From Zetaproteobacteria bacterium CG1_02_55_237 (GTDB taxonomy: Bacteria > Pseudomonadota > Zetaproteobacteria > Mariprofundales > Mariprofundaceae), in contig MNXA01000040.1 in assembly GCA_001871195.1 (NCBI GenBank), positions 1 to 36,109 on the forward strand: 36,109 nt of DNA. The letters are read 5' to 3'. The notes beneath the pieces were generated by a model. The model made no database searches and was not told the origin of the DNA. It worked only from the letters and a program-made list of their open reading frames with translations. Every line of letters starts with the position of its first letter. The stretch's first letter is position 1. Shown here one piece after another: positions 1 to 36,109 of this stretch. Made by a program: the position numbers and the translations under genes.

Positions 1-36
1 TTCCCTGCTGTATCTTTTGTATTCCTTGCGTTCCAT
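1..36 (-). CDS. IS3-family transposase OrfA, N-terminal fragment (cut by window edge)
   Basis: The ATG lies at 36-34 on the minus strand and an AAGGGG-type ribosome site lies at about 44-49. The visible product is MERKEYKRYSRE, which matches the usual basic opening of IS3-family OrfA helix-turn-helix proteins (short, Lys/Arg-rich, then an 'F-K-x-E-A' continuation that would lie outside). OrfA binds the element's ends and is normally joined to the DDE protein OrfB by programmed frameshifting. Only 36 bases are present, so neither integrity nor subgroup can be judged. Confidence 0.55.
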   Translation of the reverse strand, partial: MERKEYKRYSRE

Positions 37-97
37 ATAACACCCCTTCAGAGATAGTAGCTAATCTCAGGGTGTCCACCAAACGTGGGTAGGATCA
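1..97 (-). mobile_element. end of an IS3-family-like insertion sequence (rest lies left of the window)
   Basis: Read on the minus strand, bases 97 to 71 begin TGATCCTACCCACG and run on to TGGACACC. This TGA-initial, C-rich terminus is of the kind seen in many IS3-family elements. It is followed 61 bases in by an ATG with a good ribosome site and the first codons of an OrfA-like protein. The plus strand resumes at base 98 in the reading frame of an unrelated membrane protein, so base 97 is the probable insertion boundary. The other end and the target duplication cannot be seen. The family call rests on terminus style and twelve residues of OrfA. Confidence 0.65.
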
Positions 98-1036
98 GAG
101 TTTGCTCAAACCGATCTTACCGGCTGCACCTTACCCAAAGAAATTGGCGGATTTAATGTGCTCCAAACCATTGAGGAAACGTCAAAAAATGCGCGGACTG
201 TCTTCATCGCGATAATAGCGGCCTGTGTTTACTCCTGGGTGGCAATTGCCACTGCCCCCGATGCAGGTTTGATTGCCAATGCTGAATCGATCACGTTGCC
301 AATCATTGGTGCTGAAATATCAGTATTCGGTTTCTTCATGGTTTCACCCTTGATACTTCTCAGCATGTTTGTCTATTTTCATCTGTATCTTCAACGCCTC
401 TGGGAAGACTTCAGCCATCTTCCGGCCATCTTTCCTGATGGAAAACGCCTGGACCAAAAGACCTACCCCTGGCTGTTGAATGGACTGGTCCGTCGCCACT
501 TTGAGAAACTGCGAGGAGGCCGCACGCTGACCGCTCACATGGAGGAGATCGTCACAATCCTAGTGAGTTGGTACATGGTGCCCTTCACATTGTTCATCTT
601 CTGGTTTGCCTACTTGCGCTCCCAGCATGTTGAAGGGCTGATATCCATTGGTGCTTTGCTTGTGGCCTCAATGATGTTGGCGAATGGCTTTTACAGGAGA
701 GCAAAGCAAACACTGCGAACAACTGAGGAAAATCCTTTCAGCTGGATGAAATCCCTAAAAAGCACAGGCATGTATAAAAGGATGTTTTATTTCTGTATTG
801 CTACCGGTCTGATCAGCTATATCAGCATTAATAATGTTGAAGTAAACAAAACCATTGAAGCAACAACTGGTTACAGCCGAGCCCTGCATCTGAGTGCTGC
901 AAATCTGGAAGGTAGCAATCTGGAAGGCATCCATCTGGAAAATGCCAAGGGCCTGACTCAGGAGATGCTTTCCAAGGCATGCGGAAATCAGTCCACAAAA
1001 TTGCCTCAAGGTCTTTCAATCCCGAATTGTAAATAG
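98..1036 (+). pseudogene. pentapeptide-repeat membrane protein, 5' part removed by an IS
   Basis: The frame is open from the IS boundary (98) to the stop at 1034-1036. The first residues after the boundary, FAQTDLTGCTLP, still look like pentapeptide repeats (A-x-x-D-L, x-x-x-x-L), so coding similarity extends upstream of the first available start, a GTG at 158. The rest has about five hydrophobic segments (near residues 12-33, 55-77, 130-150, 160-178 and 207-226, counted from that GTG). The C-terminal tail, containing SAANLEGSNLEGIHLENAKG and ending LPQGLSIPNC, is typical of pentapeptide-repeat domains. The original protein probably had a longer N-terminal repeat block. A shortened protein from the GTG is possible, but no convincing ribosome site precedes it. 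Base composition looks more AT-rich than the genes that follow. The function of this membrane subgroup is unknown to me. Confidence 0.6.
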
Positions 1037-1094
1037 AACGAGCAAACATACGGGAGTCACTAGCCAAACTGACCGGTTTTCCTTATCTAAATCC

Positions 1095-1166
1095 CCCTGC
1101 AGACATTCGACAAGCCCCCATATGCAGGGTTAGGCTTTACTGCTCAGCCTGAACACACTTCGGGCT
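1095..1166 (+). promoter_or_regulatory. structured leader upstream of metA (candidate cis-regulatory RNA)
   Basis: Three pairings are visible. CCCTGCA (1095-1101) pairs with TGCAGGG (1123-1129). AAGCC inside that loop (1112-1116) can pair with GGCTT (1133-1137), giving an H-type pseudoknot. A hairpin with an 8-base-pair stem, AGCCTGAA (1146-1153) with TTCGGGCT (1159-1166), lies just before the ribosome site of metA. GGCT at 1133-1136 could alternatively pair with AGCC at 1146-1149, so the pseudoknot and the downstream hairpin may exclude each other. SAM-II riboswitches ahead of methionine genes are also H-type pseudoknots, but I do not see the conserved SAM-II bases. A new or divergent element, or chance pairing, are both possible. 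Confidence 0.35.
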
Positions 1167-1186
1167 TTGACCTTGGAGAGGGAAAC

Positions 1187-2230
1187 ATGCCGCTGGTTGC
1201 ACATCATCCGCTGCCCGCTTTCGAGAAACTTCGTCAGCGTGGTGAGAAGGTTTTATCGCTTGATGATGCACTGCGTCAGGACATCCGCGAGTTGCATGTC
1301 GGCCTGCTCAATATGATGCCCGATGCCGCCCTCACCGCCACCGAAATGCAGTTCATGCGCTTGGTCGGCAGCTGCAATCAGATCGCCCAGTTTTTCGTTC
1401 ACCCCTTCACCATTCCGGCGCTGCCGCGCGGTGCTGAATCGCAGGCCTACATCGATCACTACTACAAAAGCTTCGACGATATCCGTGCCATGGGCCTGGA
1501 CGCGCTTATTGTCACCGGGGCCAATGTATCCAACCCATCGCTTGATCAGGAACCATTCTGGGAGCCATTGAGAGAGGTCATGGAATGGGCCGATGGCCAT
1601 GTCACCTCGGTGCTTTGCTCCTGTCTGGCCACGCATGCACTGGTTAAGCAGCTGTACCATATCGAACGTGAACTTCGTCCCGCAGGAAAACTGTGGGGGG
1701 TTTACAGCCACCATGTGGTGCATAAAGAGCATCCGCTGCTGCGCGATATCAACACCCGCTTTGATGTGCCGCATTCGCGCTTCAACGCTGTGCACCGTGA
1801 ATCGCTGGAACAGGCCGGTCTGACCATCCTGATCGAGAGTGAAGAGGCCGGTGTGCATATGGCAGTGAGCCCGGATCAATTTGGCATCGTCTATTTTCAG
1901 GGGCATCCGGAATACGATACCAACAGCCTGCTCAAGGAATACAAACGCGAGGTGAAACGCTTTTTCGCCGATGAGCGCGACGACTACCCGCCCTATCCCG
2001 AGCATTATTTCAATGACGATGCCGCAGCCATTGCCGCGCGCTTCCAACAGGCGGTCCTGACTGCGAAACAAGCTGGGAAGGCTATGCCCGCATTTCCCGA
2101 GGAGCATCTCGAACCGCTGCTCGACAACACCTGGCGCGACACGGCCAAAGGCATCGTTAACAACTGGCTTGGCATGGTCTACGAGCACACCGATTTCAAC
2201 GGCCCCCGACCGCAAAGCCCAAGTATTTAA
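1187..2230 (+). CDS. metA: homoserine O-acyltransferase, MetA family
   Basis: This cytoplasmic enzyme activates L-homoserine with succinyl- or acetyl-CoA, the first committed step of methionine synthesis. The 347-residue protein is somewhat longer than E. coli MetA (309). It shows the MetA catalytic set: Cys146 in CSCLATH, and His240 and Glu242 in the GHPEYD block. SHHVVH (174-179) and PHSRF (195-199) are further family landmarks. The position that corresponds to E. coli Gly111, which separates acetyl-CoA (Glu) from succinyl-CoA (Gly) users, appears to be Ser115 in TGANVSNPS, so the acyl donor cannot be read off. The start is supported by GGAGAGG six bases upstream. The gene is 23 bases ahead of metY, which implies an operon. 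An extra C-terminal tail of about 30 residues follows the conserved core. Confidence 0.9.
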   Translation: MPLVAHHPLPAFEKLRQRGEKVLSLDDALRQDIRELHVGLLNMMPDAALTATEMQFMRLVGSCNQIAQFFVHPFTIPALPRGAESQAYIDHYYKSFDDIRAMGLDALIVTGANVSNPSLDQEPFWEPLREVMEWADGHVTSVLCSCLATHALVKQLYHIERELRPAGKLWGVYSHHVVHKEHPLLRDINTRFDVPHSRFNAVHRESLEQAGLTILIESEEAGVHMAVSPDQFGIVYFQGHPEYDTNSLLKEYKREVKRFFADERDDYPPYPEHYFNDDAAAIAARFQQAVLTAKQAGKAMPAFPEEHLEPLLDNTWRDTAKGIVNNWLGMVYEHTDFNGPRPQSPSI

Positions 2231-2253
2231 GCAACAAAACCAGAGGAGAGAAT

Positions 2254-3522
2254 ATGAAAAAAGAAACCATTGCCATCCACGCCGGCTACGAAACCGACCC
2301 GACAACCAAATCGGTCGCCGTGCCGATTTACCAGACCGTGGCCTACGAATTCGACAACGCTCAGCACGGTGCCGACCTGTTCAACCTTGCCGTACCCGGC
2401 AACATCTATACCCGCATTATGAACCCGACCGCCGATGTTCTGGAAAAGCGCGTCGCCGAACTCGATGGCGGTATCGCAGGCCTGGCCGTCAGCTCGGGCA
2501 GCGCAGCCATCAACTACGCGATCCTGACCATCGCCGAAATGGGCAATAATATCGTCACTGTGCCGATGCTCTACGGCGGCACCTATACCCTGTTTGCCCA
2601 CATGCTGCCCAAGCAGGGCATCGATGTGCGCTTCGCCAAGGACGACAGCCCGGCAGCTCTGGAAGCTCTGATCGACGACAAGACCTCGGCCATCTACTGC
2701 GAATCCATCGGCAACCCGGCCGGCAACATCGTCGATCTGGAAGGCATCTGCAAAATGGCCGACAAGCATGGCATCCCGGTCATTGTCGATAACACCGTTG
2801 CGCCGATGTTGATCCGGCCGATTGATTACGGCGCCTCGATTGTCGTCTACTCGCTGACCAAATACATGGGTGGTCACGGTACTTCGCTGGGCGGCCTGAT
2901 TGTCGATTCCGGAAAATTCCCATGGGCCGAACATGCCAAGCGCTTCCCGATGCTGAACAATCCGGAACCATCGTATCACGGCGTGGTGTACACCGATGCG
3001 CTTGGCCCGGCCGCATTTATCGGCCGCGCCCGCACCGTGCCACTGCGCAACACAGGCTCGGCCATCAGCCCGTTTAATGCCTTCCTGATTCTGCAGGGCA
3101 TCGAAACCCTCGCCCTGCGCATGGAGCGGCATTGCGACAATGCCATCAAGGTGGCCAAACATCTGGAGGCCCATCCTGCCGTCGCATCGGTGCAATATGC
3201 CGGCCTGAAAAGCTCGAAGTACTATGCGCTGGCGCAGAAATACACCAGCGGCCGACCCTCCGCCCTGCTCACCTTCAACATCAAGGGCGGCTTCGATGCG
3301 GCAGTGAAGTTCTACGATGCGCTGGGCCTGTTCAAACGTCTGGTCAATATCGGTGACTGCAAATCGCTCGCTGCCCATCCGGCTTCGACCACGCACCGCC
3401 AGCTGACTGAGGCGGAATTGGTAACCGCCGGCGTGACGCCGGATATGATTCGCCTGTGCATCGGCATCGAGCATATCGACGACATCCTGGCCGACATCGA
3501 TCAGGCGCTGGCTGCCACCTGA
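2254..3522 (+). CDS. metY: O-acylhomoserine sulfhydrylase (Cys/Met metabolism PLP enzyme)
   Basis: The 422-residue PLP-dependent enzyme is of the Cys/Met metabolism family, in the O-acetylhomoserine aminocarboxypropyltransferase group. It uses sulfide to convert activated homoserine to homocysteine. Lys203 in SLTKYMGGHG is the PLP Schiff-base lysine, and the block around residues 79-83 (VSSGS) and Asp179 in VIVDNTVAP are cofactor contacts. The N-terminal ETIAIHAGYETDPTTKSVAVP and the length above 400 match MetY rather than the shorter MetB/MetC/MetZ enzymes (about 380-400). GAGGAGAG lies eight bases ahead of the ATG. With metA just upstream this gives direct sulfhydrylation without cystathionine. 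The true acyl substrate depends on what MetA makes. A strong terminator follows. Confidence 0.9.
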   Translation: MKKETIAIHAGYETDPTTKSVAVPIYQTVAYEFDNAQHGADLFNLAVPGNIYTRIMNPTADVLEKRVAELDGGIAGLAVSSGSAAINYAILTIAEMGNNIVTVPMLYGGTYTLFAHMLPKQGIDVRFAKDDSPAALEALIDDKTSAIYCESIGNPAGNIVDLEGICKMADKHGIPVIVDNTVAPMLIRPIDYGASIVVYSLTKYMGGHGTSLGGLIVDSGKFPWAEHAKRFPMLNNPEPSYHGVVYTDALGPAAFIGRARTVPLRNTGSAISPFNAFLILQGIETLALRMERHCDNAIKVAKHLEAHPAVASVQYAGLKSSKYYALAQKYTSGRPSALLTFNIKGGFDAAVKFYDALGLFKRLVNIGDCKSLAAHPASTTHRQLTEAELVTAGVTPDMIRLCIGIEHIDDILADIDQALAAT

Positions 3523-3546
3523 CGAAACATCGTTAATCCTTACTGC

Positions 3547-3579
3547 AGGGCCGCAGCATCTGCTGCGGCCCTTCTTTTT
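3547..3579 (+). terminator. rho-independent terminator after metY
   Basis: A perfect 11-base-pair stem (3548-3558 with 3561-3571, core GGGCCGCAGCA) with a two-base loop is followed by TTCTTTTT at 3572-3579. It ends the metA-metY unit 25 bases after the stop codon. Confidence 0.9.
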
Positions 3580-3628
3580 GACACATGCAGCTGTTTGCGG
3601 CGGGCAGAATTTGGCCTAGATTCAGGGC

Positions 3629-3979
3629 ATGACCAATAACAATATTTTCAAGAAAATTTGCATCGCCAACAATCTCCGGCATTTCGAGATCAAGGATATT
3701 TTTGAGCTGGGTGGTTTTGAGTTCAGCAGCAGCCGGGTCAAGTCCTTCATGGCCGGTTCGCAGAACAAGAACTATGAAAAGCTCTCCGATGAGCATTTTG
3801 AAGGCTTCCTCAACGGCTTCATCATCTACTCGCGCGGCCCGCTGGATGAACCCACAGCACTGCCCCGAACCATTGAAAACGCCATTATCCACCTGATTGA
3901 TGATGGCAATATCGCTGCCATCGAGGAAATCCGCAGTCTGATCGAGGATGTGCAAGCTAGCGACGCAGACGTCGATTAA
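3629..3979 (+). CDS. DUF1456 family protein (YehS-like)
   Basis: The 116-residue acidic soluble protein has NNIFKKICIANNLRHFEIKD followed by IFELGGFEFSSSRVKSFM and, later, FEGFLNGFIIYSRG. This is the DUF1456 pattern found in E. coli YehS. YehS carries two such repeats in about 156 residues, while this protein has one clear copy (about residues 3-70) and an acidic tail. The function of the family is not established. The gene is monocistronic, lies between the metY terminator and a convergent diguanylate cyclase, and ends only 17 bases from that gene's stop. The ribosome site is weak: AGGG sits one base from the ATG. TAGATT at 3617-3622 could be a -10 box so close to the ATG that the transcript would have almost no leader. 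Confidence 0.75.
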   Translation: MTNNNIFKKICIANNLRHFEIKDIFELGGFEFSSSRVKSFMAGSQNKNYEKLSDEHFEGFLNGFIIYSRGPLDEPTALPRTIENAIIHLIDDGNIAAIEEIRSLIEDVQASDADVD

Positions 3980-3996
3980 TACCTGCAATAAAGCCT

Positions 3997-6507
3997 TTAT
4001 GACTCGCCCTGCAGATCCTCACTGAAGAAACAATAGGTATTGCGCTTCCGCTTGGCATTATACATAGCAATATCGGCATGCTTGAGCAGTGTTTCAGTAT
4101 CCCGCCCATCCGTCGGATAAATGGCAATGCCGATACTGCATCCCACCTTGTGCGGTTTCCCTCCCAGCTCAAACGGCTCAGATAGCGCCTTCAGGATATT
4201 GCTGGCGACGAGCTCGACATTTTCGGGCACCTTCGTCTCGGTCAGAATCACAGTGAACTCATCCCCGCCCATGCGGGCCACCGTATCCATCTTGCGCACG
4301 CAGCCAAGCAAACGGTTCGCCGCCTCCTTGAGCAGCAGATCGCCCATATCGTGGCCGATGGTATCGTTAATCTCCTTGAAGTGGTCCAGATCGAGGAACA
4401 GCACGGCAAACTTCTCTTTGTGGCGATGTGCCAGTGCCAGCGCCTGCTCCATACGATCATGGAACAGGGTGCGATTGGGCAGTCCGGTCAGGATGTCATT
4501 ATGGGCCAATTGCTTAAGTGCTTCCTCGGCCTGCTTGCGCTCAATGACAACAGCAAGGGTGTCGGCCACGGTTTTGAGCGCGGCTTTCTCTTCGGCATCG
4601 CTGACATGCCCGGCAGCCACATAAATATTCAGCACTCCCAGCAGCCTTCTCTCCAGCATGATCGGAATACAGTAATGACCATGCGGCTGGATACCATCAT
4701 ATCTGATGTCATGTTCATCGCTCAGGTGGTCAACAAACACGATTTCACGCGTAGCTGCCGCCTTGCCACACAGGCATTTGCCAAAGGGAAGTAGCGCGCA
4801 GGATTGCAGCAGGGAATCAGGTAGATTGCGCTGCACCATCATTTCCAGAGTCGCCTCATCCTTCACGGCAAGGAAAATGGCCCCCTTATTGAGTATCGAA
4901 AAAGACGGAACGGAAAGGATGGCATCAAGCGAGGCGCTCAACACCTCCTTCAAGGTTAAGGGTGGCAGAGAAATGTTCAGCATCGTATCCAGCACGCGCT
5001 GAATATTCATAGAACGCTCGATGGCCTCCTGGGCCTTCTTGCGTTCGGTAATATCGGAGAAAACCACCACTGCCCCGGTAACTGCCTCGTTTTTTAATAC
5101 CGGGGTGCTTAAGTATTCAACAGGGAAACTGGAGCCATCCTTGCGCCACAGCACCTCATCCGTGATATGATGGGTATGAGCATCTACAAAGGCTTTGTAC
5201 ATATGGCAATCTTCACTGGGGTAAGGCGTACCATCAGGGTAGCTGTGATGAATGGCCGCGTGCATGGGCTGATCTATAAGCTCATCTTCTTCATAACCCA
5301 GCATCTGACAGGCAGCAGGATTGACGAAGATGGTATTGCCTTGAATATCAACGCCATAAATGCCTTCGCCAACGGCATTGAGAAGAAGCCTGGTTGCCTC
5401 TTCACTCTCGAGTAACTTCTGCTGTTCATTCTGTAATTGTTGGATAAAGGCTGCCTGCATATCCTCTCGTGCCTGGCCCTCATCGATAAGTTGTTGCCTG
5501 GCGACTACCAGTTCGTTTTCCGTCCGCCCCAGAACAACGTAGAAAAAGATGAGAATGACCAGACCCATGAACGACGAAATGCCCGTAAAATTCAACAATT
5601 CCCGTTCCGCTGCAGCAATAAACTGTGTCATGTCACGCAGCATAATCAGCGTGGCAACCGGTCTCCCGCCGGCATCCGCAACGGGAACGATGCCGGACCA
5701 ATAAGTCTGTCCATGCAGATCAATATCCTGCCCAAGACGTATGCCCATAGAGGCCGCATCTCCGTTGATGTTGTTCAGGAAAGCGACAGGAACATTCGGC
5801 AGGCTTTGCGATACCAGAACAGCTGTCGTCAATTCATTCCAGGCGTAGGGCCGACCCAGCATGCGCATCCCGTCTTCCCAGGCTGTTTGCTTTAAATACT
5901 GTTTATCGATCAACATCAGGAGTTCGACATGAAACATGGTGCGCGTTTCATGAATAATGCCATCAATCTCCTGCCCGAGTTCGAGATAACCAATCAATTG
6001 TCCGGCTTCGAAAACAGGCAACACGGAGCGCAAGGTAAAGGTGCCCAGCGGCCCCAGCTCTATCCCGGAAAAAAGGCTGCCACGCTTCTCGGCACCAAGG
6101 GCTGTGAAACGGTTGATCTTGTCGCCATATTGTTCAGGCCGATGCACACGCAGCAGATTGATGCGCTGTGCATCGTGGAAGTAGAAATGGGTAACGTTAT
6201 TTTCGCGATTCAGCCGTTCATATATGGGCTTCCCCAATGCCAGCAGGGCCTTTCGATCACCGCCCTTCAGGGCGGCAAGCAATGCTCTGTTCTGGGCAAT
6301 AAAGTGCAGGCTGGCGGCCATCACCTCGGCCTTGGCATCCAGTATCGACTGAAAATGGCTCTGGATGGCTTCAGCTTCCTGCAGCACGGCATCATTTTTC
6401 TGATGCTCTTCCAGATGATTGACGAAATAGCCGCCGATCAGGAATACAGCCAAGCCCACCGCAACAAGCGGCAGGATAATGCGTTTTTTCAGTCCGATTG
6501 AATGCAT
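3997..6507 (-). CDS. membrane diguanylate cyclase: dCache-PAS-GAF-GGDEF
   Basis: The 836-residue inner-membrane signalling protein is predicted to make cyclic-di-GMP in response to an external ligand. TM1 is at about 9-30. A periplasmic double-Cache domain spans about 31-305, with YGDKI, FTLRSVLPV and GYLELGQEID landmarks. TM2 is at about 308-327 and is followed by a coiled coil to about 370. A PAS domain (about 370-490) ends in DITERKKA. A GAF domain lies at about 505-655. The GGDEF domain (about 665-830) carries an intact GGDEF motif at 747-751 and the product-inhibition site RKMD five residues before it. There is no EAL domain, so it should only synthesise the messenger. It is monocistronic, with its own promoter (6537-6565). 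The ligand is unknown. The GAF Cys/His-rich stretch CLCGKAAATRE might bind a cofactor, but that is speculation. Confidence 0.9.
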   Translation of the reverse strand: MHSIGLKKRIILPLVAVGLAVFLIGGYFVNHLEEHQKNDAVLQEAEAIQSHFQSILDAKAEVMAASLHFIAQNRALLAALKGGDRKALLALGKPIYERLNRENNVTHFYFHDAQRINLLRVHRPEQYGDKINRFTALGAEKRGSLFSGIELGPLGTFTLRSVLPVFEAGQLIGYLELGQEIDGIIHETRTMFHVELLMLIDKQYLKQTAWEDGMRMLGRPYAWNELTTAVLVSQSLPNVPVAFLNNINGDAASMGIRLGQDIDLHGQTYWSGIVPVADAGGRPVATLIMLRDMTQFIAAAERELLNFTGISSFMGLVILIFFYVVLGRTENELVVARQQLIDEGQAREDMQAAFIQQLQNEQQKLLESEEATRLLLNAVGEGIYGVDIQGNTIFVNPAACQMLGYEEDELIDQPMHAAIHHSYPDGTPYPSEDCHMYKAFVDAHTHHITDEVLWRKDGSSFPVEYLSTPVLKNEAVTGAVVVFSDITERKKAQEAIERSMNIQRVLDTMLNISLPPLTLKEVLSASLDAILSVPSFSILNKGAIFLAVKDEATLEMMVQRNLPDSLLQSCALLPFGKCLCGKAAATREIVFVDHLSDEHDIRYDGIQPHGHYCIPIMLERRLLGVLNIYVAAGHVSDAEEKAALKTVADTLAVVIERKQAEEALKQLAHNDILTGLPNRTLFHDRMEQALALAHRHKEKFAVLFLDLDHFKEINDTIGHDMGDLLLKEAANRLLGCVRKMDTVARMGGDEFTVILTETKVPENVELVASNILKALSEPFELGGKPHKVGCSIGIAIYPTDGRDTETLLKHADIAMYNAKRKRNTYCFFSEDLQGES

Positions 6508-6536
6508 GCTTTCAGCTAGAGCTACCTCGTCTCTCT

Positions 6537-6565
6537 TTTATAGACCGTGCCTGGGGTAACAGCAA
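6537..6565 (-). promoter_or_regulatory. sigma-70-like promoter for the diguanylate cyclase gene
   Basis: On the minus strand, TTGCTG (6565-6560) and TATAAA (6542-6537) are separated by exactly 17 bases, with the start codon 30 bases further on. Sequence match only. Confidence 0.5.
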
Positions 6566-6568
6566 GCT

Positions 6569-7252
6569 CTAATACGGCACCCCGATGGCCCGGCAAAGCT
6601 GCTGCATCAGCGGTACAGTCACCGCAAAATAGCCGCCAATCAGAGCAGGGAGGTCGGGCTCAAGCATCAGTTCAGGCACCAGAGGTGCAATGGCGATGAA
6701 GTCCTTGCGCTTGATCTCCTCGATCAGCGGATGCCCGGCATCAAAGCCCCTGGGCGGACGCTTGAGCGCATCACCGCTCATGTGAAACCACTGGGCAAAC
6801 TCGCTGTCTTCCAGAACATCCTGCCAACGCGTGGGATGGGCATCGATGTAGCTGCGTATCTTTCTCAGGGTATCGGTCTCCGGATGCCAGATGCCGGCGC
6901 CGACAAACACCTCATGCGCCTCGATGTGCAGATAGAAACCGGGGGCATGCACATCCTTGCCCTGCCGGTGGCGGAACTGGATACCGATATTGGTCTTGTA
7001 GGGCAGTTTGTTCTTCGAAAAACGCACATCGCGGTGCACCCGCATCAATGAGCCGCCAACCTTGCGATCCTCGGCCGTAAACTCCGGGGCAATAAGCTCC
7101 AACTCGGGCGCCATAGCGCGGATAAAGGCCAGTGCCGGCTGGCGCACCTGTGCTTCGTATTCGGCTTTGTGCTCGTTGAGCCAGTCGCGGCTGTTGTTCT
7201 CGCCCAGAGCGCGCAAGAAAGTGAATGTTTCCTCAGAGAAAGACGCTGACAT
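6569..7252 (-). CDS. DUF2461 / TIGR02453 family protein
   Basis: The 227-residue soluble protein matches the DUF2461 pattern: FLRALGENNSRDWLNEHKAEY at the N-terminus, then RVHRDVRFSKNKLPYKTNIG and GFYLHIEAHEVFVGAGIW in the middle. The family occurs widely in bacteria and fungi without a settled biochemical role. It starts two bases after the stop of the ferredoxin/CDGSH gene and closes the HPP-CDGSH-DUF2461 unit, so the three are probably co-translated. It has no signal peptide or membrane segment. The start codon is placed by the N-terminal family motif, which begins within six residues of the Met. Confidence 0.85.
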   Translation of the reverse strand: MSASFSEETFTFLRALGENNSRDWLNEHKAEYEAQVRQPALAFIRAMAPELELIAPEFTAEDRKVGGSLMRVHRDVRFSKNKLPYKTNIGIQFRHRQGKDVHAPGFYLHIEAHEVFVGAGIWHPETDTLRKIRSYIDAHPTRWQDVLEDSEFAQWFHMSGDALKRPPRGFDAGHPLIEEIKRKDFIAIAPLVPELMLEPDLPALIGGYFAVTVPLMQQLCRAIGVPY

Positions 7253-7254
7253 GT

Positions 7255-7896
7255 CTACTTCGCCCTGAATCCGACCCGGTCATGCGAGCCATCGCAATAC
7301 GGCTTCATCTTCGAGGCACCGCAACGGCACAGGGCCGCCTTACTGCTTTTGCACACGGCTTCACCCTTGGCATCAAGCAAGGTGAATGGCCCCTCGATGA
7401 GCAGCGGCCCATCGGCAAGCGCACGAATCGAAAGCGCCCTCTCTTCCAGCTCAGTTGAGGGCATGGCAAGGCTCACCTGCCCTGCATCGCAAAAGCCGAT
7501 CTCGCGATGCGAGTTGTCGCAGCGCGGCATCAGGCGAGAAGCGCCGCAGCGGCACAGCGCTGTGCGCCCGCTCGCTTCGCTCTCCCCATTGACCTGCATG
7601 TCTGCATGCACATACAACGGTCCGTCGGCGATAATCTGGATGGTGTTTTGCTGCGGGGCAGCATGCATCGGATCTCCGCTGCTCTTGTCGATACAGCGCA
7701 AAGCGCCGGTCGGGCATTGGCCACAAACCCGCTCCACCTCTTCAGGCTCCGCGCCATCGGGATGCACCCAGCGCCCGGTACGCTTGGTATCAAACACTGT
7801 GGGTAAATCGCGCGTGCAATCGCCGGTGTGGATGCAGCGCCCGAGTTCGAAATCGACAATCACCTCTTCACCCGTGTAGCGGTGAATTCGGCTCAT
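7255..7896 (-). CDS. iron-sulfur protein: divergent ferredoxin (Fer4_19) plus two CDGSH domains
   Basis: The 213-residue cytoplasmic protein has three predicted cluster sites. Residues 1-70 form a Fer4_19-type domain with Cys21, Cys27, Cys58 and Cys61 (CIHTGDC and CGQCPTGAL). Two CDGSH-type domains follow, each with a three-Cys/one-His ligand set for a [2Fe-2S] cluster: Cys115, Cys117, Cys126, His130 (motif CDNSH) and Cys190, Cys192, Cys201, His205 (motif CDGSH). CDGSH clusters are redox-active and acid-labile, and act as electron or cluster carriers. Fer4_19 fused to CDGSH units is a known bacterial layout of unknown function. The gene overlaps the HPP gene by four bases (ATGA) and is two bases from the DUF2461 gene. 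A separate 78-residue CDGSH protein lies 5.2 kb away in the TetR-headed cluster. Confidence 0.9.
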   Translation of the reverse strand: MSRIHRYTGEEVIVDFELGRCIHTGDCTRDLPTVFDTKRTGRWVHPDGAEPEEVERVCGQCPTGALRCIDKSSGDPMHAAPQQNTIQIIADGPLYVHADMQVNGESEASGRTALCRCGASRLMPRCDNSHREIGFCDAGQVSLAMPSTELEERALSIRALADGPLLIEGPFTLLDAKGEAVCKSSKAALCRCGASKMKPYCDGSHDRVGFRAK

Positions 7897-8627
7897 GGTT
7901 GTTTCCTGCTGACTTCCTTCTCTGCGGCTGCGTTCTGTCGAACTGCATAGGCCTCGGCCTTGGCGATGATACGCAGCAGATCCTCCTCGCTGATATCCTC
8001 AACCAGATCCATATCATCCATGGCAGCGCGCACATGCTCCGCACGAATACCCGATGCGGTAATCGGGGATAGCGGTGCAGCCACCTTCTTGGCCCATGCC
8101 GCCGGATATCGCCGATTGCTGAGCAGGTTGTTAAACAACAGTGCCACGCACAACAGGGTCAGAGCATTGAGCATGACCGGCTCCAGCACATAGGCATAAC
8201 CCAGCGCATGGATATCTTCCCCACCGACCACCGCAACCAGCGCTGTTGCGCCGCCCGGCGGATGCAGGCAGCGGGCATAATGCATGACCAGCACGGCCAG
8301 CCCCACGGCAAGGGAAGCGGCCAGCCATATTTCATCGATCTGCTGCGCACAGGTGACGCCGATAACAGCTGACAGCAGATGTCCCCCTGTGGCCGCCCAG
8401 GGCTGCGATAAAACACCGTGCGGCACGCCGAACAACAGCACCGCTCCAGCACCCATGGAGGCCACGATCATGGTGGCGGATAAGGTGCCGACAAACTGAA
8501 TGCTGATACCCCAGCAGATGGCGATCCCGAGCAGCGCACCAATACTGACCAGAAAGCGTTCACCGTGGCTGACGTGAACCATGTCCACGCCCAGCCAGTG
8601 CAACAGAAATTTAACGCGTTTATTCAT
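7893..8627 (-). CDS. HPP-family integral membrane protein
   Basis: The 244-residue inner-membrane protein has about five hydrophobic segments in residues 24-170. The name-giving motif HPPGGATAL sits in YARCLHPPGGATALVAVVGG. HPP proteins of cyanobacteria and chloroplasts have been linked to nitrite transport, but most bacterial members are uncharacterised. A soluble acidic tail after about residue 180 (DDMDLVEDISEEDLLRIIAK) is shorter than the CBS domains that some HPP proteins carry. The gene overlaps the Fe-S protein gene by four bases, which suggests a functional link between a small-ion transporter and a redox protein. The substrate cannot be deduced from sequence. Confidence 0.85.
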   Translation of the reverse strand: MNKRVKFLLHWLGVDMVHVSHGERFLVSIGALLGIAICWGISIQFVGTLSATMIVASMGAGAVLLFGVPHGVLSQPWAATGGHLLSAVIGVTCAQQIDEIWLAASLAVGLAVLVMHYARCLHPPGGATALVAVVGGEDIHALGYAYVLEPVMLNALTLLCVALLFNNLLSNRRYPAAWAKKVAAPLSPITASGIRAEHVRAAMDDMDLVEDISEEDLLRIIAKAEAYAVRQNAAAEKEVSRKQP

Positions 8628-8710
8628 TGTGCCAGCCTAATCTTTCTTTCGCCCAGCCGTAAACCGGTGAAAAGATAGGGGATGCTCAACAAGAGCATGT
8701 ACATCAAGGC

Positions 8711-11131
8711 CTAGCTCAATGTCTGCCGGCGCTCTACCTCAGCATCCTTGAGCCGATGCCCGACCTCGGGATGCTCTTCGGCCAGGGACAACACATCCTT
8801 GCGGGTCAAACGCAACAGGGTTGAGGGCTGTCTGGCAACCACCGTTGCCAGACGCACCTGATCCCCGAGCAGGGCCATCTCCCCGAAGAAGTCGCCGGCC
8901 TGCAGCTCGGCAAGAAAAACAGACTTCCCTGCCTCAAGGTGACTCACCTCAACCGCGCCCTGCGAAATAATGTACAGCGCATCGCCTTTCTCACCCTCTT
9001 CAATCACCGTATCGCCGGGCAGGAAGGTTACCACTGCGGCATTGTTACCCAGCGCTTCTGCCGCTTTCCGGGAGAGCGAGGCAAACATCGGCACCATGCG
9101 GATAAGATCCCTGGCGGGCAGGGTCAGCGGTGCATCTTCCATGTCAGGAATTCTCTCCGAGGCCTCAAGAATCAGTTGCTGAATACGGTGATGCGCCTTC
9201 TGGCCGATTTCTCCATGCCTCTGGTCATCATCTGCCTGCCAGCCTGCGCCGGCCAATGCGGCCTGCATTCCGAAACGTGTTTCGAAGCGGGCAAAAAATC
9301 CGGGGAAGTTTTCATGCACCTCGGCCACCCCGGCATGCAGGGCCTTGCGCTGTTCCTTGAACTCATCGCGCACACACTTGCGGGCATCCTCATCAATATC
9401 CTTACGCTCTTTCAGATGCCGGATGGCTGCATCGGCCATCAGAATGAGCAGGATGGCGCGCCTCAGGCGGGTGAACATGCGCAAGCCCTGATAGCGCGAA
9501 AGCCACCCTGCCATCCAGTCGCGTTCGCGCAGCCAGCGCAATAAGCCCTGCTCAAACCGCAAAATCGGGTTGACCGGCGACGCCTCTCCACTCGCTGCTT
9601 CACGTTCGATGCGTAGTTCACTTCGGATATCAACCAATAGATATTGGGGAACCATGCCGGCATCACGCAGGCGCTCCAATTCTTCAAGTTCAGCACGTAT
9701 GGCAATCTGGCGGACATGCGACAGGTGTTGCTCGGGGCTCAGTCCAATACTGCGTTCCTGCATAACATCGCGAATCAGTGTATTGGCCTGAAGCAGACCG
9801 GAGCGCGACATAAACTGCGCCCTTTCCATATCCTGCAGCACCTTGAGAGCATGCTCCCTGGCATGCAGCGCACCCTGCCCCAGTTCGGCAAGCTCATCCT
9901 CATTGAGTTCATTAAGCCCGAGTCTGGACATCAGCGGCTTGATCGTCGGGGCGTTGATCAGCAGGGTGAAAATAACCACGCCCAAGGTCATATCCAGCAA
10001 TAACTGTCGCCCTTCCAGCGTCTCCGGCAGGGACAGCACAATGGCAATCGCCAGCCCCCCCTTCAGCCCGCCCCACCACATAATGTGCTGATCCCCGGAA
10101 CGTACGGCAGGCAGGTGAAACCGGCGCAAGGTCTGGGGCAGCAACCAATACACCGCAGGCAGGCGTGAGAGCAGGACAAGGATAATGGCGCCCACGATAT
10201 AGGGCAGGTGCCCGGCGAGGCTGTGCAGATCAACAGAGAGGCCTACAAGCAGGAAAAGCAGGGCATTGCACACATAGGCAAAGCCCTCCCAGCTTTCGCG
10301 CAGACCTTCACCGGCATGGTGGGGAATACGCGTTACGCCATACACACCAAGGCAGAGGGAAGCGCCAACCACGGCCATAACGCCGGAGATATGCAGGAAA
10401 TGTTCAGCCATAATGAAACTGACATAAGCCAGAATGATCGACAGCACCAGGATAGCGCTGAAATTATCACGCACCAGACGCATCCATTCACAGAACACCA
10501 GTCCGCAGAGCAGACCGAGCAGCGTACCGCCGAAGAATACATACAGGAATTCGAAGCCGGCATGGGCCAGCATATCCGGACCAAGCGAGCCCCCGACCAA
10601 AGCCAGCCCGAGCAGGATATTAAACACCACAATGGCCGTGGCATCGTTGAACAGGGATTCTCCCTCAACCAGCACGGTCAGTCTGAGCGGCGCTCCCAGC
10701 TCCTTGAACAGGGCAATCACAGCAACAGGATCGGTAGCGGAAATCAAAGCGCCAAAGAGCAGGGCAAGACCCAGGGGCATGGCAAAGACAAGATGCAGCC
10801 CTACGCCAACCAGAAAGGTGGAAAGCAATAGAGCGGGAACCGCCAACATCAGTACCGGAAAGATATCCTTGATCAACTGGCGTGCATCAAGATTGTAACC
10901 GGACTCAAAAATCAATACGGGCAGGAATACGAACAACACCAGCTCGGGAGTCAGACGGAAATGTTGCAGCAAGTGCAGCGGCTCCCAGAACTCTGAGGCC
11001 CAGCCGAGGCCTATGCCGATGCCGACAAGTACTACGGTAAACGGGATGGGCAAACGCCGGGTTAGCGGCGCAGCAATCATCGCCAGCGCCAGCAAGGCCA
11101 TCAGGATCAGGATACTTTCAGATAATGGCAT
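8711..11131 (-). CDS. CPA1-family Na+/H+ antiporter with C-terminal cyclic-nucleotide-binding-like domain
   Basis: The 806-residue protein has a transporter part of about 12 membrane segments (residues 5-410) with the CPA1 signatures SATDPVAV (131-138, ion-site Asp134) and EGESLFNDA (156-164). A long helical cytoplasmic region follows (about 415-680), then a CNMP-binding fold (about 683-800) containing GDTVIEEGEKGDALYII and GDFFGEMALLG. In that cassette the arginine is kept but the usual Ser/Thr after it is Leu (VRLATV), so nucleotide binding is uncertain. It should exchange Na+ (or K+/Li+) for H+ and may be gated from the cytoplasm. It has its own likely promoter (11216-11244). It lies between the redox operon and the HPP unit and could be read through to the latter (gap 83 bases). 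Confidence 0.9.
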   Translation of the reverse strand: MPLSESILILMALLALAMIAAPLTRRLPIPFTVVLVGIGIGLGWASEFWEPLHLLQHFRLTPELVLFVFLPVLIFESGYNLDARQLIKDIFPVLMLAVPALLLSTFLVGVGLHLVFAMPLGLALLFGALISATDPVAVIALFKELGAPLRLTVLVEGESLFNDATAIVVFNILLGLALVGGSLGPDMLAHAGFEFLYVFFGGTLLGLLCGLVFCEWMRLVRDNFSAILVLSIILAYVSFIMAEHFLHISGVMAVVGASLCLGVYGVTRIPHHAGEGLRESWEGFAYVCNALLFLLVGLSVDLHSLAGHLPYIVGAIILVLLSRLPAVYWLLPQTLRRFHLPAVRSGDQHIMWWGGLKGGLAIAIVLSLPETLEGRQLLLDMTLGVVIFTLLINAPTIKPLMSRLGLNELNEDELAELGQGALHAREHALKVLQDMERAQFMSRSGLLQANTLIRDVMQERSIGLSPEQHLSHVRQIAIRAELEELERLRDAGMVPQYLLVDIRSELRIEREAASGEASPVNPILRFEQGLLRWLRERDWMAGWLSRYQGLRMFTRLRRAILLILMADAAIRHLKERKDIDEDARKCVRDEFKEQRKALHAGVAEVHENFPGFFARFETRFGMQAALAGAGWQADDDQRHGEIGQKAHHRIQQLILEASERIPDMEDAPLTLPARDLIRMVPMFASLSRKAAEALGNNAAVVTFLPGDTVIEEGEKGDALYIISQGAVEVSHLEAGKSVFLAELQAGDFFGEMALLGDQVRLATVVARQPSTLLRLTRKDVLSLAEEHPEVGHRLKDAEVERRQTLS

Positions 11132-11215
11132 GGTGCAAACGTCCGGCGATTGCGAATCCGGATAATGCTATGGCTGGTCCGGTTTGGCGCATAATCCTAT
11201 CCTCTCTGTAGACTG

Positions 11216-11244
11216 ATTATCGCCTAAAAAGATGGACTGCGCAA
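11216..11244 (-). promoter_or_regulatory. possible sigma-70 promoter for the antiporter gene
   Basis: On the minus strand, TTGCGC (11244-11239) and GATAAT (11221-11216) are 17 bases apart, about 85 bases before the start codon. The -10 box is good and the -35 box is weak. Confidence 0.4.
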
Positions 11245-11295
11245 AACAGCAGTTTCAAACCACAGTTTTAATCCACGGCCATCAATCTACAGCTA

Positions 11296-12033
11296 TCAAT
11301 CCACATAGGGACCGTGCTGCCGGATTGGCTCATGATGCGGCACACCGAAACACCACATCAGCCTTGCACCCTCCCGACTGTGTATCGACAGCGAGGATTC
11401 CTTTTCAACATGGGCTGCATCACCAGCAGCCAGGGACAGGGCGGACGAACCATCTTCCGTGTGCAGCTTCGCCTCCCCCTCCACGACATAGATAATACCA
11501 CGCCAGCCAGCATCGATATTGCGTTGCATACGGCTTCCGGCTGTGAGCGAAATCTCCAGATATTCAACATCGGTGTGCAGCTGAACAGCTCCGTGCTCAC
11601 CAACGATATGCAACAGGCTGACCCCATCCGCCTCCTCGCGCGGCACCGCATCGGCATCGGCCTGCTGATAGTCGGCATCGATACGCTTAAGGCGTTGCGG
11701 CAGATTGATCCACAACTGGATACCGGCCGCATGCCCGTCCGGCATCTCCGAATGGGTGATGCCGCGTCCGGCAGTGAAACGCTGCGCCCCGCCGGCATGA
11801 ACCGTGCCTTCATTGCCAAGGTTATCCTTGTGCTGCATGCCGCCGGCAAACATCCAGGTAATCGCCTCGAAGCCGCGATGCGGATGCGGCGGAAATCCAC
11901 CCTTGGTAATGTCGAAATGATCCCACAACACAAACGGGTCGAAATTCATGTGGCCTGCCAGCGGCATCAGCCGTTTGACGGTAACGCCATCGCCTTCGGG
12001 AACCAGCAGGGCACTGCGAACCTCAACACTCAT
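11296..12033 (-). CDS. pirin family protein
   Basis: The 245-residue bicupin has the pirin metal site His50, His52, His94 and Glu96 in HPHRGFE and GRGITHSE. It includes the typical GGMQHKDNLGNEGTVHAGG stretch between the ligands. Bacterial pirins such as YhhW bind Fe or other metals. Some cleave quercetin-like flavonols and others modulate metabolic enzymes, and the substrate here is unknown. It starts two bases after the OYE gene stop and is the last gene of the TetR-headed redox cluster. Length and motif spacing are normal for the family. Confidence 0.9.
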   Translation of the reverse strand: MSVEVRSALLVPEGDGVTVKRLMPLAGHMNFDPFVLWDHFDITKGGFPPHPHRGFEAITWMFAGGMQHKDNLGNEGTVHAGGAQRFTAGRGITHSEMPDGHAAGIQLWINLPQRLKRIDADYQQADADAVPREEADGVSLLHIVGEHGAVQLHTDVEYLEISLTAGSRMQRNIDAGWRGIIYVVEGEAKLHTEDGSSALSLAAGDAAHVEKESSLSIHSREGARLMWCFGVPHHEPIRQHGPYVD

Positions 12034-12035
12034 GC

Positions 12036-13109
12036 TCAGCCGCCATCCAAGGTCGGGTAATCTGTATAACCCTTCGCATCGCCGCCGTAGAAGGTGGCCA
12101 TGTCCGGGGCGTTGAGCGGTGCATTCCTGCGGAAGCGCTCAATCAAATCCGGATTGGCCAGATAGGGGATGCCATAGGCCACCATATCTGCCGCTCCCGA
12201 TGCAATCGCAGCATTGCCGCGCGCCTTGTCATAGCTGCCGTTGGCCATGTAGGCACCCTTGAAGCACTGACGAATCTGCTGCATGTCGACGGCATGATCC
12301 ACTTCACCAGCCATGCTCACCTCAACCACATGCAGGAAGGCTGGTTTGATCTTGGCAAGCTCTGTCGCGACATGATTGAACAGGGACTGCGGATCGGAAT
12401 CGTGCATATCATTAAAGCCATTCACCGGCGAGATGCGCACACCCACCTTGTCGGCACCGATTTCGTCGCATACGGCCCCGGTCACCTCAAGCAGCAGACG
12501 TGCACGGTTGGCAATCGAGCCGCCGTAGGCATCGCTGCGCTGATTGGAGCCATCACGCAGGAACTGATCCAGCAGATAACCGTTGGCCGAATGGATTTCA
12601 ACGCCATCAAAACCGGCCTTGATGGCCATGGCAGCGGCATGGCGGTATTGCTCGACAATCTCCGGAATTTCCCTGAACTCAAGTGCCCTCGGGGTGACAA
12701 AATCCTGCAGACCCGTATAGGTAAAAGCCTGACCGGCAGGCTTGATAGCACTCGGTGCAACGGGCAGTGCGCCTTCGTGATAATCCGGATGCGACACACG
12801 GCCGCAGTGCCAGAGCTGCACGAAGATATGTCCACCGTTTGCATGCACGGCGTCGGTGACCTGCTTCCAGCCGTCCACCTGCGCCTGACTATGAATGCCC
12901 GGCGTGGCCGGATAGCCAATCGCCTGATCGGAAATCTGTGCGCCCTCGGTAATAATCAAACCGGCCTCGGCGCGCTGCACGTAGTACTCAGCCATCAGGG
13001 CTGTCGGAATACCGCCCGGCGCGCGGTTGCGCGTCATCGGCGCCATCGCCACACGGTTGGCCAGACTCATCTGGCCAAGTGTGACCGGTGAAAACAGATT
13101 ATTACTCAT
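12036..13109 (-). CDS. nemA: old-yellow-enzyme family NAD(P)H:alkene reductase (NemA-like)
   Basis: The 357-residue FMN-dependent TIM-barrel enzyme reduces activated C=C bonds of electrophiles such as N-ethylmaleimide, enones or nitro-esters. His173 and Asn176 in EIHSANGYLLDQFL are the substrate-binding pair, and Tyr178 follows. The N-terminal LFSPVTLGQMSLANRVAMAP and FVQLWHCGRVSHPDY are family hallmarks. The C-terminal IPYLANPDLIERFRRNAPLN is standard for the NemA/XenA-B class. It lies 29 bases after a small CDGSH gene and just before pirin, under a TetR-family regulator. This resembles E. coli nemRA, where NemR (TetR family) senses electrophiles. The symbol is by family resemblance; the physiological substrate is unknown. 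Confidence 0.9.
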   Translation of the reverse strand: MSNNLFSPVTLGQMSLANRVAMAPMTRNRAPGGIPTALMAEYYVQRAEAGLIITEGAQISDQAIGYPATPGIHSQAQVDGWKQVTDAVHANGGHIFVQLWHCGRVSHPDYHEGALPVAPSAIKPAGQAFTYTGLQDFVTPRALEFREIPEIVEQYRHAAAMAIKAGFDGVEIHSANGYLLDQFLRDGSNQRSDAYGGSIANRARLLLEVTGAVCDEIGADKVGVRISPVNGFNDMHDSDPQSLFNHVATELAKIKPAFLHVVEVSMAGEVDHAVDMQQIRQCFKGAYMANGSYDKARGNAAIASGAADMVAYGIPYLANPDLIERFRRNAPLNAPDMATFYGGDAKGYTDYPTLDGG

Positions 13110-13138
13110 TGCACTTCCCTCTCTTTATCTGACGTTCT

Positions 13139-13375
13139 TTAAAGGCTCTTGTGGCTGCCATCGCAAAATGGCGGGGTTTTGCTGTGCTTGCACTGGCACA
13201 GAACGACGGTTTTTTTCTCGGTCAGCTCAAATGCCTGTGGCACGATATCGGTATCGGCATGCGAGCCGTCGCAAAAGGGCTGATTGGCGGATTTCCCGCA
13301 GGCGCACCAGTAATAGGTGCCGGGTTCCAGTTCCATCACCTTCGGTGCCTTTGCGGCAATAACGGGTTCACTCAT
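13139..13375 (-). CDS. small dual-CDGSH iron-sulfur protein
   Basis: The 78-residue protein consists almost entirely of two CDGSH modules. Site 1 is Cys24, Cys26, Cys35 and His39 (CACGKSANQPFCDGSH). Site 2 is Cys60, Cys62, Cys71 and His75 (CQCKHSKTPPFCDGSH). Each should hold one redox-active [2Fe-2S] cluster. The protein has no membrane anchor, unlike eukaryotic mitoNEET. Its position between YceI and an FMN reductase suggests service as an electron or cluster carrier within this operon (inference). It is followed after 29 bases by the OYE gene. The start is supported by AAGGAG shortly upstream. Confidence 0.92.
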   Translation of the reverse strand: MSEPVIAAKAPKVMELEPGTYYWCACGKSANQPFCDGSHADTDIVPQAFELTEKKTVVLCQCKHSKTPPFCDGSHKSL

Positions 13376-13455
13376 ACATTCTCCTTGATGTTTAGACCTT
13401 GTACAGGAGCAGGGCGCAGAGGAAGACCCCCTCCACGCCCATGTCCTGGATTCAT

Positions 13456-14037
13456 TTACTGCTTCACGCCTTCGATAGACAGGAAGATTTCCACATTTTC
13501 GGCCAGCGGTCCGAGCATACCACCCTTCTTCATGTTGTAGTCGGAGAGATGCAGCGTGGTGTGACCTTCAAAGCCGCGACGATAACCGCCCCATGGGTCG
13601 GGGCCCGTACCGATCTGGCTGACTTCAATATCGATGTCCTTGCTCACGCCGTGCAGATACAGGGTGCCATGAATAATGCCTGTGTCCTTCCCTGTCGCCT
13701 TATAGGAGGTGCTGGTGAAGGTGGCCGTCGGAAAGTGCTCGACATCGAAAAAATCGCCGCTGCGCAGATGCTTGTTGCGCTCGGCATGATTGGTCTCGAG
13801 GCTGGCCGTGTCGATACTCACGCTTACCTTGTTGTTGGCCGGATGGGCTTCGTCGTAGCTAAACTTGCCGTCGAAGGTACGGAAGGAACCGAGCAACCAG
13901 CTATAACCCAAATGCTTGATCTTGAACTCGATGAAGGCGTGCTGCCCCTTGATGTCAAAGTTGTACTCTTCAGCCTGAGCTGCAGTGGAAAGACCTATGG
14001 CGACGAGCAATGCCGCGCCCAGTAGTTTTATTTTCAT
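13456..14037 (-). CDS. yceI: YceI-family periplasmic lipid-binding-like protein
   Basis: The 193-residue protein has a clear signal peptide, residues 1-22 (ending TAAQA), followed by the lipocalin-like YceI fold: EEYNFDIKGQHAFIEFKIKH, FDGKFSYDE, HLRSGDFFDVEHFP and GTLYLHGVSKDI. YceI proteins bind isoprenoid or polyprenyl lipids in a beta-barrel pocket. In many genomes, as here, they are paired with a cytochrome b561 (YceJ), consistent with a quinone- or lipid-linked redox role. The gene overlaps the b561 gene by four bases. It is exported to the periplasm. The actual ligand is unknown. Confidence 0.9.
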   Translation of the reverse strand: MKIKLLGAALLVAIGLSTAAQAEEYNFDIKGQHAFIEFKIKHLGYSWLLGSFRTFDGKFSYDEAHPANNKVSVSIDTASLETNHAERNKHLRSGDFFDVEHFPTATFTSTSYKATGKDTGIIHGTLYLHGVSKDIDIEVSQIGTGPDPWGGYRRGFEGHTTLHLSDYNMKKGGMLGPLAENVEIFLSIEGVKQ

Positions 14038-14633
14038 GATGTTTTCTCCTTATTGTTGTTTTCTTTGGTTTTCGGGGTTGTCCCCAACGTATTGCGGCTC
14101 AGGCCGAGCATGCGAATCAATGTACTATCCCTGTCCACAAAATGGTGCTTCAGTGCAGCCGCACTGTGCATGGTGGCCAGACCCATCAGTGCCCAGGCGG
14201 CAAGCAGGTGGATCAGACCGATCATGTCCGCCTGCTGCTTGTCGAACTCGAACAGGGCCGGAACGGTGAACCAGCCAAACACATCCACGCCTTTGCCTTC
14301 GGCAGTTGGAATCAGATAGCCGGAAAGGGTGATGGCGAACATCAGGACGTAATGCGTGCGGTGCACCATCAGGGCGATGAGCTTCTCCCACCACAGGCCC
14401 ATCAAGTCGGGGCGCGTATTCACCAGCCGCCAGATAAAACGGAACACCAGCAACAGAAGCAACAGCATGCCGATGGCTTTGTGCAATTCGGGCGCGCGGT
14501 GATACCAGGCATCGTAGTAATCAAGCTGTGTCATCCACAGGCCAAGTCCGAACAGGCCAAAGATGACCAGTGCCATCAGCCAGTGCAGGCCGATGCTGAC
14601 CCAGCCATAACGACCAGCCGTATTTCTCAGCAT
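14034..14633 (-). CDS. yceJ: cytochrome b561 (YceJ-like)
   Basis: The 199-residue inner-membrane protein has four hydrophobic helices (about 13-34, 51-70, 88-108 and 138-160). His17, His51, His142 and His156 are placed to ligate two b-type hemes. The opening RYGWVSIGLHWLMA is typical of bacterial b561. It probably moves electrons between the quinone pool and a periplasmic partner, most likely the adjacent YceI product (inference). The start ATG lies inside the last codons of the TetR gene, a 7-base overlap, and the stop overlaps the yceI start, so the three proteins are translationally coupled. The tail of about 20 residues is Lys/Asn-rich. Confidence 0.88.
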   Translation of the reverse strand: MLRNTAGRYGWVSIGLHWLMALVIFGLFGLGLWMTQLDYYDAWYHRAPELHKAIGMLLLLLLVFRFIWRLVNTRPDLMGLWWEKLIALMVHRTHYVLMFAITLSGYLIPTAEGKGVDVFGWFTVPALFEFDKQQADMIGLIHLLAAWALMGLATMHSAAALKHHFVDRDSTLIRMLGLSRNTLGTTPKTKENNNKEKTS

Positions 14634-15199
14634 GCCACCCCCCTGAACAGCAGCGCCAGCAGCCGGGCCAGATCGGCCTCCAGCGCAGGCAGCAGATTGT
14701 TTTTCAGGTTGATCGGGTTGTTGTAGCGCAGGGTGGCCTGATGAATGTCGTAGGCCGTCTGACGCGCATCGCAGACATGGAAGCAGCCTTGCTCCACACC
14801 GCGCTGGACAATACCGGCCAGAGCGTCAATCACCTTGTCCTCGTATTGCAGCAACAAATCACGGTAACGCGTATTAACCAGTTGCATCATATCGTATAGA
14901 GGCCGGGTGCCCGCATAATGCGCATGTCCCAGACGCAGCCGGGCCAGCAGAAAGGCCTCCAGCGCATCGCGCGCATCATCCTTACCCTGTGCTGCCTGGA
15001 TACCGGCGGCCAGCTTGGTTTCCAGCAGCCGCTGGATACTGCCTACGGCAATGGCTTCCTTGTTTTTGAAATGACGATACAGATTACCCACGCTCATATC
15101 ACAATCGGCAGCGATCTCGGCCATCGTCGTTTTGCTGTAACCGTAGTCGGCAAATCGCCGTTCCGCCGCATCCATGATGGTATCCTGCACATCGCTCAT
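14627..15199 (-). CDS. TetR-family transcriptional regulator
   Basis: The 190-residue regulator has an N-terminal helix-turn-helix at about 24-45 (TTMAEIAADCDMSVGNLYRHF), the canonical TetR pattern, and a helical ligand domain behind it. Four cysteines (Cys33, Cys139, Cys143 and Cys190) could serve as thiol sensors, as Cys106 does in NemR, but this is inference. It is the first gene of the redox operon, overlapping cytochrome b561. A 7-base inverted repeat with a 9-base spacer (15225-15247) lies 26 bases before its start and is the obvious candidate operator. The regulator probably represses its own operon and may also affect the divergent atp genes. Confidence 0.9.
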   Translation of the reverse strand: MSDVQDTIMDAAERRFADYGYSKTTMAEIAADCDMSVGNLYRHFKNKEAIAVGSIQRLLETKLAAGIQAAQGKDDARDALEAFLLARLRLGHAHYAGTRPLYDMMQLVNTRYRDLLLQYEDKVIDALAGIVQRGVEQGCFHVCDARQTAYDIHQATLRYNNPINLKNNLLPALEADLARLLALLFRGVAC

Positions 15200-15224
15200 G
15201 GCGGCATGGTGTCAGGCTGAATAA

Positions 15225-15247
15225 TGAATATCAATACATAATATTCA
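15225..15247. promoter_or_regulatory. operator-like palindrome in the TetR/atpI divergent region
   Basis: TGAATAT (15225-15231) and ATATTCA (15241-15247) are exact inverted repeats nine bases apart. An extra TGAATA copy lies at 15218-15223. The site is AT-rich in a GC-rich neighbourhood, 26 bases ahead of the TetR start codon, which is where an autorepressor would bind. Confidence 0.55.
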
Positions 15248-15285
15248 CTACCCGCCCGGCTATACAGTTTCACCCCTCTCTGGGC

Positions 15286-15291
15286 TATACT
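15286..15291 (+). promoter_or_regulatory. possible -10 box for the atpI-atpB-atpE-atpF operon
   Basis: TATACT matches the -10 consensus in five of six bases and lies 74 bases before the atpI start. The -35 region at the right distance (TACAGT) is poor, so the assignment is tentative. Confidence 0.35.
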
Positions 15292-15364
15292 TAGTTGCAC
15301 TGACGCCCTTCCCGGCAAAACTGCAACGGGAATGATGTGAGCAATCCTATCCCGGAGGTTGGCC

Positions 15365-15598
15365 ATGCCCCGCTTGAAAGGCGAACGCGCACACAGCCAT
15401 CAGTGGGGCCTCAGGGTCGGCACGGAGATTGTTGCCTCGACCATGCTCGGGCTGGGTGCAGGCTTCGTGCTGGATCGCTGGCTGGATACGCGTCCGCTGT
15501 TTCTGTTGCTGTTTTTCGCCTTCGGCGTGGCCGCAGGCTTTATCAATCTCTACTACGTCATGGGACTGGATCACCGGCCCGAGAACAAGGACGACTGA
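15365..15598 (+). CDS. atpI: AtpI-type ATP synthase assembly protein
   Basis: The 77-residue membrane protein has two hydrophobic segments (about 20-38 and 45-65). The central GLGAGFVLDRWLDTRPLFLL motif is typical of AtpI/AtpZ-like proteins that head F0 operons and help c-ring assembly or Mg2+ supply. I choose the ATG at 15365 rather than the TTG at 15359 because GGAGG (15354-15358) abuts the TTG but is six bases from the ATG. The stop shares one base with the start of atpB (TGATG). It heads an F0-only operon. The family is short and divergent, so the call also leans on position. Confidence 0.8.
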   Translation: MPRLKGERAHSHQWGLRVGTEIVASTMLGLGAGFVLDRWLDTRPLFLLLFFAFGVAAGFINLYYVMGLDHRPENKDD

Positions 15599-16332
15599 TG
15601 GAAGGAATGCAGCCCCTCCATCCCTTTACGGTGCACACGCAACTTCCCATAGAATTGTTCGGCGTGGACATTTCTCTGACCAACACGGCCATCGCCCTGC
15701 TGCTGGCCAGCGTATGTTCAACTGCAATTCTCATGCTCCTGCTGCAACGCCAAAGTATTCTGCCGGGACGCTGGCAACTGCTGGGAGAGCTGTATTACGA
15801 CTTCGTTCGCAACATGACTGTGAAAAACATCCACGAGCACGGCGAGCGCTATGTTCCGGTCATGTTCACCCTGTTCACCCTGATTGCCGGCAGCAATATG
15901 ATCGGACTGATGCCCGGCTCTTTCGCCCCGACAACCCAGATCGTCGTCACCGGCACACTGGCCATTGCCGTGTTCCTGTACACAATTTATCTGCGCATCC
16001 GCCTGCACGGCTGGGGCTTTTTCCATGCATTTGCGCCGCCTGGCATCCCCGCCCTTCTTCTGCCCCTGATGGTACCTGTCGAAATCCTTTCCTTTCTGGC
16101 GCGTCCCGTATCGCTGGCCGTGCGTCTGTTTGCCAACATGACTGCCGGGCATACGGTGCTTGGCGTGATTGCCTTCTTCGGTCTGCTTGCTCCGTGGTAT
16201 ATACAGTGGGTGCCACTTTCACTTTCGGTAGCCCTGCTCGGCGTGGAAATCTTTATTGCCGCTATTCAGGCTTATATCTTTTGTGTGTTAAGCTGCGTGT
16301 ATATTGATGATGCCATTCATCCGCATAGCTGA
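15598..16332 (+). CDS. atpB: F0 ATP synthase subunit a
   Basis: The 244-residue integral membrane subunit forms the proton half-channels beside the c-ring. The essential arginine is in VRLFANMTAGH (equivalent to E. coli Arg210). MFTLFTLIAGSNMIGLMPG is the second family signature. About five to six membrane helices are visible. The N-terminus MEGMQPLHPFTVH resembles alphaproteobacterial subunit a. The frame is open further upstream to 15337, but that extension translates to low-complexity out-of-frame AtpI sequence and is rejected. AAGGA seven bases before the ATG at 15598 supports this start. Translation is coupled to atpI by a one-base overlap. Confidence 0.93.
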   Translation: MEGMQPLHPFTVHTQLPIELFGVDISLTNTAIALLLASVCSTAILMLLLQRQSILPGRWQLLGELYYDFVRNMTVKNIHEHGERYVPVMFTLFTLIAGSNMIGLMPGSFAPTTQIVVTGTLAIAVFLYTIYLRIRLHGWGFFHAFAPPGIPALLLPLMVPVEILSFLARPVSLAVRLFANMTAGHTVLGVIAFFGLLAPWYIQWVPLSLSVALLGVEIFIAAIQAYIFCVLSCVYIDDAIHPHS

Positions 16333-16356
16333 AGGGTTTATCAAAGGAGGGGAAGC

Positions 16357-16584
16357 ATGGAAACTCAATCCGCCGCACTGATCGGTATGGGACTGGCTGC
16401 TGTCGGCATGGCCGGTTCGGGTATCGGCATCGGCTACATCTTCGGCAAGATGATCGAGGCTGTTGCCCGTCAGCCGGAGGCTGAGCCCATTCTTTCCAAG
16501 TATGCATGGATCGGCTTTGCGCTGGTCGAGGCCATTGCCCTCTACGCCCTGGTGCTGGCCTTCATCATCATGGGTCAGGCCTGA
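16357..16584 (+). CDS. atpE: F0 ATP synthase subunit c
   Basis: The 75-residue hairpin of two membrane helices oligomerises into the rotor ring. The ion-carrying carboxylate is Glu58 in ALVEAIALYALVLAF, and the polar loop is ARQPE (37-41). The Na+-binding partners known from Ilyobacter-type rings (Gln in helix 1, Ser/Thr after the Glu) are Ile and Ala here, so the ring should carry protons. GGAGGGG lies seven bases ahead of the ATG. The gene follows atpB by 24 bases. Length and glycine-rich helix 1 (GMAGSGIGIGYIFGK) are normal. Confidence 0.95.
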   Translation: METQSAALIGMGLAAVGMAGSGIGIGYIFGKMIEAVARQPEAEPILSKYAWIGFALVEAIALYALVLAFIIMGQA

Positions 16585-16598
16585 GGGAAGACAAATCG

Positions 16599-17117
16599 AT
16601 GCCACAATTTGATGTCACTTTTTTTCCATCCGAAATGTTCTGGACACTGGTCTCTTTCGCCCTGCTCTTTGCCCTGCTCAGGTGGCTGGTGTTGCCGCGC
16701 CTGGCAGTCATTCTCGATAAGCGAACACGCATCATCGAAGAGGAAATCGCAGAAGCGAAACGACAGCGCGAAGAAGCCGAGGGCCTGAAGCTGGATTATC
16801 AGAAGCAACTTGAAGGTGCCTCCGAGGATGCAAAGCGCATGTTCGCAGAAAGCGATGCGCGGGTGCGCCAGCATCACAAGCAAATGATGGACGAATGGAA
16901 GGCCGACATGAAACGGCGCGAGGTCGCCTTCCGCGAGGAATCGGAAGTCGCCACACAACGGGCCGTGCGCGAGATCCGCGCCGAGGCGGCGGATATGGTC
17001 GTCGACGCAACGGAAAAGCTGATCCACGAACATGTGGGGGAAAAGGAAGCGGAAGACATGCTCAACGAAGCGATTGCCAACATCGATGCCAATGGAGCAA
17101 AGCTCCGCAAGCACTAA
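16599..17117 (+). CDS. atpF: F0 ATP synthase subunit b
   Basis: The 172-residue peripheral-stalk protein has one N-terminal membrane helix (about 8-30: MFWTLVSFALLFALLRWLVL) and then a long, highly charged coiled coil (about 35-165). MPQFDVTFFPSEMFW is the usual opening. The open frame continues upstream to 16506, overlapping atpE, but that part is unrelated, and GAGGGA precedes the ATG at 16599. Only one b gene is present, with no b' partner, so the stalk is probably a homodimer unless a second b lies elsewhere. No atpH, A, G, D or C follows, and the next gene is convergent. The F1 genes must be elsewhere on the chromosome. Confidence 0.92.
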   Translation: MPQFDVTFFPSEMFWTLVSFALLFALLRWLVLPRLAVILDKRTRIIEEEIAEAKRQREEAEGLKLDYQKQLEGASEDAKRMFAESDARVRQHHKQMMDEWKADMKRREVAFREESEVATQRAVREIRAEAADMVVDATEKLIHEHVGEKEAEDMLNEAIANIDANGAKLRKH

Positions 17118-17138
17118 TCCCTAACAAAGGCTTCAGCC

Positions 17139-17749
17139 TTACCGTTTATCTGAGCTAAGTATTGTGTCTCCGCAACTGACAATTTCAGTTAAAACTTCGT
17201 GCACTGGCCAGCCTGTAATCATAAATCGGGCCCCTGCATGCCAAATGCTTTGATTAAATGCCGCAACAAAATCAGGTGTGAGTGGATAGTACTGGTTAGC
17301 TGACTCGTGATGTTGATCGTCCATCATTAAAATTCGAGTGGGAGACAGAGGGAAACTGATCACTGCACCAGAAGTTCCAAAACCAAAGACTTCTCTCGTC
17401 ATATGTCGGACCCCAACAGGCTTGTCTGAGGTAATAAAGAGTTCTTTATCAGCAAAGACAACCGACCAACGCTTCTTCAGTAGCATCTTGGCCATATTGG
17501 CCCTAATAAGGACTCAACACCCTGAAGCTCATCGTCAACCTCCCAGCTACGCAAGCCAGACTCATCACGCGGAGAATAGAGATAACGCTTCGCACAAACA
17601 TTGCGCACGCGTGTAATTTGCTCTTCACCGTCGGAGTCATGCTTTGAAAATATCCAGACTTGGGGATATTTCATCTTTCTTGTTTCCGGAGTCGAAAACT
17701 CCTTGAGATAAAATTGAGGAACCCAATGCTGGTTTATAGGTTTGACCAT
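17139..17749 (-). pseudogene. DUF4238 gene with internal deletion and frameshift
   Basis: Two pieces of one protein lie in different frames. The N-terminal piece (17749 to 17477) begins MVKPINQHWVPQFYLKEFST, the diagnostic DUF4238 opening, and runs into a stop after LLGPIWPRCY. The C-terminal piece (frame from 17495 to 17139) contains FADKELFITSDKPVGV and ISFPLSPTRILMM, the C-terminal DUF4238 motifs. The region normally between them (roughly 100 residues) is missing. The junction sits at GGCCAATATGGCCAAG, where GGCCAA is directly repeated, as expected for deletion by short homology. The function of the family is unknown. The region looks AT-richer than the flanking atp and cfa genes, suggesting acquired DNA now decaying. 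An alternative GTG start lies at 17761. Confidence 0.75.
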
Positions 17750-17779
17750 CTGTCTATTCACAATTTTGGAGCGCCATAC

Positions 17780-19090
17780 TTAATCCCGATACAGGTCGTC
17801 GCGGGTTAAGGGAAGTTCTGCCGGGCCTTTGCTGGCGTGTTTGGAAGCGACGACCTGAAAGATGTGCATGGAGCCATCGGTAAAGCCGATAGCCACACCG
17901 GCCAGATAGAGCAGCCACATGCGGTATTTCTCCTCGCCGACAATGCGGATGGCCTCATCGCGGTTGGCCACAAGGCCATCGTGCCAAGCCTTGCAGGTCA
18001 GGCCGTAATGCTCGCGCAAACCTTCAACATCGTGCACCTCGAAACCGCTGATCTGTAGCTGGTTTACCGTATTCCCCACACTGTCCAGCTCGGAGCCTGG
18101 AAAGATGTATTTGAGCAGAAGTTTCCGTTCAGGCCGGATGCGTTTGACCGCCTTGGCATTGGGCTTGGCACGGCTGGCGATGCCGTGGTTCATTAAAATA
18201 CCGCGGTCGCGCAGCAGGGCCTTAATCTTGCCAAAGTACGTCGGTATGTTCTGGATGCCGATATGCTCGAACATGCCGACGCTGGAAATCTTGTCGTATG
18301 TTCCATCCAGGGTTGAGTAATCGCGCAGCTCGATTTTCACCCGGTCTTCAAGGCCGAGCCGTTTGACCTTCGCCTTTGCGAAATCGTGCTGCGTCTGCGA
18401 CAGGGTCACTCCATGCGCATTCACCCCGTAATGCTTTGCGGCATGACAAACCAGACCGCCCCAGCCGCAACCGATATCGAGAAAATCCTCGCCCGGCTTC
18501 AAGCGCAGCTTGCGACAGATATGCTCCAGCTTGTCCTTCTGGGCCTTGGCCAGCGGCGTATCGCCAGTCTTGAAATAGCCGCAGGAGTATTGCATCTCGG
18601 GATCGAGGAACAGGCTGTAAAACTCGTTGCTGATATCGTAGTGAAACTGAATGAAATCCATATTGCGCCGCTTCGACTCCACCCGCCCGCTGGCCTCGCT
18701 GGCATAGGCGTGATCAATGGCGGCCGGCGGCGCCTTGGTAAACACAAAGGGCCACAGGTTTTTCAGCATCAATCCCTTGCTCAACTCGCGGGTGCGTTTG
18801 TTCTTTCCTTTTTTACGCAGCACGCGGATAAACTCGTACAGGCTTTCGCCGGAAAAATCGATTTGCCCCGAGGCATAGAAGCGCAGCAGATTTTCGTAAC
18901 CCGGGCGACGCAGCAATGCACCCAGCACGCCGGGATGCTTGATACGCAACTGACATGATGGATCGGCATCCTTGCCCAGCGGAATAATCGTGCCATCCCA
19001 CAGGCGGACGGAAAATCCGCCATCGAGCTTTTCGCCCAGATGCTCAAGCGCCGTGCGTGCTCCCTTAATAAGTCGTCCTTCTGAAAACAT
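17780..19090 (-). CDS. cfa: cyclopropane-fatty-acyl-phospholipid synthase family methyltransferase
   Basis: The 436-residue SAM-dependent enzyme is expected to add a methylene group across the cis double bond of membrane phospholipid acyl chains. The N-terminal lipid-binding domain covers about 1-140. The methyltransferase core has motif I LDIGCGWGG (204-212), the CFA signature FHYDISNEFYSLFLDPEMQYSCGYF split around 149-173, and MFEHIG further on. The ATG at 19090 is chosen over a TTG at 19105 because the GGGGGGAA ribosome site lies between the two. Length is slightly above E. coli Cfa (382), within the range of the wider CFA/mycolic-acid synthase family. Such enzymes usually act on entry to stationary phase or under acid stress. 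I could not find a clear promoter. Confidence 0.9.
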   Translation of the reverse strand: MFSEGRLIKGARTALEHLGEKLDGGFSVRLWDGTIIPLGKDADPSCQLRIKHPGVLGALLRRPGYENLLRFYASGQIDFSGESLYEFIRVLRKKGKNKRTRELSKGLMLKNLWPFVFTKAPPAAIDHAYASEASGRVESKRRNMDFIQFHYDISNEFYSLFLDPEMQYSCGYFKTGDTPLAKAQKDKLEHICRKLRLKPGEDFLDIGCGWGGLVCHAAKHYGVNAHGVTLSQTQHDFAKAKVKRLGLEDRVKIELRDYSTLDGTYDKISSVGMFEHIGIQNIPTYFGKIKALLRDRGILMNHGIASRAKPNAKAVKRIRPERKLLLKYIFPGSELDSVGNTVNQLQISGFEVHDVEGLREHYGLTCKAWHDGLVANRDEAIRIVGEEKYRMWLLYLAGVAIGFTDGSMHIFQVVASKHASKGPAELPLTRDDLYRD

Positions 19091-19198
19091 CGATTCCCCC
19101 CGCAATAATAAGTGCCAGTTGCAAAAAACTAATAAACAGATGGTTTAGCGCAAGTCCTGATAAATGCCAGTCTTATCAAGCACGGTAAAGCAGCGTAA

Positions 19199-19774
19199 TC
19201 AGACCCGGCGCAAAGGGTGCAACCAACTGCTCAGGGTAATCAGCGGAAGGCCCATCAGGGCGGTGGGGTCATCGCCCTGCATGCGCTCAAACAGCGCTAT
19301 ACCGAGAGACTCCGACTTGAAACTACCCGCACAGTCATACGGCTTGTCGGCATGCAGATAGGCCTCGATCTCGGCTGAACCAAGTTTGCGGAAATACACG
19401 CGAAAGGGCACACAGGCATACTGTTCCTCAGCATTGCTAATCAGCGCCATGCCCGTAAGAAAATCCACGGACTTGCCGGAAAGAAAGGATAATTGTTCGG
19501 CTGCCGCCTGATGGCTGCCCGGCTTGCCAAGCACCGTATCACCGCACACAGCAAGTTGATCGGAACCGATAATGGTCGCCTCGGGATATTGCCGGGCCAC
19601 GCTCCGAGCCTTGCCCAGCGTATTAAAGCGCACAAGCTCACGCGGCGGCATTGATCCGGGAAGCGCCTCCGTAAAATCAGGCGCACATGTTTCAAACGGC
19701 AGGCCGAGACGATTGAGCAGCTCTCTGCGATAAGGTGAAGTCGAGGCCAGAATCAGCCTTTGGGCATCAATCAT
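19199..19774 (-). CDS. maf: Maf-family nucleotide pyrophosphatase (YceF-like)
   Basis: The 191-residue house-cleaning enzyme hydrolyses non-canonical nucleoside triphosphates. The opening [21 protein letters not shown] is the Maf hallmark, and GSDQ (70-73), GKPG (83-86) and [10 protein letters not shown] near the C-terminus are conserved. GSDQ together with [10 protein letters not shown] points to the YceF subgroup, which prefers 7-methyl-GTP, rather than the dTTP/UTP subgroup. It overlaps yacG by four bases and ends the zapD-yacG-maf unit. Confidence 0.9.
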
Positions 19775-19971
19775 CGCCCGGTCTCTTCATCACCACCTTC
19801 CAGTTCCCATGGCGCTGCAGGCTCGCCCTTGATGTGGTAATCGCCACTGGCCCAACGGCCCAGATCAATCACCTGACAACGCTTGCTGCAAAAGGGGGAA
19901 AAAGCGGAATCCGCTTCCACCGGCTTGCGACACACAGGGCACTTGGCAACCCTATTTTCGCCAGCTGTCAT
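19771..19971 (-). CDS. yacG: YacG, zinc-finger DNA gyrase inhibitor
   Basis: The 66-residue protein carries one zinc site made by CPVCRKP and [19 protein letters not shown], a C-x2-C...C-x3-C arrangement identical in layout to E. coli YacG. That protein binds GyrB and inhibits gyrase. The frame extends upstream to 20043, but the Met at 19971 is chosen because it forms an ATGA overlap with zapD and places the zinc finger at the usual distance. The zapD-yacG order is conserved in gamma- and betaproteobacteria. The tail is acidic, as is common. Confidence 0.9.
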
Positions 19972-20741
19972 GCCACGGGCACCAGCATGGCCTGATAAGG
20001 CACATCCCCTTCGGCCTGCACAGACGCCTTCCCGGGCAACCAAGATTGAAAGCGCAGGCGAATCGCCAAACGGTTGCCAGAGATATCCGGCACCAGCCCT
20101 GCCTCCACCTGTTCGGGTGTCAGGCCGATAATCAGCAAGCCGTATTCCTTGTCGCGTTCCAGACGAATATGGTCGGCCCCGTCAACTGCGACATGATGCT
20201 CCCAACCGACATAGTCGTGCAGCATGCCGTGCAGGCCGATGACCGCCTCGCTGAGGTTGCGCAGCGCATCATGCAGACCCTGCCTGCGCTCCTGATTGTT
20301 CCACATGGTGTGCAGGGCATGCGGCAAATGACTTTGATGGCCAAGCCAGTCGTGTTTTTTCAGGCCGTTCAGCCAGGCGTAAATCAGGGCATCCGATGAA
20401 AGGATGGTCATCGCATCCTCAAGGCCGCCACGCAGGTTCTTTTCGTGCCGCTCCAGGGTAGCGCAGGAGCGCATGATCTGCTCACAGTAACGCGGATGCT
20501 CTTTGGCTAAAGTATCGAGGTGCTCCTGCATGATCGACAAAAGTCCCGTGACATCAGCCAAGCCCGGTCGCCTGCCCTGTTCGCCGAACAGGCTGATGCG
20601 CAAATCAGCACAGGCCTGCAACCAGACATAGGGCTGGCCGTCGGCATTCCCCTGCGCCAGACAGGACAGCGCATCGCGCACCTGCAAAAAGCCCTGCATG
20701 CGCGGACTAAGGGGAAAAGAAAAACGGATCAACTGACTCAT
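19968..20741 (-). CDS. zapD: cell-division protein ZapD
   Basis: The 257-residue soluble protein is similar in size to E. coli ZapD (247). It begins [20 protein letters not shown], consistent with the family's 'E-x-P-L-x-x-x-x-R-x-x-L-R' start, and ends with the beta-rich [18 protein letters not shown]. ZapD bundles FtsZ filaments at midcell. The neighbour yacG, overlapping by four bases, is the standard ZapD partner and strengthens the call. The usual upstream coaE is absent; instead a tRNA-Gly gene ends 23 bases before the start. No separate promoter fits in that gap. Confidence 0.82.
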
Positions 20742-20764
20742 GGATACCTGCGGCGTTTCTAAGA

Positions 20765-20838
20765 TGGAGCGGGTGAAGGGAATCGAACCCTCGTATTCAG
20801 CTTGGGAAGCTGCTGCACTACCATTGTGCTACACCCGC
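20765..20838 (-). tRNA. tRNA-Gly (anticodon CCC)
   Basis: Bases 20838-20765 fold as a full cloverleaf on the minus strand. The acceptor is GCGGGTG with CACCCGC. The D arm has GCAC with GTGC. The anticodon loop TTCCCAA has CCC at 20806-20804, and the T loop is TTCGATT. The discriminator T and an encoded CCA (20767-20765) follow. It is close to E. coli tRNA-Gly(CCC). The top pair of the anticodon stem (27-43) appears to be G-A rather than a Watson-Crick pair; the other four pairs hold. Confidence 0.95.
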
Positions 20839-20871
20839 ATAGGAAATAGGGATAGCCGCGCATCATAGACA

Positions 20872-20896
20872 CAAGCATGCACACCGCAAGCATGCA
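20872..20896. repeat. short direct repeat beside tRNA-Gly
   Basis: CAAGCATGCA occurs at 20872-20881 and again at 20887-20896, five bases apart. Each copy contains the palindrome GCATGC. It lies just upstream of the tRNA (in its sense) and after the phosphatase stop. The role is unknown and could be chance. Confidence 0.4.
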
Positions 20897-20920
20897 GAAG
20901 CGAATTCAATACGCTGATGG

Positions 20921-21373
20921 TTAAACACCAAACCGCTTTGCCCATGCATCCACATCCGTGGCGATCACCTTGTAAGCGCTGCGAAAGGCTTCGAGGTCCT
21001 TCCCCATCGGATCGGCGATGGGATTCCCGTCGGTCATCTGCGACAGGAGAAACACCTTGCCAATACAGGAGGGACGCATTTTTGCCAGATGCTGACGTTG
21101 CTCCACCTCCATCACCATCACCAAAGCAGCCTGATCAAGATCAGTGCCCAGAAGTGGCTGTGAAATATGCGCGGATAGATCAATATCGAATTCTTTGGCC
21201 GCCAGTTGTCCATTTTCAGGGGCTCTCTGATTGGGCAGGGCCAGCAGGCCTCGACTGAACACCTTTGAATATACACCGGCATCCTCGAACCGCTTACGCA
21301 GATAGGCCTCGGCAAACGGGCTGCGGCAAATATTCCCGGCGCAGATCATCAGGATGGGAGATGGAATCATCAT
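20921..21373 (-). CDS. low-molecular-weight protein-tyrosine phosphatase
   Basis: The 150-residue phosphatase has the catalytic loop CAGNICRS (Cys11 nucleophile, Arg17) near the N-terminus and the general acid Asp121 in PIADPMG, which is the full LMW-PTP set. Bacterial members often dephosphorylate BY-kinases that control exopolysaccharide, or arginine-phosphorylated proteins in Gram-positives. No kinase or polysaccharide gene is near, so the target is unknown. The gene overlaps the dnaQ stop by four bases (ATGA), an unusual partner, so co-expression with the polymerase proofreading subunit is likely. Confidence 0.92.
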   Translation of the reverse strand: MMIPSPILMICAGNICRSPFAEAYLRKRFEDAGVYSKVFSRGLLALPNQRAPENGQLAAKEFDIDLSAHISQPLLGTDLDQAALVMVMEVEQRQHLAKMRPSCIGKVFLLSQMTDGNPIADPMGKDLEAFRSAYKVIATDVDAWAKRFGV

Positions 21374-22110
21374 GAGCTGTAACTGGGTGGCAGAAGCCAG
21401 ATAGCCTGCCCGCTTTCCTTATGAATGCGCTCCAATAAAAGACGATGCGCCTGCATATCCTCGTCACCTACCGGCAATGATGGTCGGCGCGTCAAGGCAG
21501 CTGTTTCGGCCTTCTCCGCCCGCCCGCTGCTGGTCTCCGGCAATTGCACGAAATTGGATGCCGGATGCACAGTCGCCCCCATATCAAGGGAAAATTGCCG
21601 CCCGCCTGTCATGGCCAGATACATCTCAGCCAGCAGTTCGGCATCGAGCAGTGCGCCATGCAGGGTGCGGTGGCCACGCTCAATGTTATAGCGGTCGCAC
21701 AGGGCATCGAGATTATTGCGCTGTTGCGGATGCCGCTTGCGGGCAAGCTCCAGCGAATCAATCACGGGGATATCGGTAATATCGGGCAGCCCGGCGAGAC
21801 GTAATTCGTGCATCAAAAAACCGAGGTCGAAAGCAGCATTGTGAATCACCAGCGTGGAGCCACGGATAAAGTCGAGGAACGCCTCACCGATATCGGCAAA
21901 GCGCGGTGCATTCTTCACATCCTTATCGCTGATGCCATGAATGCGCACCACCTCCTCGGGAATATGCCGATCCGGATTCAGGTAGTGATGGAACACCTGT
22001 TTGCGATCAATACGCCGATGCGATACCCGAACAGCACCAATTTCAACGATTCGATCGCCACCCAGAGGTGACAGGCCAGTAGTTTCAGTGTCCAGCATGA
22101 TGAGCTGCAT
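21370..22110 (-). CDS. dnaQ: DNA polymerase III epsilon subunit, 3'-5' proofreading exonuclease
   Basis: The 246-residue DEDDh exonuclease has Asp7 and Glu9 in MLDTETTG, Asp95 in VIHNAAFD, and His151 and Asp156 in RTLHGALLDAE, all catalytic residues of E. coli DnaQ in the same order. YLAMTGGRQFS ends the nuclease domain (about 170). The remaining 75 residues would hold the tether that binds the alpha subunit. I use the ATG at 22110; a GTG at 22128 in frame is an alternative and neither has a strong ribosome site. rnhA, the usual divergent neighbour of dnaQ in gammaproteobacteria, is 9 kb away. Confidence 0.93.
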   Translation of the reverse strand: MQLIMLDTETTGLSPLGGDRIVEIGAVRVSHRRIDRKQVFHHYLNPDRHIPEEVVRIHGISDKDVKNAPRFADIGEAFLDFIRGSTLVIHNAAFDLGFLMHELRLAGLPDITDIPVIDSLELARKRHPQQRNNLDALCDRYNIERGHRTLHGALLDAELLAEMYLAMTGGRQFSLDMGATVHPASNFVQLPETSSGRAEKAETAALTRRPSLPVGDEDMQAHRLLLERIHKESGQAIWLLPPSYSS

Positions 22111-22149
22111 GGCCGGAGTATAGGTCACGCGAGCACTTTTAAAAGGCTC

Positions 22150-25100
22150 TCAGGGAAGACTCGGGGCTACCCCTCCCGCCGCCTTCTTGCCGGCATCAAA
22201 CCAGCGTCCGGGAAGGCTTATCAGCTGTTCCAGAAGCCCGGAGTTAGGCAGACCCGCCTGCTCTGCACTGACCGCCTCCACCTTGGCATCATGCAATGCT
22301 CCATGCACACGATAGACCTTGCGAAAAACACTTTTTGCCGGCCCGAGAATCACATCGCGCAGCAGCGGGATCATATTCAGCATGGCATCGATATTCTGCA
22401 AAGGTCGGGCAACCACATACAAATCGATCAAACCATCGGCAAGATTGAGCTGGCCCTTACCGGCCATATCCAGCGCAGAGGCACGCATTGCCAAATGCCG
22501 GATATCAGCTGTTTCCCCCTGCACACTGGCTTCCAGTTGCAGGCGCTTATACAGCATGCCGGGTCCGGTAATATCCTTACGGGAACCGGTAAGGAATCCC
22601 GGAAGATCGGCCAGGCTCAAGGCAGCCAGCATCTTGGTCATGGTACCACCTTCAAGAATCCGACCATCGTCTGATCGCAGGCGCAACCTTCCCTGCATAC
22701 CGTTCCACCATGGCATATCCTCGTGGATCACCCCGGTCCCCGACCACAGCGCATGCACCGTACCGCCCTTGAACAACTTGGCCGCATCCAGACGCTGGAT
22801 CACCTGACTGAAATCACCGCTGATATCGGTAAAGCCTGTCCAACGCAGACCACCACCGGGCTCTGGCGCGAGGGTTCCGGAAAGATTCATCTGCTGATCA
22901 AGCAGGTGAGCACCCAGATGCCTGATATCAACCCGCCCACCCGAAGCCAATCTGAAAAAGGCACGCACATCGCGGATGGAAAATTGCGCTGCATCCAGCA
23001 CATCAGCTTCAAGCCTGCCAATGCCTTGCTCGGCAGAGGCGAAATTCACCCGCACACCACGAATGGAAACAGCATCCCAACGAATACGGCTGAAATTCCC
23101 GCGCAATACCCATTTTCGCTTTCCCTCTTCGGCCTCTGGCATCACAGCACTCTTGGCTACATCCGGAAGCTTCTCGGGAACAGCGGACTGATCGAGGAAG
23201 TCCGAATTTACATCAATTTCCACCGGCTCATCCCCGGTCAGGGGCACTTGAAGCGATATGGCGCCACTGAAGGCTGCGGCTTGCAATGCATTGATATGCA
23301 GAGAAACCGACTTGCGGCTTAGCTCCCCCAGACCACTGACAAAAGGAGCCGTTCCTGTGCTCTGAATCCGACTAATCGAAACACCCTGATCTGTCTGCCT
23401 GCCACTGGCTTCCAAAGAGTAGGCCTCGCCAGGTTCTTTTTTCGAACCCAGCAGGCTGCGCCAACCGGCATCTTTAAGATCCAGCTTAAAAGACCACGGG
23501 GATTTCTTTTCTGTATCCTTGGCATGCAAGGACATCGCGTAGTTCCCGGACGGGCCATCCATTGGCATCCGGAAATACGTAGCAAGGGTTGAAAAATCGC
23601 CGCTGGATTCGAGCCGCAACCCCAGAATCTGCAAGTCTCCTGCCGTAGCATCGCCAATCTCAAGATCGAAGTTTCCCTGCAAGCCCTGAAACTCAGCATC
23701 CATATCCTGAAACTGCAAACCACTTCCAGCCTTCCAGTACAGGTGACCACCGCTCAAGGCCAACGCGTACCCCATGAACTCTGTCTGCCAGACAGGATGG
23801 GGCACAAGATGCGCCTCACCCTTATCGGGCACTGCTGCAAACATAGGCCAGGTGAGCGAGAAATCACCATCGGCGGGGGCACTTTTCCAGACAAGCTGAG
23901 GCAGCGGATTGACCTGCATCCAGTCCTCAAGCCGCCCTATCTCCACCTGCCCCTGACCGTTGATGTCAAAGACAGGATGCTCGAAATCAGCGATCACCGC
24001 CGTGCCGTGCACGATCCCTGCTTCAAAGGGCAACTGCATGCTACTTGCCCGAAACTCCAATCCATTGGCACTCAAATTAATCGCGCCGTTGTATTGGCGC
24101 AGCTCCTCACCCTGTGTAACCAAAGGAATGGTGGCATCGGATAAATCAACAGCAAGCCGGACATCGCCGCGCTTCAAATCAGGGAGCTGCGGTTGTGACC
24201 AGGGTGACGCCTGCAATAAATGAAGTTCCGCCTGCATATTCCTGGCCGTTCCCGCCAGCCCGGAGAGCCATTCACGCATAGCCTCGTCGGCAAGCGGCAT
24301 ACCCAGTGCAGCCAGAGTGGATATCTGCAATTCAGCTGACTGCGCTTGCAACTGCAGGCTGCCGTCGGCCCATTTCCCCTTGGCCTGAATACTGTTGACG
24401 CCTGCCTGCCAGACGAGCTCCTGCCAGTCGATGGCCGTAATATCCAGTGGATTGGCGGCGGCATCGATATGCGCTTTCACGCGTGCTTTATTCAGCGGCA
24501 AGCGCGCCCGGCCATCGGCACCCACCAACTCCATTCCATTATCGGAGTTTATGTCGGCCAGCAGATCCCAGTTGTTGCTACCGGCAACCTTATCCAGCTG
24601 AAACCCGGCACTAAATGCCCCGCGCACGGAAGCGCGCCACGCTTCAGGCAGCCACAACAAGTTGTCAAAGCGGGCTTGAACATGCTTTGGCTGCAACTGT
24701 TCATTCCATGTGATATCGAAATTGAAGCCGGGCATCTGCATACCGAGCGTGCGTCCTCCGGCATCAAGCAGAAGATCGAGGTGCTCGAAACGGTTGGTGA
24801 ATCCATCGTAACTCAGCGTGACGGATGAATCCTCGATACGCAGCAGGCCCGACGGCAATGGAAGAGACTCACCGGAAGCCGCCTTGGGAATGTGCAGAGC
24901 TATTCGACCATGCCGCAGGCTGATGCTGGTCGGCCGGATGTCGCCACGAATCAGGTCCCAGGAAGAAAGTCGGACTACCAGCTGCGCATCTTCGACAACG
25001 ATACGCTGTTCAGGGCCGGCAAAGGTGATGTTTTCAGCGTTCAACCACACATGTCCAGCCCAGCGCCACGACAGACTGCCCAGATGCAGTTCCTTCAGAC

Positions 25101-25245
25101 CGAATTGCCGTGCAAGCAGGTTTTCCAATTGTGGGCGCAATTCGTTCAGCGACGGCGCCTGCCAGTAAAACCATCCGCCAAGCAGACTCAACACAACCAG
25201 CAATGCAAGCAGTATGCGCGTACAGGCAGCCAGAATGGATTTCAT
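22150..25245 (-). CDS. AsmA/YhdP-like large envelope protein
   Basis: The 1031-residue protein has one N-terminal membrane anchor (about 8-28, ARILLALLVVLSLLGGWFYW) and a long periplasmic region rich in beta-strand repeats. FGLKELHLGSLSWRWAGHVW and LRHGRIALHIP mark the AsmA-like start. The C-terminal part (GKGQLNLADGLIDLYVVARP, then MIPLLRDVILG) fits the AsmA-like C-terminal domain of the YhdP/DUF3971 group. In E. coli YhdP, TamB and YdbH act as bridges that move phospholipids to the outer membrane. It follows mlaC after 24 bases, so a retrograde or maintenance transporter and a putative anterograde bridge share one unit. It is shorter than E. coli YhdP (1266). Which AsmA subclass it belongs to is not certain. 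Confidence 0.8.
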   Translation of the reverse strand: MKSILAACTRILLALLVVLSLLGGWFYWQAPSLNELRPQLENLLARQFGLKELHLGSLSWRWAGHVWLNAENITFAGPEQRIVVEDAQLVVRLSSWDLIRGDIRPTSISLRHGRIALHIPKAASGESLPLPSGLLRIEDSSVTLSYDGFTNRFEHLDLLLDAGGRTLGMQMPGFNFDITWNEQLQPKHVQARFDNLLWLPEAWRASVRGAFSAGFQLDKVAGSNNWDLLADINSDNGMELVGADGRARLPLNKARVKAHIDAAANPLDITAIDWQELVWQAGVNSIQAKGKWADGSLQLQAQSAELQISTLAALGMPLADEAMREWLSGLAGTARNMQAELHLLQASPWSQPQLPDLKRGDVRLAVDLSDATIPLVTQGEELRQYNGAINLSANGLEFRASSMQLPFEAGIVHGTAVIADFEHPVFDINGQGQVEIGRLEDWMQVNPLPQLVWKSAPADGDFSLTWPMFAAVPDKGEAHLVPHPVWQTEFMGYALALSGGHLYWKAGSGLQFQDMDAEFQGLQGNFDLEIGDATAGDLQILGLRLESSGDFSTLATYFRMPMDGPSGNYAMSLHAKDTEKKSPWSFKLDLKDAGWRSLLGSKKEPGEAYSLEASGRQTDQGVSISRIQSTGTAPFVSGLGELSRKSVSLHINALQAAAFSGAISLQVPLTGDEPVEIDVNSDFLDQSAVPEKLPDVAKSAVMPEAEEGKRKWVLRGNFSRIRWDAVSIRGVRVNFASAEQGIGRLEADVLDAAQFSIRDVRAFFRLASGGRVDIRHLGAHLLDQQMNLSGTLAPEPGGGLRWTGFTDISGDFSQVIQRLDAAKLFKGGTVHALWSGTGVIHEDMPWWNGMQGRLRLRSDDGRILEGGTMTKMLAALSLADLPGFLTGSRKDITGPGMLYKRLQLEASVQGETADIRHLAMRASALDMAGKGQLNLADGLIDLYVVARPLQNIDAMLNMIPLLRDVILGPAKSVFRKVYRVHGALHDAKVEAVSAEQAGLPNSGLLEQLISLPGRWFDAGKKAAGGVAPSLP

Positions 25246-25269
25246 ATCATGTTTAAGGAGACCGCAGGA

Positions 25270-25884
25270 TCAGCCTTTGCTCTGATCCTGTTCCTTCAAG
25301 CTGGTAACACGCCCTTTCAGACCGCTCAGGAAGCCCTTGATACCGTCCTTGTTAACCGCTTCAGAGAAGTCCGTGCGAAAGGTGTTAACCATGCTGATGC
25401 CCTCTATCTGAATATCGTAAACGCCCCAGCCGGCGTCCTTGTGTACAAGCTTGTAACGCACAGGGGTACGTTTGTCGGCATCGACCACCTCGGAATCGAC
25501 TACAGCAATACGGCCCTTGATGAACACTTCGCCGTATTCAATCTTCTGGTCATGGTAATCGGCCAGCCGGTTGCCGTAAGTAAGCTCCAGAAGCTCCTGA
25601 AATGTGGCCACAAATTCTTTTTTCTGGGTATCGTTCAACTCCTTCCACGGTGCGGCCAGTGCCCGCTTGGCCATTTCCGGAAAGTCAAAATAGCCATCAA
25701 CTGCCTTGCGGATGGCATCCCGATCCTCACTGGACAGCGAAGTCTGATCTTTGCGCACCTTGAGCACATCAATCACACCTCCAACAGCAGTCTTGATGAC
25801 ATCCTGCGGAGCAAGCTCTTCGGCCATGGCCTGCATGGGCAGCAGGGCAAGAAATGACATCAATACAAGTAGCTTCTTAAACAT
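25270..25884 (-). CDS. mlaC: MlaC, periplasmic phospholipid-binding protein
   Basis: The 204-residue protein has a signal peptide (residues 1-21, ending QAMA) followed by the MlaC/Ttg2D fold: YFDFPEMAKRALAAPWKELN, FVATFQELLELTYGNRLADY and GWGVYDIQIEGISMVNTFR are clear landmarks. It shuttles phospholipids between the outer-membrane MlaA complex and MlaFED in the inner membrane. The ATG at 25884, preceded by GGAGAG, is preferred to an upstream in-frame Met at 25938 that would spoil the signal peptide. The gap to mlaD is 98 bases, and a small hairpin (GCGGA/TCCGC) lies within it. mlaA is not in the window. Confidence 0.92.
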   Translation of the reverse strand: MFKKLLVLMSFLALLPMQAMAEELAPQDVIKTAVGGVIDVLKVRKDQTSLSSEDRDAIRKAVDGYFDFPEMAKRALAAPWKELNDTQKKEFVATFQELLELTYGNRLADYHDQKIEYGEVFIKGRIAVVDSEVVDADKRTPVRYKLVHKDAGWGVYDIQIEGISMVNTFRTDFSEAVNKDGIKGFLSGLKGRVTSLKEQDQSKG

Positions 25885-25982
25885 GGGGCTCTCCTTGATA
25901 CTCTTGATACAGACAAAACCTAGGGCTTGCAGCGGCATTGCACAGGCGGATTAAGTCCGCTACAGGGGTAATGCACAGAGCG

Positions 25983-26438
25983 TTATTTATTGCTCGAGTC
26001 ACTGCTGAAGATGTACTTCGACACCAGTTCTTCAATACTGATGGCCGATTCTGTTTCCTCAATCTCCCCGCCATCCGACAGCTCTTCACCGCCACCCTGC
26101 CCGATACGGATGAAACGATCGCCGATAATGCCCTTGGTACGGATCGAGGCGATGGCATCAGAAGTGATCTTCACATCATCATGGATACGCATACTCACCT
26201 CAGCCCGATCCCTCTCGTTCAGATGCACATCGTCGACACGACCAACCACAACGCCGGCAATCATCACATCAGCACCGGCACGTACGCCACCGACATCGCC
26301 AAAGGCAGCGGTGAGATGGTAACCGTCGGCACCCAGGCCACCGACCTCGCCGAGCTTCAATGCCATGTAGAACATGCCTGCAATACCAATAAAAACGAAC
26401 AGGCCGACAGTAATTTCAATGCGTTTATATTCACTCAT
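25983..26438 (-). CDS. mlaD: MlaD, MCE-domain phospholipid transport subunit
   Basis: The 151-residue protein has an N-terminal membrane helix (about 10-29) and a single MCE domain: YHLTAAFGDVGGVRAGADVMI and GVVVGRVDDVHL are the core, with GIIGDRFIRIGQG as the pore-side strand. MlaD hexamers sit on MlaFE and form the periplasmic gate for lipids. The acidic tail SISIEELVSKYIF resembles the C-terminal helix that lines the pore in E. coli (183 residues there). It lies 13 bases after mlaE. Confidence 0.93.
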   Translation of the reverse strand: MSEYKRIEITVGLFVFIGIAGMFYMALKLGEVGGLGADGYHLTAAFGDVGGVRAGADVMIAGVVVGRVDDVHLNERDRAEVSMRIHDDVKITSDAIASIRTKGIIGDRFIRIGQGGGEELSDGGEIEETESAISIEELVSKYIFSSDSSNK

Positions 26439-26451
26439 AGTCTTGCTCCAT

Positions 26452-27231
26452 TTACAGGTAAAACGATGTCAGGATGTAGTCGAGCATCAGGATGCCGACC
26501 GAGGAAAGCACCACGGCCTGGGTCGTGGCCTTGCCGACGCCTTCAGTGGTCGGTGTGGCGCGATAACCGATATATGTACAGATAACGCCGATGAGAAAAC
26601 CAAATGCCACTGCCTTGATCCAGCCGGTATTGATATCGTGTGTCGTCACCTTGGCCTGCATTTCGGCAATGAAGGCGCCGGGGTTCACGCCCAACAACTC
26701 AACCCCGACCAGATAACCGGCTCCCATGCCGATCAAATCGAACAGGGCGATCAGCAGCGGCAGCACCAGCGTTGCTGCAATAATGCGCGGCATGATGATG
26801 CGTGCCCGCGGGTTTACCGCCATCATCTCCAGTGCATCAATCTGCTCGGTGACACGCATGATGCCGATTTCGGCGGTAATTGCGGAACCGGCACGCGCCG
26901 TCAGCATCATGGCACCAAGCACAGGACCCAGCTCGCGGATAATAGCCAGCGCGATACCGGCGCCAAGCATCGATTCGGAACCGAATTTAGCCAACGTGTA
27001 GTATCCCTGCAGGGCCAGAACCATGCCGGTAAAGGCGCCGGTCAGGGCGATAATCACCAGAGAACCAACACCGATATTAAACATCTGGATAACGATATGG
27101 CGACCCTGCCACGGGCGGGTCGGCAACAGGCCGAGCGAAGCGCTGCTCAGGCTTGTCGCATCGCCCAGACGCGAAACCATACCAAGAAAGCTACGCCCAA
27201 GACGGCCGAACATACTGATGACTGCCGTCAT
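26452..27231 (-). CDS. mlaE: MlaE, ABC permease for phospholipids
   Basis: The 259-residue integral membrane permease has about five to six hydrophobic segments. Signature regions are GSLVIIALTGAFTGMVLALQ, ELGPVLGAMMLTARAGSAIT, AEIGIMRVTEQIDALEMMAV and the C-terminal GVGKATTQAVVLSS. It forms the membrane part of the MlaFEDB complex. It overlaps mlaF by four bases. The order F-E-D-C is as in E. coli, but the STAS protein gene mlaB, which normally follows mlaC, is not found. Confidence 0.95.
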   Translation of the reverse strand: MTAVISMFGRLGRSFLGMVSRLGDATSLSSASLGLLPTRPWQGRHIVIQMFNIGVGSLVIIALTGAFTGMVLALQGYYTLAKFGSESMLGAGIALAIIRELGPVLGAMMLTARAGSAITAEIGIMRVTEQIDALEMMAVNPRARIIMPRIIAATLVLPLLIALFDLIGMGAGYLVGVELLGVNPGAFIAEMQAKVTTHDINTGWIKAVAFGFLIGVICTYIGYRATPTTEGVGKATTQAVVLSSVGILMLDYILTSFYL

Positions 27232-28037
27232 GGCTCAATCCTCACAGTGCCCGGCTTGTGCAGCAGATCGTCGACATAGGTAGTCGAACTGCGGGAAAAG
27301 GGAATCGGCCCATCCGGCCGGCCTTCGATGAACTGGCGCACGCGCGCATCCTCACTGTGCCGGATGTCATCGGCTGTGCCCTCGGCGATAATCTTGCCCT
27401 GCCACAACAGCACCACATGGTCGGCAATGCGCAGGCCCGCATCGACATCGTGTGTCACCACCACCGAGGTGTGATGCGACTTGATGCGCAAATCATGGAT
27501 CAGCGAGGTAATCACGCCTGCGGAAATCGGATCAAGACCGGAAGTCGGCTCATCGAAAAAGATAATCTCCGGATCCATGGCCATGGCACGAGCCAGTGCC
27601 ACGCGCTTGGCCATGCCGCCGGAAAGCTCGGAAGGCATCAGATGCTCCATGCCGCGCAGACCAACCTGCTCCAGCTTCATGGTGATAATTGTATGGATGA
27701 TGTCTTCGTCCAGATCGCTGTGTTCATGCAGGGTGAAGGCGACATTGTCATAGACATTCATCGAATTAAGCAGTGCAGAATACTGAAACACCATACCCAT
27801 GGATTGGCGTAATTCATACAAACGACGGCGCGACATATGAACAAAATCCTCATCGCCGTAGTAAATCTCGCCGCTCGTGGGCTTATCAAGACCGGCAATA
27901 AGGCGCAGCAGCGTGGTCTTGCCGGAACCGGAGCCGCCCATGATGACGGTCGTCTTGTGCGCCCGCACATGGATATCTACGCTATTGAGCGCAGCGGCAT
28001 CACCGAATATTTTTGTCAGCGCCTTGCAGCGGATCAT
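27228..28037 (-). CDS. mlaF: MlaF, ABC ATPase for phospholipid transport
   Basis: The 269-residue ATPase has Walker A GGSGSGKTT (34-42), signature LSGGM, Walker B IIFFDEPTSGLDP and the switch His in VVTHDVD. The ATG at 28037 (MIRCKALTK) is preferred to an upstream in-frame start at 28079 because GGAAGG lies nine bases before it and the family begins there. It is the first gene of the mlaFEDC-AsmA unit. A divergent pair with the small repeat protein is separated by about 220 bases that hold both promoters. Confidence 0.95.
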   Translation of the reverse strand: MIRCKALTKIFGDAAALNSVDIHVRAHKTTVIMGGSGSGKTTLLRLIAGLDKPTSGEIYYGDEDFVHMSRRRLYELRQSMGMVFQYSALLNSMNVYDNVAFTLHEHSDLDEDIIHTIITMKLEQVGLRGMEHLMPSELSGGMAKRVALARAMAMDPEIIFFDEPTSGLDPISAGVITSLIHDLRIKSHHTSVVVTHDVDAGLRIADHVVLLWQGKIIAEGTADDIRHSEDARVRQFIEGRPDGPIPFSRSSTTYVDDLLHKPGTVRIEP

Positions 28038-28255
28038 GTCACACAACCTTCCTGTCCTGACTCTGGTCATACACGGCAATCATCTTCTACCGGTGCAACA
28101 GCCTAGCGGATATGAGGGACGCGGCAATAGACACGACCCGGAGTAGAATGTCCACCTGCCGCGCATCACGGACAGGCATTATACTGGCCGGGCATCAGGC
28201 TGGCAGGCCTTCCTTACGTGAACCTTAAACAGCCTGATTGCAAAGGAGGTATGAC

Positions 28256-28636
28256 ATGACACAGCTGATACGGGCCTTATGTGTTTTCACCTTGTTGCTT
28301 TGTACGGGAATCCCGGCGGCTTCTGCCCATGATGCATCCATCAAAAGCATGGCTGGCATCATCATGCATCTGAATCATTTCCCGAGTGACAGTGAAAAAC
28401 ACGAACTGGAGGCCATTGCCAGCGATGAACATGTAACGCCAGGCGAACGCGCACTGGCCGGGGCACTGCTGCGCATGCAGCACACAGTTGAAGGTGAGGA
28501 CTCGGCTGCGCTGCGGGCGCTGGCTGTCGATAAAAACGCAAGCCAGGGGGAGCGTGAACTGGCCGATATCCTGCTGGGCATTCACCATCACCCATCGGTA
28601 AACGACCAGCAGCGGCTAAAAACCCTGAGCGACTGA
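28256..28636 (+). CDS. small exported protein with three 35-residue repeats, function unknown
   Basis: The 126-residue protein starts at 28256, just after a perfect AAAGGAGGT ribosome site; an upstream TTG in frame is rejected because it lies before that site. Residues 1-24 are a signal peptide (ending ASA). The rest is three repeats with an exact 35-residue period (from 32, 67 and 102). They share Leu-Ala/Met-Ala starts, an invariant His (41, 76, 111), a Leu (51, 86, 121), an Asp (57, 92) and Gly-Glu-Arg (63-65, 98-100); the third repeat is cut short. The helical, tetratricopeptide-like periodicity suggests a small solenoid, perhaps protein- or metal-binding given its His content (38, 41, 76, 110-112). 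I do not recognise a family. TATACT at 28180-28185 may be its -10 box. It is divergent from mlaF. Confidence 0.75.
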   Translation: MTQLIRALCVFTLLLCTGIPAASAHDASIKSMAGIIMHLNHFPSDSEKHELEAIASDEHVTPGERALAGALLRMQHTVEGEDSAALRALAVDKNASQGERELADILLGIHHHPSVNDQQRLKTLSD

Positions 28637-28638
28637 AA

Positions 28639-28777
28639 CGCGCCGGCAACAGCGCGGCTATCAGAAGATTGTACCTGATAGGTCGCTCTTGCCTGCCCTA
28701 CGCCCGGCAAGGAGCCGGGGCAACCGGGGTTTTTCAACCGTCCTTATTCGAACAACTCAGCAAGGTAGCAGTACCTT
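28639..28777 (+). other. hairpin-rich leader between the repeat protein and ilvE
   Basis: Four hairpins can be drawn in the 201-base gap: CGCGC/GCGCG (28639-28656), CTATCAG/CTGATAG (28658-28681), CCCGGC/GCCGGG (28703-28719, followed at 28731-28735 by TTTTT) and a perfect AAGGTA-GCAG-TACCTT (28762-28777). The third plus T-run may act as a weak terminator for the upstream gene. TATATT at 28799-28804 could be the -10 box of ilvE. I do not match the region to a known riboswitch, and no branched-chain-rich leader peptide is evident. Confidence 0.4.
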
Positions 28778-28837
28778 CCCGCCTTGGATGAATTCCTCTA
28801 TATTGCCGCGTCCCGATTGAATGAAAGGAGAAAACCC

Positions 28838-29764
28838 ATGACACCGAACTTTGCCGACCGCGATGGATTTATCTGGTTTGACGGTGAAATGGTCCCCTGG
28901 CGCGAAGCCAAGGTGCATGTACTGACCCATACCCTGCATTACGGCATGGGCGTTTTTGAGGGCGTACGTGCCTACAACACCGTTGGTGGCACAGCCATCT
29001 TCCGCTTGCAGGAACACACCGATCGCCTGTTCCGTTCGGCAAAGATCATGAACATGCCGATGCCGTTTTCAAAGGATGAGCTGAACGCAGCTCAACTGGC
29101 AGCAGTGCGCGACAACGGCCTTGATTCCGCCTACATCCGCCCGATGTGCTTTTACGGTTCGGAAGGCATGGGTCTGCGCGCCGACAACCTGAAGACGCAC
29201 GTTATCGTCGCGGCCTGGAGCTGGGGCGCCTATCTCGGCAAAGAGGCATTGGAGAAGGGCATTCGTATCCGCACATCATCTTTTACCCGCCACCATGTGA
29301 ATATCGGCATGTGCAAGGCCAAGGCCAACGGACAATACATCAATTCGATGCTGGCCTTATCTGATGCGCTGCGTGACGGCTATGACGAGGCACTATTTCT
29401 TGATGTCGACGGCTTCGTGACCGAAGGCTCTGGTGAGAACTTCTTTATGGTATACGACGGTGTGATCTTCACGCCTGAGCTGACCAGTGCGCTTGATGGC
29501 ATCACTCGCAGTACGGTAATCCAACTGGCACAGGAAGAGGGTTATGAGGTGCGCGAAAAACGCATCACACGTGACGAGGTGTATGTCGCCGACGAAGCTT
29601 TCTTCACAGGCACCGCTGCTGAGGTCACGCCGATCCGCGAACTGGATGGACGCACCATCGGTTCCGGTTCGCTCGGGCCGATCACTGCCAAGTTACAAAA
29701 GAAATACTTTGATGTGGTGCAAGGGCGCAGCGCAGAGCATGCCGACTGGCTGTCCGCAGTCTGA
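28838..29764 (+). CDS. ilvE: branched-chain amino acid aminotransferase
   Basis: The 308-residue PLP class IV transaminase interconverts Leu/Ile/Val and their 2-oxo acids with glutamate. Lys162 in CKAKANGQYINS is the PLP lysine. HTLHYGMGVFEGVRAY (31-46) is the family start signature, and FVTEGSGENFF and LDGITRSTVI are conserved cofactor and substrate regions. AAAGGAG seven bases before the ATG at 28838 decides the start; the frame is open upstream to 28784. It is monocistronic and ends with a strong bidirectional terminator. Length equals E. coli IlvE (309). Confidence 0.95.
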   Translation: MTPNFADRDGFIWFDGEMVPWREAKVHVLTHTLHYGMGVFEGVRAYNTVGGTAIFRLQEHTDRLFRSAKIMNMPMPFSKDELNAAQLAAVRDNGLDSAYIRPMCFYGSEGMGLRADNLKTHVIVAAWSWGAYLGKEALEKGIRIRTSSFTRHHVNIGMCKAKANGQYINSMLALSDALRDGYDEALFLDVDGFVTEGSGENFFMVYDGVIFTPELTSALDGITRSTVIQLAQEEGYEVREKRITRDEVYVADEAFFTGTAAEVTPIRELDGRTIGSGSLGPITAKLQKKYFDVVQGRSAEHADWLSAV

Positions 29765-29794
29765 ACAGCATCAGCCAAGCATCATTGATTGAAT

Positions 29795-29827
29795 AAAAAA
29801 GGGGCCGGATAACCGGCCCCTTTCCTT
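29795..29827. terminator. bidirectional terminator between ilvE and the DUF992 gene
   Basis: A perfect 8-base-pair GC stem, GGGGCCGG (29801-29808) with CCGGCCCC (29813-29820), has an ATAA loop. It is flanked by AAAAAA on the left and TTTCCTT on the right, so it can end transcripts from both converging genes. Confidence 0.92.
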
Positions 29828-29847
29828 TATCCTTAAGCGAGACTCAA

Positions 29848-30354
29848 TCAGTCCGCAGCTTTGTCGGGCTCCAGATACAGATAGGTCAGTCCTCCACTAA
29901 CACCTGCGCCCTTGGTTGCGCTCAGACCAAGCGGCTCCAAAGACACACTCTTCTTGCTGCCGCCAATCAACACACCGGCACCAATACCGCGACCGATGGT
30001 TACATCTGCGCCCGCACCGAAATATTTGCCGGCGAATTTATATTCACCCTTCTTGAAATCGGCCGCCATCACCGCAAAGACAAAGTTCGAATCCTTGTCG
30101 AAGGTCAGGTCGACTCCCAGGCCAACACCGGTCTCACCCTTGTAATGTTCTCGTTCACCGGCTGTTGAGGTGAAGGTGCAGGTCACATCCACTGTGGAGT
30201 GAATCAGCAGATTGGTTCCCGAACCCGGCACGGTTTGGCATTCCAGCTTACCCAGCTTGGTCCCCTTGGTGGTTTCCATTGATTCGGCCGAAGCCAGCAA
30301 AGGCAGGGCCATCGCCAGCACCGTGAACATCATCATTTTAAAGATCATCTTCAT
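29848..30354 (-). CDS. DUF992 family exported protein
   Basis: The 168-residue protein has a signal peptide (about 1-23, ending LLASA). The mature part fits DUF992: LGKLECQTVPGSG, then two cysteines near VTCTFTS, HYKGETGVGLGVDLTF, GKYFGAGADVTIGRGIGAGV and SLEPLGLSATKGAGVSGGL. It is a glycine-rich beta protein, probably periplasmic or outer-membrane-associated. The family is commonest in alphaproteobacteria and has no known function. The ATG at 30354 is used (GGAG six bases ahead) rather than the GTG directly before it. It stands alone behind its own promoter. Confidence 0.8.
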   Translation of the reverse strand: MKMIFKMMMFTVLAMALPLLASAESMETTKGTKLGKLECQTVPGSGTNLLIHSTVDVTCTFTSTAGEREHYKGETGVGLGVDLTFDKDSNFVFAVMAADFKKGEYKFAGKYFGAGADVTIGRGIGAGVLIGGSKKSVSLEPLGLSATKGAGVSGGLTYLYLEPDKAAD

Positions 30355-30441
30355 CACTTTCTCCTTCGTTCATTGACTGTTTGCCCAGCTGCACAAGCAG
30401 TGTGCACCCATCGTGTCTCGCATTAGCGAGTCGCACCTTCT

Positions 30442-30470
30442 TTTTTAGACAAAATTTTCACGGATGTAAA
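30442..30470 (-). promoter_or_regulatory. likely promoter of the DUF992 gene
   Basis: On the minus strand, TTTACA (30470-30465) and TAAAAA (30447-30442) are 17 bases apart, about 90 bases before the start. A short CTCGC/GCGAG hairpin (30418-30431) lies downstream of it in the leader. Confidence 0.4.
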
Positions 30471-30603
30471 GCTCTTTTCACCGAAATGCCCATTGCCCAT
30501 GGCCTGGAATATGGCGTTATATAGAAAGCATGTGCATAAGAGTCGGGGAACGCGGCGGCGAAGAAAGGCGTTCAGTCTGTGCGCAGGAAGCTTGCTTAGG
30601 ATG

Positions 30604-31206
30604 CTATTCTTTACTCCAGATACGTTCCAAAAACCGATCGCGACCGGAATTGTATCGGTAGTAGCGATAACGTAGCGGATTCTTGTCTGCGTAATCCTGA
30701 TGATAGTCCTCAGCTGGATAAAAGGTGGAGGCCGGCACGATGTCCACGACAATCGACTTGTCGAAATGACCGGATGCGGCCAACGTATCGCGCGATGCCT
30801 CAGCCAGACGTTTCTGTTCTTCGTTATGGTAGAAAATCACCGGGCGATACTGACTGCCGCGATCGGCGAACTGCCCGCCCGCATCCGTCGGATCAATCTG
30901 GCGCCAGAAGGTATCGAGCAGTTCCGCATATGAGGTTTTCTGTGAATCAAAGGTAATTTCAACTGCCTCGACATGCCCTGTACCTCCGGCCGACACCTGC
31001 TCGTAGGTAGGATTCGGCTGCAAGCCACCGGTATAACCAGAGACAGCGGACAATACACCATTGTGATGATCGTAAGGGTGCTCAACACACCAGAAACATC
31101 CACCGGCGAAGGTGGCTTTTTGCTCTCCAGCAACAACTGAATCAGCCATCGAGACCATGCCCGCGGAGCAAAGTAGCATCACTCCAAGTGTTGATTTCCA
31201 TGGCAT
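30604..31206 (-). CDS. msrA: peptide methionine sulfoxide reductase A with export signal
   Basis: The 200-residue MsrA reduces methionine-S-sulfoxide in oxidised proteins. The catalytic Cys37 is in [55 protein letters not shown] and [10 protein letters not shown] are the family blocks. About 26 extra N-terminal residues ([19 protein letters not shown]) form a signal peptide, placing the enzyme in the periplasm. ATG 31206 is six bases from AGGAGG; the ATG at 31212 is too close to it. It is a single gene, divergent from rnhA. It complements the redox-defence genes elsewhere in the window. Confidence 0.93.
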
Positions 31207-31345
31207 GTACATCCTCCTGAATATGCTTCAAATCACGCAAAAAAAGCTCAGTCAACTTATCTGCCTTACATGAAAAAAAAGTGAATTCCGACCTGACCTT
31301 CAGATACGGTGGCATTCAGCCGAGCTTGCCGTCACAATCGGCGAT

Positions 31346-31795
31346 ATGCACGATAAACCTAAAATTGAGGCCTTCACCGACGGAGCCTGTTCCGGCAACC
31401 CGGGGCCGGGTGGCTGGGGAGTGCTGCTGCGCATGGGCGGGCATGAGAAGGAATTGTTTGGTGGCGAGGCGCATACCACCAACCAGCGCATGGAAATAAA
31501 AGCCGCCATCGAAGCACTGCGTGCCTTGAAAAAACACTGCGCCATTACCATTCATTCCGACTCGAAATACGTTGTGCAGGGTATGACCGAATGGATTCAC
31601 GGCTGGAAGAAAAACGGCTGGAAAAATGCCGCGAAAAAGCCGGTGTCGAATCAGGACCTGTGGCAGGAACTGGATACCCTTGCCGCCCAACATGAGGTGA
31701 GCTGGCAATGGATCAAGGGGCATGCCGGACATGAGGAAAACGAACGCGCCGATGAACTGGCGCGACGCGGCGTCCCCACCACCAGAACAGAATAA
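31346..31795 (+). CDS. rnhA: ribonuclease HI
   Basis: The 149-residue enzyme degrades the RNA strand of RNA-DNA hybrids in replication and R-loop removal. Catalytic Asp12 ([14 protein letters not shown]), Glu50 (QRMEI), Asp72 (HSDSKYV) and Asp136 (NERADELA) are all present. [21 protein letters not shown] is the basic handle of the E. coli type. The ribosome site (GGCGA) is weak and very close to the ATG. It is followed at once by a bidirectional terminator. Confidence 0.96.
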
Positions 31796-31796
31796 A

Positions 31797-31824
31797 AAAT
31801 GGCGGGGAACAAGCCCCGCCATTT
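31797..31824. terminator. bidirectional terminator after rnhA
   Basis: AAATGGCGGGG (31797-31807) pairs perfectly with CCCCGCCATTT (31814-31824) around a six-base loop. A-rich and T-containing flanks serve rnhA and the converging TIGR04073-type gene. Confidence 0.85.
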
Positions 31825-31841
31825 ACCGTCGCTGGACGACG

Positions 31842-32204
31842 CTACTTTGTCCCGTAGGTGGTATCCTTTTCAAAAGGCTCCCAAACATAACGCGGTTCAA
31901 CAAACTCAGGATTGGGAATAAAAAATGTGACCAGTTCCACAGCCCCAACCACCGTTCGTCCGACCGCATGCAAAACACCCTTCACCAGTCCGACTGTAAG
32001 TCCCATACCGACATCATCCTCTTTGCTGGTATTCACGATATTCTTCGGTAGCTCTACCCAACCGGTCACCGTATTGGCAAAACCACGGGCAAATTTGTCT
32101 GTAACCTGATCGGTATAATCATTGGCCATTGCCGAAGGCATGGCCACAATAAACAGTGCTGCAAAAAGCGCCGCCATAGACATTGATCTGAAAGTATGAC
32201 GCAT
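31842..32204 (-). CDS. exosortase-associated-type exported protein (TIGR04073-like)
   Basis: The 120-residue protein has a signal peptide (about 1-27, ending PSAMA). The mature part KFARGFANTVTGWVELPKNI and GMGLTVGLVKGVLHAVGRTVVGAVELVTFFIP matches the TIGR04073 pattern: a 'GRG-x-x-N-x-x-T-G-W-x-E-x-P' start, a glycine-rich hydrophobic centre and a C-terminal 'P-x-Y-V'-like end. The family was named for co-occurrence with exosortase systems, but many carriers lack a link. No exosortase or PEP-CTERM gene is in view. GAGGAGG precedes the ATG. The function is unknown. Confidence 0.6.
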   Translation of the reverse strand: MRHTFRSMSMAALFAALFIVAMPSAMANDYTDQVTDKFARGFANTVTGWVELPKNIVNTSKEDDVGMGLTVGLVKGVLHAVGRTVVGAVELVTFFIPNPEFVEPRYVWEPFEKDTTYGTK

Positions 32205-32345
32205 AAACTCCTCCTCGTTGAATCATTAGCTGCCGAACCCCAACCCTCTGGAGGCCAGTCTAATTTCGAGTGTAGACGAGCATTGACCCGTTGCAAGTCG
32301 CTGATCCCACAACGATTACAACCCATTTCACAAACAATCCGGGCT

Positions 32346-33227
32346 TCAGTGCTTCCTGGCTCTCGGGTGGGCTGCATCGTAAATACCGCTAAGTCTGTCG
32401 ATATCCAGATGAGTGTAACGCTCGGTGGTAGACAGCGAGGCATGGCCGAGAAGCTCCTGAATAGCGCGCAGATCCACACCGCCGGCCAGCAGGTGGGTGG
32501 CAAACGAATGACGCAGACGGTGCGGTGTCACTGCGGTATCGGCGCCTGTCGCCAGCGCCCTTTGTTTGAGCATGCGCTGCACGCTGCGCGGGGAAAGCCG
32601 TCGGCCTGTCCGGTTGAGAAACAGTGCTTGTTCATGCATATCGGCACTGGCCAGACGAAGTTCCAGATATTCGCCGAGCAAACGGCATACACCTTCGGCC
32701 ATCGGGGAAATACGTTCCTTGCCGCCCTTGCCATGCACGCGCATCTCAGCGGACTGCATGTCCAGATCGACCAGATCCAGCCCCACAGCCTCGGAAACCC
32801 GCAGGCCGCAACCGTACATCACGGCCAGCAGCGCCGCATCGCGCAGGTCGCTAGTCGCATCGGTGGGCTGCATTAAAAGTGCGGTTTGCTCAGCCGGCAA
32901 GGTGCGCGGCAAGCGCTTGGACTGTTTGGGCGGCGTCATGCCATCGGTCGGATTGATGGCGCACCAACCGGCACGCACCGCTGTATCAAACATACTGCGC
33001 AGCGCCGAAAGCCTGCGAGCCAGGCTGGCGGGCGCTCGCCCGGCCGCATGCTGGGCTACAAGCCAGTCCTGCACATGCCTGCGCTGCACATCAACCAGTG
33101 CCATTTCACCGCTCTGGGCAATAAAATTCTTCAGGTCTCGACGGTAGGCATCCACGGTGTGCGGTGAGGCAAGACGGATATCGCGCATCTGTCTAAGAAA
33201 CGCGACAATGGCCTCAGAAAGTCGCAT
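32346..33227 (-). CDS. xerC: tyrosine recombinase XerC
   Basis: The 293-residue recombinase resolves chromosome dimers at dif with XerD. The catalytic residues are Arg143 (GLRVSEAVGL), Lys167 (HGKGGKER), His236 and Arg239 (HRLRHSFATHL), His262 (LGHASLSTTERYTHL) and Tyr271. The N-terminal SAM-like DNA-binding domain covers about 1-95. Length and motif spacing are exactly those of XerC/XerD. The upstream DUF484-type partner, touching at the stop-start junction (TGAATG), is the conserved gammaproteobacterial context of xerC, which favours XerC over XerD. Confidence 0.92.
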   Translation of the reverse strand: MRLSEAIVAFLRQMRDIRLASPHTVDAYRRDLKNFIAQSGEMALVDVQRRHVQDWLVAQHAAGRAPASLARRLSALRSMFDTAVRAGWCAINPTDGMTPPKQSKRLPRTLPAEQTALLMQPTDATSDLRDAALLAVMYGCGLRVSEAVGLDLVDLDMQSAEMRVHGKGGKERISPMAEGVCRLLGEYLELRLASADMHEQALFLNRTGRRLSPRSVQRMLKQRALATGADTAVTPHRLRHSFATHLLAGGVDLRAIQELLGHASLSTTERYTHLDIDRLSGIYDAAHPRARKH

Positions 33228-34337
33228 TCAATTTTCTGAACCGGCCAATTCGAAACGACCGCCGCCCAGCGCCTTGGCAACATACATGGCCTGATCGGCA
33301 TTGCTGATTAAATCCTTGACCCGCATATCCTGTGCAGCGGCGGCCTGGGCAAGCCCGGCACTGACACTGATACGCTGGTCATGCGTCTCAATGGCGTTGC
33401 AGACATCGATCAGCTTGGCAGCAATCGCCTGCGCCTTGCCCAAGGGACAACCGGGCAACAACAGGGCAAATTCATCGCCACCCAGGCGAATCAGAGGATC
33501 CTGAGCACGCGCCACACCGGCAATAGTCACAGCCAACTGGCTTAGCACATCGTCACCCGCTTCAGTTCCAAAACGTTCATTCAGTGATTTAAAGTCATCC
33601 ACATCAACATACAGGCAGCACACGTCCACACCGTCGCCAAACCATTTGGACAAAGGTTGATGGCTGTGTGGCTGCAGGAAACGGCGGTTATGACTACCGG
33701 TCAGGGAATCGGTAATAGCCAGCCTGGCCAGTCGCTCACGCGATACGGCATTCTCCAGTGACAAGCCCACCACCTGCGCAAGGTGTTGCAGAAAATCGGC
33801 GCTCTTCCCCGGCTGGAAGCGTTCGCCATCCACGGACCCCAGACCCAGCACCCCGAAAGGATGTTGTAAATCGCCCAGTACAAGCAGCGCCACTGAAGCC
33901 AGATGATGATCTCGTCCCTCCAGCCAGTCGAAACCCTTCTTATCGCTAAGCTGCATCAGCCAGACATGCTTCTGGTGCAGCCCCATACGCTCAATTTCAC
34001 CCTTTTCCAGCCACACCAGATCACGTTCGGATACACCGTCCATCTGGCGACCCCCGATAAAACTGGAACGGGAAAACCAGAAACGCACCATGTCGAGATC
34101 GAAATTACTGCGCAGTCCGCGCAGCAAGGAAAAACAAAGATCCTCGGGATCGGAAGAGGCTAGTACCTTCGATTCCAGATCGAACAGCCGGGCAAACAGG
34201 CGCTCATTCTCGCGCAAGCGCTCCATGACCTCGGAAACATACTGACGCAACTGCCGGTTTTCCTCGGCCAGTTGATGCACCCGCCTTGTGGCGTGGTCCT
34301 TTACACCAGCAGCTTCTTCTTTGTCAGAGTCGCTCAT
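33228..34337 (-). CDS. DUF484-GGDEF fusion protein, predicted diguanylate cyclase
   Basis: The 369-residue soluble protein has an N-terminal coiled coil (about 15-50). A GAF-like DUF484 region follows (about 50-200), marked by LFDLESKVLASSDPEDLCFS, FGVLGLGSVDGERFQPGKSA and DFLQHLAQVVGLSLENAV. A complete GGDEF domain fills about 205-365, with GGDEF at 286-290 and the inhibitory RxxD (RAQD) five residues before it. It should synthesise cyclic-di-GMP. DUF484 genes normally stand alone upstream of xerC; here the same place is taken by a version fused to a cyclase. It is one base from xerC and three bases from the L,D-transpeptidase gene, so the three are one operon. The GAF ligand is unknown. Confidence 0.85.
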   Translation of the reverse strand: MSDSDKEEAAGVKDHATRRVHQLAEENRQLRQYVSEVMERLRENERLFARLFDLESKVLASSDPEDLCFSLLRGLRSNFDLDMVRFWFSRSSFIGGRQMDGVSERDLVWLEKGEIERMGLHQKHVWLMQLSDKKGFDWLEGRDHHLASVALLVLGDLQHPFGVLGLGSVDGERFQPGKSADFLQHLAQVVGLSLENAVSRERLARLAITDSLTGSHNRRFLQPHSHQPLSKWFGDGVDVCCLYVDVDDFKSLNERFGTEAGDDVLSQLAVTIAGVARAQDPLIRLGGDEFALLLPGCPLGKAQAIAAKLIDVCNAIETHDQRISVSAGLAQAAAAQDMRVKDLISNADQAMYVAKALGGGRFELAGSEN

Positions 34338-34340
34338 GTC

Positions 34341-35681
34341 TTACCGATCCTCTGTCTGCTCAAGCAGAATACGCCACGGCTCAGACTTGTTCTCACGCAC
34401 TAGATAAAGCCGCTTGCGACTGATATCGGAGAAATTATCCGATGCATAATTCTGCTTAAACTCGGCCACCACAACCTCAGCAAAACCAATCGGGTCGGGC
34501 ACGCGGATCAGCGTGAAATCATCCAGCGCCACATGGATATAGCTCTTGGCGGCATTCACCCGGCGCTTGTAGGCCGACCAGCCGGCAAGATTAAGCTTCT
34601 CACTGTGAAAGCGCGGATGATAATGCGACAGATAGGCGTCGGTGTTACGCGACGACCAGTCACGGCTCCAGCCATCAAGCATCGCCAACACCTCATCCCG
34701 CAAAGGCAGGTTCGCCTGCTTGTCGCCAAACGCCAGATGCTCACCAACCACAACCCAGCTTTGCCCCAGATACACATGCCCGGCCATGGCCAGCAAGCGC
34801 TCATTGGGCAACACGAAACAGCCTTTGGTGTCGCGCGGAGGACGGCGATCGACGCCGGAAGGATAGCCATGCATCCAGATACCGCCGCCATTCTTGTGAT
34901 TCAGTTTATCGAGCTCATTGGGGTAATCTATGGGGAAAGCCATCGGGCCATAACGGTCCTCCAACTTGCTGCCACTGAGCTTCTGTACAAAGCGGTAAAC
35001 ACCGTTCGGGGTGCGCTTGTCCCCCGCAGTCAGCTTATCGCCGGCAATCGCACCGGTCACCACATACTCATCGGATATGCGTTGCCAAACGCCAGCTGCA
35101 TCACGTTCGTATACAAACATGCGTGATCGACCCTTATCGACCAGAAACACGCTTTTTACATCACTGCCCATGTCCAGCAGGGCAAGCGGCACACCGGCGA
35201 TACCATCAATGCGATCGATAAAAGCACGCAGGCGCTGATCCGCTTCCGCCATGCCCGGAGAAAGATCTGCATCCTGCAGCTGTTGTTCCTCGTTGATCAG
35301 GCCACGCGCATACTCGCCGGCGCGAGCCACGGCGCGAATGGCCGAACGCCGATGCGCCTCTGCCTCAATCATCGCTGCCAGGGGGTCATCGAGCAGGGCG
35401 CCGTCCTTCTTGCGCGCCTCCTGTAGAGTGGAAATGGCCTGCTCGGGCTCGCCGACACGCAAGGCACCCGCAGCCTTCAGAATCGCCAGATCAGTGGCTG
35501 GCATATCGCGAACCATCGGCTCATCGACACTATCCAGCAATTGCAGGGCACGCTTTCCTTCCTCAAGAGGCGTCGGAGCAGGCAACTGCGCAGCATTCAG
35601 ACCCGCGGCTCCTGCCATCATCGGCATGGCCGACAACATGCAGCTCAGCGAGACACAGAAAAAACACAGCCGGATAGGCAT
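34341..35681 (-). CDS. periplasmic L,D-transpeptidase with C-terminal NTF2/SnoaL-like domain
   Basis: The 446-residue exported protein has a signal peptide (about 1-26, RLCFFCVSLSCMLSAMPMMA). A helical region (about 35-165) may hold short repeats. The YkuD L,D-transpeptidase domain (about 175-315) has His271 in WMHGYP and the nucleophile Cys288 in DTKGCFVLP, the YafK/ErfK type. An NTF2/SnoaL-like module (about 330-446, LDGWSRDWSSRNTDAYLSHY to WRILLEQ) ends the protein. It should form or edit 3-3 cross-links or anchor proteins to peptidoglycan. The frame is open to 35747, but the Met at 35681 is chosen because it starts the signal peptide. The ribosome site is weak. It is the first gene of the xerC unit. 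An ISNCY-like end lies about 120 bases upstream. Confidence 0.85.
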   Translation of the reverse strand: MPIRLCFFCVSLSCMLSAMPMMAGAAGLNAAQLPAPTPLEEGKRALQLLDSVDEPMVRDMPATDLAILKAAGALRVGEPEQAISTLQEARKKDGALLDDPLAAMIEAEAHRRSAIRAVARAGEYARGLINEEQQLQDADLSPGMAEADQRLRAFIDRIDGIAGVPLALLDMGSDVKSVFLVDKGRSRMFVYERDAAGVWQRISDEYVVTGAIAGDKLTAGDKRTPNGVYRFVQKLSGSKLEDRYGPMAFPIDYPNELDKLNHKNGGGIWMHGYPSGVDRRPPRDTKGCFVLPNERLLAMAGHVYLGQSWVVVGEHLAFGDKQANLPLRDEVLAMLDGWSRDWSSRNTDAYLSHYHPRFHSEKLNLAGWSAYKRRVNAAKSYIHVALDDFTLIRVPDPIGFAEVVVAEFKQNYASDNFSDISRKRLYLVRENKSEPWRILLEQTEDR

Positions 35682-35801
35682 CAATGCAATATGAAATTCT
35701 TTCAGAATCAAAGGCCTAACCCTCTTGTCGCATGCGGCATTGCACAATACTCCCCGCGGCAGACGGGACAGTCAAACATCAACGGCCTCGTGTCGGCAGC
35801 A

Positions 35802-36109
35802 CATAACCTGTCCTCATCAGTAGCTCATAAGTTGTCCGGTCTGAAGATTACCCGAGAGGTAATCAGAGATGAGACGAACGACAGTGTTACAGGAGGTCAG
35901 GAAGATGAGATTTGATGAGGCATATGGTGGTTGGCAGAGAGGCCAGTTGACCCAGGAAGAGGCGGGACGACTGCTCGGCATGAGCGAGCGTAACTTCCGG
36001 CGTTATGTAGAGCGTTATCAGGGGGAAGGCGAAGCTGGGTTGATGGACAAGCGTTTGACGCAAGCATCCAGCCGGTGTGCCCCGGTGGACGAGGTGTTGC
36101 GACTCACCG
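35802..36109 (+). mobile_element. left part of an ISNCY-type insertion sequence (continues beyond window)
   Basis: An ISNCY-like transposase start is preceded by two related direct repeats, CATAACCTGTCC (35802-35813) and CATAAGTTGTCC (35826-35837), 24 bases apart. They look like subterminal transposase-binding sites. The exact left terminus is not certain and could lie up to some tens of bases further left. Confidence 0.6.
35905..36109 (+). CDS. ISNCY-family transposase, N-terminal fragment (cut by window edge)
   Basis: Sixty-eight residues are visible, beginning MRFDEAYGGWQRGQLTQEEA and continuing through a helix-turn-helix (about 16-40, RLLGMSERNFRRYVERYQ) to GLMDKRLTQASSRCAPVDEV. This start is typical of ISNCY (ISDol1/IS1202-like) DDE transposases, which have about 400-500 residues and whose catalytic core would lie outside the window. 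AGGAGG is eight bases before the ATG. The frame is intact to the edge. Activity cannot be judged. Confidence 0.8.
   Translation, partial: MRFDEAYGGWQRGQLTQEEAGRLLGMSERNFRRYVERYQGEGEAGLMDKRLTQASSRCAPVDEVLRLT

Follow-up and report, generated by a model that had tools for sequence, protein, structure and literature searches.

The window analyzed here is a stretch of 36,109 nucleotides (contig MNXA01000040.1) from the 2.33 Mb genome of Zetaproteobacteria bacterium CG1_02_55_237. On its forward strand, positions 28256..28636 (stop codon included) hold an open reading frame with an ATG at 28256 and a TGA at 28636, which encodes a 126-residue, probably exported protein built of three repeats. The same frame is open in relatives at 44–58% identity; a first search turned these up in 6 further genomes from the window's family. 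A GGAGG ribosome-binding site lies at 28245..28249 on the same strand, 6 nt before the ATG; this is a good ribosome site, called near-perfect in an earlier annotation made from the letters alone (hereafter the sequence-only reading). The gene is divergent from an ABC gene at 27228–28079. When the window was scanned for promoters and terminators, none came up on the forward strand.

Residues 1–24 (28256..28327, forward strand) read by eye as a signal peptide. The precursor begins with MTQLIR, continues with a hydrophobic run, and reaches ASA|H, with the cut placed after ASA, which would leave a mature protein of 102 residues. A hydrophobic, export-like segment likewise opens 85 of the 87 family members whose N-terminus is complete. 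On the basis of these features, we infer that the protein is exported from the cytoplasm and is extracytoplasmic, or periplasmic, as the sequence-only reading had proposed. Three members (L123, L124, L138) branch off as a divergent group marked by two insertions of 3 residues each. At all three loci, an acylphosphatase-like gene (named by eye) lies 27 bp before the family gene. Two of the members, L123 and L138, carry a likely lipobox and are thus probably lipoproteins.

The 35-residue repeat and its protein family

When residues 28–126 are compared with themselves, the best offset is 35, with a BLOSUM62 score of +80 and 18 identities in 64. Shuffles of the same residues score −50 on average at this offset (SD 16); the best score over all offsets in 2000 shuffles is 26, and 0/2000 reach +80. 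The same offset ranks best in 90/90 collected family members. Self-comparison and the AlphaFold2 model place repeat 1 at residues 27–61 (28334..28438, helices 1 and 2), repeat 2 at residues 62–96 (28439..28543, helices 3 and 4), and a shorter repeat 3 at residues 97–126 (28544..28633, helices 5 and 6), all on the forward strand. His41/76/111, Leu51/86/121, and Ala33/68/103 are identical across all three copies. An acidic position is occupied by Glu47, Asp82, and Asp117, and Gly-Glu-Arg is present in two copies only (63–65, 98–100). The sequence-only reading had described three exact repeats with conserved His, Leu, Asp, and Gly-Glu-Arg. The period of 35 and the conserved His and Leu stand, but the copies differ from each other, the third is partial, the acidic site is Glu or Asp, and Gly-Glu-Arg occurs just twice. 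No tandem repeat was seen within the gene at the DNA level, which indicates that the duplication is old.

With either the window protein or the family profile as query, searches of Pfam, NCBIfam, PHROGs, and PDB sequences returned nothing over cut-off, and no Pfam model matched the window protein at E 10. The 17 zetaproteobacterial members matched eight Pfam families at E 1, none of them TPR, HEAT, or PC repeat models. One member, L092, weakly touches a TOG-domain model (E 0.028, below the model cut-off). Weak matches of single members to unrelated models, for example DUF6987 (8.5e-4, in 1 of the 17), were taken as chance. In addition, literature searches on Mariprofundus proteomes, zinc accessory proteins, UPF0147, and Zetaproteobacteria with ZnuA found no paper on the family. 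As judged from these sequence comparisons, the three-repeat proteins are a new, unnamed family; the sequence-only reading, which knew no family with this repeat, was right on this point.

Relatives are found in 21/78 genomes of the window's class, its own genome included. The 17 named loci belong to Mariprofundus, other Mariprofundaceae, or Zetaproteobacteria, with one record titled only Proteobacteria, and the carriers include Mariprofundus ferrooxydans PV-1 and strain EBB-1. In a phylum sample, a 7-row profile gave matches confined to the window's own family (21/398). Two other classes gave 0/48 and 10/385, the latter at E 0.03–0.08 and judged chance. In a third class, a 21-row profile matched 31/369 genomes. 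The hits in 29 of these had E values no higher than 3.1e-8; those in G846 and G109 were weak and were set aside, leaving 29/369. A range limited to Zetaproteobacteria was dropped as a result, and the earlier empty searches therefore do not prove absence. This third class is probably Gammaproteobacteria. In some orders most genomes carry the family (9/11, 3/3, 19/24), and some genomes hold three copies. The collected set comprises 90 family ORFs in 89 regions. The occurrence of relatives in its own class and in another shows that the gene is real and conserved. A mobile-element origin was also considered and rejected, since plasmids, phages, and viral contigs gave no match to the family.

The histidine trio and the predicted fold

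The repeated histidines are encoded on the forward strand at 28376..28378 (His41, mature residue 17), 28481..28483 (His76, mature residue 52), and 28586..28588 (His111, mature residue 87). The sequence-only reading had called the histidine invariant, and this is borne out by His41 and His111 in 21/21 aligned rows and His76 in 20/21. Across 88 ungapped rows, from which L050 and L125 were excluded for a gap at one His site, all three histidines are present in 75, two in one (HNH), one in none, and none in 12. If the sites were independent, the expected counts for three, two, one, and no His would be 55.9, 27.4, 4.5, and 0.24, relatedness being ignored. L125, L050, and L051 were left out of one row set. 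The three histidines thus behave as a nearly all-or-none set, a suggestive pattern.

In a tree, the His-less rows fall into one clade of 11 and one long-branched row, so that their joint loss reflects about two events rather than twelve. Every His-less row belongs to genome family f358, several genomes of which also hold His-bearing copies. At one locus (L097, 8635–9575) two family genes lie in tandem, one with all three His and the other with none. In the 11 His-less rows compared, the former His sites hold various residues, K, E, D, G, T, A, and I among them. P43, L51, A68, D82, A95, A103, and L121 are invariant in 11/11 of these rows; L141, which is long-branched, was counted as His-less and excluded from this column comparison. 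Retention of the other structural positions in the His-less rows argues that the histidines are dispensable for the fold.

AlphaFold2 models of the window protein and its PV-1 homologue each consist of six helices arranged in three helix pairs, with a mean pLDDT of 94.9 and 95.1 respectively, from alignments that held the same 17 sequences. A helical repeat fold is thus predicted with confidence, in the form either of an open solenoid, as the sequence-only reading imagined, or of a compact closed bundle. A Foldseek comparison, the check which that reading had recommended, gave no PDB match with E below 0.001 for either model and no match below the same threshold among viral structures. The best VIA-align Z was 4.4 for the window model and 5.0 for the PV-1 model, the latter with an rmsd of 4.8 over 95 residues; in such tables the absence of a family is uninformative and no listed family proves membership. 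No PDB fold match from either program supports a metal site.

The models resemble TPR, HEAT, and PC (Rpn1/PSMD2) proteins in having two-helix repeats of about 35 residues. They differ in that neither the window protein nor the zetaproteobacterial members match a Pfam repeat model, and in the Foldseek and VIA-align scores given above (nothing below E 0.001, Z at most 5.0). UPF0147 (PDB 2qzg, 2qsb), likewise a small helical-hairpin protein, surfaced in both fold searches. Its query TM-score was 0.31 at best, with a Z of 3.3–3.4 over 53 residues for 2qsb, and the UPF0147 family was detected in three archaeal control genomes only. UPF0147 was absent from the window's genome, and this identity was dropped.

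The models also bear on where the histidines would lie. In mature numbering, the only residues assigned to a DSSP bridge are 16, 18, 51, and 53 in the window model, flanking His17 and His52, and 16, 18, 86, and 88 in the PV-1 model, flanking His17 and His87. Since each model lacks any other E residue and a pairing of 16 with 18 is impossible, these residues must pair among themselves. The forced pairing therefore sets turn 1 against turn 2 in the window model and against turn 3 in the PV-1 model. Taken together, the models suggest that the three His-bearing turns converge.

Gene neighborhood

No partner gene is widely common to the 88 family genes, and neighbors differ at most loci. Zinc-uptake genes are present at 4/89 family regions, in two lineages. 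At L118, L133, and L135, all from one genus, zur-znuC-znuB is followed by the family gene on the same strand after a gap of 78–116 bp, and znuA is divergent from this run. The divergent promoter contains a 15/15 match to TGTTATANTATAACA, a perfect Zur-like palindrome. At L109, from another genome family in another order, znuA (PF01297, 5e-65) precedes the family gene by 100 bp on the same strand. By chance, well under one lineage with zinc genes would be expected among some twenty families, although this is a rough figure not computed by a tool and the metal theme was picked after inspection. The 23 window and zetaproteobacterial regions contain no zinc-uptake genes. Upstream of the window gene there is no Zur-like site (the best has 5 mismatches), and sites upstream of other family genes outside the three znu operons have 3 or more mismatches. 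With neither zinc genes nor a Zur site at hand, zinc is a guess for the window organism.

Several other neighbors recur at a few loci. At L096, L098, L107, L108, and L113, which span five genomes of four families, no more than 1.4 kb separates the family gene from one for a predicted beta-propeller protein (about 420 residues, uncurated), the orientation being variable. This predicted protein has weak YVTN/YncE similarity and no obvious signal peptide by eye, and it is present in 18 of the 33 genomes searched. In the window (29848–30357, reverse strand) and in a same-genus genome (L033, 6940–7428), the family gene is followed 1.2–1.4 kb downstream by a gene for a DUF992 exported protein (PF06186). 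A methionine sulfoxide reductase gene is a neighbor in the window (30604–31212, reverse strand; PF01625) and at L094, L095, and L141, a proximity across four loci which may be chance. Finally, in two genomes from a single genus, the family gene is divergent from an adjacent gene (L031, 1125–1754; L032, 8384–8998) for a membrane protein that contains a His-rich loop; the L032 copy has no Pfam match.

A candidate metal site

On this evidence, we tentatively favor, at slightly under an even chance, an extracytoplasmic metal-binding protein with a three-His site, the metal probably being zinc. Each of the three helical hairpins would present one His at the turn after its first helix, and packing of the hairpins would bring the three turns together around a single divalent ion, with zinc the likeliest metal. 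Where the gene lies beside an ABC importer, the protein may buffer or carry zinc, a role suggested by gene neighborhood in two lineages. Where it stands alone, as in the window organism, it may serve in general metal binding or buffering. The shared site, metal binding, the identity of the metal, and delivery or buffering are each things that we infer. The suggestion in the sequence-only reading that the protein might bind metal gains indirect support from joint His conservation, modeled turn contacts, and the zinc genes at 4/89 regions.

Known zinc accessory proteins provide a functional analogy. AztD, for example, is a beta-propeller. The new family shares with ZinT, ZrgA, AztD, and PA4063 its predicted secretion, its location beside zur/znu genes in some relatives, and conserved His that are likely ligands. 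It differs from them in its six helices and three repeats, and it has neither a His-rich loop nor a sequence match to a curated family. Among the features of a Zur/Znu accessory protein, export is thus predicted from sequence, and a zinc-uptake neighborhood is seen in relatives and not at the window. ZinT, ZrgA, AztD, and PA4063 bind zinc in the periplasm as parts of zinc-uptake systems (PMC9820375, PMC6689063, PMC8561739, PMC6103462); among these, PA4063 is reported to have a ferredoxin-like fold.

A quite plausible, if doubtful, alternative is that the protein is a small periplasmic alpha-repeat adaptor for a protein or peptide. The His of the H-x-P-S turn would then cap the first helix of the hairpin and be structural, and the three would co-vary because the copies pack alike. 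Repeats of this type, helical hairpins about 35 residues long, usually serve as binding scaffolds, and in copies 1 and 3 the His is at the end of the helix, with a conserved P-S/T turn following. The models have a weak fold likeness (Z under 5) to PSMD2/Rpn1, condensin CAP-G, and importins, and the lack of a widespread operon partner over the 88 genes is as expected of a general factor. However, the His-less clade keeps the other structural positions, so that the fold apparently does without these residues. Canonical TPR or HEAT stacks also usually yield clear Foldseek matches, in contrast to the result here.

It is improbable that a three-His site binds copper, iron, or haem in an enzymatic or redox role. 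The named carriers are relatives of iron oxidizers, and single loci place the family gene by other metal-related genes: at L101 an RND pump gene (PF00873) precedes it by 145 bp on the same strand, and mercury-type genes, identified by eye, are nearby at L110. The alignment, however, has no Cys- or Met-rich pattern and no CxxCH, and zinc provides the only recurring metal neighborhood. The lipid-binding role offered in the sequence-only reading, or an Mla-associated one, as the divergent ABC gene might suggest, is very improbable and a poorer guess than metal binding, given that neighbors differ at most loci and that no counterpart of mlaC, mlaD, mlaE, or mlaF of the window (named by eye) was reported among the 88 remaining regions of the family, where mlaF matches were listed only from 45% identity up.

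Within the favored three-His reading, a more specific arrangement appears rather unlikely as a whole: the three hairpins would form a compact, near-threefold bundle whose single Zn(His)3 site arose by triplication of the 35-residue unit, leaving the His-less sister branch metal-free. If the three His do form one site, the family would be a clean natural case of a metal center made by internal triplication, with the His-less sister clade as a built-in control. If the zinc reading is true, the protein would be a new player in bacterial zinc uptake. For all its spread through one class and across several orders of a second, the family has no name in the libraries used.
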